The notes under the pieces are model-generated. The model saw only the letters and a list, made by a program, of their open reading frames with translations. It made no database searches and had not been told where the DNA came from. Made by a program: the position numbers and the translations under genes. From Sporosarcina trichiuri (GTDB lineage: Bacteria; Bacillota; Bacilli; Bacillales_A; Planococcaceae): DNA of 64,000 nt. The DNA is taken from contig NZ_CP129119.1 in the NCBI RefSeq assembly GCF_030406775.1, positions 2,635,501 to 2,699,500 on the forward strand. The letters run 5' to 3'. This document shows positions 1-64,000 of the stretch, piece by piece (position 1 is the first letter of the stretch; the number at the start of each line of letters is the position of its first letter).

Positions 1-275
1 TAACTGCTGCAGCTCCTGTTGCTGCTGGCGCAGGCGCTGGTGCTGGAGAAGCAGCTGCTGAGCAGACTGAATTCGACGTAATTCTTGCTGGCGCTGGAGA
101 CCAGAAAATCAAAGTCATCAAAGTCGTTCGCGAAATTACAGGCCTTGGCTTGAAAGAAGCGAAAGAAGTTGTTGATAACGCTCCGAAGCCGATCAAAGAA
201 GGCGTTGACCAGGCAGAAGCTGACGAACTCAAAGCTAAACTTGAAGAAGTCGGTGCTTCTGTAGAAGTTAAGTAA
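1..275 (+). CDS. rplL: 50S ribosomal protein L7/L12, C-terminal part (5' end outside window)
   Basis: The reading frame is open from position 3 to the TAA at 273-275, giving about 90 residues. It opens with an Ala/Gly-rich hinge ([17 protein letters not shown]) and continues into the globular C-terminal domain with the conserved run [21 protein letters not shown]7/L12 forms the ribosomal stalk; its C-terminal domain recruits EF-Tu, EF-G and initiation factors. The N-terminal dimerisation domain lies upstream of the window. It is followed immediately by a strong intrinsic terminator, so this is the end of the rplJL operon. Confidence 0.97.
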
Positions 276-286
276 TAGCCGGATTG

Positions 287-330
287 CGGAGAAAGGCTCG
301 TCTTTTTGACGGGCTTTTCTCCGTTTTTTT
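287..330 (+). terminator. Intrinsic terminator after rplL
   Basis: A 16-nt arm (287-302) pairs with 308-323 around a TTTTT loop and is followed by seven T residues. It separates the L10-L12 operon from the methyltransferase and rpoBC. Confidence 0.92.
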
Positions 331-366
331 ATACAATAAATCAGGCGGAGGAGGTCTGGGCGGAAG

Positions 367-969
367 ATGGCGGATCACTACTATACAAAAAATCCCGATG
401 TCAAAAGCCAGCCCCGTCACTGGAGCACCGTACTGCGAGGGCGGAACTTCGCGTTCGCGACAGATGCAGGGGTATTCAGTAAGGGAGATATCGACTTCGG
501 TTCCAAGCTGCTGATCGAAACGTTTCAGGTGCCCGGAACAGATGGGGATGTGCTCGATGTCGGATGCGGGTACGGGCCTGTAGGGCTGGCGGTCGCGTCA
601 CTGCTTCCCGAGCGGACGGTGCAAATGGTCGATGTGAATGAGCGGGCTTTGAGACTGGCCGAGACTAATGCGGAAAAGAATGCGATCGGAAATGTGGAAA
701 TCTTTTCGAGCGATGCGCTTGACCAAGTGACTGCCGGAGGATTTGCGGCAGTATTGACCAATCCGCCGATACGGGCTGGAAAAGAGACGGTCTTCAAAAT
801 TTATCGGCAGGCATATGACCGTTTGGCATCAGGAGGGGAACTGTGGGTTGTCATTCAGAAGAAACAGGGGGCGCCTTCCACGGAAGCGGAACTCAAGAAA
901 CTGTTTGGCAATGCAGAGATTGCGGCAAAAAGCAAGGGGTATTACATTTTCAAGTCGAAAAAACATTGA
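367..969 (+). CDS. Class I SAM-dependent methyltransferase, RsmC-like (YbxB)
   Basis: A 200-residue protein with the Rossmann methyltransferase motif I VLDVGCGYGPVGL near residue 57 and the NPP motif (TNPPIRAG) near residue 131 typical of exocyclic-amino N2-guanine methyltransferases. The family member RsmC methylates G1207 of 16S rRNA, and the B. subtilis protein in this position (between rplL and rpoB) is YbxB. The ATG at 367 is preceded by an AGGAGG-like site near 346-353. The exact rRNA target is inferred from family and position, not shown by the sequence. Confidence 0.85.
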   Translation: MADHYYTKNPDVKSQPRHWSTVLRGRNFAFATDAGVFSKGDIDFGSKLLIETFQVPGTDGDVLDVGCGYGPVGLAVASLLPERTVQMVDVNERALRLAETNAEKNAIGNVEIFSSDALDQVTAGGFAAVLTNPPIRAGKETVFKIYRQAYDRLASGGELWVVIQKKQGAPSTEAELKKLFGNAEIAAKSKGYYIFKSKKH

Positions 970-1283
970 CGGTGGATGGACCTTGTGGTAGCATTATAAA
1001 ATGCAACAATAAATATACTGCATTCGTATGCCTATTTATACACATTGCATAAGCAATGGAAATCTTAGGTATACTGACGTTGGATAAAAGATTGGTAAAT
1101 CGAAAATGAGCTCTAGCCGGAACTCGTTTTCTTTTTGTTTTTTCGATATCATACACTATTTTTGTGATTTCGGAAAGACTTATTATGGGCTGTTTGGGCA
1201 GCATGGCGTGATTTTTGTGCCGGCTCGGAAGGATCATGCATGCCGAAATGGGCTCTATTATTGTCTTATGAGGGGTGAAAGAG
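970..1283 (+). promoter_or_regulatory. Leader region of rpoB with a possible sigma-A promoter
   Basis: There is no gene in this 314-nt gap. The best promoter candidate is TTGCAT (1045-1050), a 19-nt spacer and TATACT (1070-1075); the long spacer makes it weak. No terminator is visible after the methyltransferase, so read-through into rpoB is also possible. The ribosome binding site GAGGGGTG (1270-1277) sits directly upstream of the rpoB TTG start. Confidence 0.35.
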
Positions 1284-4200
1284 TTGACAGGTCACTTAGT
1301 TCAGTACGGTCAACACCGTCAGCGCAGAAGTTTCGCGAGAATCAGCGAAGTACTCGATCTGCCGAATTTGATTGAAATCCAGACGGCATCTTATGAATGG
1401 TTTTTGGAAGAGGGCCTCAGGGAAATGTTCCACGACATCTCCCCGATCCAGGACTTCACCGGAAATCTTTCATTGGAATTCGTCGATTATCAGCTAGGCG
1501 AGCCTAAATATCCTGTGGACGAATCGAAAGAGCGCGATGTGACATTCGCCGCGCCGCTTCGTGTAAAAGTGCGGCTGCACAATAAAGAGACGGAAGATGT
1601 GAAAGAACAGGATGTCTTCATGGGAGACTTCCCGCTCATGACCGAAAACGGAACGTTCGTCATCAATGGTGCCGAGCGCGTCATCGTTTCCCAGCTCGTC
1701 CGCTCACCGAGTGTATATTTCAATGACAAGACAGATAAGAACGGCAAGCGCGGATTCGGGGCGACTGTCATTCCGAACCGCGGTGCATGGCTTGAATACG
1801 AAACAGACGCAAAAGACATCGTTCACGTGCGGATCGACCGTACGCGGAAATTGCCGATCACTGTTTTGATGAGAGCGCTTGGTTTCTCAAGTGACCAGGA
1901 AATCATCGACCTGATCGGTGACAACGAATACCTCCGAAACTCTCTTGAAAAAGATAACACGGAAAACTCCGAAAAAGCATTGCTCGAAATTTACGAACGC
2001 CTCCGTCCAGGAGAACCGCCGACATTGGAAAGCGCGAAGAATCTCCTCTTCTCACGCTTCTTCGATGCGAAGCGATATGACCTGGCGAATGTCGGACGTT
2101 ACAAGATGAACAAGAAACTCCACCTGCAGAACCGTCTGTTCAATCAGACGATCGCAGAAACGCTGGTCGACCCTGAAACCGGCGAGATCCTGATCGAAAA
2201 AGGCCAGCTGATCGACCGCCGTACGCTTGATAAGCTGCTCCCTCATTTCGAAAACGGTTTGGGCATGGTGGAACTGTCACAGGCAGGCGGTGTACTGGAT
2301 GAGCCAATCCGGATCCAGTCCGTCAAGATCTATGCACCAAAAGGTGAAGAAGGCCAGATCATCAACGTAATTTCCAACGGGTCCATCGATGATTCCATCA
2401 AACATGTCACACCGGCGGATATTATCGCTTCTGTCAGCTTCTTCTTCAACTTGCTCCATGGTGTCGGTACAACAGATGATATCGACCATTTGGGGAACCG
2501 CCGCCTCCGTTCAGTCGGTGAACTGCTGCAGAACCAATTCCGCATCGGTTTGTCGCGGATGGAACGTGTCGTCAAAGAACGGATGTCGATCAACGACACC
2601 CAGTCGATCGTCCCTCAGCAGCTCATCAATATCAGACCGGTCATCGCGTCCATCAAAGAGTTCTTCGGCAGTTCCCAGCTGTCCCAGTTCATGGACCAGA
2701 CGAACCCGCTTGCGGAACTTACGCATAAGCGCCGTCTGTCAGCACTCGGACCGGGCGGACTGACACGTGAACGTGCGGGCATGGAAGTCCGGGACGTCCA
2801 CTACTCGCACTACGGCCGCATGTGTCCGATCGAAACGCCGGAAGGTCCGAACATCGGGCTGATCAACTCCTTGTCCACCTTTGCGAAGGTCAACAAGTTC
2901 GGCTTCATCGAAACACCTTACCGGAAAGTCGACCCGGATACAGGACGTGTCACGGAACGCATCGACTATCTGACTGCAGATCTCGAGGACAACTACGTAG
3001 TTGCGCAGGCAAATGCGCCGCTCAACGATGACGGCACCTTCGTGAACGAAGAAGTTGTCGGCCGTTTCCAAGGGGACAACACGGTGTTCAAACGCGAACA
3101 GATCGACTACATGGACGTATCGCCGAAACAAGTTGTTTCCGCAGCGACAGCATGTATTCCGTTCCTTGAAAACGATGACTCCAACCGTGCCCTCATGGGA
3201 GCGAACATGCAGCGGCAGGCGGTGCCTCTCCTTAACCCGAAAGCACCGTTCGTCGGAACTGGTATGGAGCACGTATCTGCACGTGACTCAGGTGCAGCCG
3301 TCGTATCCCGCTATGAAGGGGTCGTCGAGCACGTGGAAGCGAAAGAGATCCGCGTCCGCCGCATCAGTGTCGTGGAAGGCAAGGAAGTCAAGGGTGACCT
3401 TGATGTCTACCGTCTGTCCAACTTCATCCGTTCGAACCAGGGGACATGCTACAATCAGCGCCCGATCGTCCGTGTCGGCGACCGTGTATCCAAAAAGGAT
3501 ATCCTCGCAGACGGACCATCCATGGAGAATGGTGAAATGGCACTCGGTCAGAATATCCTGATCGCCTTCATGACTTGGGACGGCTATAACTACGAGGATG
3601 CGATCATCATGAGCGAACGTCTTGTGAAAGACGATGTATTCACATCCGTCCATATCGAGGAATACGAATCGGATGCACGTGATACGAAACTCGGACCGGA
3701 AGAGATCACCCGCGACATTCCGAATATCGGTGAAGATGCACTGCGCAACCTGGATGACCGCGGAATTATCCGTATCGGTGCAGAAGTGCACGACGGCGAC
3801 ATCCTTGTCGGGAAAGTGACACCGAAAGGGGTTACTGAACTGACAGCCGAAGAACGGCTCCTGCATGCGATCTTCGGGGAAAAAGCCCGTGAAGTGCGTG
3901 ATACGTCGTTACGCGTACCGCACGGCGCAGGCGGAATTGTCCTTGACGTAAAGGTGTTCAACCGCGAAGACGGCGACGAGCTTGCACCGGGCGTCAACCA
4001 GCTGGTGCGCGTCTATATCGTGCAGAAGCGGAAGATCTCGGTCGGAGATAAGATGGCGGGACGTCACGGTAACAAAGGTGTCATCTCCCGCATCCTCCCT
4101 GAATCGGATATGCCGTTCATGCCGGATGGTACTCCGGTGGATGTCATGCTTAACCCGCTCGGCGTGCCATCACGGATGAACATCGGACAGGTTCTGGAAA

Positions 4201-4817
4201 TGCACCTTGGTATGGCGAGCCGTTCACTTGGTGTGCATATGGCTTCGCCGGTATTCGACGGTGCGAACGAGGAAGATGTCTGGGATACGATGGAAGAGGC
4301 AGGTATGGACCGTGACGGGAAAACCGTTCTCTATGACGGCCGTTCCGGAGAAGCATTCGACAACCGTGTGTCTGTCGGTATCATGTATATGATCAAACTC
4401 GCACACATGGTCGATGATAAGCTCCATGCCCGTTCCACAGGGCCATACTCACTCGTCACACAGCAGCCGCTCGGCGGGAAAGCGCAGTTCGGCGGACAGC
4501 GTTTCGGGGAGATGGAAGTGTGGGCGCTTGAAGCCTATGGTGCTGCTTATACACTCCAGGAAATCCTGACAGTGAAGTCGGATGACGTCGTCGGACGTGT
4601 GAAAACATACGAAGCGATCGTCAAGGGTGACAGCGTGCCGCAGCCGGGCGTACCGGAATCCTTTAAAGTTCTCATCAAAGAACTGCAGAGCCTTGGATTG
4701 GATGTCAAAATGCTTTCGGAAGACTTCCAGGAAATCGAATTGCGAGATCTGGAAGACGATGACGATATGCAGCCGACAGACGCATTGAACCTCATGAAAG
4801 AAGACCAGCCTGTCTGA
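1284..4817 (+). CDS. rpoB: DNA-directed RNA polymerase subunit beta
   Basis: The protein (1177 residues from TTG at 1284) matches the Bacillales beta subunit throughout. The rifampicin pocket reads as wild type ([20 protein letters not shown], then [10 protein letters not shown]), and the C-terminal [19 protein letters not shown] is intact. The frame is also open from a GTG at 1275. TTG at 1284 is preferred because AGGGGTG lies 6 nt upstream and the resulting N-terminus [15 protein letters not shown] matches B. subtilis RpoB, which also starts at TTG. It pairs with rpoC downstream. Confidence 0.98.
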
Positions 4818-4845
4818 AACCGTCAGGCGTAACCAATAAAAAAAC

Positions 4846-4866
4846 GGGGGCACTGTCCCCCTTTTT
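4846..4866 (+). terminator. Terminator-like hairpin between rpoB and rpoC
   Basis: GGGGG (4846-4850) pairs with CCCCC (4857-4861) across a CACTGT loop and is followed by TTTTT. It lies 28 nt after the rpoB stop and about 55 nt before the rpoC start. The stem is short, so it may only attenuate or pause transcription. Confidence 0.5.
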
Positions 4867-4920
4867 GTGATGAACACAGGGCCAGCAAGGCAGCGACTAG
4901 ACTAGAGGGAGGTAGGCTCC

Positions 4921-7900
4921 TTGGTAGATGTTAATAATTTTGAGTATATGAAAATCGGGCTCGCTTCACCGGATAAGATCCGTTCGTGGTCTTACGGGGA
5001 AGTCAAAAAACCCGAAACGATCAATTACCGCACATTGAAGCCTGAAAAAGATGGGTTGTTCTGCGAGCGTATTTTCGGACCGACAAAGGACTGGGAGTGC
5101 CATTGCGGCAAGTATAAGCGCGTTCGTTACAAAGGCGTTGTCTGTGACCGGTGCGGCGTGGAAGTCACCCGCCAGAAAGTGCGCCGGGAACGGATGGGCC
5201 ACATCGAACTTGCAGCGCCTGTCACACACATCTGGTATTTCAAAGGGATCCCGAGCCGGATGGGTCTGATCCTGGATATGACACCGCGTGCGTTGGAGGA
5301 AGTCATCTACTTCGCTTCGTATGTTGTCGTCGATCCGGCTGATACGCCGCTTGAGCGGAAACAGCTGCTGTCCGAGAAGGAATATCGTCTGTACCGTGAG
5401 AAGTACGGCACGAAATTCACGGCGCTCATGGGAGCGGAAGCGATCGAACAGCTTCTGTCCGCAATCGATCTCGATAAAGAGACGGAGAGTCTGAAAGAAG
5501 AACTGAAAACAGTCCAGGGACAGCGCCGCACACGTGCGATCCGCCGCCTGGAAGTTGTCGAGTCCTTCCGTAACTCAGGAAACCGTCCGGAATGGATGGT
5601 TCTCGAAGTGCTGCCGGTCATCCCGCCGGAACTCCGTCCGATGGTACAGCTGGATGGCGGCCGTTTTGCAACGTCCGACCTGAACGACTTGTACCGCCGC
5701 GTCATCAACCGGAACAACCGCCTGAAGCGTCTTCTGGACCTGGGGGCACCTGGCATCATCGTGCAGAATGAGAAGCGGATGCTGCAGGAGGCCGTTGATG
5801 CTCTTGTCGACAATGGCCGCCGCGGCCGTCCGGTAACCGGTCCGGGCAACCGTCCGCTGAAATCCCTCTCGCACATGCTGAAAGGGAAGCAGGGGCGTTT
5901 CCGTCAGAACCTTCTCGGTAAGCGTGTCGACTACTCCGGCCGTTCCGTTATCGTCGTCGGACCGAACCTGAAGATGTATCAGTGCGGTCTGCCGAAAGAA
6001 ATGGCGATCGAACTGTTCAAACCGTTCGTCATGAAAGAGCTTGTCGAACGCGGACTTGCACATAACATCAAGAGTGCGAAGCGTAAGATCGAACGCCTCC
6101 ATTCCGAAGTATGGGATGTGCTGGAAGAGGTCATCAAGGAACACCCAGTTCTTCTGAACCGGGCCCCTACGCTGCACCGTCTCGGCATCCAGGCATTCGA
6201 GCCGATGCTCGTTGAAGGGCGCGCCATTCAGCTGCACCCGCTCGTCTGTACGGCATACAACGCCGACTTCGACGGTGACCAGATGGCTGTCCACGTGCCG
6301 CTTTCCGCGGAAGCGCAGGCGGAAGCACGGCTCCTGATGCTTGCCGCGCAGAACATCTTGAACCCGAAAGACGGAAAACCTGTAGTTACACCGTCCCAGG
6401 ATATGGTTCTCGGTAACTATTACCTGACACTGGAGCGTGAAGGTGCAGTAGGAGAAGGGAAAACATTCAGCAATGTGAATGAGGCGCTGATCGCCTATCA
6501 GAACGGTCATGTCCATCTCCACTCCCGTATCGCCATCCAGGCAGGCTCGCTGAAAAACCCGACATTCACGGAAGAGCAGAACCGCAAACTGCTGATCACA
6601 ACTGTCGGTAAGCTGGTATTCAATGAAATTCTGCCGGAATCATTCCCGTATATCAACGAGCCGACCCAGCAGAACCTCCAGGTGGAAACGCCGGATATGT
6701 ATTTCGTCCCGGGGACAACTGATGTACGGGAACATATTAAAAATGCTGAAGTCGTTTCGCCGTTCGTGAAAAAATATCTTGGAAATATCATTGCGGAGAT
6801 CTTCCGCCGTTTCCACATCACCGAAACGTCGAAGATGCTCGACCGCATGAAAAACCTGGGATTCAAATATTCCACACGTGCCGGCATCACGGTAGGTATC
6901 TCCGATATCGTCGTTCTTCCGGACAAACACGATATACTGCAGGATGCACAGGAGAAAGTGGACAAAGTGACACAGCAGTTCCGCCGCGGACTCGTGACGG
7001 AAGAAGAGCGGTATGACCGCGTCATCTCGTATTGGAGCCACGCGAAGGATGTCATCCAGGACAAACTGATGGGCTCCCTTGAAAACACAAACCCGATCTT
7101 CATGATGAGTGACTCGGGGGCACGTGGTAACGCGTCGAACTTCACGCAGCTCGCAGGAATGCGTGGACTGATGGCCAACCCGGCTGGACGTATTATCGAA
7201 CTGCCGATCAAGTCATCGTTCCGTGAAGGTCTGACAGTACTCGAGTACTTCATCTCTACACACGGTGCACGTAAAGGTCTTGCGGATACAGCTCTGAAGA
7301 CAGCCGACTCCGGTTACCTGACACGCCGCCTCGTAGATGTTGCACAGGATGTCATCGTCCGCGAAGACGACTGCGGAACCGACCGGGGACTTGAGATTAC
7401 CGCGCTGACAGAAGGTGTGGAACTGATCGAATCCCTTGAGGAACGGATCGAAGGCCGGCACGCGAAGAAGAGAGTGCTCCATCCTGAAACAGGTGAAGTG
7501 CTTGCGGAAAAAGATCAGCTCATCACAGCCGACGTTGCACAGACTATCGTCAATGCCGGTATTACATCGATGTCGATCCGTTCGGCATTCACATGTAACA
7601 CGAAGCACGGTGTGTGTAAGAAATGCTACGGCATCAACCTGGCGACAGGCGAAACGGTTGAAGTGGGAGAAGCGGTCGGTATTATCGCTGCCCAGTCGAT
7701 CGGTGAGCCGGGAACCCAGCTGACGATGCGTACATTCCACACAGGCGGTGTTGCAGGAGATGACATCACATCAGGTCTTCCGCGTATCCAGGAGATCTTC
7801 GAATCGCGGAACCCGAAAGGTCAGGCTGTCATCTCGGAAATCAAAGGTATCGTTACGGATATCGACGAAATCCGCGAAGGACAGAAAGAAATCACTATCA

Positions 7901-8520
7901 AAGGCGACGTCGAGACGCGCAAGTACCTCGCGCCGTATAACGGCCGTCTGAAAGTGGCTGTGGAAGATACGGTCGAACGCGGTCAGGCACTGACGGAAGG
8001 CTCCGTCGATCCAAAAGAACTGATTGTCGTCAAAGACGTTTCGACTGTACAGGAATACTTACTGAAAGAAGTACAGAAAGTATACCGGATGCAGGGTGTT
8101 GAAATCGGCGACAAACACGTTGAAGTCATGGTCCGTCAAATGATGCGGAAAGTGCGTGTCATCGAAGCGGGCGATACGGAACTGCTGCCGGGATCACTTC
8201 TGGACATCCACCAATTCTCGGATGCCAACACAGAAGTCCTGAAAACGGGCAAACTGCCGGCAACAGCACGTCCTGTCATCCTCGGAATCACGAAAGCGTC
8301 GCTTGAAACGGAATCCTTCCTTTCGGCCGCGTCCTTCCAGGAAACGACACGAGTCCTCACCGACGCAGCCATCAAAGGCAAAACTGATGAACTGCTCGGC
8401 TTGAAAGAGAACGTCATCATCGGTAAACTCGTACCGGCGGGAACAGGCATGCAGCGCTACCGCGGCATTGAACTTGACCGCGAAGAAGAACTTGAAGAAG
8501 ACGCAGTATCTGCAGAGTAA
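4921..8520 (+). CDS. rpoC: DNA-directed RNA polymerase subunit beta'
   Basis: A 1199-residue beta' subunit starting at TTG 4921, behind AGGGAGG near 4905-4911; the start matches the B. subtilis N-terminus ([19 protein letters not shown]). The N-terminal zinc site (CHCG...CDRCG, residues about 60-78), the catalytic [13 protein letters not shown] with its three aspartates near residue 449, and the later zinc-binding cysteines ([13 protein letters not shown]) are all present. The C-terminus is a short acidic tail. Confidence 0.98.
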
Positions 8521-8530
8521 TGATCAATGC

Positions 8531-8568
8531 AAACGGGAGGAGCCAGCCTCCTTCCGTTTTACATTTTT
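8531..8568 (+). terminator. Intrinsic terminator after rpoC
   Basis: AACGGGAGG pairs with CCTCCTTCCGTT around AGCCAG (with a small bulge) and is followed by TTTTACATTTTT. Confidence 0.65.
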
Positions 8569-8572
8569 ATTG

Positions 8573-8601
8573 TTGACACGGCTCCGCGCAGATGGTACTA
8601 T
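8573..8601 (+). promoter_or_regulatory. Sigma-A promoter for the L7Ae-like gene and str operon
   Basis: A perfect TTGACA (8573-8578), a 17-nt spacer and TACTAT (8596-8601), placed between the rpoC terminator and the L7Ae-like gene. Confidence 0.82.
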
Positions 8602-8646
8602 ACAAAAGGTTGATAGTTGAATGTCTGTACTTTGGAGGATATCATC

Positions 8647-8895
8647 ATGTCTTATGATAAAGTCTCACAGGCAGAGAAGCTGATCATCGGTACAAAGCAA
8701 GCAGTGAAAACGATTCGCCGGAATAAGGCGCATGAAGTCTTCATTGCACAGGATGCAGAGGATCGGGTGACTGGTCCGGTAATTGAAGAAGCTGCCAGAC
8801 AGGACATTCCGCTGACATATGTCGAATCGCGGACTGAGCTTGGGAAAGCATGCGGAATTCAAGTGGCTGCATCAGTGGTCGTCATCACTGATTAA
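8647..8895 (+). CDS. rplGB: L7Ae-family K-turn-binding ribosomal protein (YbxF-like)
   Basis: An 82-residue protein of the L7Ae/L30e/S12e/Gadd45 family, the same length as B. subtilis YbxF, which binds kink-turn RNA and associates with the ribosome. The ATG at 8647 has GGAGG at 8634-8638; a longer in-frame start at 8617 lacks a good site. It sits upstream of rpsL as in B. subtilis and has its own sigma-A promoter. An intrinsic terminator follows. Confidence 0.88.
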   Translation: MSYDKVSQAEKLIIGTKQAVKTIRRNKAHEVFIAQDAEDRVTGPVIEEAARQDIPLTYVESRTELGKACGIQVAASVVVITD

Positions 8896-8896
8896 C

Positions 8897-8934
8897 GGTT
8901 TTTGCACGCATAAAAGTGCAAAACCTTTGTTTTT
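8897..8934 (+). terminator. Terminator/attenuator between rplGB and rpsL
   Basis: GGTTTTTGCAC (8897-8907) pairs with GTGCAAAACC (8916-8925) around GCATAAAA, followed by TTTGTTTTT. It begins one base after the rplGB stop codon. No separate promoter is obvious before rpsL, so it probably modulates read-through. Confidence 0.75.
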
Positions 8935-8996
8935 ACCCAAAAATGAACCACCTGGATGTGTGGTCTTAAAAGAAGTTGGAAGGAGGAAAAAAACCG

Positions 8997-9416
8997 ATGC
9001 CTACAATTAACCAATTGGTCCGCAAACCACGTAAATCGAATACTAGCGGCTCGAAAGCTCCGGCACTTGGAAAAACGTATAACAGTTTCAAAAAGTCGAT
9101 GACTAACGTCAACTCGCCACAAAAACGAGGTGTCTGCACACGTGTGGGCACAATGACACCGAAGAAGCCGAACTCGGCCCTTCGTAAATATGCTCGTGTA
9201 CGTTTGACAAACACTCTGGAAGTCAACGCATATATCCCTGGTGAAGGCCACAACCTTCAAGAGCACAGTGTTGTTCTGATCCGCGGAGGACGCGTAAAAG
9301 ACTTACCGGGTGTCCGTTACCATATCGTTCGTGGTGCGCTTGATACTGCCGGTGTAACTGGCCGTATGCAAAGCCGTTCACACTACGGTGCGAAAAAGCC
9401 TAAAGAGAAAAAATAA
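8997..9416 (+). CDS. rpsL: 30S ribosomal protein S12
   Basis: A 139-residue S12 that lines the decoding centre. The streptomycin-determining [10 protein letters not shown] loop carries the sensitive-type lysines, and the second conserved segment [13 protein letters not shown] is intact. The ATG at 8997 follows AAGGAGG by a normal distance. First gene of the rpsL-rpsG-fusA-tuf string. Confidence 0.97.
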
Positions 9417-9451
9417 TAAAGCAGCAACTATTTTGAAAGGAGGAACACAAC

Positions 9452-9922
9452 ATGCCTCGTAAAGGTCCAGTTGCAAAACGTGATGTTTTGCCAGATCCGA
9501 TTTATAACTCGAAGCTAGTTACTCGTCTTATCAACAAAATGATGGTAGACGGTAAAAAAGGTACTTCTCAGAAAATTTTATACGGTGCGTTTGAACTTGT
9601 GAAGGAGCGTTCAGGAAACGATCCGATCGAAGTGTTCGAAGCAGCGCTTAACAACGTAATGCCAGTTCTTGAAGTGCGTGCACGCCGTGTCGGCGGAGCG
9701 AACTACCAAGTACCGGTGGAAGTCCGTCCGGAGCGCCGTACGACTCTTGGTCTCCGCTACCTCGTGAACTATTCACGCACACGTGGTGAAAAGACGATGG
9801 AAGAACGTCTTGCGAACGAAATTCTTGATGCATCGAACAACACAGGCGCATCTGTAAAACGCCGTGAAGAAATGCACAAGATGGCAGAAGCGAACAAAGC
9901 ATTCGCTCACTACCGCTGGTAA
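9452..9922 (+). CDS. rpsG: 30S ribosomal protein S7
   Basis: A 156-residue S7, the primary assembly protein of the 30S head. It starts [20 protein letters not shown] and ends [13 protein letters not shown] as in other Bacillales. AAAGGAGG lies upstream of the ATG at 9452. It is 35 nt after rpsL and 51 nt before fusA, consistent with one str-type transcript. Confidence 0.97.
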
Positions 9923-9973
9923 GATCCATTCGTTCACTAAATCGTTATTCCGATATGGAAGGAGCAATACAAA

Positions 9974-12052
9974 ATGGGTAGAGAGTTCTCCTTAGAGAAT
10001 ACTCGTAACATTGGTATCATGGCTCACATCGATGCTGGTAAAACAACAACGACTGAGCGGATCCTTTATTACACAGGCCGAATCCACAAAATCGGTGAAA
10101 CGCACGAAGGTGCATCACAGATGGACTGGATGGAGCAGGAACAGGAACGCGGAATCACGATCACATCGGCTGCGACAACAGCAAGCTGGAAAGGTCACCG
10201 CGTAAACATCATTGATACACCGGGACACGTAGACTTCACAGTTGAAGTTGAACGTTCACTCCGTGTACTCGATGGTGCTGTAACGGTCCTTGACGCACAG
10301 TCCGGTGTTGAACCGCAGACTGAAACAGTATGGCGCCAGGCAACGACTTACGGCGTGCCTCGTATCGTATTCGTCAACAAGATGGACAAAACAGGTGCAG
10401 ACTTCATGTACTCTGTAGGAACACTCCATGACCGTCTTCAGGCAAATGCTCACCCGATCCAAATGCCGATCGGTGCAGAGGATGCTTTCGAAGCGATCAT
10501 CGACCTGGTTGAAATGAAAGCGAACTTCTATCCTGATGACACTGGCATGAACGTAGAAGTCGGTGAAATTCCGGAAGAATACCGTGCAGATGCTGAAAAA
10601 GCCCGTGAAAGTTTAGTGGAAGCGATCGTAGACTTCGACGAAAACCTCATGGAAAAATATCTGGGCGGCGAAGAGCTGACAGTTGAAGAACTGAAAGCGG
10701 CTATCCGTAAAGCGACACTGGCTGTAGAATTCTACCCGGTCGTTTGCGGTACAGCATTCAAAAACAAAGGGGTCCAGCTCGTATTGGATGCAGTCATCGA
10801 CTACCTGCCGGCTCCTACCGATCTTCCTCCAATGATGGGGATCAACCCTGAAACAGAAGAAGAAGAAGAGCGTAAAGCCAGCGACGATGCTCCATTCTCT
10901 GCGCTTGCGTTCAAAGTCATGACTGACCCTTACGTCGGTAAACTGACATTCTTCCGTGTCTACTCAGGCGTCCTGCAATCCGGTTCGTACATCAAGAACT
11001 CGACGAAGGACAAGCGTGAGCGTGTAGGACGTATCCTGCAAATGCACGCAAACCACCGTGAAGAGATTTCAGAAGTCCATGCCGGCGAAATCGCTGCTGC
11101 AGTCGGACTGAAAGACACAGGGACAGGCGATACGCTTTGTGACGACAAAGCTCCAGTCATCCTTGAGTCCATGGAATTCCCTGAACCGGTTATCTCTGTT
11201 GCGATCGAGCCGAAAACAAAGGCCGACCAAGACAAAATGGGTCAGGCGCTTGGCAAGCTGCAGGAAGAAGACCCGACATTCCGTGCACACACTGACCAGG
11301 AAACTGGTGAAGTCATCATCGCCGGAATGGGTGAGCTCCACCTCGACATCATCGTTGACCGCTTGAAGCGCGAATTCAAAGTGGAAGCGAATGTTGGTGC
11401 TCCTCAAGTATCGTACCGTGAAACATTCCGTCAAGGCGCTGAGGTCGAAGGTAAATTCGTACGTCAGTCAGGCGGACGCGGACAATACGGTCACGTTTGG
11501 ATCGAGTTCGAACCGAACGAAGAAGGTGCAGGATTCGAATTCAAGAACGCGATCGTCGGTGGTGTCGTTCCTCGTGAATACATCCCGGCAATCGAGGCAG
11601 GCGTACGCGACTCACTGGCTAACGGTGTACTCGCAGGCTACCCGCTGATCGACATCAAGGCCCGTCTCTTCGATGGTTCGTACCATGACGTCGACTCCAA
11701 CGAAATGGCCTTCAAAGTCGCTGCATCCATGGCCTTGAAAAACGCTGTCAACAAGTGTAAACCAGTACTTCTCGAGCCGACGATGAAAGTCGAAGTCATC
11801 ATCCCTGAAGAATATATGGGAGACATCATGGGTGACATCACTTCACGCCGCGGCCGCGTAGAAGGTATGGAAGCACGCGGTAACGCACAAGTCGTCCGTG
11901 CAATGGTTCCACTTGCGGAAATGTTCGGTTATGCGACAGCACTCCGCTCGAACACCCAGGGACGCGGTGTATTCTCGATGGTATTCGACCACTACGAAGA
12001 AGTGCCGAAATCCATTGCAGAAGATGTTATCAAAAAGAATAAAGGCGAATAA
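9974..12052 (+). CDS. fusA: Elongation factor G
   Basis: A 692-residue translocase GTPase. The G1 motif AHIDAGKTT, effector RGITI, G3 DTPGH and G4 NKMD are all visible in the first 140 residues, followed by domains II-V with no interruption. EF-G drives tRNA-mRNA translocation and, with RRF, ribosome recycling. AAGGAGC precedes the ATG at 9974. Its last codons overlap the -35 of the tuf promoter. Confidence 0.98.
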
Positions 12053-12081
12053 TTGAAATTCGTCTCCGATTCAAGTATAAC
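12053..12081 (+). promoter_or_regulatory. Candidate sigma-A promoter for tuf
   Basis: TTGAAA (12053-12058), a 17-nt spacer and TATAAC (12076-12081) start right at the fusA stop codon. A 6-bp hairpin (CCGGAG 12101-12106 with CTCCGG 12115-12120) follows in the tuf leader. It would let tuf be expressed above the rest of the operon. Confidence 0.6.
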
Positions 12082-12171
12082 TACTTTGTAAGTTATGATT
12101 CCGGAGTCATACGGCTCCGGTCCATATCTATAAAACTAAAATCACACTCAATTTAGAGGAGGAACTCCAAA

Positions 12172-13359
12172 ATGGCTAAAGAAAAATTCGATCGGTCCAA
12201 AACGCATGCTAACGTCGGTACAATCGGCCACGTTGACCATGGTAAAACAACTTTGACTGCTGCAATTGCAACAGTTCTTGCAAAAAAAGGCGGCGGTGAA
12301 GCACGTTCTTACGCTGACGTTGATAACGCACCTGAAGAAAAAGAGCGCGGTATCACAATCAATACTTCACACATCGAGTATGAAACAGCAACTCGCCACT
12401 ACGCACACGTAGACTGCCCAGGACACGCCGACTATGTTAAGAACATGATCACAGGCGCTGCTCAAATGGACGGCGGAATCTTGGTTGTATCTGCAGCTGA
12501 CGGCCCAATGCCGCAAACACGTGAGCACATCCTTCTTTCACGTCAAGTAGGCGTACCTTACTTGGTAGTGTTCATGAACAAATGTGACATGGTGGACGAC
12601 GAAGAACTTCTTGAACTCGTAGAAATGGAGATCCGTGATCTTCTTTCTGAATATGACTTCCCTGGCGATGACCTTCCAGTTATCAAAGGTTCTGCTCTTA
12701 AAGCACTTGAAGGCGAAGAAGAGTGGGAAGAGAAGATCGTTGAACTTATGGACGCAGTTGACGAGTATATCCCAACTCCAGAGCGCGATACTGACAAGCC
12801 ATTCATGATGCCTGTCGAGGACGTATTCTCGATCACTGGCCGTGGTACAGTAGCAACTGGCCGTGTTGAGCGTGGACAAGTTAAAGTCGGCGACACTGTT
12901 GACATCATCGGATTGGCTGACGAACCAAAATCAACAACTGTTACAGGTGTTGAAATGTTCCGTAAGCTTCTTGACTATGCAGAAGCTGGCGACAACATCG
13001 GGGCACTTCTTCGCGGGGTAGCTCGTGAAGATATCGAACGCGGACAAGTACTTGCAAAGCCGGGTTCAATCACACCGCACACTAACTTCAAATCTGAAGT
13101 ATACGTTTTGTCAAAAGAAGAAGGCGGACGTCACACTCCATTCTTCTCGAACTACCGCCCGCAGTTCTACTTCCGTACAACTGACGTAACTGGAATCATC
13201 ACACTTCCAGAAGGCGTAGAAATGGTTATGCCTGGCGACAACGTTGAAATGACGATCGAACTGATCTCTCCAATCGCGATTGAAGAAGGAACTAAGTTCT
13301 CAATCCGTGAAGGCGGCCGTACTGTCGGCGCTGGCGTTGTAGCTTCTATCGAAAAGTAA
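12172..13359 (+). CDS. tuf: Elongation factor Tu
   Basis: A 395-residue EF-Tu with G1 [10 protein letters not shown]2 RGITI, G3 DCPGH and G4 NKCD, followed by the two beta-barrel domains. It delivers aminoacyl-tRNA to the ribosome. The ATG at 12172 follows AGAGGAGG. Third-position use is more A/T-rich than rpoBC, as expected for a very highly expressed gene. It is bounded by its own candidate promoter and a strong terminator. Confidence 0.98.
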
Positions 13360-13367
13360 TCACCTTG

Positions 13368-13397
13368 AAAAGCCCGTCGGCGCCGACGGGCTTTTTT
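13368..13397 (+). terminator. Intrinsic terminator after tuf
   Basis: AGCCCGTCGG (13371-13380) pairs with CCGACGGGCT (13383-13392) around CG, with A residues before and six T residues after. Confidence 0.93.
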
Positions 13398-13500
13398 CTA
13401 TGCCTGCTTGCTCAGCAAGCATGTAACGGCTGCCGATCAGCGCTACGCGCATAGAACCAGACCTACCATCCCTAAGCCGCCCAAGCAGCCGTGAGGAACA

Positions 13501-13696
13501 CTCAAGCGGGCAGGGGATACGCTCAAACAACTAGAGGATACACTCAAGCAGCCTGAGAAACGCTCATGCAACTAGGACAAACGCTCAAGCAGAAGAAGGA
13601 ACGCTCAAGCAACCAGAGAAACGCTCAAGTGAGTATGGGAAACGCTCAGGTATCTGCAAGAAACGCTCAAGCAACCAGGACAAACGCTCAAACAAT
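13501..13696. repeat. Short-repeat array, ten CTCAAGC-type copies at 20-21 nt spacing
   Basis: Ten copies of a core close to AACGCTCAAGCAA lie in the gap between tuf and rpsJ. The CTCA starts at 13501, 13522, 13543, 13563, 13584, 13604, 13624, 13645, 13666 and 13687, so every step is 20 or 21 nt. The DNA between cores is variable (often CCAG-A). There is no convincing gene in the 640-nt gap; a minus-strand frame over the array merely repeats Leu-Ser-Val. Confidence 0.85.
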
Positions 13697-13885
13697 CTGG
13701 TAGCCAGCCAAGCGCTCTGTCAAAAATCACACGACCACCTCCGAAAGCAATCCCCACAGCACAAACATCCCTCCTCAAATCTGATAAAATACAACTCACA
13801 CCGCTCTGCACAGCAACATAACAATTGCATCTCATGCCATTTCGTTCTATACTATAAAAGTTGTTAAAGAATATCGCTAAACCTA

Positions 13886-13914
13886 TTGCGACATTCTTTT
13901 TTTATGTGTATAAT
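13886..13914 (+). promoter_or_regulatory. Sigma-A promoter of the S10 operon
   Basis: TTGCGA (13886-13891), a 17-nt T-rich spacer and a perfect TATAAT (13909-13914). The implied leader before rpsJ is about 120 nt. Confidence 0.82.
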
Positions 13915-13920
13915 GTTTAG

Positions 13921-14352
<432 letters not shown>

Positions 14353-14398
14353 TGGCAAACAATAATACTATAACTAAAACATTCAGGAGGTGTGACAA

Positions 14399-15028
14399 AT
14401 GACCAAAGGAATCTTAGGAAGAAAAGTCGGTATGACGCAAGTATTTGCTGAAAACGGCGACTTGATCCCCGTAACTGTAATTGCGGCTGCTCCAAACGTT
14501 GTTCTTCAGAAGAAGACAGACGAAACAGACGGCTACGAAGCAATCCAGCTCGGATTCGAGGACAAACGTGAAAAGCTTTCCAACAAACCAGCTATGGGAC
14601 ATGTTGCAAAAGCTGAAACGGCACCTAAGCGCTTCATTCGCGAAATTCGCGGAATCGATGCAGCTGAGTACGAAGTTGGTCAGGAAGTCAAAGTTGATAC
14701 ATTCGCAGAAGGCGATGTCATCGACATTACAGGAGTATCTAAAGGTAAAGGGTTCCAAGGTGTTATCAAACGTCACGGATTCTCACGCGGGCCTATGAGC
14801 CACGGTTCACGCCATCACCGCGCACCAGGTTCAATCGGATCTGTTGACGCACAGCGCGTATTCAAAGGGAAGAAAATGCCGGGTCGTACAGGCGGCAAAA
14901 CCGTTACTATCCAAAACCTTGAAGTCGTGCGGGTTGATACAGAACGCAACTTGCTGCTTGTAAAAGGTAACGTTCCAGGCGCTAAGAAATCACTTGTCAT
15001 CGTGAAAAGCGCAATCAAAGGGAACTAA
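14399..15028 (+). CDS. rplC: 50S ribosomal protein L3
   Basis: A 209-residue L3, an early 50S assembly protein whose long loop approaches the peptidyl transferase centre. The conserved loop with [15 protein letters not shown] and [13 protein letters not shown] is intact. AGGAGGTG precedes the ATG at 14399. Confidence 0.97.
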
Positions 15029-15053
15029 TTAACGAAGGAAGGAGGAAACACTA

Positions 15054-15677
15054 ATGCCAAAAGTATCCGTAGTGAATCAAACTGGATCTGCAGCAGGCGA
15101 AATCGAACTGAACGACTCCATATTCGGAATTGAGCCAAACCAGGCAGTCCTATTCGAAGCATTGGTTCAGCAGCGTGCAGCAATGCGCCAAGGGAACCAC
15201 AAAGTAAAAACACGTGCAGAAGTAGCAGGCGGCGGCCGCAAGCCGTGGCGCCAGAAAGGTACTGGCCGTGCCCGTCAAGGCTCGATCCGATCCCCGCAAT
15301 GGCGCGGAGGCGGTATCGTCTTCGGACCGACACCACGCAGCTACAGCTACAAACTGCCTAAAAAAGTCCGTCGTCTTGCCCTTCGTTCCGCTTTGTCCAG
15401 CAAAGTGCGTGAAGAGGAACTGGTCGTATTGGAAGGTTTGACTTTCGATGCACCGAAGACAAAGGAATTCACAAAAGTGCTTGCTGATCTTTCAATCGGC
15501 AAAAAAGCATTGTTCGTCACTGCTGACCTTGATGAGAACGTAGCATTGTCTGCTCGTAACATCCCCGGAATCAGCGTTGTGACTGCAAACGGCATCAGCG
15601 TGCTTGACTTGGCTGCACATGATCAGCTCGTCATCACAAAAGACGCTGTTAAAAAAATCGAGGAGGTGCTTGGTTAA
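15054..15677 (+). CDS. rplD: 50S ribosomal protein L4
   Basis: A 207-residue L4, which binds 23S rRNA and lines the exit tunnel. The basic loop (residues about 60-90, [16 protein letters not shown]) is present. Its stop codon shares one base with the rplW start (TAATG at 15675-15679), implying translational coupling. Confidence 0.97.
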
Positions 15678-15961
15678 TGGAAGCACGTGATGTATTGAAG
15701 CGTCCGGTCATTACCGAGCGATCTTCTGAAGCGATGGAGTTCAACAAGTACACATTCGAAGTCGACACTCGTGCAAACAAAACGCACATCAAACAAGCAG
15801 TCGAAGAAATCTTCGGAGTAACAGTGGAAAAAGTGAATGTCCAGAATTACAAAGGTAAATTCAAGCGTATGGGTAAACATGCAGGCTACACAAACAAGCG
15901 CCGCAAAGCGATTGTTACATTGACTGCTGACTCTAAAGATATCGAACTCTTCGACATCTGA
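15677..15961 (+). CDS. rplW: 50S ribosomal protein L23
   Basis: A 94-residue L23, located at the tunnel exit where trigger factor and SRP dock. It overlaps rplD by one base. The family signature ([20 protein letters not shown]) is clear. Confidence 0.97.
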
Positions 15962-15988
15962 TCACAATAAACGAAGGAGGGAATACCA

Positions 15989-16819
15989 ATGGCGATTAAG
16001 AAATACAAACCTACCTCCAACGGACGCCGTAACATGACGACTTCGGATTTTGCTGAAATCACAGCAAGCAAGCCGGAAAAATCATTGCTTGAGCCGATCA
16101 AGCGTAAAGGCGGACGTAACAACCAAGGTAGGATTACAGTTCGTCACCAAGGTGGCGGTCACAAGCGCCAATACCGTGTCATCGACTTCCAGCGCCGGAA
16201 AGATGGCATACCAGGACGCGTTGCTACGATCGAATATGATCCGAACCGTTCTGCCAACATCGCATTGATCAACTATGCGGATGGGGAAAAACGTTACATC
16301 CTAGCTCCAAAAGGATTGAAAGTGGACATGACTGTCATGTCAGGACCTGATGCGGACATCCGCGTAGGTAACACTCTTCCATTGGAAAACATCCCAATGG
16401 GTTCAACAATCCACAACATCGAGATGAAGCCTGGCAAAGGCGGACAGCTTGTCCGTTCCGCTGGTACATCCGCACAATTGCTCGGACGTGAAGGCAAATA
16501 TGTCATCATCCGTCTGCAATCTGGTGAAGTCCGTATGATCCTTGCAGCTTGCCGCGCAACAATCGGCCAAGTCGGCAACGAGCAGCACGAACTCATCAAC
16601 ATCGGTAAAGCAGGACGTTCACGCTGGATGGGCAAACGCCCGACTGTCCGCGGATCTGTCATGAACCCGAACGATCACCCGCATGGTGGTGGTGAAGGAC
16701 GTACGCCGATCGGCCGTCCAAGCCCAGTTACACCTTGGGGCAAGCCTGCTCTTGGTTACAAGACACGCTCGAAGCGTAACAAATCCGACAAACTCATCGT
16801 TCGTCGCCGCAAAAAATAA
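15989..16819 (+). CDS. rplB: 50S ribosomal protein L2
   Basis: A 276-residue L2, required for subunit association and peptidyl transferase assembly. The functionally important histidine-containing loop ([14 protein letters not shown], near residue 230) is intact. AAGGAGGG lies upstream of the ATG at 15989. Confidence 0.97.
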
Positions 16820-16879
16820 TGTGATTGCACTGCGGTTCAATGACTGGACCGTAGTACAAACACAAAGGGAGGTAACAAA

Positions 16880-17158
16880 ATGGGCCGCAGCTTGAAAAAA
16901 GGACCTTTCGCAGACGATCATCTGCTGAAGAAGGTCGATGCTCAAAAAGATGCACAGAAGAAACAAGTCATCAAGACTTGGTCACGCCGTTCAACAGTAT
17001 TCCCTTCCTTCATCGGATTGACAATCGCTGTTTACGACGGACGCAAACACGTACCTGTCTACATCACTGAAGACATGGTCGGCCACAAATTGGGTGAATT
17101 CGCACCTACCCGCACTTATAAAGGTCACGGTGCTGACGACAAGAAAACGAAACGCTAA
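16880..17158 (+). CDS. rpsS: 30S ribosomal protein S19
   Basis: A 92-residue S19 of the 30S head (starts [10 protein letters not shown], ends [11 protein letters not shown]). AGGGAGG precedes the ATG. It follows rplB by 60 nt. Confidence 0.96.
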
Positions 17159-17177
17159 TTGAGAGGAGGAAATTCTG

Positions 17178-17522
17178 ATGCAACAAGCTAAAGCATCTGT
17201 CCGCACAGTCCGCATTGCTCCTCGTAAAGTACGATTAGTCGTTGATCTTATCCGGGGCAAGAAAATCGGTGAAGCGGTCGCTATTCTGCGTTTGACGCCA
17301 AAAGCGGCATCTCCAGTCGTGGAAAAAGTATTGAATTCAGCTATCGCTAACGCTGAGCACAACTTTGAAATGGATCTTGAGAACCTGATTGTCAGTGAAG
17401 TATTCGTTGACGAAGGTCCGACAATGAAACGTTTCCGTCCGCGTGCACAAGGCCGTGCGAGCGCAATCAACAAACGCACAAGCCACATCACAGTAGTGGT
17501 ATCTGAAAAGAAGGAGGGATAA
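17178..17522 (+). CDS. rplV: 50S ribosomal protein L22
   Basis: A 114-residue L22 whose beta-hairpin lines the exit tunnel; the hairpin region ([20 protein letters not shown]) is conserved and shows no macrolide-type deletion. It has its own GAGAGGAGG site and is 3 nt from the rpsC start. Confidence 0.96.
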
Positions 17523-17525
17523 TTC

Positions 17526-18182
17526 GTGGGTCAAAAAGTACATCCTAATGGTCTGCGGGTCGGTATTATTCGTGACTGGGATTCGAAATGGTACGCAGAA
17601 AAAGACTATGCGACTCTCTTGCACGAAGACCTGAAAATCCGCAAATACATCGAAAAGCGTCTGGTTGACGCATCAGTTTCCAAAGTGGAAATCGAACGCG
17701 CAGCGAAACGTGTCAACATCACAATCCACACAGCTAAGCCTGGTATGGTTATCGGTAAAGGTGGTACTGAAGTCGAAGCACTTCGTAAACAGCTTAACGA
17801 AATCTCCGGCAAGCGTGTACACATCAACATCGTAGAAATCAAGCGCGCTGACCTTGACGCGAAACTCGTTGCAGAGTCGATCGCCCGTCAATTGGAAAGC
17901 CGTGCATCATTCCGCCGCGCACAAAAGCAGGCAATTCAACGCACAATCCGTTCTGGAGCGAAGGGTATCAAAACTCAAGTATCCGGACGTCTTGGCGGAG
18001 CTGACATCGCGCGTGCAGAACACTATAGCGAAGGAACTGTCCCGCTTCATACACTTCGTGCAGATATCGACTATGCACATGCTGAAGCTGATACAACATA
18101 CGGCAAACTCGGCGTTAAAGTATGGATCTATCGGGGAGAAGTCCTTCCAGTGAAGAAGAACTCTGAGGAAGGAGGCAAATAA
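17526..18182 (+). CDS. rpsC: 30S ribosomal protein S3
   Basis: A 218-residue S3 with a KH domain ([12 protein letters not shown] near residue 75) that binds mRNA at the entry channel. It starts at GTG 17526, behind AAGGAGGG inside the end of rplV. Confidence 0.97.
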
Positions 18183-18184
18183 TC

Positions 18185-18809
<625 letters not shown>

Positions 18810-18826
18810 TGAAGGAGGTTGCACCC

Positions 18827-19090
18827 ATGACTGAGCGTAACCAGCGCAAAGTATACACAGGCCGTGTCGTTTCCGACAAAATGGATAAGACAGTAACGGT
18901 AATGGTAGAGACTCACAAAAAGCATTCTTTGTATGGCAAGCGTGTAAAATACTCGAAGAAATACAAAGCACATGATGAGCTGAACGAAGCGAAGATCGGC
19001 GATGTGGTCCGTATCATGGAAACTCGTCCATTGTCCGCAACAAAACGTTTCCGTCTCGTTGAAATCATCGAGAAAGCGGTCATCATCTAA
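18827..19090 (+). CDS. rpsQ: 30S ribosomal protein S17
   Basis: An 87-residue OB-fold protein ([20 protein letters not shown]) that binds 16S rRNA early in assembly. GAAGGAGG sits 8 nt before ATG 18827; the longer frame from 18809 includes that site and is rejected. Confidence 0.95.
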
Positions 19091-19093
19091 TAA

Positions 19094-19498
<405 letters not shown>

Positions 19499-19533
19499 TA
19501 ATAGAGCATTGCCAATCAAGGAGGTGCGACAGA

Positions 19534-19893
19534 ATGCACATTAAAAAAGGCGATAAAGTAAAAGTGATTTCCGGGAAAGACAAAGGGAAGACAGGCGTCA
19601 TCCTTTCCGTATTCCCGAACAAAGAGCGAATCCTCGTTGAGGGCGTGAACATCGTTAAAAAGCATACGAAACCGAACCAAGTGAACCCACAGGGCGGTAT
19701 CGTAAGCCAGGAAGCGGCAATCCACGTATCAAACGTCATGCTCGTTGACCCGAAATCCGGAGAGCCAACTCGTATCGGTTACAAGTATGAGGAAAAAACG
19801 GAAGGCGACAAAACTTTCCGCTACAAGTACCGTGTTGCGAAGAAGTCCGGAGAAGTGATCGACCAGCTAAGCAAAAAAGAACTCAAAAAATAA
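19534..19893 (+). CDS. rplX: 50S ribosomal protein L24 with extended C-terminus
   Basis: An L24 with an N-terminal KOW motif ([19 protein letters not shown]). At 119 residues it is longer than the roughly 103 residues usual in Bacillus. The extra part is a lysine-rich tail ([20 protein letters not shown] and following). L24 nucleates 50S assembly. Confidence 0.94.
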
Positions 19894-19919
19894 CTCTCTA
19901 AGAAGGGAGGTTCTTCTGA

Positions 19920-20664
<745 letters not shown>

Positions 20665-20692
20665 ACCCCATTCTGGGAAGGAGGTTAATGTA

Positions 20693-21091
20693 ATGACAAT
20701 GAGTGATCCGATCGCAGATATGCTTACTCGCATCCGTAACGCGAACATGGTTCGCCACGAGAAGCTTGAAGTACCTGCTTCAAACCTTAAAAAAGAGATC
20801 GCAGAAATCCTCAAACGTGAAGGTTTCATCCGCGACGTTGAATACGTGGAAGATAACAAACAAGGGATCATCCGCATCTTCTTGAAATATGGCAAGAATG
20901 AAGAACGCGTAATCACTGGACTCAAGCGTATTTCAAAGCCTGGTCTTCGTGTCTATGCTAAATCCAATGAGGTGCCGAAAGTGTTGAACGGACTGGGTAT
21001 TGCCCTCGTTTCAACTTCCAACGGTGTTTTGACAGATAAAGAAGCGCGTGCTAAACAAGTTGGCGGAGAAGTCGTCGCTTACGTTTGGTAA
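20693..21091 (+). CDS. rpsH: 30S ribosomal protein S8
   Basis: A 132-residue S8 ([19 protein letters not shown]), matching the B. subtilis length. The start is ATG 20693 behind AAGGAGG; the frame is open much further upstream into rpsZ but has no family similarity there. Confidence 0.96.
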
Positions 21092-21121
21092 TCAGTAACA
21101 TAAGAATGGAGGTGCACATAA

Positions 21122-21661
21122 ATGTCCCGTATTGGTAAACGTCCGATTGAGGTGCCTGAAAACGTAACAGTTACGATCGATGAGAATAACTTCGTTACAG
21201 TTAAAGGACCGAAAGGCGAACTTACAAATCATTTGAACAAAGATATGAAAATCGAGCAGGAAGGCAATGTCATCACATTGACACGTCCGACTGAATCGAA
21301 AGAACACCGTTCGATGCACGGTACGACACGTTCGCTTCTTGCGAACATGATCACTGGTGTATCTGCTGGTTTCGAGCGCTCGCTTGAACTGGTCGGTGTC
21401 GGGTATCGTGCCCAGATGCAAGGTAAGAAACTGATCTTGAACGTCGGCTACTCACAGCCAGTCGAGTTCACACCTGAAGAAGGCCTTGAAGTGGAAGTGC
21501 CTGCGAACACGAAAGTCATCGTGCGCGGCATTAACAAAGAGCGCGTCGGTGCACTTGCTTCCAACATCCGCAAAGTGCGTCCGCCAGAGCCTTACAAAGG
21601 TAAAGGTATTAAGTACGAAGGCGAAGTTGTACGCCGCAAAGAAGGTAAAACAGGTAAATAA
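21122..21661 (+). CDS. rplF: 50S ribosomal protein L6
   Basis: A 179-residue L6 near the GTPase-associated centre. The C-terminal signature ([16 protein letters not shown]) is intact. Confidence 0.97.
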
Positions 21662-21694
21662 TGCCCCATAGGCATTCGGAAGGAGTGACCTTGA

Positions 21695-22057
21695 GTGATC
21701 ACAAAACAAGACAAGAACGTTGTCCGTAAAAAACGGCACGCGCGTGTCCGTACAAAGATCAACGGTACTGCTGAGCGTCCGCGCTTGAATGTATACCGTT
21801 CCAACAAACATATCTATGCACAGCTGATCGATGATGCAAACGGCGTAACTCTTGCGAGTGCATCTACAATGGACAAAGAATTCTCAGCGGATTCTTCTTC
21901 CAACGCAGACGCTGCTAGCAAAGTCGGCGAACTGATTGCGAAAAAAGGTTTGGAAAAGAACCTGAAAGCTGTCGTATTTGACCGTGGCGGTTACCTATAC
22001 CACGGCCGCGTAAAAGCACTTGCTGACGCTGCACGCGAAAATGGACTTGAATTTTAA
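21695..22057 (+). CDS. rplR: 50S ribosomal protein L18
   Basis: A 120-residue 5S rRNA-binding protein starting at GTG 21695 ([19 protein letters not shown]). It ends with the conserved [20 protein letters not shown]. Confidence 0.96.
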
Positions 22058-22079
22058 TTAAGAAGGAGGGACATATTCC

Positions 22080-22580
22080 ATGCGTCGTAATGAACAAAAC
22101 AAAAGTGAATTCGAAGAGCGCGTAGTTACCATCAACCGTGTAGCGAAAGTCGTAAAAGGCGGACGTCGTTTCCGTTTTACTGCTTTGGTCGTCGTTGGTG
22201 ATAAGAACGGTCGCGTCGGTTTCGGTACAGGAAAAGCACAGGAAGTTCCTGATGCAATCCGTAAAGCAATCGAAGATGCGAAGAAAAACCTTGTTGAAGT
22301 ACCAATGGTCAAAGGCACAACGCCTCACGAGATCATCGGACGCTTCGGAGCAGGCCAGATTCTCATCAAACCGGCTGCACCTGGTACAGGAGTTATCGCC
22401 GGCGGACCTGTCCGTGCGGTACTTGAACTTGCAGGAATCACGGATATCCTTTCAAAATCTCTTGGTTCTAACACACCGATCAACATGGTCCGTGCAACGA
22501 TCGAAGGATTGACGAACTTGAAGCGTGCTGAAGATGTAGCGCAGCTGCGTGGTAAATCCGTAGAAGAACTGTTAGGTTAA
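22080..22580 (+). CDS. rpsE: 30S ribosomal protein S5
   Basis: A 166-residue S5, involved in decoding fidelity and the mRNA entry helicase activity. The loop associated with spectinomycin resistance ([14 protein letters not shown]) has the wild-type sequence. AAGGAGGG precedes ATG 22080. Confidence 0.97.
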
Positions 22581-22593
22581 GGGGGGAAACACA

Positions 22594-22776
22594 ATGGCGA
22601 ACAAACTTGAAATCACCCTTACAAAAAGCGTGATTGGCGCTAAGCCAGCACAACGTAAAACAGTAGAGGCTCTTGGACTTCGCAAGATGAACCAAACAGT
22701 TGAGCATCAGGATAATGTTGCAATCCGCGGCATGATCAACAAAGTCAGCCATTTGGTAACTGTCAGCGAACAATAA
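22594..22776 (+). CDS. rpmD: 50S ribosomal protein L30
   Basis: A 60-residue L30 ([20 protein letters not shown]), 13 nt after rpsE with GGGGGG as its binding site. Confidence 0.95.
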
Positions 22777-22806
22777 TTCGTATTTTTGAACAAGGAGGTG
22801 CCGAAG

Positions 22807-23246
22807 ATGAAATTACACGAAATGAAACCTGCAGAAGGCTCTCGTAAAAAACGCAACCGCGTTGGTCGTGGTATGGCATCAGGGAATGGTAAAACATCCG
22901 GTAGAGGTCATGACGGTCAGAACTCACGTTCAGGCGGCGGTGTGCGTCTTGGATTCGAAGGTGGACAGCTTCCACTCTTCCAGCGTCTGCCGAAACGCGG
23001 ATTCACGAACATCAACCGTAAAGAATACGCAATCGTCAACATCGATACATTGAATCGTTTCGACGAAGGCACAGAAGTAACACCTGAACTGTTGATTGAA
23101 ACAGGGATCGTGAGCAAAGAAAAATCTGGTATTAAGATTCTTGGCAATGGGACTCTTGAGAAGAAGATTACAGTCAGAGCTCACAAATTCTCTGCTTCTG
23201 CGAAAGAAGCGATTGAGAAAGCGGGCGGGCAAGTCGAGGTGGTTTA

Positions 23247-23247
<1 letters not shown>
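22807..23247 (+). CDS. rplO: 50S ribosomal protein L15
   Basis: A 146-residue L15 with the glycine/arginine-rich N-terminus ([20 protein letters not shown]) that threads into 23S rRNA. ATG 22807 follows AAGGAGG; a longer in-frame start at 22786 lies before that site. The stop shares one base with secY. Confidence 0.96.
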
Positions 23248-25245
<1,998 letters not shown>

Positions 25246-25664
25246 GCATTCCGAAGCAGGCAGACGTCAGGGCATCTCGTCCGGCAGCGTCCTGCTGTAC
25301 GGAAAGATCATTTGATCAGAGTGGGCTGCAAAAGCAGTTGATGCTCAGCTGGAAATCGGGATCAGTCGACAGTTGAAGGCTCAATACTCCATGCATGCAT
25401 TTCCTTGCTTTTTCGAGTATAATGTGTTGTGGTGTGCCGCTTCGCTGATTTACATCAGCAGGCCGGATGCCAGACTGTGGTCATGTGCGAACCGATTTGA
25501 AGTTCCAGTCACTAGTTCGGGATCGGCTAATCGGCATGAATTGTGATTTGCGTCTTTTCGAACATCACTCGCGCATACCGGACATATGTTGAAGGAGCTT
25601 GTAGAGCGACTGATGGCGCTTGAAGGTGAGGGCCTTTATTGGATATAGAAGGGAGACTGAGCTG
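25246..25664 (+). other. Gene-poor gap between adk and infA (map missing)
   Basis: This 419-nt interval has no open frame resembling methionine aminopeptidase or the small KOW protein found here in B. subtilis. It contains a perfect -10 hexamer TATAAT (25418-25423) but no good -35, so it is at best a weak infA promoter. A 20-codon frame (25586-25648) lacks a ribosome binding site and is not called. Confidence 0.6.
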
Positions 25665-25883
25665 ATGGCGAAAGATGACGTAATTGAAATTGAAGGTACT
25701 GTTGTCGACACGCTGCCGAATGCGATGTTCAAAGTGGAACTGGAAAACGGACATACAGTGCTTGCACATGTATCCGGTAAAATCCGTATGCACTTCATCC
25801 GTATTCTGCCAGGCGACAGAGTGACAATCGAATTGTCACCGTATGACTTGACACGCGGTCGAATCACGTACCGTTTCAAATAA
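25665..25883 (+). CDS. infA: Translation initiation factor IF-1
   Basis: A 72-residue OB-fold factor ([20 protein letters not shown]) that binds the A site during initiation. ATG 25665 follows GAAGGGAG; an upstream ATG at 25620 gives extra residues not found in IF-1. Confidence 0.96.
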
Positions 25884-25908
25884 AACTTTTGCAACTCCGG
25901 ACTAATGA

Positions 25909-26037
<129 letters not shown>

Positions 26038-26060
26038 TTTAAAGGAGGTGCGCAACTTAT

Positions 26061-26426
26061 ATGGCACGTATTGCTGGTGTAGACGTACCGCGCGATAAGC
26101 GCGTTGTAATTTCATTGACTTACATCTTCGGAGTTGGCAAGACGACAGCACAGAAAGTCCTCGCAGCTGCAGGCGTATCTGAAGATACACGCGTTCGCGA
26201 TCTGACTGATGCTGAACTCGACAAAATCCGTGAACAACTGGATTCTATGAAAGTCGAAGGTGACCTTCGCCGTGAGACTTCATTGAACATCAAGCGCCTG
26301 ATGGAAATCGGAAGCTTCCGTGGAATCCGCCACCGTCGCGGTCTGCCTGTACGCGGACAGAACACGAAGAACAACGCACGTACACGCAAAGGTCCTAAAC
26401 GGACAGTCGCTAACAAAAAGAAATAA
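26061..26426 (+). CDS. rpsM: 30S ribosomal protein S13
   Basis: A 121-residue S13 of the 30S head that contacts P-site tRNA and bridges to L5. The C-terminal motif [19 protein letters not shown] is intact. Confidence 0.97.
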
Positions 26427-26429
26427 TAG

Positions 26430-26840
<411 letters not shown>

Positions 26841-26969
26841 TGGTTTCTATTCCAATTGATTGAGAATCACAATTTTTGGTAAGAATGAATTGTGCGATTG
26901 CATTTTGCCGTCTACTAATCGATTTCAATGCGGAACGGCCACACAGACGTTTTGAAGGAGGGTACATGA

Positions 26970-27914
26970 ATGATCGAGATTGAGAAACCGAAGATTGAAA
27001 CCGTTATGGTCGCAGAAGATTCAAGGTTCGGTAAGTTTGTTATTGAACCGCTGGAACGGGGATACGGGAATACATTAGGGAATTCCTTGCGCCGCGTCCT
27101 GCTGTCTTCTCTGCCTGGAGCAGCCGTAACATCGATTCAGATCGATGGTGTCCTTCATGAGTTTTCAACTGTAGAAGGCATTGTCGAGGATGTAGCCACT
27201 ATTATTCTCAACGTGAAGCAGTTGGCACTGAAAATCTATTCGGATGACGAGAAAGTCATCGAGATTGACGTGAAAGGCGAAGGAACGGTCACCGCTGCCG
27301 ACATCACACACGACAGTGATGTGGAAGTGCTGAATCCGGATCTTCATATTGCAACACTTGGCAAGAATGGCCACCTGCGTATGCGGATGTATGCGTCGCG
27401 CGGAAGAGGCTATGCACCTTCTGATCATAACAAACGTGATGACCTGGCGATCGGCGTGATTCCGATTGACTCGATCTACACACCAGTGTCCCGTGTGAAC
27501 TTCCAAGTGGAGAATACACGTGTCGGTCAAAGTACGAACTTTGACAAACTGACATTGGATGTTTGGACAGATGGCAGTATCGGTCCTAAAGAATCTGTTT
27601 CGCTCGGAGCGAAAATCCTGACGGAACATTTAAATATCTTTGTCGGCATGACAGACGAAGCACAAACTGCAGAGATCATGGTGGAAAAAGAAGAAGACCA
27701 AAAGGAAAAAGTTCTGGAAATGACGATTGAAGAACTCGATCTTTCGGTTCGTTCTTACAACTGCCTGAAACGTGCAGGCATCAACACCGTCATGGAGCTT
27801 GCAAACAAGTCCGAAGACGAGATGATGAAAGTGCGCAATCTTGGCCGCAAATCACTTGAAGAAGTAAAGCTGAAGTTAGACGAGCTGAATCTTGGGTTAC
27901 GCTCTGAAGATTGA
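26970..27914 (+). CDS. rpoA: DNA-directed RNA polymerase subunit alpha
   Basis: A 314-residue alpha subunit. The N-terminal dimerisation domain ([20 protein letters not shown]) is followed by a flexible linker and the C-terminal domain ([31 protein letters not shown]) that binds UP elements and activators. Flanked by rpsK and rplQ as in other Firmicutes. Confidence 0.98.
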
Positions 27915-27944
27915 CGCAGAATCAGATGAAGGAGGGAATCTTCT

Positions 27945-28325
27945 ATGGGTTACAGAAAACTTGGACGCACAAGTTCACAGCGTAAAGCGATGCTCCGGGA
28001 TCTTGCAACAGACCTGATCATCCACGAACGCATCCAGACAACAGAAGCACGTGCGAAAGAGCTTCGTTCAGTTGTTGAAAAAATGATCACTCTTGGTAAG
28101 CGGGGAGACCTGCACGCACGTCGTCAGGTTGCTGAATTCATCCGCCGGGAAGTTATTCTTGGGGAAGATGAAGAAGGCAAGGAAACGAAGACGTTTGCGA
28201 TCCAGAAGCTATTTGATGATGTGGCACCGCGCTATGCAGAGCGTCAGGGCGGCTATACACGCATCATGAAGATGGGACCGCGCCGCGGCGACGGAGCACC
28301 TGTCGTTATCATCGAACTCGTGTAA
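27945..28325 (+). CDS. rplQ: 50S ribosomal protein L17
   Basis: A 126-residue L17 ([20 protein letters not shown]) at the tunnel exit; last gene of the alpha operon. A hairpin and a larger structured element follow. Confidence 0.97.
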
Positions 28326-28333
28326 CAAACTTG

Positions 28334-28366
28334 GGGGTGTGACTCGCGACAGCCACACCCTCTTTC
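28334..28366 (+). terminator. Probable terminator after rplQ
   Basis: GGGTGTG (28335-28341) pairs with CACACCC (28354-28360) and a short TCTTT tract follows. The poor T tract makes it a weak terminator on its own. Confidence 0.55.
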
Positions 28367-28404
28367 CACATACTGATTTATACGACAATATGAAAAGCTG
28401 AGTG

Positions 28405-28527
28405 TTACGATCGACAGGTTTCCTGATCGGTCTAGCTCTACGCATCTCATCCGCGATGTCGGCGTGAGCACCCGGCATCGACCCATTTTGCTGCGCATTC
28501 TTCGGATGAGATGCGCGCTTTTTTTAT
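28405..28527 (+). ncRNA. Nested hairpin RNA element between rplQ and ecfA1
   Basis: A 13-bp perfect outer stem (28441-28453 with 28503-28515) encloses a 9-bp stem (28454-28462 with 28472-28480, one G-U pair) and a 22-nt single strand, and is followed by a run of seven T residues. A small hairpin (CAGG-TTT-CCTG, about 28418-28428) precedes it. The whole is a structured 3' UTR or leader ending in an intrinsic terminator. By position it is comparable to the L17 downstream element of Lactobacillales; homology is not established. Confidence 0.55.
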
Positions 28528-28544
28528 TTATCGGAAATCCATTA

Positions 28545-28573
28545 TTGAATTTTCAAGCTACTTACCATACATA
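28545..28573 (+). promoter_or_regulatory. Candidate sigma-A promoter for ecfA1
   Basis: TTGAAT (28545-28550), 17-nt spacer, TACATA (28568-28573), just after the structured element and 22 nt before ecfA1. Confidence 0.4.
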
Positions 28574-28595
28574 ACAGAAAGCGAGGCGGGCCGCC

Positions 28596-29441
28596 ATGCG
28601 GGAAGTGCTGTCCCTGGATGCTGTTTCATATGCCTACGAAACCGAAGAGGATGTCTTTGTACAAGCGGTCCGGGACGTGTCGTTCTCGATCCGGGAGGGT
28701 GAGTGGGTCTCGATTGTCGGACATAACGGCTCGGGCAAATCGACGCTGGCGAAACTGATGATCGGCCTGCTGTTCCCAGCATCCGGAACCGTCAATGTGT
28801 TTCTGGAGCCGCTGAATGAACAGAATCTCTGGGACGTCCGCTCGCGCCTCGGCGTCGTCTTCCAGAACCCCGATAACCAATTCGTCGGCGCAACGGTCCA
28901 GGATGATGTGGCATTCGCCCTGGAGAACAACGGTGTGCCGTATGAGGCTATGCAAACGCGGGTCAAAGAGGCGCTCGCGCAAGTCGGCATGTCCGAGTAT
29001 CATCTGCACGAACCGCATCATCTGTCGGGCGGCCAGAAACAGCGGGTGGCGATTGCCGGTGCCCTCGCCATGGAGCCCGATATCCTGATCCTCGATGAGG
29101 CGACGTCCATGCTGGATCCGCAGGGACGTCAGGAAGTGATCGATCTTATCACGGAACTCCGTAAAACGTCGGGACTCACGGTCATCTCCATCACACATGA
29201 CCTGGAGGAAGTGCTGCTCGCGGACCGTGTGCTCGTCATGAACGGCGGCCGTCTCGTCGACACGGGTACGCCTGAAGAAGTTTTTGAAGAAGGAGCCAAG
29301 CTGCAGGCCCACGGGCTCGATCTGCCGTTTGCACTGCGCATGTCCGTGCTGCTTCGGAAGGCCGGACTCCCGCTTGCCGGCGACTATATGTCAGAAGAAG
29401 AGTTGGTGAACGAGTTATGGACATCTCATTTCAGCAAGTGA
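28596..29441 (+). CDS. ecfA1: Energy-coupling factor transporter ATPase EcfA1
   Basis: A 281-residue ABC ATPase with Walker A GHNGSGKST, Q-loop QNPDNQ, signature LSGGQKQR and Walker B LILDEATSMLD. With EcfA2 and EcfT it energises several vitamin-specific S components at the membrane. The ribosome site is poor (GAGG about 12 nt before the ATG). It overlaps ecfA2 by 25 nt; order ecfA1-ecfA2-ecfT-truA after rplQ is the standard Firmicutes arrangement. Confidence 0.93.
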   Translation: MREVLSLDAVSYAYETEEDVFVQAVRDVSFSIREGEWVSIVGHNGSGKSTLAKLMIGLLFPASGTVNVFLEPLNEQNLWDVRSRLGVVFQNPDNQFVGATVQDDVAFALENNGVPYEAMQTRVKEALAQVGMSEYHLHEPHHLSGGQKQRVAIAGALAMEPDILILDEATSMLDPQGRQEVIDLITELRKTSGLTVISITHDLEEVLLADRVLVMNGGRLVDTGTPEEVFEEGAKLQAHGLDLPFALRMSVLLRKAGLPLAGDYMSEEELVNELWTSHFSK

Positions 29442-30289
29442 ATTTCGCCTATTCCCCCGGCACGCCATTCGAGAAGAAGGCATTGCACGGAATCGATCTG
29501 TCGATTCCATCCGGTTCCTATACTGCGGTGATCGGCCATACAGGATCGGGCAAGTCGACACTGCTGCTGCACTTGAACGGGCTGCTGAAACCGACGGAAG
29601 GGACTGTCCGTGTCGGGGATACGCTCATCACAGCCGAGACGAAAGGGAAGACGCTGCGTGACGTGCGCCGGAACGTCGGCATCGTGTTCCAATTTCCCGA
29701 ACATCAGCTGTTCGAGGAAACGGTCCTGAAAGATATCATGTTCGGTCCGCTCAACTTCGGCATGCCGGAGGAAGAAGCACGGACGCGGGCTTTGGAGCTG
29801 ATCGAACTGCTCGGTCTGCCTGCAGATGTGGCTGACAAATCCCCGTTCGAATTGTCGGGCGGCCAGATGAGACGGGTGGCGATTGCGGGCGTGCTGGCGT
29901 TCAAGCCGTCCGTGCTCATCCTGGACGAGCCGACAGCGGGTCTCGATCCGCAAGGGCGCCGCGAAATCATGGCGCTGTTCGAGAGATTCCACCGGGAGGA
30001 GGGGCTGACGACCATCCTCGTCACCCACAGCATGGAAGATGCCGCACGCTATGCAGAGCATGTCATTGTCATGCATGAAGGACATGCTGTGCTGACCGGG
30101 ACGCCCGCGGATGTCCTGACAAATAGGCAGCGGCTGGAGACCTTCCGGCTGGAATTGCCCCGGACCGTCCGATTCCAGCAGGATTTCGAACGGCTGATCG
30201 GCGAACCGCTGCCCGCGAAGGCGCTGACGGAAGAGAGACTGGCCGAACTGATCGCACAGCGGGCGCGGAAATCAGGTGATTCCCGATGA
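29417..30289 (+). CDS. ecfA2: Energy-coupling factor transporter ATPase EcfA2
   Basis: A 290-residue second ATPase of the ECF module with Walker A GHTGSGKST, Q-loop QFPEHQLFE, signature LSGGQMRR and Walker B LILDEPTAGLD. EcfA1 and EcfA2 form the heterodimeric motor. It starts inside ecfA1 and overlaps ecfT by 4 nt (ATGA), indicating coupled translation. Confidence 0.93.
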   Translation: MDISFQQVNFAYSPGTPFEKKALHGIDLSIPSGSYTAVIGHTGSGKSTLLLHLNGLLKPTEGTVRVGDTLITAETKGKTLRDVRRNVGIVFQFPEHQLFEETVLKDIMFGPLNFGMPEEEARTRALELIELLGLPADVADKSPFELSGGQMRRVAIAGVLAFKPSVLILDEPTAGLDPQGRREIMALFERFHREEGLTTILVTHSMEDAARYAEHVIVMHEGHAVLTGTPADVLTNRQRLETFRLELPRTVRFQQDFERLIGEPLPAKALTEERLAELIAQRARKSGDSR

Positions 30290-31083
30290 TGCAGAAAATG
30301 ATCTTCGGCCGATATCTGCCGGGCAACTCCTTCACCCATCGGCTGGATCCCCGTTCCAAGCTGGTCTTCGTCTTCCTGTTCATCGTAGCGGTGTTCCTGG
30401 CGAACAACACAGTGACGTATGCCATCCTGCTGGTCTTCACGATGCTGGTGATTGCAGTCTCAAAGATCCGCCTGCCCTTCCTGCTCGGCGGGCTGAAGCC
30501 GATTCTGTTCCTTGTGGTGTTCACTCTGTTCATGCACCTGTTTCTGACAAGGGAAGGGGCTGTCCTGGTCGAGTGGAAATTCATCAAGATCTACGAAGAG
30601 GGGCTGCGGCAGGGGATCTACATATCGCTGAGGTTCCTGATTCTCGTCCTGATGACGACCGTGCTGACACTGACGACGTCACCGATCTCCATCACGGATG
30701 GGGTGGAGACACTGCTGAATCCGCTGAAAGCCGTAAAACTGCCTGTCCATGAGCTCGCCATGATGATGTCGATCGCCCTCCGGTTCATCCCGACCTTGAT
30801 GGACGAAACAGACAAGATCCTGAAAGCGCAGCTCGCCCGGGGCTCGGATATCAGTTCGGGAACCATCCAGCAGCGCATCAAAGCTGTCATCCCGCTCCTC
30901 GTGCCCCTGTTCGTCAGTGCATTCAAGCGGGCGGAGGACCTGGCGGTGGCGATGGAAGTAAGAGGGTACCGTGGTGGCGAAGGACGCACCCGGTTCCGCA
31001 AACTGCACTGGCAGGCAGGCGATACGGCCGTCATGATCGTTTTTGCCCTGCTATGCGCCGTATTGGTGTATTTCAGAGCATGA
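30286..31083 (+). CDS. ecfT: Energy-coupling factor transporter transmembrane protein EcfT
   Basis: A 265-residue membrane protein with several hydrophobic segments and the two arginine-containing coupling motifs (LARGSD near residue 186, EVRGYRGG near residue 226) that dock onto the ATPases. It links the motor to vitamin-binding S components encoded elsewhere. truA follows after 13 nt. Confidence 0.92.
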   Translation: MMQKMIFGRYLPGNSFTHRLDPRSKLVFVFLFIVAVFLANNTVTYAILLVFTMLVIAVSKIRLPFLLGGLKPILFLVVFTLFMHLFLTREGAVLVEWKFIKIYEEGLRQGIYISLRFLILVLMTTVLTLTTSPISITDGVETLLNPLKAVKLPVHELAMMMSIALRFIPTLMDETDKILKAQLARGSDISSGTIQQRIKAVIPLLVPLFVSAFKRAEDLAVAMEVRGYRGGEGRTRFRKLHWQAGDTAVMIVFALLCAVLVYFRA

Positions 31084-31096
31084 GGAGGAGGAACAT

Positions 31097-31843
31097 ATGA
31101 ATCGTATCAAGGCGACTGTCGCGTACGACGGCACCCTGTTCTCGGGGTATCAGTCGCAGCCGGGCAAGCGGACCGTCCAGTCGGATATCGATAAGGCCCT
31201 GCGCAAACTGCATAAGGACGATTCGGTGTACAGTGTCGCAAGCGGCCGGACGGATGCCGGCGTCCATGCATGGGGGCAGGTGATCCACTTCGATACACCG
31301 CTGTCCCTCGAGGATGACCGGTGGGTGATGGCATTGAACGTACTGCTGCCGAAAGACATCCGTGTCATTGATGCCGCCGTGGTGCCAGAAGAGTTCCACG
31401 CGCGCTATTCCGCAACAGGCAAGACGTATCAGTACCGCTGGACGCGGACGGCGATCCAGAGTCCGTTCGAGCGGAACTATGCCGTCCATCTCGGCAAGTG
31501 GAATCCCGACGCGGCGCGGATGCGCGAAGGGGCTGCCCGTCTTCTTGGCACGCATGATTTCACGAGCTTCTGTTCATCCAAGACCGCGACGTCTTCGAAA
31601 GTGAGGACCATCCGGAAACTTGAGATCGAGGAGCAGGGCGACCAACTGCTCATGACGGTTGAGGGAGACGGGTTCCTGTACAACATGGTCCGGACGATTG
31701 CGGGCGTGCTATATGCAGTCGGGATCGGCTGGGACGAGCCCCATCACGTCACTGAGATCCTCGAGGCGCGCGACCGGAAACAGGCGGGCAAAACTGCACC
31801 GGCACACGGTTTGTATCTGATGAACGTAACGTACGGGGAATAA
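31097..31843 (+). CDS. truA: tRNA pseudouridine(38-40) synthase
   Basis: A 248-residue synthase modifying the anticodon stem-loop. The catalytic aspartate lies in SGRTDAGVHAWGQ. ATG 31097 has GAGGAGGAG upstream; an in-frame ATG at 31043 lies within ecfT and is not used. Confidence 0.95.
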   Translation: MNRIKATVAYDGTLFSGYQSQPGKRTVQSDIDKALRKLHKDDSVYSVASGRTDAGVHAWGQVIHFDTPLSLEDDRWVMALNVLLPKDIRVIDAAVVPEEFHARYSATGKTYQYRWTRTAIQSPFERNYAVHLGKWNPDAARMREGAARLLGTHDFTSFCSSKTATSSKVRTIRKLEIEEQGDQLLMTVEGDGFLYNMVRTIAGVLYAVGIGWDEPHHVTEILEARDRKQAGKTAPAHGLYLMNVTYGE

Positions 31844-31875
31844 GCAACTTTTCCAGGTGTTTTATGCAAATTCTC

Positions 31876-31904
31876 TTGACTTCGCTGGGGATAACCGGTA
31901 AGAT
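31876..31904 (+). promoter_or_regulatory. Sigma-A promoter of rplM-rpsI
   Basis: TTGACT (31876-31881), 17-nt spacer, TAAGAT (31899-31904). Confidence 0.68.
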
Positions 31905-31919
31905 AATCAATGGTATTTC

Positions 31920-32005
31920 AATAACCCCACAAAAAAGCCCCGAAACTTTATTTGTGTTCAAGGGATAGAGAAAACGGAACAGACTGAAACCTAATTTAGG
32001 AGGAA
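31920..32005 (+). promoter_or_regulatory. Candidate L13 leader (autoregulatory 5' UTR)
   Basis: The 100-nt leader of rplM contains an A/C-rich left arm (CACAAA 31928-31933) that pairs with TTTGTG (31951-31956) around a loop with GCCCCGAAAC, then a second purine-rich segment ending in CTGAAACC. This resembles the L13 leader found before rplM in Bacillales. The match is by position and partial motif only. Confidence 0.5.
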
Positions 32006-32013
32006 CTGAAACT

Positions 32014-32451
32014 ATGCGTACAACATTCATGGCTAAAGGCCACGAAGTAGAGCGTAAATGGCTCGTTGTCGATGCTGAAGGACAGACGCTTGGCCGTCTT
32101 GCTTCAGAAGTCGCTTCACTGCTTCGCGGTAAACATAAACCGACTTTCACACCACACGTGGACACTGGTGATCACGTGATCATCATCAACGCTGAAAAGA
32201 TCCAGCTGACAGGAAACAAACTGAAAGACAAGAAATACTACCGTCACTCAGGATACACAGGCAGCATCAAGTCGCGTACAGCACTTGAAATGCGCACGAA
32301 CTATCCGACTAAGATGCTCGAACTGGCTATCAAAGGCATGCTTCCAAAAGGACCGCTTGGCCGTCAGACAGCGAAGAAACTTCATGTATTCGCAGGCGCG
32401 GAGCATACTCATGCAGCACAAAAACCTGAAGCATACGAGCTTCGCGGGTAA
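32014..32451 (+). CDS. rplM: 50S ribosomal protein L13
   Basis: A 145-residue L13 ([20 protein letters not shown]), an early 50S assembly protein. It is transcribed with rpsI, 20 nt downstream. TTAGGAGG precedes ATG 32014. Confidence 0.97.
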
Positions 32452-32471
32452 TTAAAGAGGAGGAAACACTT

Positions 32472-32864
32472 TTGGCACAAGTACAATATATCGGCACTGG
32501 CCGACGTAAAAGTTCAACAGCACGTGTACGTTTGGTACCTGGTGAAGGCAAGATCATCATCAACAAGCGTGACGCAGAAGACTACGTACCATTCGAAACA
32601 CTTCGCAATGTCATCAAGCAGCCGCTTGTTGCGACAAACACATTGGGAAGCTACGACATCCACGTTAACGTAAGTGGCGGCGGATACACAGGACAAGCCG
32701 GCGCAATCCGTCACGGCGTTGCCCGTGCATTGCTCACAGTAGACCCTGACTTCCGTCCGGCCTTGAAATCAGCCGGTCTCCTCACACGTGACCCACGTAT
32801 GAAGGAACGTAAGAAATACGGTCTCAAAGGCGCACGTCGCGCACCACAATTCTCGAAGCGTTAA
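32472..32864 (+). CDS. rpsI: 30S ribosomal protein S9
   Basis: A 130-residue S9 with the C-terminal [12 protein letters not shown] tail that reaches P-site tRNA. It starts at TTG 32472 after GAGGAGG. Confidence 0.97.
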
Positions 32865-32880
32865 TCATATGCATATGCAG

Positions 32881-32916
32881 CCCCCTCCCCGGCAGAGCCG
32901 GGGAGGGGGTTTTTTT
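32881..32916 (+). terminator. Intrinsic terminator after rpsI
   Basis: A 13-bp perfect GC-rich stem (32881-32893 with 32897-32909, loop AGA) followed by seven T residues. Confidence 0.96.
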
Positions 32917-32936
32917 GTATCGATAAAGTGTGCAGG

Positions 32937-33204
32937 GAGAGGGCGCTTAATTGCATGAAGGCGTTGGTCGCTGGTTGATTCGTGCAGAAAGAGGGTGCTT
33001 AATTGCACGAAGGCGCTGGTTGCCGGAGGCTTCGTGCAGAAAGAGAGTGCTTAATTGCACGAAGGCGCTGGTCGCCGGAGGCTTCATGCAGAAAGAGAGT
33101 GCTTAATTGCACGAAGGCACTGGTCATCGAAGGCTTCATGCAGAAAGAGTGCGCTTAATTGCACGAAGGGGTAGATTACTGGTAGCTTCATACAAAAAGA
33201 AGAC
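32937..33204. repeat. Tandem repeat of exactly 52 nt, five copies
   Basis: GCTTAATTGCA starts at 32945, 32997, 33049, 33101 and 33153, every step being exactly 52 nt; a decayed sixth half-unit follows to about 33204. Inside each full unit TGCACGAAG and CTTCGTGCA (or close variants) form a 9-bp inverted repeat about 17 nt apart. No gene is seen in the 384-nt gap between rpsI and the NERD gene. Confidence 0.93.
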
Positions 33205-33252
33205 AGGTAGTTGTATGTTTACTTTCACATGAGATATCATGACATATAAATA

Positions 33253-33285
33253 GCATGCGACCAGTTAATAAAACTGGTCGCATGC
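33253..33285. terminator. Perfect 14-bp inverted repeat downstream of the NERD gene
   Basis: GCATGCGACCAGTT (33253-33266) pairs with its complement at 33272-33285 around AATAA. It lies just past the 3' end of the minus-strand NERD gene. Neither flank has a good T tract, so termination is likely but unproven. Confidence 0.5.
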
Positions 33286-33300
33286 CTAATAGGAACGTCC

Positions 33301-34230
33301 TTATGAGTCGTCTCTGACTTCGTAATACCGGTGCTTGCGGCCGCCGCAAGGAGTGAAATTTCGTTTCAATGTTTGCCGGATGATGCTTGGCGATTCAAAC
33401 ACCGCACACCATTCATGCACGCGCGCCGTGGTGATCCGGTCTTCCGGGAACAGCAGGGCCAGCTCGCGGACACTCCGCAGGATGCCGTGTTCGGCGGGCT
33501 CTCCCCAGGTACAACCCGGGCAGCTCAGCGTGCGCTGGCCGACCCTGATCATGAAAGCGGAGCAGCGCGGACACGCAATTCCTTTCCGGCATTTGTCCCG
33601 CGTATAGGCGGGCAGCCGGGGCATCGGCCGGTCGGTCCGGCTGAGCGCCCGCAGCCGTCCGGCCAGCTCCTGGTGCGCTCGGCCGAGGACGGAAGGCGCC
33701 AGGTCAAGCCGGGCGAGGAACCGTTCCAGCTGGCCGGGCAGTACGATCGGAGAGTCCGTGGGCGCGTGGTACAGTGCGAAATGCGGATGAACGAAGACAA
33801 TATATCCTGTCACGGGCAACCCGGCCTTCCAGGTTTTCATCAGGCCTTGCAGCAAAGTCCTGCTGCGGCTCAGCTGGTGCAGCGGATTGAGGATTTCCTG
33901 ACCGGTGGTGAGCAGCCGGAATGCTCCGTCCTCATACACGTAGTCGCCTTCATAGTTCTTCACTTCGAACAGCAGGATCCCTTTTTCTAAAATCAATAAT
34001 GAATCGATCTGGAATGCGGACTGGGCATGCTCCAGATACAGATCATGCTGCACGATGACATCGCCGCGAAGCTTTGCGGTCAGCCGCCCGAACATCTCTT
34101 CGCCGGCGTTCCCTTTCGACAGGCGGGCTGCACGCCGCAGTCCGTCCTCCGGGAGCACCCCGCGGATCCGCAGCTGTTCCAGCAACCGCAATTCTGTCGC
34201 GGCGCCGCTGCGTTCAATTGGTTTTATCAA
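33301..34230 (-). CDS. NERD (nuclease-related) domain protein with zinc ribbon
   Basis: A 309-residue protein. The NERD domain spans about residues 40-150: GNAGEEMFGRL, then QIDSLL and FEVKNYEG, which supply the D...ExK residues of the PD-(D/E)xK nuclease-like fold. A CPRC...CPGC zinc ribbon lies at about residues 215-235, and the rest is unassigned. It starts at TTG (34230-34228) behind AAAGGAG. It stands alone, divergent from the MscS gene. Nuclease activity and substrate are unknown. Confidence 0.75.
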   Translation of the reverse strand: MIKPIERSGAATELRLLEQLRIRGVLPEDGLRRAARLSKGNAGEEMFGRLTAKLRGDVIVQHDLYLEHAQSAFQIDSLLILEKGILLFEVKNYEGDYVYEDGAFRLLTTGQEILNPLHQLSRSRTLLQGLMKTWKAGLPVTGYIVFVHPHFALYHAPTDSPIVLPGQLERFLARLDLAPSVLGRAHQELAGRLRALSRTDRPMPRLPAYTRDKCRKGIACPRCSAFMIRVGQRTLSCPGCTWGEPAEHGILRSVRELALLFPEDRITTARVHEWCAVFESPSIIRQTLKRNFTPCGGRKHRYYEVRDDS

Positions 34231-34232
34231 CT

Positions 34233-34262
34233 TTGATAGACTCCTTTTCCATCAGATAGTAT
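34233..34262 (+). promoter_or_regulatory. Candidate promoter for the YbdG-like channel gene
   Basis: TTGATA (34233-34238), 18-nt spacer, TAGTAT (34257-34262). It starts beside the NERD gene start and implies a leader of about 300 nt before the channel ATG. Confidence 0.5.
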
Positions 34263-34280
34263 AGCCGGCTGGCATCATCC

Positions 34281-34426
34281 GCGCTAAAGAGCTGGCGGAA
34301 CAGCCTATGATGCAATACGGACGAGAGAGAAGAGAATGTTGAGGGGGAACTTCCGCGGCAGAGCCGCCGGGGACGGAACCAGGGGAAGAGGTTCCTGCTC
34401 CCTGAGTTCGACAGCGACGCGCAATA
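34281..34426 (+). promoter_or_regulatory. Candidate ydaO/yuaA-class c-di-AMP riboswitch
   Basis: The leader contains, in order, GCGCTAAAG (34281-34289), GAGGGGGAAC (34341-34350), GGGGACGGAACC (34369-34380), AGGGGAAG followed by GTTCCTGCTCCC, then GAGTTCGACAGC and GCGC (to about 34422). I compare this from memory with the ydaO consensus blocks GGGGGAACC, GGGGUGAAUC, UUCCUGCUCC-GAACCCGACAGCUAAC and a closing P1 arm. A hairpin (CCTGCC 34429-34434 with GGCAGG 34449-34454) follows without a T run. Class assignment is tentative because several consensus positions differ. Confidence 0.5.
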
Positions 34427-34571
34427 GTCCTGCCTGCGCACTACCACGGGCAGGAAACCGTACCGCCTCCCGAACGTCCCTTACAGGAGAGACCGCTTTC
34501 CAGACATAGGGCGTCACCAAACAGGGAAGACAACCCCTGACTGAACAATTACTGCAACAGGAGGAACCACC

Positions 34572-35819
34572 ATGACCATTATCCGCAGCCGCCTGCTCGC
34601 CTACGGGGTCGACGCAGCCTGGGCAGAGCTCCTGGCGTTCGTCATCCTGATCGGCAGCATTGCACTCGTCTGCCTGATTGCAAATTTCATCACACAGAAA
34701 ATACTGGTCCGCCTGGTGACCCATATTTTGCGCAAGCACCGTTACCGGTGGGATGAATACCTGCTTCGGCGCAAAGTGTTCCGCGTGCTGTCGCATCTGG
34801 TGCCGGCGATGATCATCTATTGGTCAGCCGCAGCCTTCCCGACGTACCGGAAGGCGATCGAGACGGCAGCGCTGACGTATCTCGTCGCAGTGACACTCGT
34901 GGCGATCAGCCGCCTGCTCAGCGTCCTGAATGATATATACCAGACGTATGACATCTCCAAGACGAAGCCGATCAAAGGCTATATCCAAGTCGCAAAACTT
35001 GTCGTCATCATCGTCGGCATCATCACGGTCATCGCCCGGTGGATGGGGGAGAGTCCGGCAATCCTGCTGAGCGGGATCGCCGGGCTGTCCGCCGTGTTCC
35101 TGCTCGTGTTCCGGGACTCGCTGCTCGGCCTTGTTGCCGGTATCCAGCTGTCCGCAAACGACATGGTGCGTGTAGGAGACTGGATCGAGATGCCGAATTA
35201 CGAGGCGAACGGGGAAGTGATCGATATTTCGCTGAACACCGTCATGGTGCAGAATTTCGACCGCACGGTGACGATGATCCCAAGTTACGCGCTGATCTCC
35301 AGCTCCTTCAAGAACTGGCGCGGAATGCTGGAGTCCGGCGGCCGCCGTTTGATGCGTTCGTTGTCGATCGACATGACGAGCATCCGGTTCTGTACGCCTG
35401 CTATGATCGATCGGTTCCGGAAGATTGATATCCTGACCGACTATATCGAGAGCCGGGAGAAGGAAATCACCGCGTACAACGACGCACACGGCATCCAGGA
35501 CGGCACGAGCATCAACGGACGTGCCCTGACCAATATCGGCGTGTTCCGTGTCTACATCATCCAGTACTTGCGCAACCATCCGGACATTGACCAGGAGGCA
35601 CCCCTCATCGCGCGTCAGCTCGCATCGGGCAAAGACGGGCTGCCGATCGAAATTTATGCATTCGCCAAGACGACGGAGTTTGCCGTCTATGAGACGATCC
35701 AGGCAGATATTTTCGATCATCTCTTTGCAGTCATCGGCGATTTCGGCCTGGAGCTGTTCCAGAGCCCAACCGGCCGCGATCTGAAACAGATTAGCCCGTC
35801 TGCGACGGACATGGAATAA
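34572..35819 (+). CDS. Mechanosensitive channel, MscS family, YbdG-like
   Basis: A 415-residue membrane protein with about five hydrophobic segments in the first 190 residues, then the MscS pore helix and beta domain (SAVFLLVFRDSLLGLVAGIQ, VRVGDWIEMPNYEANGEVID). The length and the insert before the C-terminus match the YbdG miniconductance type rather than short MscS. It would release solutes under osmotic downshock. AGGAGG precedes ATG 34572. A long structured leader and a second MscS gene downstream suggest an osmotic-stress locus. Confidence 0.87.
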   Translation: MTIIRSRLLAYGVDAAWAELLAFVILIGSIALVCLIANFITQKILVRLVTHILRKHRYRWDEYLLRRKVFRVLSHLVPAMIIYWSAAAFPTYRKAIETAALTYLVAVTLVAISRLLSVLNDIYQTYDISKTKPIKGYIQVAKLVVIIVGIITVIARWMGESPAILLSGIAGLSAVFLLVFRDSLLGLVAGIQLSANDMVRVGDWIEMPNYEANGEVIDISLNTVMVQNFDRTVTMIPSYALISSSFKNWRGMLESGGRRLMRSLSIDMTSIRFCTPAMIDRFRKIDILTDYIESREKEITAYNDAHGIQDGTSINGRALTNIGVFRVYIIQYLRNHPDIDQEAPLIARQLASGKDGLPIEIYAFAKTTEFAVYETIQADIFDHLFAVIGDFGLELFQSPTGRDLKQISPSATDME

Positions 35820-35856
35820 AGGCGGCTTGACGGGAAGCACCGCTGCGGCCTATCAC

Positions 35857-35886
35857 TTGAAACGGCATGCCTCCGTGCGTTATGCT
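35857..35886 (+). promoter_or_regulatory. Candidate sigma-A promoter for the second MscS gene
   Basis: TTGAAA (35857-35862), 18-nt spacer, TATGCT (35881-35886). It overlaps a TGAAAC that could suggest sigma-W, but the following CGTT is only 14 nt away. Confidence 0.45.
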
Positions 35887-35926
35887 GATAAAATGCACTC
35901 ACCAGCATGGGAGGTACCTGAAACAA

Positions 35927-36760
35927 ATGGAACTATTCGGATATGAAATCCCCATTAATATGGAAAAGCTGCTGCAAACAGCAGGCAAGGTCGGCATCCT
36001 GATCGTCGTCTTCGCCATCGCCGTGCCGCTCGGCAAGAAAATCCTCAGCGCGACCATACAGAAAATGTCGCTGTCCCGGAAAACGAAACCGGGTCGCGTG
36101 AAAACACTCGATAAGCTGCTCGTCAACATCTTCTCCTACGTGGCGATCTTCATCTTCATCGGCACGCTGCTGTCCATACTCGGTGTTAATATCGGACCGC
36201 TGATCGCCGGCGCCGGTGTCGTCGGCCTGGCTATCGGGTTCGGGGCGCAGGGGCTTGTCAGCGACGTTGTCACCGGGTTCTTCATCCTGCTGGAACAGCA
36301 GATGGAGGTGGATGAATACGTCACAGTGGCGGGGATCGACGGCGTTGTCGAGGAGATCGGACTTCGCACGACGAAAGTCCGTTCCTTCGACGGGACACTG
36401 AACTACCTGCCGAACCGGATCATCGAGAACGTCGCCAATCATTCGCGCGGTCACATGCGGGCGCTCGTCGATATCGGGATCAGTTACTACAACGATGTGG
36501 ATCGGGCGATTGGCGTCCTGGAACAGCTCTGTGATGAATTCCAGAAGGACGAACGCTTCAAAGACGGCCCGAACGCAATCGGTGTCCAGACGATACAGGG
36601 GACCGACGTCGTCCTGCGTGTCATCGGGCAGGTCGAAAACGGTCTGCAGTGGGAGTGTGAGCGCGACCTGCTGAAAGCCATGAAGATCGCATTCGACGAA
36701 GCCGGCATCGAACTGCCGCTCAACTATCAGGTCATCCACAAATCAGAGGAACTGGGCTGA
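35927..36760 (+). CDS. Small mechanosensitive channel, MscS family (YkuT-like)
   Basis: A 277-residue protein with about three transmembrane segments (residues about 20-40, 65-85, 90-115). The MscS pore-lining helix is rich in Gly/Ala (AGAGVVGLAIGFGAQGLVSD), and the beta domain contains EVDEYVTVAGIDGVVEEIGL. ATG 35927 follows GGGAGGT; the longer frame from 35867 includes the promoter and is rejected. It differs strongly from the adjacent 415-residue channel, so the pair is not a recent duplication. Confidence 0.88.
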   Translation: MELFGYEIPINMEKLLQTAGKVGILIVVFAIAVPLGKKILSATIQKMSLSRKTKPGRVKTLDKLLVNIFSYVAIFIFIGTLLSILGVNIGPLIAGAGVVGLAIGFGAQGLVSDVVTGFFILLEQQMEVDEYVTVAGIDGVVEEIGLRTTKVRSFDGTLNYLPNRIIENVANHSRGHMRALVDIGISYYNDVDRAIGVLEQLCDEFQKDERFKDGPNAIGVQTIQGTDVVLRVIGQVENGLQWECERDLLKAMKIAFDEAGIELPLNYQVIHKSEELG

Positions 36761-36824
36761 TGCATGGACGGATCCGCCGTTTCCGGATAGAATACGGATA
36801 TTGACGTACAGGAGGCGTATGTAC

Positions 36825-37121
36825 ATGAAGGAAATCACAGCTGGCGAGCTTGAAACGAAATTGGAAGAAGGACAGCAGGTCAACATGATCGACGTGCGGG
36901 AAGCTGACGAAATCGCAACCGGCAAAATCACCGGTGCTGTCCATATCCCGCTCGGGGAGATCCCTGCCCGGATGGAGGAGCTCGATAAGTCGAAGCCGTA
37001 TACGATCATCTGCCGGTCAGGCGGACGCAGCGGCCGGGCAGCTGAGTTTCTGGAAGAACAGGGCTACGATGTCACCAACATGACAGGCGGCATGCTGAGC
37101 TGGCAGGGGCCGATCGAATAA
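36825..37121 (+). CDS. Single-domain rhodanese-like sulfurtransferase
   Basis: A 98-residue rhodanese domain with the active-site cysteine loop CRSGGRSGRA and the N-terminal IDVREADE and HIPLGEIP motifs. It probably carries persulfide sulfur; the partner is unknown. AGGAGG (36810-36815) is 9 nt from ATG 36825, which is preferred to ATG 36819 or TTG 36801. Confidence 0.9.
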   Translation: MKEITAGELETKLEEGQQVNMIDVREADEIATGKITGAVHIPLGEIPARMEELDKSKPYTIICRSGGRSGRAAEFLEEQGYDVTNMTGGMLSWQGPIE

Positions 37122-37129
37122 GTCAGGAG

Positions 37130-37163
37130 AAGACGTTTCCCGTAACAGGGAGACGTCTTTTTG
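37130..37163 (+). terminator. Intrinsic terminator after the rhodanese gene
   Basis: AAGACGTTTCCC pairs with GGGAGACGTCTT (two internal mismatches) around GTAACA, followed by a T run. Confidence 0.8.
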
Positions 37164-37218
37164 CTTGGTCATACCGCGGACGTCCCCTGCGTATAGTGGA
37201 TGAAAAAGGCGGTGTCCT

Positions 37219-37932
37219 ATGAAACGTATTCTCATTATCGGCTTATTGTTGTTCTGTTCACTGGGTGTGGTATGGATGGGCGTCAGAGCATCAGACCGGG
37301 CGTTCTTCATGCCTGCGGAACTTGCAGGGGTGAAGGTGCTGCTGGATGCGGGTCATGGCGGGGAGGATGGCGGCGCCTCGACAGACGAACTGATCGAAAG
37401 CGATATTACCCTGACCATTTCGAAAGAGGTCGAGAAACGGCTGAAGCAGAAAGGCGCAACAGTCGTCATGACGCGTACGAAAGCGGGCGACGCGATCGGT
37501 GAGCATGCGCCGGACCGGAAATTCAGTTCTCTGCGTGACCGGAAGTTCGAAGATTTGAAGATGCGTGTCAAACTGGCGGAGACGGAAGAGCCGGATGTGT
37601 TCGTCAGCATCCACGTCAATGCCATCCCGCAGACCCAGTGGCGGGGCGCGCAGGTGTTCTACCATCCGGAAGGCCATGAAGGCGGAGAGGCGCTTGCCAA
37701 GTCGATCCAGGGCGCATTCCGGGATGGCCTGAAGAACACGGATCGTGAAGCCATGAAAATCAAAGGTATCTATTTACTGAAGAATATCCAGACCCCTTCG
37801 GTCATCGTGGAAACGGGCTTCATCTCCAATCCGGAAGAGCACAAGCTTCTCGCGGATCCGGCGTACCGTAAAAAGGTGGCGGATGCGATTGTCGACGGGA
37901 TTGTCCGGCATCAGTCGATGGAAGTGAACTGA
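37219..37932 (+). CDS. cwlD: N-acetylmuramoyl-L-alanine amidase CwlD
   Basis: A 237-residue amidase with an N-terminal membrane anchor/signal (residues 4-24) and an Amidase_3 domain. LDAGHGGEDGG provides the first zinc histidine, SIHVNA the second, and VIVETGFISN the catalytic glutamate. In B. subtilis CwlD makes muramic-delta-lactam in the spore cortex with PdaA. It is followed by salA and gerD in the conserved sporulation cluster. Confidence 0.92.
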   Translation: MKRILIIGLLLFCSLGVVWMGVRASDRAFFMPAELAGVKVLLDAGHGGEDGGASTDELIESDITLTISKEVEKRLKQKGATVVMTRTKAGDAIGEHAPDRKFSSLRDRKFEDLKMRVKLAETEEPDVFVSIHVNAIPQTQWRGAQVFYHPEGHEGGEALAKSIQGAFRDGLKNTDREAMKIKGIYLLKNIQTPSVIVETGFISNPEEHKLLADPAYRKKVADAIVDGIVRHQSMEVN

Positions 37933-37964
37933 AGAGCCGAACGCCTTACGCATCCGGACGATTG

Positions 37965-37973
37965 TGCTATACT
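37965..37973 (+). promoter_or_regulatory. Extended -10 promoter candidate for salA
   Basis: TG-C-TATACT, with a poor -35 (TTACGC at 37946-37951, 16-nt spacer). Confidence 0.5.
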
Positions 37974-38012
37974 TGGGGGTGAATGTACTAAACCTCTAAG
38001 GAGTGTTCCGTT

Positions 38013-39071
38013 TTGATGAAAGAAGAGAACATGCGTGAAGTCGTCGGGAAACTGAGCGATCCTTTTTTACATAAACCGTTGGCGGAAACAGGCGGCATCA
38101 TCAGTGTGTCGCTGAAGTCCGAGAAAAAACATGTGAGTGTAAAATTGGCCATTGCAAAGATCAACACCGCCGAACAGATGGCATTGCAGTCGAAAGTCGT
38201 GGAAGTGTTGAAAGCAGCGGGTGCCGATTCCGTCGGCATCCGGTTTGAGGAACTCCCGCAGGAAGCGATCGAGAAGTTCCGCGGTACAGCCACCGCGGCG
38301 GAAGCGCAGGATCTGCTGTCACCGCTGAATGATGTGACGTTCATCTCCATCGCATCCGGGAAAGGCGGCGTCGGCAAGTCGACGGTATCCGTCAACCTGG
38401 CAGTCGCGCTTGCGCGTCAAGGCAAGAAGGTCGGCCTGATCGACGCCGACATCTACGGATTCAGTGTACCGGATATGATGGGCGTCACGGAATCCCCAGT
38501 CATCCGCGGAGACCGGATCATCCCGGTGGACCGGAAAGGCGTCAAGATGATCTCGATGGGCTTCTTTGTGGAAGACAATGCCCCTGTCGTCTGGCGGGGA
38601 CCGATGCTCGGGAAAGTGCTTGATCAGTTTTTCCGTGACGTCGAGTGGGGGGATCTCGATTACATGATCCTCGACCTGCCGCCTGGCACAGGGGATGTCG
38701 CCCTCGATATCCACCAGATGATTCCGGCATCCAAGGAAATCGTCGTGACCACCCCTCATCCGACGGCTGCATTCGTTGCCGCACGGGCCGGAGCGATGGC
38801 CTTGCAGACAGATCATGCCCTGCTCGGTGTCATCGAAAATATGGCCTGGTTCGAATCGAAAACGACCGGTGAAAAGGAATATGTATTCGGTTCGGGCGGA
38901 GGGAAGCGCCTGGCGGAAGAACTCCGTACGGAATTGCTCGGCCAGATTCCGCTCGGTCAGCCGGATTGGGACGAAGAGGACTTCGCCCCTTCCGTCTATG
39001 CGGAGGACCACCCGATCGGAAAGACATACTTGGATATCGCTGCTAAAGTGATCGGTGAAACGAAGAAATGA
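38013..39071 (+). CDS. salA: Mrp/NBP35-family P-loop ATPase SalA
   Basis: A 352-residue protein: an N-terminal MIP18/DUF59-like domain (about residues 1-90), then a deviant Walker A P-loop (GKGGVGKST near residue 115) and a DLPPGTGD motif. Family members act as Fe-S carriers; in B. subtilis SalA represses scoC and so influences exoprotease genes. TTG 38013 and the adjacent ATG 38016 are both possible; AAGGAG (37998-38003) is 9 nt from the TTG and 12 from the ATG. Confidence 0.9.
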   Translation: MMKEENMREVVGKLSDPFLHKPLAETGGIISVSLKSEKKHVSVKLAIAKINTAEQMALQSKVVEVLKAAGADSVGIRFEELPQEAIEKFRGTATAAEAQDLLSPLNDVTFISIASGKGGVGKSTVSVNLAVALARQGKKVGLIDADIYGFSVPDMMGVTESPVIRGDRIIPVDRKGVKMISMGFFVEDNAPVVWRGPMLGKVLDQFFRDVEWGDLDYMILDLPPGTGDVALDIHQMIPASKEIVVTTPHPTAAFVAARAGAMALQTDHALLGVIENMAWFESKTTGEKEYVFGSGGGKRLAEELRTELLGQIPLGQPDWDEEDFAPSVYAEDHPIGKTYLDIAAKVIGETKK

Positions 39072-39075
39072 CGGA

Positions 39076-39112
39076 AAAGCGGAGCGGGTTACTGACCCCC
39101 TCCGCTTTCTTC
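39076..39112. terminator. Bidirectional terminator between salA and gerD
   Basis: AAAGCGGAG (39076-39084) pairs with CTCCGCTTT (39100-39108); TTCTTT follows on the plus side. It overlaps the last codons of gerD on the minus strand. Confidence 0.7.
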
Positions 39113-39688
39113 TTTGTCCTGGCCTTCCTGTTTGTCTTTTCCTTTATCCTTTTCCGTCGGTTTCACTTCGCCGGCCTGCAGGATGAGTTCCTGCCACTTG
39201 GCCTGGAGCAGCGGACTCTGGATCGTTTCCTCGATCGCTTTCTGGAACTCTTTCTTCAAGGAACCGGAATGCAGGATGTTTTCAAGCTGCTTCTGCATAT
39301 CCGGGGTGCCGAAGAACTCCTCCAGTTCTTTCTGGAAAGACGCATCGTCCATGAGTGCTTTCATGATCTCCTGTTGCTGGTCTTTCATGCTTTCTGCGAC
39401 GGTTTTCTGGAATTTCGGATCCTCGAACGTCTGTTTCCAGAACGTTTTTCCGTCGTCGGACAGCAGGGTGGTTTCGATGGCGGCGGTCACTTCGGGCTGC
39501 TCCAGTACGAGCTGTTTCCTGAATTCTTCTTCCGTCAGAAGCTGACGGATCGCTTTTTTCCCTTCTTCGGTCTGGATGGCGTCCGTCATCATCTTTTTCG
39601 TTTCATCGTACGAGGGGGGATTGGCCTGCTGCGTGCAGGCGGCGGTCAACAGAAGGACGGGAAGCAGAGATACTGTGAATTTTTTCAT
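39089..39688 (-). CDS. gerD: Spore germination lipoprotein GerD
   Basis: A 199-residue lipoprotein. The signal peptide MKKFTVSLLPVLLLTAAC ends in a lipobox (LTAAC), followed by a helical, Gln/Lys/Glu-rich body and a hydrophilic tail (KDKGKDKQEGQDKEESGGGQ). GerD organises germinant receptors into the germinosome in the spore inner membrane. ATG 39688 is chosen because it gives the lipoprotein signal; the frame extends ten codons upstream. Convergent with salA as in Bacillus. Confidence 0.88.
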   Translation of the reverse strand: MKKFTVSLLPVLLLTAACTQQANPPSYDETKKMMTDAIQTEEGKKAIRQLLTEEEFRKQLVLEQPEVTAAIETTLLSDDGKTFWKQTFEDPKFQKTVAESMKDQQQEIMKALMDDASFQKELEEFFGTPDMQKQLENILHSGSLKKEFQKAIEETIQSPLLQAKWQELILQAGEVKPTEKDKGKDKQEGQDKEESGGGQ

Positions 39689-39827
39689 GAGTGCAAGATC
39701 CCTCCGCAGGCTTTTCAATTATTGTTCACATCTTCCTGCCGATTATGCAAACGCTGTGTAATGAAATAGATTTTTCGGGAAATCGCTGGTACACTGGGTA
39801 CAGTAAGGAAAACGGGGGAACGCTGTT

Positions 39828-40505
39828 GTGACTATACGAAATTGGATAAAATTCTTTTTACGCGCGCTGCTGCTCGGCGGCGGGATCACCGGTCTGGTCG
39901 GTTTGATCGTACGCTGGGATTTCTTCTACTCATACTTATCATCGGGTGAGATTTTTCAATTCATCGGGGCACTGTTGTGGATGATCTTCCTGGGCTTCAC
40001 GATGAGTGTCATTGCCCAGATGGGCTTTTTTGCCTATCTGTCAGTACATCAATTCGGAGTTAACCTGTTCCGGACATTGACATTGTGGAACTGGGTGCAG
40101 CTGCTGCTGATTGTTGTCGTTTTGTTCGACCTGGTCTTTTTCCGTTTCCGTCTGACTGCGGATGATACCGGGCGTACTGTGCTCTATATGGTGCTTCTGT
40201 TCGTACTTGTCGGGACTGCAGCAGTGACGGCGTGGTTCAAGGCGAAATGGACGAAAAAACATATCCTCATATCGGCGCTGTTCTTCATGATCGTCATCAC
40301 GACGCTCGAATGGCTGCCTGCACTGATGGTGCGTAAAGGCGAAGTCGATACATGGGTGACGATCATGCTGTTCCCGCTCGTGGCGGTGAATGCCTATCAG
40401 CTTCTCGCGCTTCCGAAGTACAATCGGAAGTCGGATGAAGATAAGGCGAAACTCGACGCCCGGAAAGCGGAGCGTCGGAAACAGAAAGCGGTAAAAGTGA
40501 AATGA
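39828..40505 (+). CDS. kbaA: KinB-signalling activation protein KbaA
   Basis: A 225-residue membrane protein with six hydrophobic segments and a basic cytoplasmic tail. Sequence and position (gerD-kbaA-pdaB order) match KbaA, which activates the KinB branch of the sporulation phosphorelay. The tail (KAERRKQKAVKVK) makes it longer than the roughly 198 residues of B. subtilis. It starts at GTG 39828 behind GGGGGA. Confidence 0.85.
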   Translation: MTIRNWIKFFLRALLLGGGITGLVGLIVRWDFFYSYLSSGEIFQFIGALLWMIFLGFTMSVIAQMGFFAYLSVHQFGVNLFRTLTLWNWVQLLLIVVVLFDLVFFRFRLTADDTGRTVLYMVLLFVLVGTAAVTAWFKAKWTKKHILISALFFMIVITTLEWLPALMVRKGEVDTWVTIMLFPLVAVNAYQLLALPKYNRKSDEDKAKLDARKAERRKQKAVKVK

Positions 40506-40511
40506 CAAGAG

Positions 40512-40542
40512 GCGCACATCCACAGCGGATTGTGCGCTTTTA
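40512..40542. terminator. Terminator after kbaA
   Basis: GCGCACATCC (40512-40521) pairs with GGATTGTGCGC (40527-40537) and is followed by TTTTATT. It lies between convergent genes. Confidence 0.75.
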
Positions 40543-40543
40543 T

Positions 40544-41203
40544 TCATTCCGGTATTTTTTTGGTCTTGATGTCCACCGTAAACAGGACGTCTTCGACGGA
40601 TTGGAACTGACGGCTTGCGAGCAGCTCATTCACTTCATCAAGGGACACCAGCTGACGACGGTCGAGTGACACGGCGATGATATCTCCTTCCTTCACTTTA
40701 GGAAGGACGCCGCCTCTCCAGCGGGTGGAGGATCCTAACGCGTTGATCTCTTTTTCCCACAGCACATCTCTCAGGACTTTCGGAAAGTACTCATCCTGTG
40801 TTCGGAACCAGAGCGGTTTCTTCTCGAAAATCCCGGTGAAGTGTTCCAGCTGGCGGTTGAACCGGGCAGGGTCTTCCTCATATGAGGCGCCGGGCTCACC
40901 GAGAAGGGAGATCGGTATGTTTTTTTCCTTGATAAGCTGTGCGGAATCGGGGAATCGTTCTGCCCAGGCCGGATCGATCATCAGCAGCGGATAGGGTGCC
41001 GAGAGCCCGGCGATCCATTCCTCGACCGGCTCGTCGCCGAACGACAGATCAATCGTCAGTGAGGTGCCTTTTGTTCCTTTGACAATGACATCCGGTCCGC
41101 TCGCGGCGCGGAATACATCAATCATTTTCGGTGCAGTGTTTGCAGCAGGCAGGAGGATGACAAGAAGTATGCAGACCAGTATGGCGATACCTATTCTTTT
41201 CAG
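40544..41203 (-). CDS. PdaB-like polysaccharide deacetylase-fold protein, degenerate, apparent CTG start
   Basis: The first ATG (41125) gives 193 residues without a signal peptide. Extending 26 codons to CTG at 41203-41201 adds a signal sequence, (M)KRIGIAILVCILLVILLPAA, and that CTG has AAAGGAG 9 nt upstream. An in-frame TGA lies nine codons before the ATG-to-CTG extension, leaving no ATG, GTG or TTG in that stretch. The body resembles PdaB (TIDLSFGDE for TFDISWGDE; WAERFPD for WAERHPD), and position after kbaA agrees. The metal-binding histidines of NodB-type deacetylases are not seen, so catalysis is doubtful. Confidence 0.65.
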   Translation of the reverse strand: MKRIGIAILVCILLVILLPAANTAPKMIDVFRAASGPDVIVKGTKGTSLTIDLSFGDEPVEEWIAGLSAPYPLLMIDPAWAERFPDSAQLIKEKNIPISLLGEPGASYEEDPARFNRQLEHFTGIFEKKPLWFRTQDEYFPKVLRDVLWEKEINALGSSTRWRGGVLPKVKEGDIIAVSLDRRQLVSLDEVNELLASRQFQSVEDVLFTVDIKTKKIPE

Positions 41204-41323
41204 CGCGGCGGGCTCCTTTCAACTCGGTTACTGTACTGTATGAGAAAGGCTTGACCAGTATGCGCGGCCCATGCTATTATGTAAAAGTCCTGAAGAGGAA
41301 AAGACAGTGTGTACAGAAAAGGC

Positions 41324-41351
41324 TTGCTTTCCTGTCCGACTGTGTTATAAT
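41324..41351 (+). promoter_or_regulatory. Promoter of the tRNA cluster
   Basis: TTGCTT (41324-41329), 16-nt spacer, perfect TATAAT (41346-41351), 33 nt before the first tRNA. Confidence 0.75.
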
Positions 41352-41383
41352 TTTTCTTGTCTTTGAAATAACATTCATATGAT

Positions 41384-41458
41384 TCCGCAGTAGCTCAGTG
41401 GTAGAGCAATCGGCTGTTAACCGATCGGTCGTAGGTTCGAGTCCTACCTGCGGAGCCA
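41384..41458 (+). tRNA. tRNA-Asn (GTT)
   Basis: 75 nt with encoded CCA. Acceptor TCCGCAG pairs with CTGCGGA; the anticodon loop contains CTGTTAA (GTT); the T loop is GTTCGAGTC. Confidence 0.97.
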
Positions 41459-41471
41459 TTTCCATGCGCAT

Positions 41472-41547
41472 GCTTCCATAGCTCAGCAGGTAGAGTGCTT
41501 CCATGGTAAGGAAGAGGTCACCGGTTCGAATCCGGTTGGAAGCTCCA
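41472..41547 (+). tRNA. tRNA-Thr (GGT)
   Basis: 76 nt with encoded CCA. Acceptor GCTTCCA pairs with TGGAAGC; anticodon GGT sits in CTTCCATGGTAAGGAAG. Confidence 0.96.
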
Positions 41548-41578
41548 GAATGCAATCAGACTGTATACATACCAGAAC

Positions 41579-41653
41579 GGCCCCTTGGTCAAGCGGTTAA
41601 GACACCGCCCTTTCACGGCGGTAACACGGGTTCGAATCCCGTAGGGGTCACCA
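41579..41653 (+). tRNA. tRNA-Glu (TTC)
   Basis: 75 nt with encoded CCA. Acceptor GGCCCCT pairs with AGGGGTC (one G-U); the anticodon arm CCGCCCTTTCACGGCGG carries TTC. Confidence 0.97.
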
Positions 41654-41721
41654 TGTTTGTTCCTTTACATACCGATAAGCGATGTTGCCATGCACGCTTA
41701 TCAGCTCAGGACGACTCAGAT

Positions 41722-41806
41722 GGTGGGGTAGCGAAGTGGCTAAACGCGGCGGACTGTAAATCCGCTCCCTCCGGGTTCGGCGGTTCGAATCCGTCCCCCA
41801 CCACCA
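41722..41806 (+). tRNA. tRNA-Tyr (GTA)
   Basis: 85 nt with a long variable arm and encoded CCA. Acceptor GGTGGGG pairs with CCCCACC; the anticodon loop ACTGTAAAT carries GTA. Confidence 0.97.
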
Positions 41807-41891
41807 TTTTACTTGAATAAAAACTGCAGAAAAGGGTATTCTCTAAATGTGCCGGACAAAGGTGCAGGGAACAGCCGCTTTTTTTGATTAC

Positions 41892-41966
41892 TGGGGTATA
41901 GCCAAGCGGTAAGGCAACGGACTTTGACTCCGTCACTCGTTGGTTCGAATCCAGCTACCCCAGCCA
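41892..41966 (+). tRNA. tRNA-Gln (TTG)
   Basis: 75 nt with encoded CCA. Acceptor TGGGGTA pairs with TACCCCA; the anticodon loop ACTTTGACT carries TTG. Confidence 0.97.
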
Positions 41967-42084
41967 CTTTTACTTGCATGGCACACCTGATGAGATGTAA
42001 AAATACATGCTTCTGAAGAGACTTTCAGCTGCTCAGCAATGGAATGTATAGCTGAGATGCCGATATCTATACTGTATAGTAACT

Positions 42085-42116
42085 ATCCTTCTCCATACAG
42101 GGAGAAAGGATTTTTT
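42085..42116 (+). terminator. Terminator after the tRNA cluster
   Basis: ATCCTTCTCC (42085-42094) pairs with GGAGAAAGGAT (42101-42111, one bulge) and a T run follows. Confidence 0.75.
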
Positions 42117-42179
42117 GTCTTTCCGGATTAATGGATTACTCATAAAAACACCAGGTATTCTGGATGAAAGAGGCGCTGT

Positions 42180-44276
42180 ATGACCAGACACCATGATATG
42201 ATCCGAAACATCAGCGAGTCTCTGCAGCACGGTTCAACCGAACAGCTGCTGAATGACATCGTCTATTCCCTCGACAATTCAGCGATAGTCGCTGTCACGG
42301 ACCGGACGGGGACGATTCTGTATGCGAATGACTTTTTCTCAAGACTTTCGAAGTATCCAGTGGACGAGCTGCTCGGTGCCAACCAGTCGATTGTCAATTC
42401 CGGTTATCATCCGCCCGACTTCTTCAAGGACATGTGGCGGACAATCGGCAGCGGCCGGATCTGGCGCGGTGAGATCTGCAACCGGGCCAAGGGTGGTGCG
42501 CTGTATTGGGTGGATACAACGATCGTCCCGTTCTTGAATGAGCGGGGCATCCCTGTTCAATACATCTCCATCCGGCACAATATAACCGATAAGAAAAACA
42601 ATGAGGCGGCACTGCAGAAACAATTGGAACTGTACAAGCTGATCACACAGGATGCCGGAGACTTTGTCGCTGTGCTCGACCGGCATGGATGCACCCAGTA
42701 TTGTTCCCCGTCACTTGAGAAGCTGCTTGGTTCAAACACTCCCGAATTGCTAGATCATATGCCGACGGAAGAAGCACGGTTCCTGAAGGCTGCGGCAGCT
42801 CATTCATCTGCTGAAGCAGGATACCGGCAGGATGCGGAATTCCGGCTCCGTTCCGCCGGCCAGGAAATTCTTCAGATGAGCGGAAAACTGGCCCGCGTCC
42901 AGACGGAAGGGCAGTTCAAGGACTGCAGCGTGCTGTCGTTCCATGACGTGACCGCGGAGCGTGAACAGGAGCTCCTGATCCATGATCTGGCATCGACAGA
43001 TCAGCTCACTGGTCTGCTGAACAGGCGGGCCTTCCTGAAAGAGCTGTTCAGGGAGCTGGAACAGGCGAAGCACTCAGGCCGGAGTTTAGGTCTTGTCTAT
43101 GTGAATATCGATAAACTGCGGTATGCCAATGAAACGTTCGGTCATGATACGGGCGATGACATACTGAAGATAATGGCGGAACGGCTTACGGGACATTTGC
43201 AGGGTTCGATCTGCGGCAGGACAGCGGGCGATGAATTCGCGTTTGTCCTGAACAGCCGAGAGTCGGAAGAAGGGCTGTACGCACAGGCAGAGGCCATTCA
43301 TCAGCTGCTGGAAGAGCCGGTGGAAGTAGCCGGGAATTTGTACAATCCATCCGTCAGCTGCGGGCTGTCCATGTTTCCTGAACATGCTGTGGAAGTCCCC
43401 GGTCTGATGACGACGACCGAGCAGGCCATGCAGTCCGTTAAAATCCAGGGCGGCTCCGGATTCGCAATCTTCACGGCGGATATGTACACCCAGTCCCTGG
43501 ACCGGATCATTCTCGAGAACGAATTGAGGAAAAGTGTGAAAGAAAAGCACTTCGTCTTGGAATACCAGCCGAAGGTCGACTTGACGAACGGATATATTGT
43601 CGGATTCGAAGCGCTGGTCAGGTGGGAGCACCCGGATCTCGGGAGAATTCCGCCCGGCAAATTTATCGGAATTGCCGAAGAGACGAAAGTGATCATCCCC
43701 CTCGGTGAATGGATTCTCGAAGAAGTGTTCATGAAAGCTAAGACATTGCAGGGTCAAACCGTCCGGCCTGTCACGCTGGCAGTCAACCTTTCGGCCGTTC
43801 ATCTGGAAAGTCCGGGGCTCATCGCTTTCGTGGAGAAGCTGGCGAAGCGGACCGGGATCGACCCGCATCTGATCGAAATGGAAGTGACGGAAAGTGCGTT
43901 CGCGGATCGGCTGGAGATGGGATCTTCGCTGCGGCAGCTAAGGAGCCTGGGATTTGGCGTATCCATCGATGATTTCGGGACGGGATTCAGCTCTTTCAGT
44001 TATATTCGTGAATTCCCTGCAGAAACCCTGAAAATTGATATGTCGTTCGTGCGGGACGTCGAGACAAGTGAGAACAGCCGTGCCATCATCCAGGCGATCG
44101 TCACCATGGCGGATACGGCGGGACTGAACGTCATCGCTGAAGGCGTCGAAACGGCAGAACAGGCAGCCATCCTGAAGCGGCTCGGCTGCCGGGAAGGGCA
44201 GGGCTATTATTACAGCCGGCCGCTGCCGGAGACGGAAGCATTCGGGCTCGTACGGAAACCGGACACCGCTAAGTGA
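42180..44276 (+). CDS. PAS-PAS-GGDEF-EAL protein (c-di-GMP turnover)
   Basis: A 698-residue soluble protein. PAS 1 is at about residues 30-140 and PAS 2 at about 150-265. A GGDEF domain follows (about 275-435) whose motif reads AGDEF, then a complete EAL domain (about 450-690): FEALVRWEHP, NLSAVHL, DDFGTGFSS, KIDMSFV and AEGVET all present. The EAL side looks like an active c-di-GMP phosphodiesterase; the AGDEF domain may be active or serve as a GTP sensor. No membrane segment. The start has only a weak binding site (GAAAGAGG). Confidence 0.9.
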   Translation: MTRHHDMIRNISESLQHGSTEQLLNDIVYSLDNSAIVAVTDRTGTILYANDFFSRLSKYPVDELLGANQSIVNSGYHPPDFFKDMWRTIGSGRIWRGEICNRAKGGALYWVDTTIVPFLNERGIPVQYISIRHNITDKKNNEAALQKQLELYKLITQDAGDFVAVLDRHGCTQYCSPSLEKLLGSNTPELLDHMPTEEARFLKAAAAHSSAEAGYRQDAEFRLRSAGQEILQMSGKLARVQTEGQFKDCSVLSFHDVTAEREQELLIHDLASTDQLTGLLNRRAFLKELFRELEQAKHSGRSLGLVYVNIDKLRYANETFGHDTGDDILKIMAERLTGHLQGSICGRTAGDEFAFVLNSRESEEGLYAQAEAIHQLLEEPVEVAGNLYNPSVSCGLSMFPEHAVEVPGLMTTTEQAMQSVKIQGGSGFAIFTADMYTQSLDRIILENELRKSVKEKHFVLEYQPKVDLTNGYIVGFEALVRWEHPDLGRIPPGKFIGIAEETKVIIPLGEWILEEVFMKAKTLQGQTVRPVTLAVNLSAVHLESPGLIAFVEKLAKRTGIDPHLIEMEVTESAFADRLEMGSSLRQLRSLGFGVSIDDFGTGFSSFSYIREFPAETLKIDMSFVRDVETSENSRAIIQAIVTMADTAGLNVIAEGVETAEQAAILKRLGCREGQGYYYSRPLPETEAFGLVRKPDTAK

Positions 44277-44300
44277 ATAAATATGCTTGAAAATGCGCGG

Positions 44301-44329
44301 TTGAGCCATTTGTCTGAAGACGCTACAAT
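44301..44329 (+). promoter_or_regulatory. Sigma-A promoter for arginase
   Basis: TTGAGC (44301-44306), 17-nt spacer, TACAAT (44324-44329). Confidence 0.7.
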
Positions 44330-44368
44330 GAAAGCGACAGACAAAGAATATTCCGGGGGGAACGAATT

Positions 44369-45277
44369 ATGGAACAGCAACTGAACATTTCACTGCTCGG
44401 CATGCCGCTTGATTACGGTCAGAGCCGAAGAGGCGTGGATATGGGGCCGAGTGCCATCCGCTATGCAGGTGCCCAACAGCGATTGGAAGCGATCGGGCAT
44501 GATGTGACAGACACAGGAGACGTCAATGTCCCAGTCGGCGAACGCGTCGGACAGGAGACGAGCGGTCTGAAGAATCTGGAGGAAGTCACGGCTGCCTGTA
44601 CTGAACTGGCGGAACGGGTGGCGGCGATCGTGTCGTCAAAGCGGTTCCCGCTCGTGTTCGGAGGCGACCACAGCATGGCGATCGGTACGCTTGCCGGTCT
44701 GGCCGATCACTATAGCAATCTAGGTGTCATCTGGTATGACGCCCATGCGGACATCAACACAAGTGAGACATCGCCATCCGGCAACATCCACGGCATGCCG
44801 CTCGCGGCAAGTCTCGGGATCGGTCACGAGCGTCTCGTCAACCTGTACCAAGACGGTCAGAAGATAAAGCCTGAAAACGTCGTCATCATCGGTGCACGGT
44901 CGGTGGATCCGGGGGAACGGGCGCTCATCAAAGAACTGGGCATCAAAGTCTTCACGATGCATGAAATCGATCGGGATGGGATGACAGCGATCATGAACGA
45001 AGCGATCGACTACTTGAAATCCCGCAGCGTTGACGGACTGCATCTGTCATTGGATCTCGACGGCCTGGACCCACTGTACACACCGGGTGTCGGAACGCCG
45101 GTGCCGGGCGGTATCAGCTACCGTGAAAGTCATCTGGCGATGGAGATGCTTCAGGACTCGGGCCTGCTGACGTCAGCGGAATTCGTGGAAGTGAACCCGA
45201 TCCTGGATGACAAAAATGCGACAGCGGACGTGGCCGTCGGACTCATCGGCTCACTGTTCGGTGAAAAGCTTCTATAA
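44369..45277 (+). CDS. rocF: Arginase
   Basis: A 302-residue binuclear manganese ureohydrolase that cleaves arginine to ornithine and urea. The metal motifs GGDHSMAIG, DAHADINT and SLDLDGLDP are intact. It has its own promoter and terminator and sits upstream of sigW, an arrangement seen in other Bacillales. There is no rocD or rocE beside it. Confidence 0.93.
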   Translation: MEQQLNISLLGMPLDYGQSRRGVDMGPSAIRYAGAQQRLEAIGHDVTDTGDVNVPVGERVGQETSGLKNLEEVTAACTELAERVAAIVSSKRFPLVFGGDHSMAIGTLAGLADHYSNLGVIWYDAHADINTSETSPSGNIHGMPLAASLGIGHERLVNLYQDGQKIKPENVVIIGARSVDPGERALIKELGIKVFTMHEIDRDGMTAIMNEAIDYLKSRSVDGLHLSLDLDGLDPLYTPGVGTPVPGGISYRESHLAMEMLQDSGLLTSAEFVEVNPILDDKNATADVAVGLIGSLFGEKLL

Positions 45278-45305
45278 GCAGGCTAGACGGATCCTTATAA
45301 ATACA

Positions 45306-45354
45306 GGCTGCCCGGCGTCACAAAAATGTGACGTCAGCGGGCAGCCTTTTTTCT
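45306..45354 (+). terminator. Terminator after rocF
   Basis: GGCTGCCCG pairs with CGGGCAGCC, enclosing an inner GTCAC/GTGAC hairpin, followed by six T residues. Confidence 0.9.
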
Positions 45355-45422
45355 ATTTCAACGAGCTTTAGAAATAACAGAGAAATCCAGCAGGAAATTT
45401 GGTAAACTAAATTCAACATGAA

Positions 45423-45449
45423 TGAAACCTGTTGACCCCTTCGCCCGTA
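45423..45449 (+). promoter_or_regulatory. Sigma-W autoregulatory promoter
   Basis: TGAAAC (45423-45428), 17-nt spacer and CGTA (45446-45449), matching the ECF sigma-W consensus, 42 nt before the sigW start. Confidence 0.85.
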
Positions 45450-45490
45450 TAGGAAGGGACAGCCGCAGAAGAAGCGGAGGATGAGAGTCG

Positions 45491-46054
45491 TTGGATGAAT
45501 TGATCAATAAACGGATAAATGAAGTGCTGAAAGGAAACCAGGATGCCTTTGAAGAAATAGTACTGCTGTTCCAGCACCGTCTGTACCACGTCTGCTACCG
45601 GATGCTCGGCAGCCGGGAAGAGGCACAGGACATCGCGCAGGAAGCGTTCGTCCGCGCGTACTCCAATTTGCATACGTTCGACCAAAAACGGAAATTCTCC
45701 ACATGGATTTTCCGGATTGCGACCAATCTCTGCATTGACCGCATCCGGAAGAAGAAACCGGATTATTCACTGGATGCGCAGGTCCCGGGAACGGAAGGGC
45801 TGGATATGTACTCCCAGATTGCGGCATCCGAGGAGCTTCCCGATGAGGAAGTGGAACGGATGGAAACCCAGGAGCGGGTCCAGTATGAAATCGGCCGGCT
45901 GCCGGAAAAATACCGGTCCGTCATCACGCTCCGCTATATGGAGGAACTGCCGCTTCAGGAGATTGCGGACATACTGGATATCCCGCTCGGCACCGTAAAA
46001 ACACGCGTGCACCGAGGACGGGAAGCTTTACGAAAACAGATGGGTACAATGTAG
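45491..46054 (+). CDS. sigW: ECF RNA polymerase sigma factor SigW
   Basis: A 187-residue ECF sigma factor. Region 2 contains YRMLGSREEAQDIAQEAFVR and FSTWIFRIATNL; region 4 ends GTVKTRVHRGREALRKQ. The B. subtilis hallmark IRKKKPDYSLDAQVPGTEGL is nearly identical. SigW controls the response to envelope stress and antimicrobial peptides. It starts at TTG 45491 after GGAGG. rsiW follows after 11 nt. Confidence 0.95.
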   Translation: MDELINKRINEVLKGNQDAFEEIVLLFQHRLYHVCYRMLGSREEAQDIAQEAFVRAYSNLHTFDQKRKFSTWIFRIATNLCIDRIRKKKPDYSLDAQVPGTEGLDMYSQIAASEELPDEEVERMETQERVQYEIGRLPEKYRSVITLRYMEELPLQEIADILDIPLGTVKTRVHRGREALRKQMGTM

Positions 46055-46065
46055 GAGGGGTAAGG

Positions 46066-46704
46066 ATGACTAAATGTCCAATAGAAGTTGTCCAGTACAT
46101 GCACGAGTACCTGGATGGAGAGATTGCACCTGAGCATGAACGAGAACTGCATGAACATCTGGAAGACTGCGAAGAATGCAGCCGGCTTTTCGATGAACTG
46201 AGCGGCACTGCAGCTTTTCTCGGGCTGGCTGAGCCGATCAAGGCACCAGCAGGGTTTGCCGAAGGGGTTATGGCCCGCCTGCCGGAGACCACAGCTAAGA
46301 AGAGGTCCGCTGCCAGCCGCTGGCTCCGCAAGCATCCGATGCTCTCGGCTGCCGCACTGTTCCTGATCCTGATGAGTGCAGCCCTCTTCTCCAGTTATAA
46401 TACAAGTGAGCAGCTAGTCGTCACTATGCAGCCGAATCTTGTCATTGAGGGCGACACTGTCGTCGTACCGGCAGGAGAGGTTGTCAAAGGGGATGTGGTC
46501 GTCAAGAACGGCGACCTGCGGATCGAAGGGGAAGTCGACGGGAATGTCACCGTTATCCGCGGAGAGAAGTATATGGCATCGACAGCAGTCGTGACTGGCA
46601 ATATTGAGGAAATCGATAAGCTGTTCGACTGGCTCTGGTACAAAATCAAAACCGCATTCAAAGGGCTTGTTCCTGAGGAGACGGAACAACCGGATTCAGA
46701 CTGA
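46066..46704 (+). CDS. rsiW: Anti-sigma-W factor RsiW
   Basis: A 212-residue single-pass protein. The cytoplasmic zinc-binding anti-sigma domain has the H-x3-C-x2-C pattern (HEHLEDCEECSRL, residues about 28-40); one transmembrane helix lies at about residues 90-108; the rest is extracytoplasmic, with a beta-rich repeat region (VVKGDVVVKNGDLRIEGEVD). It should sequester SigW until cleaved by site-1 and site-2 proteases. Confidence 0.92.
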   Translation: MTKCPIEVVQYMHEYLDGEIAPEHERELHEHLEDCEECSRLFDELSGTAAFLGLAEPIKAPAGFAEGVMARLPETTAKKRSAASRWLRKHPMLSAAALFLILMSAALFSSYNTSEQLVVTMQPNLVIEGDTVVVPAGEVVKGDVVVKNGDLRIEGEVDGNVTVIRGEKYMASTAVVTGNIEEIDKLFDWLWYKIKTAFKGLVPEETEQPDSD

Positions 46705-46734
46705 CCGACGGGCATGGGCCTGTCGGTTTTTTCG
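46704..46734 (+). terminator. Terminator after rsiW
   Basis: ACCGACGGGC pairs with GGCCTGTCGGT around a short loop, followed by a T run. Confidence 0.8.
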
Positions 46735-46786
46735 CGGAACTTACATTGGGACTGCACCGTCTGAATACAATACCGCAAGAGCTGTA

Positions 46787-46795
46787 TGGTATACT
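46787..46795 (+). promoter_or_regulatory. Extended -10 promoter candidate for cdaA
   Basis: TG-G-TATACT, 42 nt before the cdaA ATG; no clear -35. Confidence 0.5.
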
Positions 46796-46837
46796 GAACA
46801 TACATTGGAAATTTGTCTGTAAAGGTAGGGGAAGCGC

Positions 46838-47677
46838 ATGCCGGATTGGGGAATGATCACAGATATGAACGCAGTGGAAGTATTGAAATCCATTTTGGAT
46901 GTGCTTCTCGTCTGGTTTGTGGTTTATAAGCTCATCACAATCATCAAAGGAACGAAAGCGGTCCAGCTCCTGAAAGGGATCTTCGTCATCCTGATCGTCA
47001 GGATCCTGACCGATCTCCTCGGTCTCGATACGCTGAAGTGGATGGTCGAACAGGTGCTGACATGGGGATTCCTCGCAATCATCATCATCTTCCAGCCGGA
47101 ACTCCGGCGCGCGCTCGAACAGCTGGGACGCGGCCGTCTGTTTGCGCGCACGCAGATGCAGGAGGAAGAGGAACGCGACCGTCTGATCGATGCGTTCACC
47201 AAGTCGGTCAGCTACATGGCGAAACGCCGGATCGGAGCGCTGATCTCCGTTGAGAAGGAAACGGGTCTCAGTGAATATATCGAGACAGGCATATCGATGA
47301 ACTCGGATATTTCATCCGAGCTGATCATCAATATCTTCATTCCGAACACGCCTTTGCATGATGGCGCTGTCATCGTGCAGAAAAACAAGATAGCTGCTGC
47401 TGCCTGTTACCTGCCGTTGTCCGAAAGCCCGTTCATTTCAAAAGAACTCGGGACACGGCACCGGGCGGCACTTGGGATCAGCGAAGTGACGGATGCCTTC
47501 ACGATCGTCGTGTCGGAAGAGACGGGAGCCGTCAGCGTCACGATCGACGGGGAGATCAACCGGAATGTGACGATGGAGGAATTTGAACGGATCGTCCGTC
47601 TCGCGTGGTTCGGTGATACGGCGTCAGCACTCGGCGTCAACTCCATCTGGAAATGGGGGAAACGGAAAAATGGATAA
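46838..47677 (+). CDS. cdaA: Diadenylate cyclase CdaA (c-di-AMP synthase)
   Basis: A 279-residue membrane enzyme: three N-terminal helices (within residues 15-95), a short coiled region, and a DisA_N catalytic domain with LHDGAVIV (near residue 174) and GTRHRAALG (near residue 207). It makes c-di-AMP from two ATP. The first gene of cdaA-cdaR-glmM, with cdaR overlapping its end by 8 nt. Confidence 0.96.
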   Translation: MPDWGMITDMNAVEVLKSILDVLLVWFVVYKLITIIKGTKAVQLLKGIFVILIVRILTDLLGLDTLKWMVEQVLTWGFLAIIIIFQPELRRALEQLGRGRLFARTQMQEEEERDRLIDAFTKSVSYMAKRRIGALISVEKETGLSEYIETGISMNSDISSELIINIFIPNTPLHDGAVIVQKNKIAAAACYLPLSESPFISKELGTRHRAALGISEVTDAFTIVVSEETGAVSVTIDGEINRNVTMEEFERIVRLAWFGDTASALGVNSIWKWGKRKNG

Positions 47678-49043
47678 ATTCATGGACAGTCCCTGGTTTT
47701 TACGGCTTACGGCACTCGCCCTGGCGCTCTTCCTGTTTTTTTCCGTCCGTGCCGAGATGGAGAGCTCTTCGCTTGCGAGCACAGGGGATTCGGTGGACAT
47801 GATCCGCGACGTCCCTGTGGAAGTCTATTACGATAACGAAAACTATGTCGTCACCGGTGTGCCTGAAACAGTCAACATGACCATCAAAGGGCCGGCGAGT
47901 CTCGTGCAGTCCACGAAACTGATGAAGGACTTCGCACTGAAAGTCGACTTGCGGAGCATGACGCTGGGCAGCCACACGGTCCAGATCCAGCACGAAAACC
48001 TGTCGGATAAGCTGGAAGTACACTTGGAGCCCGCCACCATCAACGTCAATATTGAAGAGAAGATATCGAAGTCCTTCCGGGTGGACCCCGAATTGAATGA
48101 CAAAATGCTCGCGGAAGACTACACGCTGGTGAACATGGAAGTGGAACCGTCGACAATTGAAGTGACAGGTGCGAAAAGTGCGGTGGAAGCGATCAGCTTT
48201 GTCAAAGTATCCGTCACGGGGGAAGAGGAGATCAGCAAGTCGTTCGAGCAGGTCGGACGGGTCCGGGTCTTGGACAGGGATCTCAACAAACTGAATGTCA
48301 CGATCGAACCGGAGGAAGTGACCGTGAAGGTCGACGTGGAAGCGTATCATAAGGAAGTTCCTGTTGTTGTAAAACAGACCGGGGAGCCTAAGAAGGGAAT
48401 TACGGTCAACTCACTGACCTCCGACGAAAAGACGGTCAGCGTCTATGGACCCCGAAAAGCGGTTGATGCCGTCGAGCAGGTGACGGCGAGCGTGGACCTC
48501 AGCAAGATTTCAGGAAACGGCAAACAGACGGTCGGACTGGAAAAGCCGAAAGGGATCTCCAAGCTGTCGAAGGACAAAGTCGATATTACCATTGACGTCC
48601 AGGTGGATGGAGACGCCGCAGACACCGAGGACGAACCGGGGCAGGCCGATGAAGAGGCCGCTGCCGTTTCCAATCAGGAAGAAAACAGCTCGGATTTAGC
48701 TGCAGGCGAAGAACCTGCAGGAGCCGGTTCTGCTGCAGAGCAGGAAGCCGCCTCACAAAAAAAAACGAAAAAATTCACCAATATCCCTATTGGCATACAA
48801 GGATTGGATAAACAGTTCAGCGGTACCATCAGCAAGCCAGCAGACGGTGCAGCTGCCGTGACGCTGACAGGGGAAGAACAGGCAATCGCTGCCTTGGAGG
48901 AAACGGACATCAGCATCACAGCAGATGCCAGTTCCATAACAACAGCAGGTGAACACACTGCGGGGATTACGATACAGGTCCCTCCGGGTATACAGGTTGA
49001 GGTCGGTTTCAAAGAAGTCACCATACGGATTGAGCAAGTATAA
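47670..49043 (+). CDS. cdaR: CdaA regulator CdaR (YbbR)
   Basis: A 457-residue protein with an N-terminal membrane helix (MDKFMDSPWFLRLTALALAL onward) and four YbbR domains outside the cell. A low-complexity Glu/Ala/Ser-rich linker (about residues 313-366) separates the third and fourth domains. CdaR modulates CdaA. The start ATG 47670 is the family start; an upstream frame from 47583 is inside cdaA. Confidence 0.93.
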   Translation: MDKFMDSPWFLRLTALALALFLFFSVRAEMESSSLASTGDSVDMIRDVPVEVYYDNENYVVTGVPETVNMTIKGPASLVQSTKLMKDFALKVDLRSMTLGSHTVQIQHENLSDKLEVHLEPATINVNIEEKISKSFRVDPELNDKMLAEDYTLVNMEVEPSTIEVTGAKSAVEAISFVKVSVTGEEEISKSFEQVGRVRVLDRDLNKLNVTIEPEEVTVKVDVEAYHKEVPVVVKQTGEPKKGITVNSLTSDEKTVSVYGPRKAVDAVEQVTASVDLSKISGNGKQTVGLEKPKGISKLSKDKVDITIDVQVDGDAADTEDEPGQADEEAAAVSNQEENSSDLAAGEEPAGAGSAAEQEAASQKKTKKFTNIPIGIQGLDKQFSGTISKPADGAAAVTLTGEEQAIAALEETDISITADASSITTAGEHTAGITIQVPPGIQVEVGFKEVTIRIEQV

Positions 49044-49082
49044 TAGAACGAACAAAGGATAGGATCGAAAGGGAGAATGAAA

Positions 49083-50432
49083 ATGACTAAGTATTTTGGT
49101 ACGGACGGTGTACGAGGCGTCGCGAACAAGGAATTGACACCTGAACTTGCTTTCAGACTGGGGCGGTTCGGCGGATACGTCCTGACACAGCATTCTTCGG
49201 ACGGAGCCCGTGTGCTCGTCGGAAAAGACACCCGTATTTCCGGACAGATGCTCGAAAGCGCGCTTACCGCAGGTCTGCTGTCAACAGGCGTCGAAGTGAT
49301 GACCCTTGGCGTTATCAGCACACCGGGTGTCGCGTATCTGACAAGAGCCATGAATGCGCAGGCCGGCGTCATGATTTCCGCGTCCCACAACCCTGTTGAA
49401 GATAACGGCATCAAGTTCTTCGGTTCAGACGGCTTCAAACTGTCCGATCAGCTGGAATCTGAAATCGAAGAGCTGCTGAATGCCGAAGAGGATACACTGC
49501 CGCGTCCGGTTGGCGGAGAAGTCGGAACAATCACGGAATACTTTGAAGGCTGCCAGAAATACATCCAATACTTGAAGCAGACGATTGACGGTGATTTCGA
49601 AGATATGCATATCGCTCTTGACTGTGCACACGGTGCGACATCGACGATCGCCACGCATGTCTTTGCTGATCTGGAAGCAGATCTCACGACGATGGGGACT
49701 TCCCCGAATGGTCTCAACATTAATGATGAAGTCGGCTCAACACATCCTGAGCAGCTCGCCAGACTGGTCGTGGAAAAAGGGGCGCAGATCGGCCTTGCAT
49801 TCGACGGTGACGGGGACCGGGTCATCGCAATCGATGAGACCGGGGAAATTGTCGACGGTGACCAGATCATGTATGTGATCGGCAGCTACCTCCGTTCGAA
49901 AGGTGCACTGAATTCAGACACGATCGTCTCGACCGTGATGAGCAACCTCGGCTTCTACAAAGCACTCGAAGACAACGGCATGCACAGCGCCCAGACGGCT
50001 GTCGGCGACCGTTATGTCGTGGAAGAGATGCGGAAGAACAACTACAATTTCGGCGGCGAACAGTCCGGCCATATTGTCCTGCTGGACTACAACACGACCG
50101 GAGACGGCCTGATCACAGGACTGCAGCTCGTCAGCATCATGAAACGGACCGGCAAGAAACTGTCCGAATTGACGAAAGGGATGACCATCTTCCCTCAGAA
50201 ACTCGTCAACGTCCGTGTCACCGATAAACACCGCGTGACGGACAATGCAAAAGTCGCTGCGATCATCACGGAAGTTGAACGGGAAATGTCCGGCGAGGGA
50301 CGCGTGCTCGTCCGTCCGTCCGGAACGGAGCCGCTCGTCCGGGTCATGGTGGAAGCGCCGACAGAAGATGCATGCGAGAGCTACAGCAACCGGATCGTCA
50401 ATGTCGTGAAGCAGGAAATGGGTACGGAGTAA
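49083..50432 (+). CDS. glmM: Phosphoglucosamine mutase
   Basis: A 449-residue enzyme converting glucosamine-6-P to glucosamine-1-P for UDP-GlcNAc synthesis. The phosphoserine loop [17 protein letters not shown] (serine near residue 100), metal loop DGDGDR and C-terminal [12 protein letters not shown] are present. ATG 49083 is 7 nt from AAAGGGAG; ATG 49077 is too close. GlmM also binds and inhibits CdaA in other Firmicutes. glmS, its usual downstream neighbour, is absent. Confidence 0.96.
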
Positions 50433-50447
50433 TACAGCAAGGCTTGA

Positions 50448-50487
50448 ACTGAAGTCCGGGGGAATCATACAGGACTTCAGTTTTCTT
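50448..50487 (+). terminator. Terminator after glmM
   Basis: AACTGAAGTCC pairs with GGACTTCAGTT around a 13-nt loop and is followed by TTCTTCT. No glmS ribozyme or gene follows. Confidence 0.85.
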
Positions 50488-50537
50488 CTATACAGACAGA
50501 GTCGTCCAGGTGCTTGTCGGGGATGGGGGGTGTTTGC

Positions 50538-52139
50538 ATGGACTATGGGAAGTATCAAAAACTGCTAACTGAAAAAATAGAGACGGCCTTCACGAAATGG
50601 AGTGTGCAAAAAACAGTCAGCGAATCTGAATTGTATGCATTCCTGCACACATTGAAAGGTACATCAGGAACGATCGGTCTGACGGATCTGGCGGAGTTCT
50701 GCAGCGCGCACCTGGAGATCCTGTCAAAAGATGATGACGCGAGCATACCCGTGTCCTCTCTGAAAAACTTCAAGAAGAATATCAGGCTGCTGGCAGCGGG
50801 CAATGAAAAAAAGGACCGGGGCAGTCTGATACCGGCAGTCTATTCCGAACGGTTCGACCGCAATACATTCGTCCTGGTGATCGACGATGATCTGGAGTTC
50901 GTCTCGTTTGTCAAAGACCTGCTCGAACAGCTGGGCGCCCAGGTCCTGGTGGCCATGAACGGTATGCGCGGTATTCAGCAATTTTACGACATGAAACCGA
51001 ATATGCTTATGATTGATATGCAGCTGCCTGATATGACAGGTACCGAGCTATTCGGAAAAATCCGCGATACAGCGAACGACCGGCATGTCATCTCGATGCT
51101 CATGAGCAGTGAGCAGACAAATAAGATCATGATAGAAGCATACAGATCCGGAATGATGGATTTCATCCAGAAGCCGCTCGATCTGACACTGTTCCTGCCA
51201 TACTTGTTCAACCGGGATATGCTGCGGAAAAAAATCAGTCAGTCCATCACGACGGACGGCCTGACTGGCGCAGGGAACCGGAAGCGGCTGACGGAGATGC
51301 TGGACCATGCACTCCGCGTACATGAACGGACAGGGGATCCATTTTCCGTCGTCATGGTGGATCTCGATCACTTCAAGCACGTCAATGATACATACGGCCA
51401 TCATACGGGGGATGAGGTGCTCCGGCGGTTCAGCGATATCGCGAAAACGGAAAAGCGGGAGACCGACAGCATCTTCCGGTTTGGCGGTGAGGAATTCGTC
51501 ATCCTGGTCAACGGTCACAAAGGCGAAGCTTACACCTTCGCGGAGCGGCTGCATACGGCGTTCAACGAACAGGAATTCGAAGCAGCGGGCGGCTCCTTCT
51601 CGGTGACGTTCTCTGCGGGCATCGCCGAATATACACACGAGCTCGAGACCCTTCTGATTGAAGCGGACCAGGCACTGTATGAAGCGAAGCGGTCGGGCCG
51701 CAACCGGACGGCTGTTTATGAAAGCGGAACGGCACAAGTGAAACGGAAACTGCAGGTCATCATTATCGATGATGACTTGCTGATCCGTACCATGCTGGAA
51801 GAGCAGCTGGCCCAGTGGCGTCTGCCGGACATCGAGCTGTCGGTACGCCTGTTCGAAGACGGCGTCACCTTCCTTAGGACGGATTGGTATGATGAAGATA
51901 CGAATTTCATCATCCTGCTGGATGGTGTCATGCCGGGAATGGATGGACTGGAGGTGCTCGAGCAGCTCAAGAAACGCTCGGAGCTGAACAACGTCCTTGT
52001 CTCGATGATGACAGCGAGGGCCAGCGAAGAAGACATAAAGGAAGCCCTTGCACTCGGCGCAGACGATTACTTGACGAAGCCATTCCGGAATAAAGATATG
52101 CTGGCGCGTATCCAGAATTTGGCGTCCCGGATGTTTTAA
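50538..52139 (+). CDS. HPt-REC-GGDEF-REC diguanylate cyclase
   Basis: A 533-residue soluble signalling protein. An N-terminal HPt domain (residues 1-90) carries the phospho-histidine in LHTLKGTSGT (His 37). A first receiver (about 112-225) has VIDDDLEF and MIDMQLPD. A GGDEF domain (about 240-400) has GGEEF and an I-site RETD five residues before it, so it should be an active, product-inhibited diguanylate cyclase. A second receiver (about 405-533) has IIDDDLL, LLDGVMPG and KPF. ATG 50538 is behind GGGGGGTG; an upstream in-frame ATG at 50514 is less likely. It is 21 nt from the lone receiver gene. Confidence 0.92.
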   Translation: MDYGKYQKLLTEKIETAFTKWSVQKTVSESELYAFLHTLKGTSGTIGLTDLAEFCSAHLEILSKDDDASIPVSSLKNFKKNIRLLAAGNEKKDRGSLIPAVYSERFDRNTFVLVIDDDLEFVSFVKDLLEQLGAQVLVAMNGMRGIQQFYDMKPNMLMIDMQLPDMTGTELFGKIRDTANDRHVISMLMSSEQTNKIMIEAYRSGMMDFIQKPLDLTLFLPYLFNRDMLRKKISQSITTDGLTGAGNRKRLTEMLDHALRVHERTGDPFSVVMVDLDHFKHVNDTYGHHTGDEVLRRFSDIAKTEKRETDSIFRFGGEEFVILVNGHKGEAYTFAERLHTAFNEQEFEAAGGSFSVTFSAGIAEYTHELETLLIEADQALYEAKRSGRNRTAVYESGTAQVKRKLQVIIIDDDLLIRTMLEEQLAQWRLPDIELSVRLFEDGVTFLRTDWYDEDTNFIILLDGVMPGMDGLEVLEQLKKRSELNNVLVSMMTARASEEDIKEALALGADDYLTKPFRNKDMLARIQNLASRMF

Positions 52140-52160
52140 CAGAAAGAGGAGGCAGGAAGA

Positions 52161-52535
52161 ATGAAAGAAAGCAAAAAGATTCTCGTAGTGGACGATGAAG
52201 AGATTCTGCGCATGCTGATCGCAGACACGCTTTCTTTCGAAGGATTCGAGGTCGAGGAAGCCGCGGACGGCCAGGAAGGGTTTGAGAAGGCATCAGCCGG
52301 CGGTTATGATGTGATCCTGCTCGACTATATGATGCCACGCCTGACAGGACCGGAAGTGCTCGAAAAACTGCGGCCGCTCGGACTCGGTATCCCGGTCATC
52401 ATGCTGACGGCCAAAGCCCAGCAATCGGACCGTGACCTTGCCGCGGAACTCGGCGCCGCTTATTTCATGCCAAAACCATTCAGCCCGGCCGAACTGGTGG
52501 CGCTCGTCCGCCAAGTGCTGCAAGTGGATGAATGA
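52161..52535 (+). CDS. Single-domain response regulator (CheY-like)
   Basis: A 124-residue receiver domain with the acidic pair (VVDDEE), phospho-acceptor (LLDYMMPR, residue about 53), switch threonine (LTAK) and lysine (PKPF). It has no output domain, so it probably shuttles phosphoryl groups between the HPt protein and the hybrid kinase on the opposite strand. AAAGAGGAGG lies upstream. Confidence 0.92.
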   Translation: MKESKKILVVDDEEILRMLIADTLSFEGFEVEEAADGQEGFEKASAGGYDVILLDYMMPRLTGPEVLEKLRPLGLGIPVIMLTAKAQQSDRDLAAELGAAYFMPKPFSPAELVALVRQVLQVDE

Positions 52536-52545
52536 TGACCCTGAG

Positions 52546-52582
52546 AATCCCACGCCCGCAACTGCGCGCGTGGGATTTTTTC
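52546..52582 (+). terminator. Terminator after the lone receiver gene
   Basis: AATCCCACGC (52546-52555) pairs with GCGTGGGATT (52568-52577) and is followed by TTTT. Confidence 0.9.
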
Positions 52583-52610
52583 ACTGGACCGTGCAGTGTG
52601 AGGAAAAGTG

Positions 52611-52742
52611 CTCATAAACAAAGCCATACCGCTCATAAAACGCAGGAAGTGATCATAAACGCAACGAACCGCTCATAAACTGGCCAAAGTGATCATAAAC
52701 GCAAAATTCCGCTCATAAACTGGTCCGCAGCGCTCATAACTT
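52611..52742. repeat. Short-repeat array, seven CTCATAAAC-type copies at 20-21 nt spacing
   Basis: A core close to GCTCATAAAC recurs with CTCA (or ATCA) at 52611, 52632, 52652, 52672, 52692, 52712 and 52733. Alternate copies begin GCTCAT and GATCAT. The rest of the 430-nt gap to the kinase 3' end (52743-52961) shows no gene. Confidence 0.85.
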
Positions 52743-52961
52743 CACAAATGGCTCCCCGCACGGCATCAATTTCGCGGCGCCCGCCCCGCTTCCGGCACCC
52801 CGCCGGGCCGCGCGAACAGCCAGCAAGTCAAAAGACCGGCTTGCCGGCTCCGCTGCGCTGCGCACTTTCTGTGGAGTGACGGCGGACACGGGGTCCCTCC
52901 GCATGCCGAGTGCACGATACCGGCAGCAGACCGCTCCAATCTCAAAGACATCATCCCAACC

Positions 52962-52991
52962 AAAAAGAGCAGCCGGATCCTGTCCGGCTGC
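52962..52991 (-). terminator. Minus-strand terminator of the hybrid kinase gene
   Basis: GCAGCCGGA (52969-52977) pairs with TCCGGCTGC (52983-52991); on the minus strand the stem is followed by CTCTTTTT. Confidence 0.85.
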
Positions 52992-53005
52992 CTTCTTCAT
53001 CCTCC

Positions 53006-55813
53006 CTATTCTCGTAACGGATACAAAATGCGTCCGTCTTCTTTCCGGATCGCTTCTGCGACGGTCTCCGACAGTGTGCGCAGCGGGTACGGTTTCGTCA
53101 TGTAATGGCGGATATTGAACTTACGCGTCAATTCTTCTTCCTGTTCCAGAGCCGATGAGATGATGATCGGGATGTGGCATGTCACCGGATCCTCCTTCAA
53201 TCTTCCGATCAGGTCCCAGCCTGTTTCTTGTTCCTGCAGCATCAGATCGATGACCATGCACGCCGGTGTGTGCTCCTTCGCGTAGGCGAACGAGTGTGCA
53301 ACGTCGCTGAAGCGGATCACTTCGTACTGATGCTGGCTCAATTCCTCTTCCAGCAAGAGGGCGATGCTCGCATCATCTTCTACAACAACAATCTCCGGCT
53401 GCCCGCTCCGTTCGGCGGACTGTTCGGCGGCCCTCCCTTGCAGCGGGAGAGTGAACCGGACGGAGGTGCCGGCATTCTCTTCGGATTCCACGGAAATTTC
53501 CCCGCCGTGCTTCTCGATAATCTTGCGGCAGATCGCCAGGCCAAGTCCAGTGCCTCCGATTTTCCGGCTGTATGAATTGTCGAACCGATAGAATTTCTCG
53601 AACATATGCTTCAGCTGGTCAGCCGGAATGCCGATCCCTTCGTCCCGGACGGTCACCTGAAGATCACTGCCAGCAGCAGCCAGAGTAATTGTCACAGTGC
53701 CGCCGTCCGGCGAGAATTTCACAGCATTGCTCAGCAGGTTTGTGAACACTTGGATCAGCCGGTCCTCATCACCGATGCAGCAGACCTGGTCTGTCAGGCG
53801 TTCGAGCCGGATCGTGTGGGAGGCGGGAACGGAGAAGTTTTGGATCGTCTGGTCAGCGATGGACGCCACATTGACATCCTGCATGGAATACTCCTGGCTG
53901 CCGGATTCCATCCGCTGGACATCGAGGAAGTCGTTGATGAGCGACGTCAGACGCTTCGCCTCCTTATAGATCGCCTGCAGATATCGTGCCTGCCGGGCAG
54001 TATCCATCTCTTTTCCGATCAGCAGCTCGGTGAATCCGAGGATGCTCGACAACGGGGTCCGCAGTTCGTGGCTAACCGTTGACACGAGTTCGGTCTTCAT
54101 TTTATCGACCTCGAATGCCTGCGTGATATCCCGGTGGACGAACAGCGTGCCGATCCGCCTGCCGTCATGGTGCACTGGAGAACTGTACAGCGCGACGACG
54201 ACCGGCGTCTCCCCGGTCAGTGTGTAGACGGTCTCGGCCAGGCCGCCGGTCTCACCGGTGAGCGCCTGGCGGATGAATACCAGCAGTGCGGCAGGGTCTT
54301 CACTTCGTTGCGCGAGTTCGGCGGACCAGCCGGCTCCTGACAGGTCGGACGCCGGAACATTCAGCAGATAGGCGAGCCCATCGTTCACCTGCACGTCGGC
54401 TTCGTCGGCGGAGACGAACTGGATCCCCTCCGCCAGATTATCCAGGATCGTCTGGTTCAGCTGGCGTTCGCGGCTGATCGTCGTCCGCTGATCGACCCGG
54501 TCAACCGCAAGCGCTACCCGTTTGGCCAGATTGAACAGGTCTTCCTGATCCTCTTCCGTGAACGGGCGTCTGCTTCGCGACAGGACAAACAGCGCTTTGT
54601 AGTCATCTCCTGATACGACAGGGGCGGCAAACAGGTCAAAGACCTTCGTGCCGTCCGCCAATGACCGCTCGGTTTGGAAACACGGCTCCTGCTTCAGTCG
54701 CGCCAGGGAGCCTGTATGTGCGTCATCATACGCTTTGTACCTCTCTTCGGAAATCCCCCGCAGGACATGCACATCATTGGAGGGCACGTGGATGATCCCC
54801 TTATCGACACCAAACAGCGTATCCAGATATTGCAGGGTCGCTTCAGCGATTTCCCGGACATTATCCGAGAAGGAGATCTCATGGCTCAGACCGCTGTACC
54901 GTTCCACACGGATATTCGCATACCGGGCTTCCGACAGCGCATCCTCGAGCTGCCGCTGGTGGCTGAACAATTCATCCTGCTGGGAGAGGAGCTCATCCTG
55001 CTGCGACAGCAGCTCTTCATTCTGAGCAACAAGCTCCTGCTCCTTCGTCTGGATGGTCGCCATCATGCCGGCAAATGACCGGGACAGTGAGCCAAGTTCA
55101 TCCGGCCGTGTTTCCGGTGTGTAATTGACATCTTGTGCATCGACATACCGTTCGGCTGCAGCAGTCATCGACTCGATCGGGGCGATGAGCTGACGGACGA
55201 CCCGCCAGCTGAGCAGGATCAGGAACAGCAGGCCGCATACACCGAGAAGAGCCATTGCCAGATACAGCTGGTTCACCTGCTTCTCGGATTGCCTGTAGAA
55301 CTCATCCCGCATCTGTCCCGCCTGCTGTCCGTAGCGGTCGGCGTATTTGATGAATTGGTTGACGGACAGGTTGGCGCCGCTGCTGGACAGCTCCCGCAAG
55401 CCTTCATAGTCATCCTCTTCCACCAAGTTGACGGCAGCCGGGAGGACAGCGTTTTCATAATGGTCGATGAACACAGTAATTTCCTGTGCGAATTGCTGTT
55501 CTTTTGCAGACAGCGGCAATGCCAGCAGCCGCTCATTCACTTTGCGGATATGGGTCAATTCTTCGTGTGCCAAATCCAGTTCACTGTCCATCTTGAATGC
55601 GTAAAATCCGCGCGCCCGGAAAAAGACATTGGAAATGCTGTCCGACAATTCCCCGATCACTTCAGCTTTTTCCGATTGCTGCTCCATCGCTTCGCTGTTC
55701 TTCTTGAACACGGACGTGCTGTACAGATAAGCGGCACCGAGCAGGATCAGCATGGCCCCGCAGAGGGCGAGTATGATATTGATATAGGTCGTCCGGATTG
55801 TTCTCTTGCGCAC
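53006..55813 (-). CDS. Membrane hybrid histidine kinase (HAMP-GAF-PAS-HisKA-HATPase-REC)
   Basis: A 935-residue sensor kinase. Two transmembrane helices (about 12-32 and 185-205) bracket a helical extracytoplasmic sensor. HAMP (about 206-260) leads into a coiled coil with tandem LLSQQDE repeats. Then come a GAF-like domain (about 295-445), PAS (about 455-570), H-box VSHELRTPLSS (His near 579), N-box NLLSNAVKFS, G-boxes DEGIGIP and GGTGLGLAI, and a C-terminal receiver (MVIDLML, Asp near 853). A receiver on the kinase implies an HPt step, which the HPt-REC-GGDEF-REC protein could provide. Confidence 0.92.
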   Translation of the reverse strand: MRKRTIRTTYINIILALCGAMLILLGAAYLYSTSVFKKNSEAMEQQSEKAEVIGELSDSISNVFFRARGFYAFKMDSELDLAHEELTHIRKVNERLLALPLSAKEQQFAQEITVFIDHYENAVLPAAVNLVEEDDYEGLRELSSSGANLSVNQFIKYADRYGQQAGQMRDEFYRQSEKQVNQLYLAMALLGVCGLLFLILLSWRVVRQLIAPIESMTAAAERYVDAQDVNYTPETRPDELGSLSRSFAGMMATIQTKEQELVAQNEELLSQQDELLSQQDELFSHQRQLEDALSEARYANIRVERYSGLSHEISFSDNVREIAEATLQYLDTLFGVDKGIIHVPSNDVHVLRGISEERYKAYDDAHTGSLARLKQEPCFQTERSLADGTKVFDLFAAPVVSGDDYKALFVLSRSRRPFTEEDQEDLFNLAKRVALAVDRVDQRTTISRERQLNQTILDNLAEGIQFVSADEADVQVNDGLAYLLNVPASDLSGAGWSAELAQRSEDPAALLVFIRQALTGETGGLAETVYTLTGETPVVVALYSSPVHHDGRRIGTLFVHRDITQAFEVDKMKTELVSTVSHELRTPLSSILGFTELLIGKEMDTARQARYLQAIYKEAKRLTSLINDFLDVQRMESGSQEYSMQDVNVASIADQTIQNFSVPASHTIRLERLTDQVCCIGDEDRLIQVFTNLLSNAVKFSPDGGTVTITLAAAGSDLQVTVRDEGIGIPADQLKHMFEKFYRFDNSYSRKIGGTGLGLAICRKIIEKHGGEISVESEENAGTSVRFTLPLQGRAAEQSAERSGQPEIVVVEDDASIALLLEEELSQHQYEVIRFSDVAHSFAYAKEHTPACMVIDLMLQEQETGWDLIGRLKEDPVTCHIPIIISSALEQEEELTRKFNIRHYMTKPYPLRTLSETVAEAIRKEDGRILYPLRE

Positions 55814-55905
55814 AGGGCACCCCGCTTCATAGATGATGATGGATCGTTACGACTAAGTTATGTATTGTATCGGCTGCCTGCCAGCCGCCGTGAAGCCGGC
55901 GGATG

Positions 55906-55935
55906 AAAAAACCTTTCCGGACAGTGCCGGAAAGG
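55906..55935 (-). terminator. Minus-strand terminator of ytoQ
   Basis: CCTTTCCGG (55912-55920) pairs with CCGGAAAGG (55927-55935); on the minus strand the stem is followed by six T residues. Confidence 0.88.
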
Positions 55936-55946
55936 CGATTCACGTA

Positions 55947-56387
55947 TTATTCGAAAATATACTTCAGGGCTTTCAGCGCCTGGTCGGGCGTCTCCACGGT
56001 TACATCCGCTTTGCGCGACAATTCCTTCAGTGCGTGATGATGCGCCTCGGGACGGATCAGGATGAGCGGCTTGCCCATCGTAACGGCAGCACTCGCATCC
56101 ATCGCCGTATTCCACTGCTTGTACTTCTCGCCGAACAGGGCGATGACGAGATCGCTCTTCGACAGCAGAAGCTTCGTCCGCAAGTTGTTAACGCTCGAGG
56201 CGGCGGCATCTTTTGCGATGGCATCGGGCTGCGCACCGAGAATCTCTTCGCCAATATTGTCCGACCGGTCATGATCTTCCATCGGTCCATAGAACACGAC
56301 AGGAAGCCGGAGCGCCTCCGCTTTCTGTTTGATCTCCTCGCGCCATGAACTGTGGATCTCCCCTGCTAAGTAAACCGCCAACTCCAT
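55947..56387 (-). CDS. ytoQ: YtoQ family protein
   Basis: A 146-residue protein matching the Bacillus YtoQ family: MELAVYLAGEIHSSWREEI, then FYGPMEDHDRSDNIGEEILG and NTAMDASAAVTMGKPLILIR. The pattern suggests a nucleoside 2-deoxyribosyltransferase-like/TIR-like alpha-beta fold, but no function is established. ATG 56387 is preceded by GGAGGAG; the longer frame from 56531 is rejected. Confidence 0.8.
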   Translation of the reverse strand: MELAVYLAGEIHSSWREEIKQKAEALRLPVVFYGPMEDHDRSDNIGEEILGAQPDAIAKDAAASSVNNLRTKLLLSKSDLVIALFGEKYKQWNTAMDASAAVTMGKPLILIRPEAHHHALKELSRKADVTVETPDQALKALKYIFE

Positions 56388-56431
56388 TCCGATCTCCTCC
56401 TTCGTTCTTGTACTATCAGTGTAGCAGAATA

Positions 56432-56460
56432 TTGCTTCAACTTCCCGACAGGAGTACACT
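56432..56460 (+). promoter_or_regulatory. Sigma-A promoter for the amidohydrolase gene
   Basis: TTGCTT (56432-56437), 17-nt spacer, TACACT (56455-56460), divergent from ytoQ. Confidence 0.6.
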
Positions 56461-56488
56461 GGAAAGAAAAAAGGAGTCGATGGGGGAT

Positions 56489-58066
56489 ATGAAGACAGTC
56501 TGGCATAACGGCACCATCTATACGATGACAAAGGAAGGCGAAACGGTCGGGGCTGTCTTGGTCGAGGATGAGAAAGTGATTGCCGTGGGAACAGCGGAGG
56601 ATTTACGGCCGCAGGCGGACAATGAGGTCGACCTCGCTGGCGCAGTCATGTACCCCGGCTTCATCGACAGTCACATGCATATGATCGGTCACGGTGCCCG
56701 TACGCTGCAGCTCGATCTCTCATATGCGAAGTCGGCGGAGGACATGCTCGGGATGCTGGCAGCAGCTGCAAACGACCATCCGGCAGAGGAATGGTTCACT
56801 GCGGACGGCTGGAATGAAAACAACTTCGAAGATCGGCGGATCGTCACGAAAGAGGAGCTGGATGCGGTCTGTACCGCGCCGATGCTCCTGAAACGGACAT
56901 GCCGCCATGCCGCGCTTGCGAATTCGAAAGCGCTGGAACTGGCCGGCATCACGGATGCAACTCCCGATCCCGGCAACGGCACGATCGTCCGTGACAGCGA
57001 CGGCAAAGCGACAGGGCTCCTGCTCGAAGGGGCGGCCGATCTCGTCGAAGCGGTCATCCCGGTGCCGGACGAAGCGGCACTCACCCGCGCGCTGCAGGCA
57101 TCCGTCGAGGACCTGCTCGCCCGCGGCATCACCGGGGCGGTCACCGACGACCTCGGCTACTACGCCGATTACCGCAATCCGCTGCAGGCATTCCGCAACG
57201 TGATCGGGGCGGATAAGCTGAAATTCCGGGCGCACCTGCTGCGCCGGGCCACCGTATTCGAACAGCTCATGGAAGACGGGGCAGCGTACGACGAACCGTG
57301 GATCCACGGCGGGGAGATGAAGTTCTTCATCGACGGGGCACTCGGCGGCCGCACCGCGCTGCTGAGTGAACCGTATGCGGATGATCCGGGAAATTCGGGG
57401 ATGGCAGTCTTGACGGACGATGAAATCCGGAACCACGTCGCACTCGCCCGCAAGTACGGCGAAGCGGTCGCCGTCCATACGATCGGCGACAAAGCGGTCG
57501 AGAAAGTGCTCGACGCCATCGAAGCCGCCCCGCCTGCAGAAGGCAAACGGGACCGTATCATCCACGTCAACGTGCTGCGCGACGACCTGGTGGACCGGCT
57601 CGCGCGGCTCCCGGTTATTCTCGACATCCAGCCCGTCTTCGTGCCGTCCGACTTCCCGTGGGCGAAAGACCGGCTCGGCGGAGACCGGATGGACTGGGCG
57701 TATGCCTGGAAGCGGCTGCTCGACCGCGGCTTCATCTGCGGCGGTGGGTCTGATGCACCCGTTGAAGAAGTCGATCCGCTGCTCGGAATCTTTGCCGCCG
57801 CCTACCGGCGGAAGCCGGGCGAAGCGCACGACGGCTACCTGCCGGAAGAGAAACTGACCCGCTTTGAGTCCGTCGCCCTTTTCACATCGGGCAGTGCCGC
57901 CACAATCGGCAAATCGGGCACCCGCGGCAAGATCGTCGCGGGCTTTGATGCCGACTTTACTATACTCGACCGTGATCTGCTGACCGTGGAGGGCGAAGAT
58001 ATTCTAGCCGCGAAGACGGTCATGACGGTCGTCGCAGGAGAGATCATGTACAAATGGAAGAACTGA
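56489..58066 (+). CDS. Amidohydrolase, YtcJ-like
   Basis: A 525-residue metal-dependent hydrolase of the Amidohydrolase_3 type. An N-terminal beta domain leads to GFIDSHMHMIGHG (HxH metal ligands), then a central barrel with HTIGDKAV and HVNVLRDD, and GGGSDAPVEEVDPL near the C-terminus. The substrate is unknown; relatives hydrolyse cyclic or aryl amides. AAGGAG (56471-56476) is 12 nt from ATG 56489 and only 3 nt from ATG 56480, so the start is uncertain. It overlaps the next gene by 13 nt. Confidence 0.85.
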   Translation: MKTVWHNGTIYTMTKEGETVGAVLVEDEKVIAVGTAEDLRPQADNEVDLAGAVMYPGFIDSHMHMIGHGARTLQLDLSYAKSAEDMLGMLAAAANDHPAEEWFTADGWNENNFEDRRIVTKEELDAVCTAPMLLKRTCRHAALANSKALELAGITDATPDPGNGTIVRDSDGKATGLLLEGAADLVEAVIPVPDEAALTRALQASVEDLLARGITGAVTDDLGYYADYRNPLQAFRNVIGADKLKFRAHLLRRATVFEQLMEDGAAYDEPWIHGGEMKFFIDGALGGRTALLSEPYADDPGNSGMAVLTDDEIRNHVALARKYGEAVAVHTIGDKAVEKVLDAIEAAPPAEGKRDRIIHVNVLRDDLVDRLARLPVILDIQPVFVPSDFPWAKDRLGGDRMDWAYAWKRLLDRGFICGGGSDAPVEEVDPLLGIFAAAYRRKPGEAHDGYLPEEKLTRFESVALFTSGSAATIGKSGTRGKIVAGFDADFTILDRDLLTVEGEDILAAKTVMTVVAGEIMYKWKN

Positions 58067-59703
58067 ACACCCCGCTGCTTGAATTCCTGCTGAGGAATTA
58101 CTGCGGAGCCGACACGATCGATAACGGCTCCACAGCGATCGTCGAGTACCCGGATTGTCGTCTGTGGGGACATGACAGCCATTTCCGGAACACGCTGCAA
58201 CTGCTTGGAATGGAGACCGATGCGTCGGTCGGCACCTGCCTGGAGTTTCCTCCGGAGATTGCAGGCCTGCTGGAACGCGGTGCCTCGGTCCATGAAACCG
58301 GCCTTGCCGCGCCCGGCCCTGAAGGAACCATCACCTACTGGGATGTGACGCTGAAACGCTTCCTGGAGCAAGAGGGACCGGAGTATCTGGTTGTCACCTT
58401 CTTCGATGCGACCGCCAGAGAAGAAGAACGGGACAGGCTCATCGGGGAGACCCGTGACATGCGCAGCCTGCTGAACAGCGGCCGGTCGGAGTCGGATGAA
58501 GAAAGCAGGGAATTCACCGCGCTGCAGGAAAGTGTCGATGAAATTTCCCTGTATTACGCGTCATTCGATTACAAAACGAAAGCGATCATCTTCTTGAACC
58601 GGTTCTCGTTCCAGGCCTTTTCGGAAGAATGGCCGGAGATCCGGACGGAAGCGGATGTCATCGGCAAGAACTTTTTCAACTATTACCGGGCGGAGGACCT
58701 GGAGACGCTGCTTCAGGATATCGACGAAGCGGTCGCAAACGGGGAGTCCTACCTCCACAAGCTGGAGTTCACGAAGGACGGGGTCACCTACCATACGAAA
58801 ACGATTTTCCAGCCGGTCATGAACGGACAGGGAGAGGTGGAGAAGATCATCGCGCTCGGCATCGATATCTCCGACGAAGAGATGGCGAACCGATCCATGG
58901 AAAAACTGCTGAAAGATCAGGAGGACCTGTTCATCAACACGTCCCATGAGCTAAAGACACCGCTGACCGTCATCATGAGCGGAGCGCAATTGCTGGATCT
59001 GTACGTGGAGAAGGACTGCCTGAACGAGGTACGGGAGGAGATCCGGGACGTCAACAAACGGACGGTCGGCAACTGCTACCGCCTGAACCGGCTCATCAAC
59101 AACATCCTCGATATCTCCAAGATCGAATCGGGACTGTCGGAATTGCAGACGGCCGACTACAACATCGTCGACATGATCGACCGGATTGTGGACTCCGTCA
59201 CGGAATACACCAAATCCGAAGGGATCCGCATCGTCTTCGACCCGGAAGTGGAGGAACTGATCTTGCCGGTCGACATCGTCAAATTCGACCGCATGCTGCT
59301 CAACCTCATCTCGAATGCCATCAAGTTCTCCGTACCGGGTGAGGAGATCTTCATCCGTCTCGAACGGAAAAATGCACAGACCGTCTGCATTTCGGTCCGG
59401 GATGAAGGGATCGGAATCGATCCGGACAATCTGGAATCGATTTTCAATAAATTTGTGCAGGTCAACCGGAACCTGAACCGCACCGCCGAAGGCACCGGGC
59501 TGGGCCTACCGATTGCAAAGTCACTGGCCGAGCTGCATGGCGGCACGATCCGGGCGGAAAGCACCCTTGGCAGAGGCAGCACGTTCACGATCGAACTTCC
59601 GATCGGAACGGGAGGCACCCGCAGCGGCCAGCCGCCAATGAGCAACCGTGACATGGATCGAGATCAGCTCATCAAGTACGAGTTCTCGGATATTTATCTA
59701 TAA
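58054..59703 (+). CDS. Soluble PAS sensor histidine kinase
   Basis: A 549-residue kinase without membrane segments. The N-terminal 120 residues look like a PAS-type sensor; a second PAS lies at about residues 150-285 (ending VEKIIALGIDISDEE). HisKA has NTSHELKTPLTVI (His near residue 297). The ATPase motifs NLISNAIKFS, DEGIGID and GTGLGLPIA follow. There is no receiver and no adjacent full response regulator on this strand. Translation may couple to the amidohydrolase through the overlap. Confidence 0.88.
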   Translation: MEELNTPLLEFLLRNYCGADTIDNGSTAIVEYPDCRLWGHDSHFRNTLQLLGMETDASVGTCLEFPPEIAGLLERGASVHETGLAAPGPEGTITYWDVTLKRFLEQEGPEYLVVTFFDATAREEERDRLIGETRDMRSLLNSGRSESDEESREFTALQESVDEISLYYASFDYKTKAIIFLNRFSFQAFSEEWPEIRTEADVIGKNFFNYYRAEDLETLLQDIDEAVANGESYLHKLEFTKDGVTYHTKTIFQPVMNGQGEVEKIIALGIDISDEEMANRSMEKLLKDQEDLFINTSHELKTPLTVIMSGAQLLDLYVEKDCLNEVREEIRDVNKRTVGNCYRLNRLINNILDISKIESGLSELQTADYNIVDMIDRIVDSVTEYTKSEGIRIVFDPEVEELILPVDIVKFDRMLLNLISNAIKFSVPGEEIFIRLERKNAQTVCISVRDEGIGIDPDNLESIFNKFVQVNRNLNRTAEGTGLGLPIAKSLAELHGGTIRAESTLGRGSTFTIELPIGTGGTRSGQPPMSNRDMDRDQLIKYEFSDIYL

Positions 59704-59734
59704 TCAACTCAAATTATGAAACAACCTCCGCATG

Positions 59735-59768
59735 CCGCCCGGGACAGTCCGCTGTCCCGGGCGGTTTT
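59735..59768 (+). terminator. Terminator after the PAS kinase
   Basis: A 13-bp perfect GC-rich stem (59735-59747 with 59752-59764, loop TCCG) followed by TTTT. Confidence 0.93.
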
Positions 59769-59956
59769 GTGCGTGGTCTATGCATCGTTCATGGGCAGCT
59801 TCTTTAGTGAGTGATGAGAAAATAATAAATATAAGTCTCTTTGATTTCTAGAATGATTAAAATAGCCTACAATGCAGGTGCATGCCTAGAAGGGATGACA
59901 AGTCACGACCCGGAACCCGAAAGTATACCAATACGAAGAAGAGGAGTGTGGACTTC

Positions 59957-60802
59957 ATGAAGCTGTCCGAGGTGTGGGAAAACTACTGCACCGACAAGAA
60001 GATCGAGGGGTTCTCTTCAGCGACGCTGAAAATGTACGGCTACCAGCACAATCTGCTGCAGCGGTACTTGGGGGACCTGCAGGCGGAGGAGGTGACAGCG
60101 GACGAATTGAAATCTTATTTGGCCGAAGCGGCAGAGTACCTGAAGCCATCCAGTCTCGGCCACCGGGTCCGGTTCGTCCGCTCACTTTTCAGATGGGCGC
60201 ACGAAGAAGGCATCATCCGGAAAAACCCGGCGGCCAAGCTGAAGGAGCCGAAAGCCGGGAAACGGGTGCCAAAGTTCCTGACCAAGCAGGACATCGAATA
60301 CTTACGGGAAGCGTGCCGGACAGCAAAAGAAAAGGCGATCTTCGAATTCTTCTACTCGACCGGCTGCCGGATCGGCGAAGTGGCGGCGCTGGATCGGCTG
60401 GATATTGACTTCGGCACGAACTCGGTCATCGTCCGCGGGAAAGGGGACAGGGAACGGGAAGTCTATTTCAGCATCCGCTGCGCAATCTGGCTGAAACGCA
60501 GCCTGCAGGAACGATCAGACAGCGAACCGTGCCTGTTCACGACAACCCGGAAACCGATCAGACGGATGAGCATCGACTCCCTGCGGTATGTCATCCGGCA
60601 GATTTCCGAGCGGTCCGTATTGACGAAAACCATCCATCCACATCAGCTGCGTCATAGTTATGCGACGCACATGATCGACAACGGCGCACCGCTCGAAGTG
60701 ATCCAAAGCCTCCTGGGTCATGAAAAGAGTGAAACCACCAAGATCTATGCACAACTGAGCGGAAAACTGCGCTATGATCTGTACAACCGATATTTTCCAT
60801 GA
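59957..60802 (+). CDS. Tyrosine recombinase/integrase (XerC/D-like)
   Basis: A 281-residue site-specific recombinase. An N-terminal SAM-like core-binding domain (about residues 1-90) precedes the catalytic domain. The full R-K-H-R-H-Y set is visible: GCRIGE (Arg about 137), RGKGDRE (Lys about 161), HPHQLRHSY (His and Arg about 225-228), LLGHEK (His about 254) and KIYAQL (Tyr about 263). It lacks an obvious IntI-specific insertion. GAGGAG precedes ATG 59957; the longer frame from 59882 is less likely. Its codon use is GC-rich like the upstream chromosome, unlike the AT-rich cassette genes after it. Confidence 0.9.
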   Translation: MKLSEVWENYCTDKKIEGFSSATLKMYGYQHNLLQRYLGDLQAEEVTADELKSYLAEAAEYLKPSSLGHRVRFVRSLFRWAHEEGIIRKNPAAKLKEPKAGKRVPKFLTKQDIEYLREACRTAKEKAIFEFFYSTGCRIGEVAALDRLDIDFGTNSVIVRGKGDREREVYFSIRCAIWLKRSLQERSDSEPCLFTTTRKPIRRMSIDSLRYVIRQISERSVLTKTIHPHQLRHSYATHMIDNGAPLEVIQSLLGHEKSETTKIYAQLSGKLRYDLYNRYFP

Positions 60803-60838
60803 AAATTTGGAGGAAATGAGATTTTTGAATAGTCGGTA

Positions 60839-60847
60839 TGATAGAAT
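60839..60847 (+). promoter_or_regulatory. Extended -10 element reading into the cassette array
   Basis: TG-A-TAGAAT, about 55 nt after the recombinase stop and 58 nt before the first GGGCCA box. No good -35 at the right distance. Confidence 0.4.
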
Positions 60848-60899
60848 GGAAGCAGAGTACCAGGTTTTGAGGAGGAGTCAGAGAGCGTCGACTCTTCCA

Positions 60900-60912
60900 C
60901 AAACGGGCCAGT
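60900..60912. repeat. Array boundary copy A (right half only)
   Basis: CAAACGGGCCAGT, with GGGCCA at 60905-60910. The hairpin left arm is not recognisable; the preceding sequence has only a short inverted repeat (AGAG...CTCT, about 60883-60896). It marks the start of the array. Confidence 0.6.
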
Positions 60913-60950
60913 TAGCTAAGTAATGGCAAATAACTTCAAGGAGATAAAAT

Positions 60951-61145
60951 ATGGAAATATTATACGCTTTCTTGTATTGGATAGGATGGTGGTTGATGCC
61001 TATTTGGTGCATTATATTCTGTTTGAATTTGGTTTCTATATTAAAAAAGGTAAAACATGAAGAAAAAACGACAGCAAATACAGTTTGGCTTATTATATCG
61101 TTTACGATTATTATGTGGACTACTGCGTCCATGGGCTTTAGTTAA
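60951..61145 (+). CDS. Small two-helix membrane protein (cassette 1)
   Basis: A 64-residue protein with two hydrophobic segments (about residues 5-29 and 44-62) joined by a short basic loop (KKVKHEEKTT). Aromatic-rich N-terminus with several Trp. AAGGAG sits about 10 nt before ATG 60951. The stop codon ends 3 nt before boundary copy B. No family is recognised. Confidence 0.7.
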   Translation: MEILYAFLYWIGWWLMPIWCIIFCLNLVSILKKVKHEEKTTANTVWLIISFTIIMWTTASMGFS

Positions 61146-61148
61146 ACT

Positions 61149-61192
61149 AACGGGGGCAATTCTGGAATAAGGATTGTGCCGTTAAAGGGCCA
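61149..61192. repeat. Array boundary copy B (most complete hairpin)
   Basis: Left arm AACGGGGGCAAT (61149-61160), loop TCTGGAATAAGG, right arm ATTGTGCCGTT (61173-61183), then AAA and GGGCCA (61187-61192). The arms pair as two 5-bp blocks around a 2-by-1 internal loop. It starts 3 nt after the cassette 1 stop. Confidence 0.75.
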
Positions 61193-61221
61193 GATAAAAA
61201 CGAAGTAGAGGAGTAACTAAA

Positions 61222-61413
61222 TTGAAAAAGTATTATGCCTTTCACTCTTTAATCGTTGTAATTTTCATTGTCGTGCTGCTTTACAGTCTCATGAATAAAA
61301 TGTTTATTCCAGTTTTAATTACAGCAATAATCGGGATATTTTTAATGCTTTTAAATCACAAGAAAAATCATCCTCACAGCAAATCTGGAAATGCTAGAAT
61401 GAGCAAAAATTAA
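61222..61413 (+). CDS. Small membrane protein (cassette 2)
   Basis: A 63-residue protein starting at TTG 61222 with GTAGAGGAG upstream. Two adjacent hydrophobic stretches (about residues 8-26 and 28-44) precede a basic His/Lys-rich tail (NHKKNHPHSKSGNARMSKN). Function unknown. Confidence 0.68.
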   Translation: MKKYYAFHSLIVVIFIVVLLYSLMNKMFIPVLITAIIGIFLMLLNHKKNHPHSKSGNARMSKN

Positions 61414-61439
61414 TAAAAGAACTTTTAATACTTTTCATA

Positions 61440-61506
61440 AACGGGCGCAATTGTAGCACAAGAAGTTATGGGGGTGGCGATTGCCATCTCTTTTTTATTT
61501 GGACCA
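61440..61506. repeat. Array boundary copy C (diverged, long spacer)
   Basis: AACGGGCGCAAT (61440-61451) matches the left arm; the right arm and box are diverged (GGCGATTGCC 61477-61486 and GGACCA 61501-61506). A separate hairpin (GGTGGC...GCCATC) with a T-rich tract lies within, probably a terminator. Confidence 0.5.
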
Positions 61507-61641
61507 ATGCAAAGTAACACTCAAAACAGGTGAGAATTAACTCCTAAAGTGACAACTCACAGCAATCTTTGGATTACAAATTAAAAAGTTGCATCTTTTT
61601 TCAACCATTCACTCTCTAATAGATAGGACGGTGAAAAGATA

Positions 61642-62181
61642 ATGGGGTATGAAAAGAAAGTCATAAAAGCAATCGGGGGAGATCGCGAGGCCCTATTGTA
61701 TTTAATTCAACAGCAAAAAGAGAAGATTTATCGAACTGGCTATAGCTATGTCGGAAATAAACCTGATGCATTAGACATATTCCAGCAAACAGCACTCTTA
61801 GCCATAGAGTCAATCCATCAGCTTAGAGAACCAAGGTACTTCTCAACCTGGCTAATGAAAATTTGTATTAATGTATCGCTTGATGTGCTACAAAAACAAA
61901 AGAAAATTGTTCTAATGGATGATCTGAAAATGCAATCCTACAGCATGACCAACACAAAATCCGATGAAAAAATAGATTTGCTAAATGCAATCTACCACTT
62001 AGACGAGAAATATAAAACTGTATTGATTCTGAAGTATTATGAAGACTTAACGTTTGAACAAATAGCAAATGCACTTGATGAGCCACTCGGTACTGTAAAG
62101 TCAAATGGCAAAAGAGGTTTATCAAAACTTAAAACTATGTTAAAAGGAGTGTATACAGATGAACGAGCAAAATCGTTTTAA
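61642..62181 (+). CDS. ECF-type RNA polymerase sigma factor (cassette 3)
   Basis: A 179-residue ECF sigma factor. Region 2 includes NKPDALDIFQQTALLAIESI and FSTWLMKICINV; region 4 includes YYEDLTFEQIANALDEPLGT and VKSNGKRGLSKLK. It is unrelated in detail to SigW at 45.5 kb and is much more AT-rich. ATG 61642 has a weak site. It overlaps the next gene by 23 nt, so the two are co-translated, typical of sigma/anti-sigma pairs. No clear autoregulatory promoter was found in the 140-nt leader. Confidence 0.85.
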   Translation: MGYEKKVIKAIGGDREALLYLIQQQKEKIYRTGYSYVGNKPDALDIFQQTALLAIESIHQLREPRYFSTWLMKICINVSLDVLQKQKKIVLMDDLKMQSYSMTNTKSDEKIDLLNAIYHLDEKYKTVLILKYYEDLTFEQIANALDEPLGTVKSNGKRGLSKLKTMLKGVYTDERAKSF

Positions 62182-63169
62182 AGAAGCACTTAATGAAATA
62201 CCTGTGCCTTCGGAAGAGCTGGAACTAATTTTAGATAAAGCTTTTGGAAAGAAAAAACGGAGAAAAGTTACATTTAAGAGAGCGCTTAAATACACATCTG
62301 CCGTGGCGATTCTCTCTCTATGTACGATTTCTTCTGCATATGTCTCTCCGGCATTTGCAAAATTTGTTACTCAAATACCAGTGGTGGGTTATGCTTTTGA
62401 TCACTTTATTTTACAGGAAGATTATTATCGAGCATATGAAGAGGTTAGTACTGATCTCGGGTTAGTTTCAAAAAGTAAGGGGATTGATATTACAATCGAG
62501 AAAGCTTTTTACGACGGGAATGTGGTCACACTATCCTTTACAGTTAAGTCAGATCAGGATTTAGGGAAATTACCTCTGTCTGAGGAGCCGACTATAAATA
62601 ATAAAAGAAGTGCAGGAGGGTATGAAGGCGAATATGTAGATGGAATTGGATTTGTTGGTATGATGAAATTGAAAAGTCCGGAAAAACAAAAGGACATAGT
62701 GAACATTTCGTGGGAGCCTAAAGTAGTTCTTCCTGATGAAACAGAACTTGAAGGCGATTGGAACTTCGCCTTCTCTTTAAATGCACTGGATGGAACATTT
62801 ATTCCTATCAAAAAAAGTGTTAGCGCAGAAGGCGTGACGGTAGAATTAATAGATGCAGTAAAAACAGATGTCAACTTATCAATCAATTATCTACAAGATG
62901 TGGATCCTTCTGTTCATGATGATTGGATGGCTGTTGAAGCAGAGTTAAGTGCAATCGATAATTTAGGAAAAGAATACAAAGTACCATATAACGGCGGAGT
63001 AGGAACGGCAGGTGCGGATTCTGGTGAAGATATAACATGGAATGCAACGGTAAATGGGCTTAATCCGAAAGCAACATCCATTACATTCTATCCATTTGCG
63101 CATGCGAGCAATAGTCAAAGCGATTCTAAACGGATTGACTTTGAACCTATTACAGTCGAGTTGAAATAG
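62159..63169 (+). CDS. Probable membrane anti-sigma factor with DUF4179-like domain
   Basis: A 336-residue single-pass protein: a cytoplasmic N-terminal segment of about 42 residues, one transmembrane helix (about 43-62) and a large extracytoplasmic beta-rich region. The N-terminal layout and the pairing with an ECF sigma factor fit the DUF4179 family of anti-sigma regulators. There is no HxxxCxxC zinc motif. AAAAGGAG precedes ATG 62159. Confidence 0.75.
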   Translation: MNEQNRFKEALNEIPVPSEELELILDKAFGKKKRRKVTFKRALKYTSAVAILSLCTISSAYVSPAFAKFVTQIPVVGYAFDHFILQEDYYRAYEEVSTDLGLVSKSKGIDITIEKAFYDGNVVTLSFTVKSDQDLGKLPLSEEPTINNKRSAGGYEGEYVDGIGFVGMMKLKSPEKQKDIVNISWEPKVVLPDETELEGDWNFAFSLNALDGTFIPIKKSVSAEGVTVELIDAVKTDVNLSINYLQDVDPSVHDDWMAVEAELSAIDNLGKEYKVPYNGGVGTAGADSGEDITWNATVNGLNPKATSITFYPFAHASNSQSDSKRIDFEPITVELK

Positions 63170-63233
63170 TGGTGGGAGTGCCTTCTATTACATTGGAGAT
63201 AAATGTGCTCTTACAATAGTCAGTGTTGTTCCT

Positions 63234-63252
63234 CTCAATCGGGCCATTTTAC
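63234..63252. repeat. Array boundary copy D (box conserved, hairpin decayed)
   Basis: CTCAATCGGGCCATTTTAC with GGGCCA at 63241-63246. The 70 nt before it hold only a weak ACATT/AATGT hairpin instead of the arms of copies B and E. Confidence 0.5.
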
Positions 63253-63321
63253 AGTATAAGATGGTAATGAAATTAACCTCCAAGTGTACGTATTCTGTTT
63301 GAGTCAAGGGAGTGAATAAAA

Positions 63322-63576
63322 TTGGACAAAATAAAGAATGGCGTTTTTATTTTTTTAGGCATTAGTGTCTTGCTTGCGGGTGGATTTATTTCGAGCGGTC
63401 TCAGTGAGGTTGCTGAAAGTATTAATCAACAGGACACGCCAGTTGATGACTCACAGAGAATGATCGTCCAAGATGGAGTTATGTACATGTATGACACAAT
63501 TACGGGCGAAGTTTGGAAAAAGGAAGATAAAACCGGATCTAAGTGGGAAGAGGTCAAGAGAGCTTTTGAATATTAA
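63322..63576 (+). CDS. Small membrane-anchored protein (cassette 4)
   Basis: An 84-residue protein starting at TTG 63322 after AAGGGAG. One hydrophobic helix (about residues 6-26) is followed by an exposed domain with VQDGVMYMYDTITGEVWKKE. Function unknown. Confidence 0.65.
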   Translation: MDKIKNGVFIFLGISVLLAGGFISSGLSEVAESINQQDTPVDDSQRMIVQDGVMYMYDTITGEVWKKEDKTGSKWEEVKRAFEY

Positions 63577-63591
63577 ATAACTAAGAGATAA

Positions 63592-63641
63592 TTGGGCGCA
63601 ATTCTTGAAGAAGGATTTGCGCTTTTTCAACAATAGGGCCA
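63592..63641. repeat. Array boundary copy E
   Basis: GGGCGCAAT (63594-63602), loop TCTTGAAGAAGG (63603-63614), ATTTGCGC (63615-63622), a T run, CAACAATA and GGGCCA (63636-63641). The stem pairs seven bases with one bulge. The loop shares eight of twelve bases with copy B. Confidence 0.75.
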
Positions 63642-63665
63642 TTTAAATAAATTAGGAGGGTAATT

Positions 63666-64000
63666 ATGAGAGTGAATTCAAATCCACCAAACACTTTAGG
63701 GTACTTTGGTTTTTGGAAAAACGAAGAAAAGAGCGAAGGTATTTCAGCATTATTTTTAGATGATGATGATGAAAAGAAAGCAAGCGGGAAACCTAAGTTT
63801 GAAATAAGAAACGAAGATGGTTATATTCGCAAGTATGTTGTGAAAGCAAATGGAGATAAAATACTTGTTATGGAAACCAAACAACAAGAAAATCCCGATG
63901 GTACAGTGCAAAACGAATCGGGAGATTTAATTGACATGGCTCATGATATGTTGATGAAACAGCTTGAGTTTTCTGATGTTAATCTGCCTAAATTCGATAA
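63666..64000 (+). CDS. Unknown acidic protein, 3' end outside window (cassette 5)
   Basis: An open frame from ATG 63666 runs to the window end without a stop (111 complete codons). It has an AGGAGGG site 9 nt upstream. The product begins MRVNSNPPNTLGYFGFWKN, contains an acidic run (DDDDEKK) and no membrane segment. No family is recognised. Confidence 0.7.
   Translation, partial: MRVNSNPPNTLGYFGFWKNEEKSEGISALFLDDDDEKKASGKPKFEIRNEDGYIRKYVVKANGDKILVMETKQQENPDGTVQNESGDLIDMAHDMLMKQLEFSDVNLPKFD

Follow-up and report, generated by a model that had tools for sequence, protein, structure and literature searches.

A stretch of 64,000 nucleotides from Sporosarcina trichiuri (the window) contains a complete tyrosine recombinase gene followed by a run of small genes set between short repeated boxes, which raises the question of whether these are cassettes exchanged as in integrons, and by means of which sites and which enzyme. 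In the available parts of the IntegronFinder 2.0 report, the genome set held one complete integron in Firmicutes along with a few clusters lacking the integrase, and the rarity of integrons in some clades, Firmicutes among them, is called unclear (PMC9024848). From sequence comparisons, with a probability of approximately 0.83, the locus would belong to a gene-cassette exchange platform of Bacilli, integron-like in its working, with palindromic box1 and box2 sites and a linked Xer-like recombinase. Relatives of Bacillus from soil and water seem to have a single-gene swapping system of their own, with another enzyme and other sites than integrons; such arrays could account for part of the accessory gene flow, make the scarcity of integrons in Firmicutes a testable puzzle and possibly offer a tool for ordered gene insertion in Gram-positive bacteria. 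No description of the box system was found in the titles and abstract beginnings searched, including by box strings, a scope that leaves preprints and most subscription journals outside. The cassette reading put forward in a preliminary description of the window is strongly supported, with the changes given below.

Layout of the array and of its sites

The recombinase gene is intact and the GC content falls after it from about 53% to 34–38%, confirming the initial observation, while the five units first counted become six over 4.4 kb, the array continuing past the window end to window-scale position 65293. Its features within the window are:

59957..60802, + strand: Xer-like tyrosine recombinase, 281 aa, the proposed cassette recombinase (Phage_integrase PF00589, 7e-36)
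60893..60922, + strand: box2-type site, core GGGCCA at 60905-60910 (10.7 bits; homology with strain S-K12 ends exactly at 60910)
60951..61145, + strand: cassette 1, protein of 64 aa, hydrophobic on visual inspection, with no family match reaching the cut-off
61140..61169, + strand: box1-type site, core GGGGGC at 61152-61157, 6 bp past the cassette 1 stop (53.5 bits as box1-box2 pair, profile seed)
61175..61198, + strand: box2-type site, core GGGCCA at 61187-61192 (site profile)
61222..61413, + strand: cassette 2, protein of 63 aa, hydrophobic on visual inspection, with a DUF7649 match under the cut-off
61431..61460, + strand: box1-type site, core GGGCGC at 61443-61448 (19.5 bits); a stretch common to Paenibacillus crassostreae plasmids begins here
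61461..61555, + strand: spacer in which a terminator-like hairpin and a possible degenerate box2 (TGGACCA) were picked out by eye (88% over 116 bp with a P. crassostreae plasmid)
61642..62181, + strand: cassette 3a, ECF sigma factor (Sigma70_r2/r4; 41% identity with the sigma factor of a Peribacillus plasmid array)
62159..63169, + strand: cassette 3b, DUF4179/DUF5643 protein, probable anti-sigma factor (family match)
63229..63254, + strand: box2-type site, core GGGCCA at 63241-63246 (9.6 bits)
63322..63576, + strand: cassette 4, 84-aa protein, no family
63582..63627, + strand: box1-type site, core GGGCGC at 63594-63599, which overlaps a terminator hairpin (63596-63622) followed by a T run (41 bits as box1-box2 pair, profile seed)
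63624..63653, + strand: box2-type site, core GGGCCA at 63636-63641 (site profile)
63666..64000, + strand: cassette 5, 130-aa protein, window part; ends at 64058, past the window

The site profile gave seven matches of at least 9 bits in the window and its extension (78.5 kb), all in the array and all on the + strand, against none in the reversed control of the same 78.5 kb; three of the seven are its own seeds and the weakest two score 9.6 and 10.7 bits. Some of the window boxes are weak. The claim that a GGGCCA box precedes each unit holds in that boxes of the GGGCCA/GGGCGC type stand around the small genes, but not for the sigma/anti-sigma unit (cassette 3), with no clear box2 before it and no clear box1 after it. 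Recent transfer of this unit was rejected: the identities, 41% with the Peribacillus sigma factor and 28% and 24% with the two proteins of genome G129 (see below), are low, so that these cassettes would be of the same kind without having moved recently. Cassette 5 shares 69% DNA identity over 215 bp with a Lysinibacillus macroides plasmid gene, which has GGGTGC and then terminator-like sequence downstream.

The boxes are palindromes of two 10–11-bp arms around a 6–7-bp core. Box1, with a GGGYGC-type core, lies 3' of genes and box2, with GGGCCA (GnnGCAG in relatives), lies 5' of them; in the largest array (G129, see below) the order box2, gene, box1, terminator spacer of about 60 bp, box2 largely repeats. 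What had been taken for a single box-and-hairpin element is two separate sites; the hairpin is present too, formed by a box1 that runs into an intrinsic terminator. At up to 3 mismatches the element at 63594-63622 matches itself alone, with no match in 100 shuffles; the exact hairpin sequence had no match in the genome contigs searched, and a loosened pattern none in the window's own genome. A hairpin plus T run is found in 159 of 172 box1–box2 spacers, a count inflated by base composition, since 387 of 860 shuffled spacers and 124 of 290 stretches following box2 (not above the shuffles) pass the same test. A promoter-likeness scan of 64 segments at cassette starts gave no excess over shuffles.

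Exchange of the array content between two strains

The window locus was compared with that of Sporosarcina koreensis S-K12, treated as the same species and forming the sole such pair (a further candidate, G854, is S-K12 itself by its coordinates). The left flanks are 99.8% identical over 10,954 bp, and this match breaks off precisely at the GGGCCA box that follows the recombinase gene; the right flanks are 96.9% identical over 9,582 bp, from a GGGCGC box onwards, again to the base. The sequence enclosed by the flanks is 4.4 kb with six units in the window and 314 bp with one ORF in S-K12: the whole array content between two boxes has been swapped to the base, the kind of clean gain or loss in a close relative that had been anticipated. 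Units that are exchanged or shared thus have boxes as their edges, in S. koreensis with single-base precision. The constant halves that flank the array, when rejoined, make a near-perfect palindrome (11 of 12 positions complementary, versus 6–7 of 12 in four real junctions), and a primary attachment site adjoins the recombinase gene, about 100 bp past whose stop codon the constant left half lies; the left half of the box2-type site at 60893..60922 is this constant half. A search of 68 genomes of the genus for an untouched empty site returned the window's own right half as its sole match.

These breakpoints also bear on the possibility that the boxes act in transcription or at the RNA level, as terminators or regulator sites, with the rearrangements produced by ordinary homologous recombination of repeats. 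Repeats are able to recombine and a terminator-like spacer follows box1 in most copies tested; however, the terminator test after box2 gives no more than shuffles, units with unlike flanks recur elsewhere in arrays, and the S. koreensis breakpoints fall within 6-bp cores beside unlike arms, an identity too short for RecA-type exchange, making this explanation extremely improbable.

Arrays in other Bacilli

Sequence profiles and patterns, used to search other genomes, revealed the same box system in related Bacilli, among them Sporosarcina and Peribacillus, with both chromosomal and plasmid-borne arrays, the largest of superintegron size. In G129, 117 box1 and 132 box2 sites, largely alternating, occupy 180 kb, with 114/117 and 131/132 on one strand and median distances of 638 bp from box2 to box1 and 61.5 bp from box1 to box2. 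Box1 lies inside an ORF in 6 of 114 cases, compared with 68.5% of random points, and the nearest upstream ORF shares its strand in 105 of 114. The best array has one ORF in 70 of 101 box2–box1 intervals, and 119 array ORFs are on the box strand with 25 on the opposite one. The units are exchangeable, mostly single-gene and in one orientation, as in integrons, and the expectation that the boxes form arrays with variable genes in relatives is borne out.

The ends of homology between units agree with this picture. They fall within 20 bp of box1 in 89 of 420 unique cases (mean 10.3, maximum 22, in 300 shifts), and at box2 only in a further 61 of 435 (mean 9.8, maximum 25, with shifted box2), so that boxes mark the limits of homologous units far more often than expected by chance, as elements bounding gene-sized units should. 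Among the 11 near-identical unit pairs listed, seven have both ends at boxes and unlike flanks, and four have one end only at a box; units with unlike flanks reappear at other array positions. In 197 of the 230 homologous matches between array pieces, at least one of the four ends lies away from a box. Taken with the strain comparison, these patterns indicate that the boxes are very probably recombination boundaries. The integron-like cassette boundary first suggested is retained as regards base-exact exchange and unit ends at boxes, but its folded attC-like hairpin is unsupported.

The linked recombinase and its relation to Xer systems and integrons

Xer proteins are the closest solved sequences to the recombinase and the best structural match of its model (VIA-align comparison). 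It contains the Xer-like set R-K-H-R-H-Y, the catalytic residues of tyrosine recombinases (R138, K162, H229, R232, H255 and Y264, assigned via alignment with XerD and invariant in 29 alignment rows). With XerA, XerC and XerD it has in common the fold, the catalytic residues and the simple two-domain layout, but its score is below the curated NCBIfam cut-offs (NF040815, 206.3/220 bits; TIGR02224, 197.7/335; TIGR02225, 182.5/329.6), those of the Xer models included, and, unlike them, the subfamily is accessory, patchy, horizontally spread and tied to cassette boxes. LexA-type boxes were found upstream of 0 of 52 recombinase genes.

Of the 25 genomes with a b-type recombinase (a hand count of matches at 50–63% identity, including fragments), 19 have at least 10 box1 sites, versus 7 of the 126 genomes without it; the box limits of 10 and 5 were chosen once the counts were known, and the genome associations ignore shared ancestry. 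At E<=1e-30, 58 of 151 genomes matched the recombinase, many through other paralogs, and no recognised box lies near 16 of the 48 recombinase loci. In a tree of 48 rows, 32 of them labelled by box orientation and frame-shifted row L117 excluded, the 17 carriers of opposite-strand and 15 of same-strand boxes separate in one split (support 97/94), and in the b lineage the recombinase gene itself recurs inside a box-bounded unit of about 1 kb. The boxes are statistically associated with a single recombinase subfamily, whose two lineages correspond to the two box orientations.

A passenger role for this gene, with host XerC/XerD or another recombinase acting on the boxes in the style of dif modules, would fit the geometry of the boxes, about 11-6-11 as in dif sites, the existence of Xer-site modules in Acinetobacter, as far as the available parts of their descriptions go, and the absence of a close recombinase from 7 of 26 box-rich genomes. 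It is unlikely given the statistical linkage, the division of the tree along box orientation and the recurrence of the b-lineage gene in its own unit; moreover, box arrays are patchy, whereas XerC/XerD are general to Bacilli. In the dif/pdif modules of Acinetobacter plasmids, too, genes lie between short sites made of two arms and a core of roughly 6 bp, but the Bacilli have a dedicated linked recombinase, long one-strand arrays and two site types. Site orientation alternates around dif/pdif modules, whereas in the 180 kb of G129 all but 3 of 117 box1 and 1 of 132 box2 sites are on one strand.

The linked Xer-like recombinase is likely the enzyme acting on the boxes, and crossover most likely takes place inside the 6–7-bp core of palindromic double-stranded sites. 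The recombinase would bind the box arms as double-stranded DNA and cross over within the core, excising units as circles, which would then insert at boxes, chiefly at the attachment site beside its gene; terminators may insulate cassettes, and small mobilizable plasmids may carry them. The circle-junction arm test, predicted by this model, is negative in b-type arrays, perhaps because their arms hardly vary.

The architecture (an integrase, an adjoining site and one-strand, mostly single-gene cassettes up to superintegron size) would also suit a true integron, or an attC cluster without integrase, that existing tools have overlooked. Several relatives bear the NCBI name 'site-specific tyrosine recombinase/integron integrase', which is also that of model NF040815. 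In the available part of PMC3053210, attC sites range from 57 to 141 bp, which includes the 90 bp median of box1-spacer-box2 composites, and have core sites with consensus RYYYAAC and GTTRRRY. Left arms and box2 right arms are within one base of this consensus in most copies (6/7 matches are common), but both cores are perfect in 0 of 276 box1 and 0 of 291 box2 sites. The integron integrase model scores 86 bits against a cut-off of 265, and the nearest solved sequences and structures are those of Xer proteins. A folded attC-like site as boundary finds no support in covariation, which within box1 arms is 7.51 versus 7.45 in shuffles (270 unique copies), and |z| stays below 2 throughout box1, box2, four circle-junction kinds and box1–box2 composites (largest 1.95, box2). 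An overlooked integron is very improbable, and with both the integrase model and the attC consensus failing, the Bacilli system resembles integrons in its working without being one of them.

From these patterns it is likely that Bacilli hold an independently evolved second cassette capture system of superintegron scale, in which the cassettes, set apart by two site types with a terminator between them, would act in double-stranded form. At about 90 bp, with a hairpin flanked by two simple sites, the box1-terminator-box2 module is laid out like attC and may represent a precursor of it or a convergence. It would provide a second case for the origin of cassette systems and a comparison for that of attC. 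Unlike integrons, the system has short double-arm palindromes without attC consensus or folding signs, two alternating site types with a terminator-like spacer between them, an Xer-like recombinase failing the IntI models and, in one lineage, that recombinase within a box-bounded unit. As in integrons and superintegrons, a tyrosine recombinase gene lies beside a constant attachment site and mostly single-gene units in one orientation exceed 100 per array; arrays also occur without a recombinase, and the accessory genes that they carry, such as GNAT and NUDIX, are of kinds found in integron cassettes as well.

The array in the window and its counterpart in S. koreensis S-K12

The genome containing the window is a single contig of 3.06 Mb, of which the window occupies positions 2,635,501–2,699,500. 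A sharp decrease in GC content begins behind the recombinase gene and ends approximately 1.3 kb past the window end. The main features are (window coordinates):

59957–60802, recombinase gene, with 100% identity to the Sporosarcina koreensis S-K12 recombinase
60905–65293, array of six units, of which the first two encode small hydrophobic proteins, the third a sigma/DUF4179 pair (lacking clear boxes of its own), the fourth and fifth proteins of 84 and 130 aa, respectively, and the sixth two ORFs (176 and 130 aa)
63596–63622, strongest hairpin, with five T behind it: a box1 fused with an intrinsic terminator

Box1, with a GGGCGC, GGGGGC or GGGTGC core, is found 6–30 bp 3' of the stop codon in the five units with a clear box1, and box2, with a GGGCCA core (GGGCCG once), lies 5' of the gene. 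A site profile applied to the window and its rightward extension (78.5 kb) yielded seven matches of at least 9 bits, three being its own seeds, all on the + strand and within the array, with none in the reversed 78.5-kb sequence used as control. Of the five-unit array with one box-and-hairpin element set out in the preliminary description, the bounding of units by boxes stands, but there are six units, the sites are of two separate kinds and the hairpin is a box1 plus terminator.

The sole same-species comparison, with the S-K12 locus, gave a left flank 99.81% identical over 10,954 bp that ends at the final base of GGGCCA (60910), and a right flank 96.88% identical over 9,582 bp that begins at the initial base of GGGCGC (65288). 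The interval between the two measures 4,377 bp in the window strain; in S-K12 it is 314 bp long and holds a single 90-aa ORF. Exchange of content between constant boundaries, which had been suggested as a check in close relatives, is therefore base-exact, and the boxes are shown to be its edges in S. koreensis. The constant left and right halves are inverted repeats that, when rejoined, pair at 11 of 12 positions, as opposed to just 6–7 of 12 at the four real junctions, a pattern that would be the expected remnant of unit insertion into one palindromic attachment site.

Some other elements were observed at this locus. A stretch of approximately 116 bp that has no gene and whose start is a box1 core (61439–61554) is 87–88% conserved in two Paenibacillus crassostreae plasmids (L144 and L145, approx. 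1501–1617), its far end not being at a box. Approximately 2.7 kb to the right of the array end (9470–10882 of the extension, L002) a 470-aa ORF resembles, by eye, an IS transposase, and at 13931–14028 an S10-Clostridia ribosomal leader match scores 35.6 bits against a gathering score of 35.1.

Long arrays and unit mobility in relatives

A loosened hairpin pattern, which fails to match the window's own genome, found matches in 14 of 151 family genomes and in none of the reversed controls. From the DNA around relatives' recombinases a second dialect, b, was obtained, with box1 TTCAACTAAC-GGGTGC-TTTAGTTGAA and box2 TTGAACTAAC-GnnGCAG-GTTAGTTTAA. A second pattern, in the window dialect, was matched in 17 of 299 genomes and only a few times in each, suggesting that this dialect is repeated less or has diverged more.

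That boxes form arrays of gene-sized units in relatives was confirmed in the genome G129, where a 180-kb stretch carries 117 box1 and 132 box2, of which 114 and 131, respectively, are on the + strand. They mostly alternate, with 100 box1-to-box2 steps (median 61.5 bp) and 101 box2-to-box1 steps (median 638 bp), along with 13 box1-to-box1 and 30 box2-to-box2 steps. A box1 falls inside an ORF in 6 of 114 cases, compared with 68.5% for random points, and the nearest upstream ORF is on its own strand in 105 of 114. Exactly one ORF of at least 50 aa is present in 70 of the 101 box2-to-box1 intervals, which together contain 119 ORFs on the box strand and 25 on the opposite one. In all pieces, 159 of 172 short box1-to-box2 spacers fold into a hairpin with a T run behind it, versus 387 of 860 shuffled copies.

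The 107 G129 array ORFs of at least 60 aa on the strand of the boxes matched 66 Pfam families in all (E ≤ 1e-5), including the main GNAT acetyltransferase model (11 ORFs), NUDIX (3), MFS (3), APH (2) and SUKH (2); with PADLOC there were matches to 18 models, of which 17 hit a single ORF each.

When array DNA of seven genomes (12 pieces, 511 kb) was compared, 89 of 420 unique ends of 157 matches (200–4,000 bp) lay within 20 bp of a box1 (300 shifts: mean 10.3, maximum 22), and further ends were at a box2 only (61 of 435; shifted box2: mean 9.8, maximum 25). Of 11 near-identical pairs displayed, seven had both ends at boxes and unrelated flanks (99.2, 98.8, 98.7, 98.6, 98.1, 96.7 and 94.5% identity) and four a single end. 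All four ends were at boxes in 33 of 230 matches (150–5,000 bp), namely 16 box1–box2, seven box2–box2, four box2–box1, four box1–box1 and two mixed, counts that are not independent because the 1-kb recombinase unit accounts for eight of the 16 and all box2–box2 cases measure 150–172 bp. Box1 and box2 both act as unit edges.

Relation to integrons and proposed mechanism

The recombinase scores 86 bits with the integron integrase model, whose cut-off is 265. The box1-spacer-box2 module matches attC in size and layout; no cross-pairing covariation was seen in these composites. The attC consensus is matched perfectly by none of 276 box1 and none of 291 box2. No covariation was found between the arms of a box, and the folded, attC-like cassette boundary initially envisaged is not supported. 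Site geometry is like that of dif modules, from which the one-strand arrays and linked enzyme differ. The comparative evidence for a cassette system is strong, supporting the integron-like reading of the preliminary description; as judged from sequence, the putative system is widespread in Bacilli and apparently independent of integrons. A literature search of titles and abstract openings found no description of it.

The recombinase would bind both arms of a double-stranded box and exchange strands across the core, so that arms would reassort between cassettes, which fits the lack of covariation within boxes and the reassorted S. koreensis junctions. A circle with a GGGCCA core entering a GGGCGC site would leave GGGCCA on the left and GGGCGC on the right, exactly as observed. 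The inter-cassette terminators argue against read-through from a single promoter; no promoter excess was found at cassette starts.

Recombinase linkage, plasmids and inserted elements

A recognised box lies near 32 of 48 recombinase loci (hand count; no further than 1.6 kb ahead of the stop codon or 400 bp past it). Among 24 with 57–62% identity, box1 is 49–57 bp after the stop in 11 and box2 923–926 bp before it in 10, on the opposite strand, indicating that the gene sits in its own unit; among 20 of the window lineage, a GGGCCA-type box on the strand of the gene follows the stop by no more than 400 bp in eight. In the recombinase tree, with 16 of 48 rows unlabelled, one branch (support 97/94) separates 17 opposite-strand from 15 same-strand box carriers. 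Within the family, 19 of the 25 genomes that carry a b-type recombinase have at least 10 box1, versus 7 of the 126 that lack one (Fisher 1.3e-13), and, class-wide, at least five are found in 5 of 17 versus 0 of 282 (Fisher 3e-7), shared ancestry being ignored in both. Recombinase relationships cross host genera: those of Lentibacillus and Bacillus fall within the Sporosarcina group, and that of G085, of the window's genus, belongs to the b lineage, a pattern suggestive of horizontal spread.

Salibacterium salarium (L117) has a recombinase of 40% identity, interrupted by stops in the frame used, with six b-type boxes nearby, all on one strand, so the system may predate the recombinase subfamily studied. 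Clusters of tandem tyrosine recombinase genes (approx. 30–35% identity to the query) were seen at G092:C1:355204-359679, G032:C1:2606937-2611410 and G116:C55:122520-126937.

An 81-bp box1-spacer-box2 stretch of G129 is matched by 21 plasmids (by name Peribacillus 10, Cytobacillus 4, Sporosarcina 2, other Bacillus relatives five) and, in part, by one phage. Along 49 kb of a Peribacillus frigoritolerans plasmid there are 28 boxes, every one on the same strand (reversed control, 0), and in a stretch from the plasmid of another strain the 27 boxes are divided 20 to seven between the strands. Small mobV plasmids could be vehicles for cassettes: that of Sporosarcina psychrophila (6 kb) has an ASCH-domain gene between boxes, and that of Lysinibacillus macroides (6.6 kb) a relative of cassette 5, the 130-aa protein whose gene runs across the window end, with GGGTGC and a terminator-like stretch behind it.

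Two b-type box1 sites and a recombinase of 61% identity are present on a plasmid filed as from the actinobacterium Arthrobacter citreus (L120, CP053689.1), implying either a mislabelled host or spread of the system beyond Bacilli. Group II introns lie within arrays (L120:21304-23282; L122:31736-33712 and 38200-41988), with stretches that are near-identical to each other (99%) in one Peribacillus plasmid and one match ending 42 bp from a box1, where terminators lie. In several copies of IS110-family elements the matched ends lie approximately 10–64 bp from a box core (L119:11851-13471, L126:40574-41807, L127:2818-4457), a placement resembling that of IS elements that target attC sites. Two exact box1 sites are found in a 34.5-kb viral contig (L142, L143; IMGVR_UViG_2832286576_000003).
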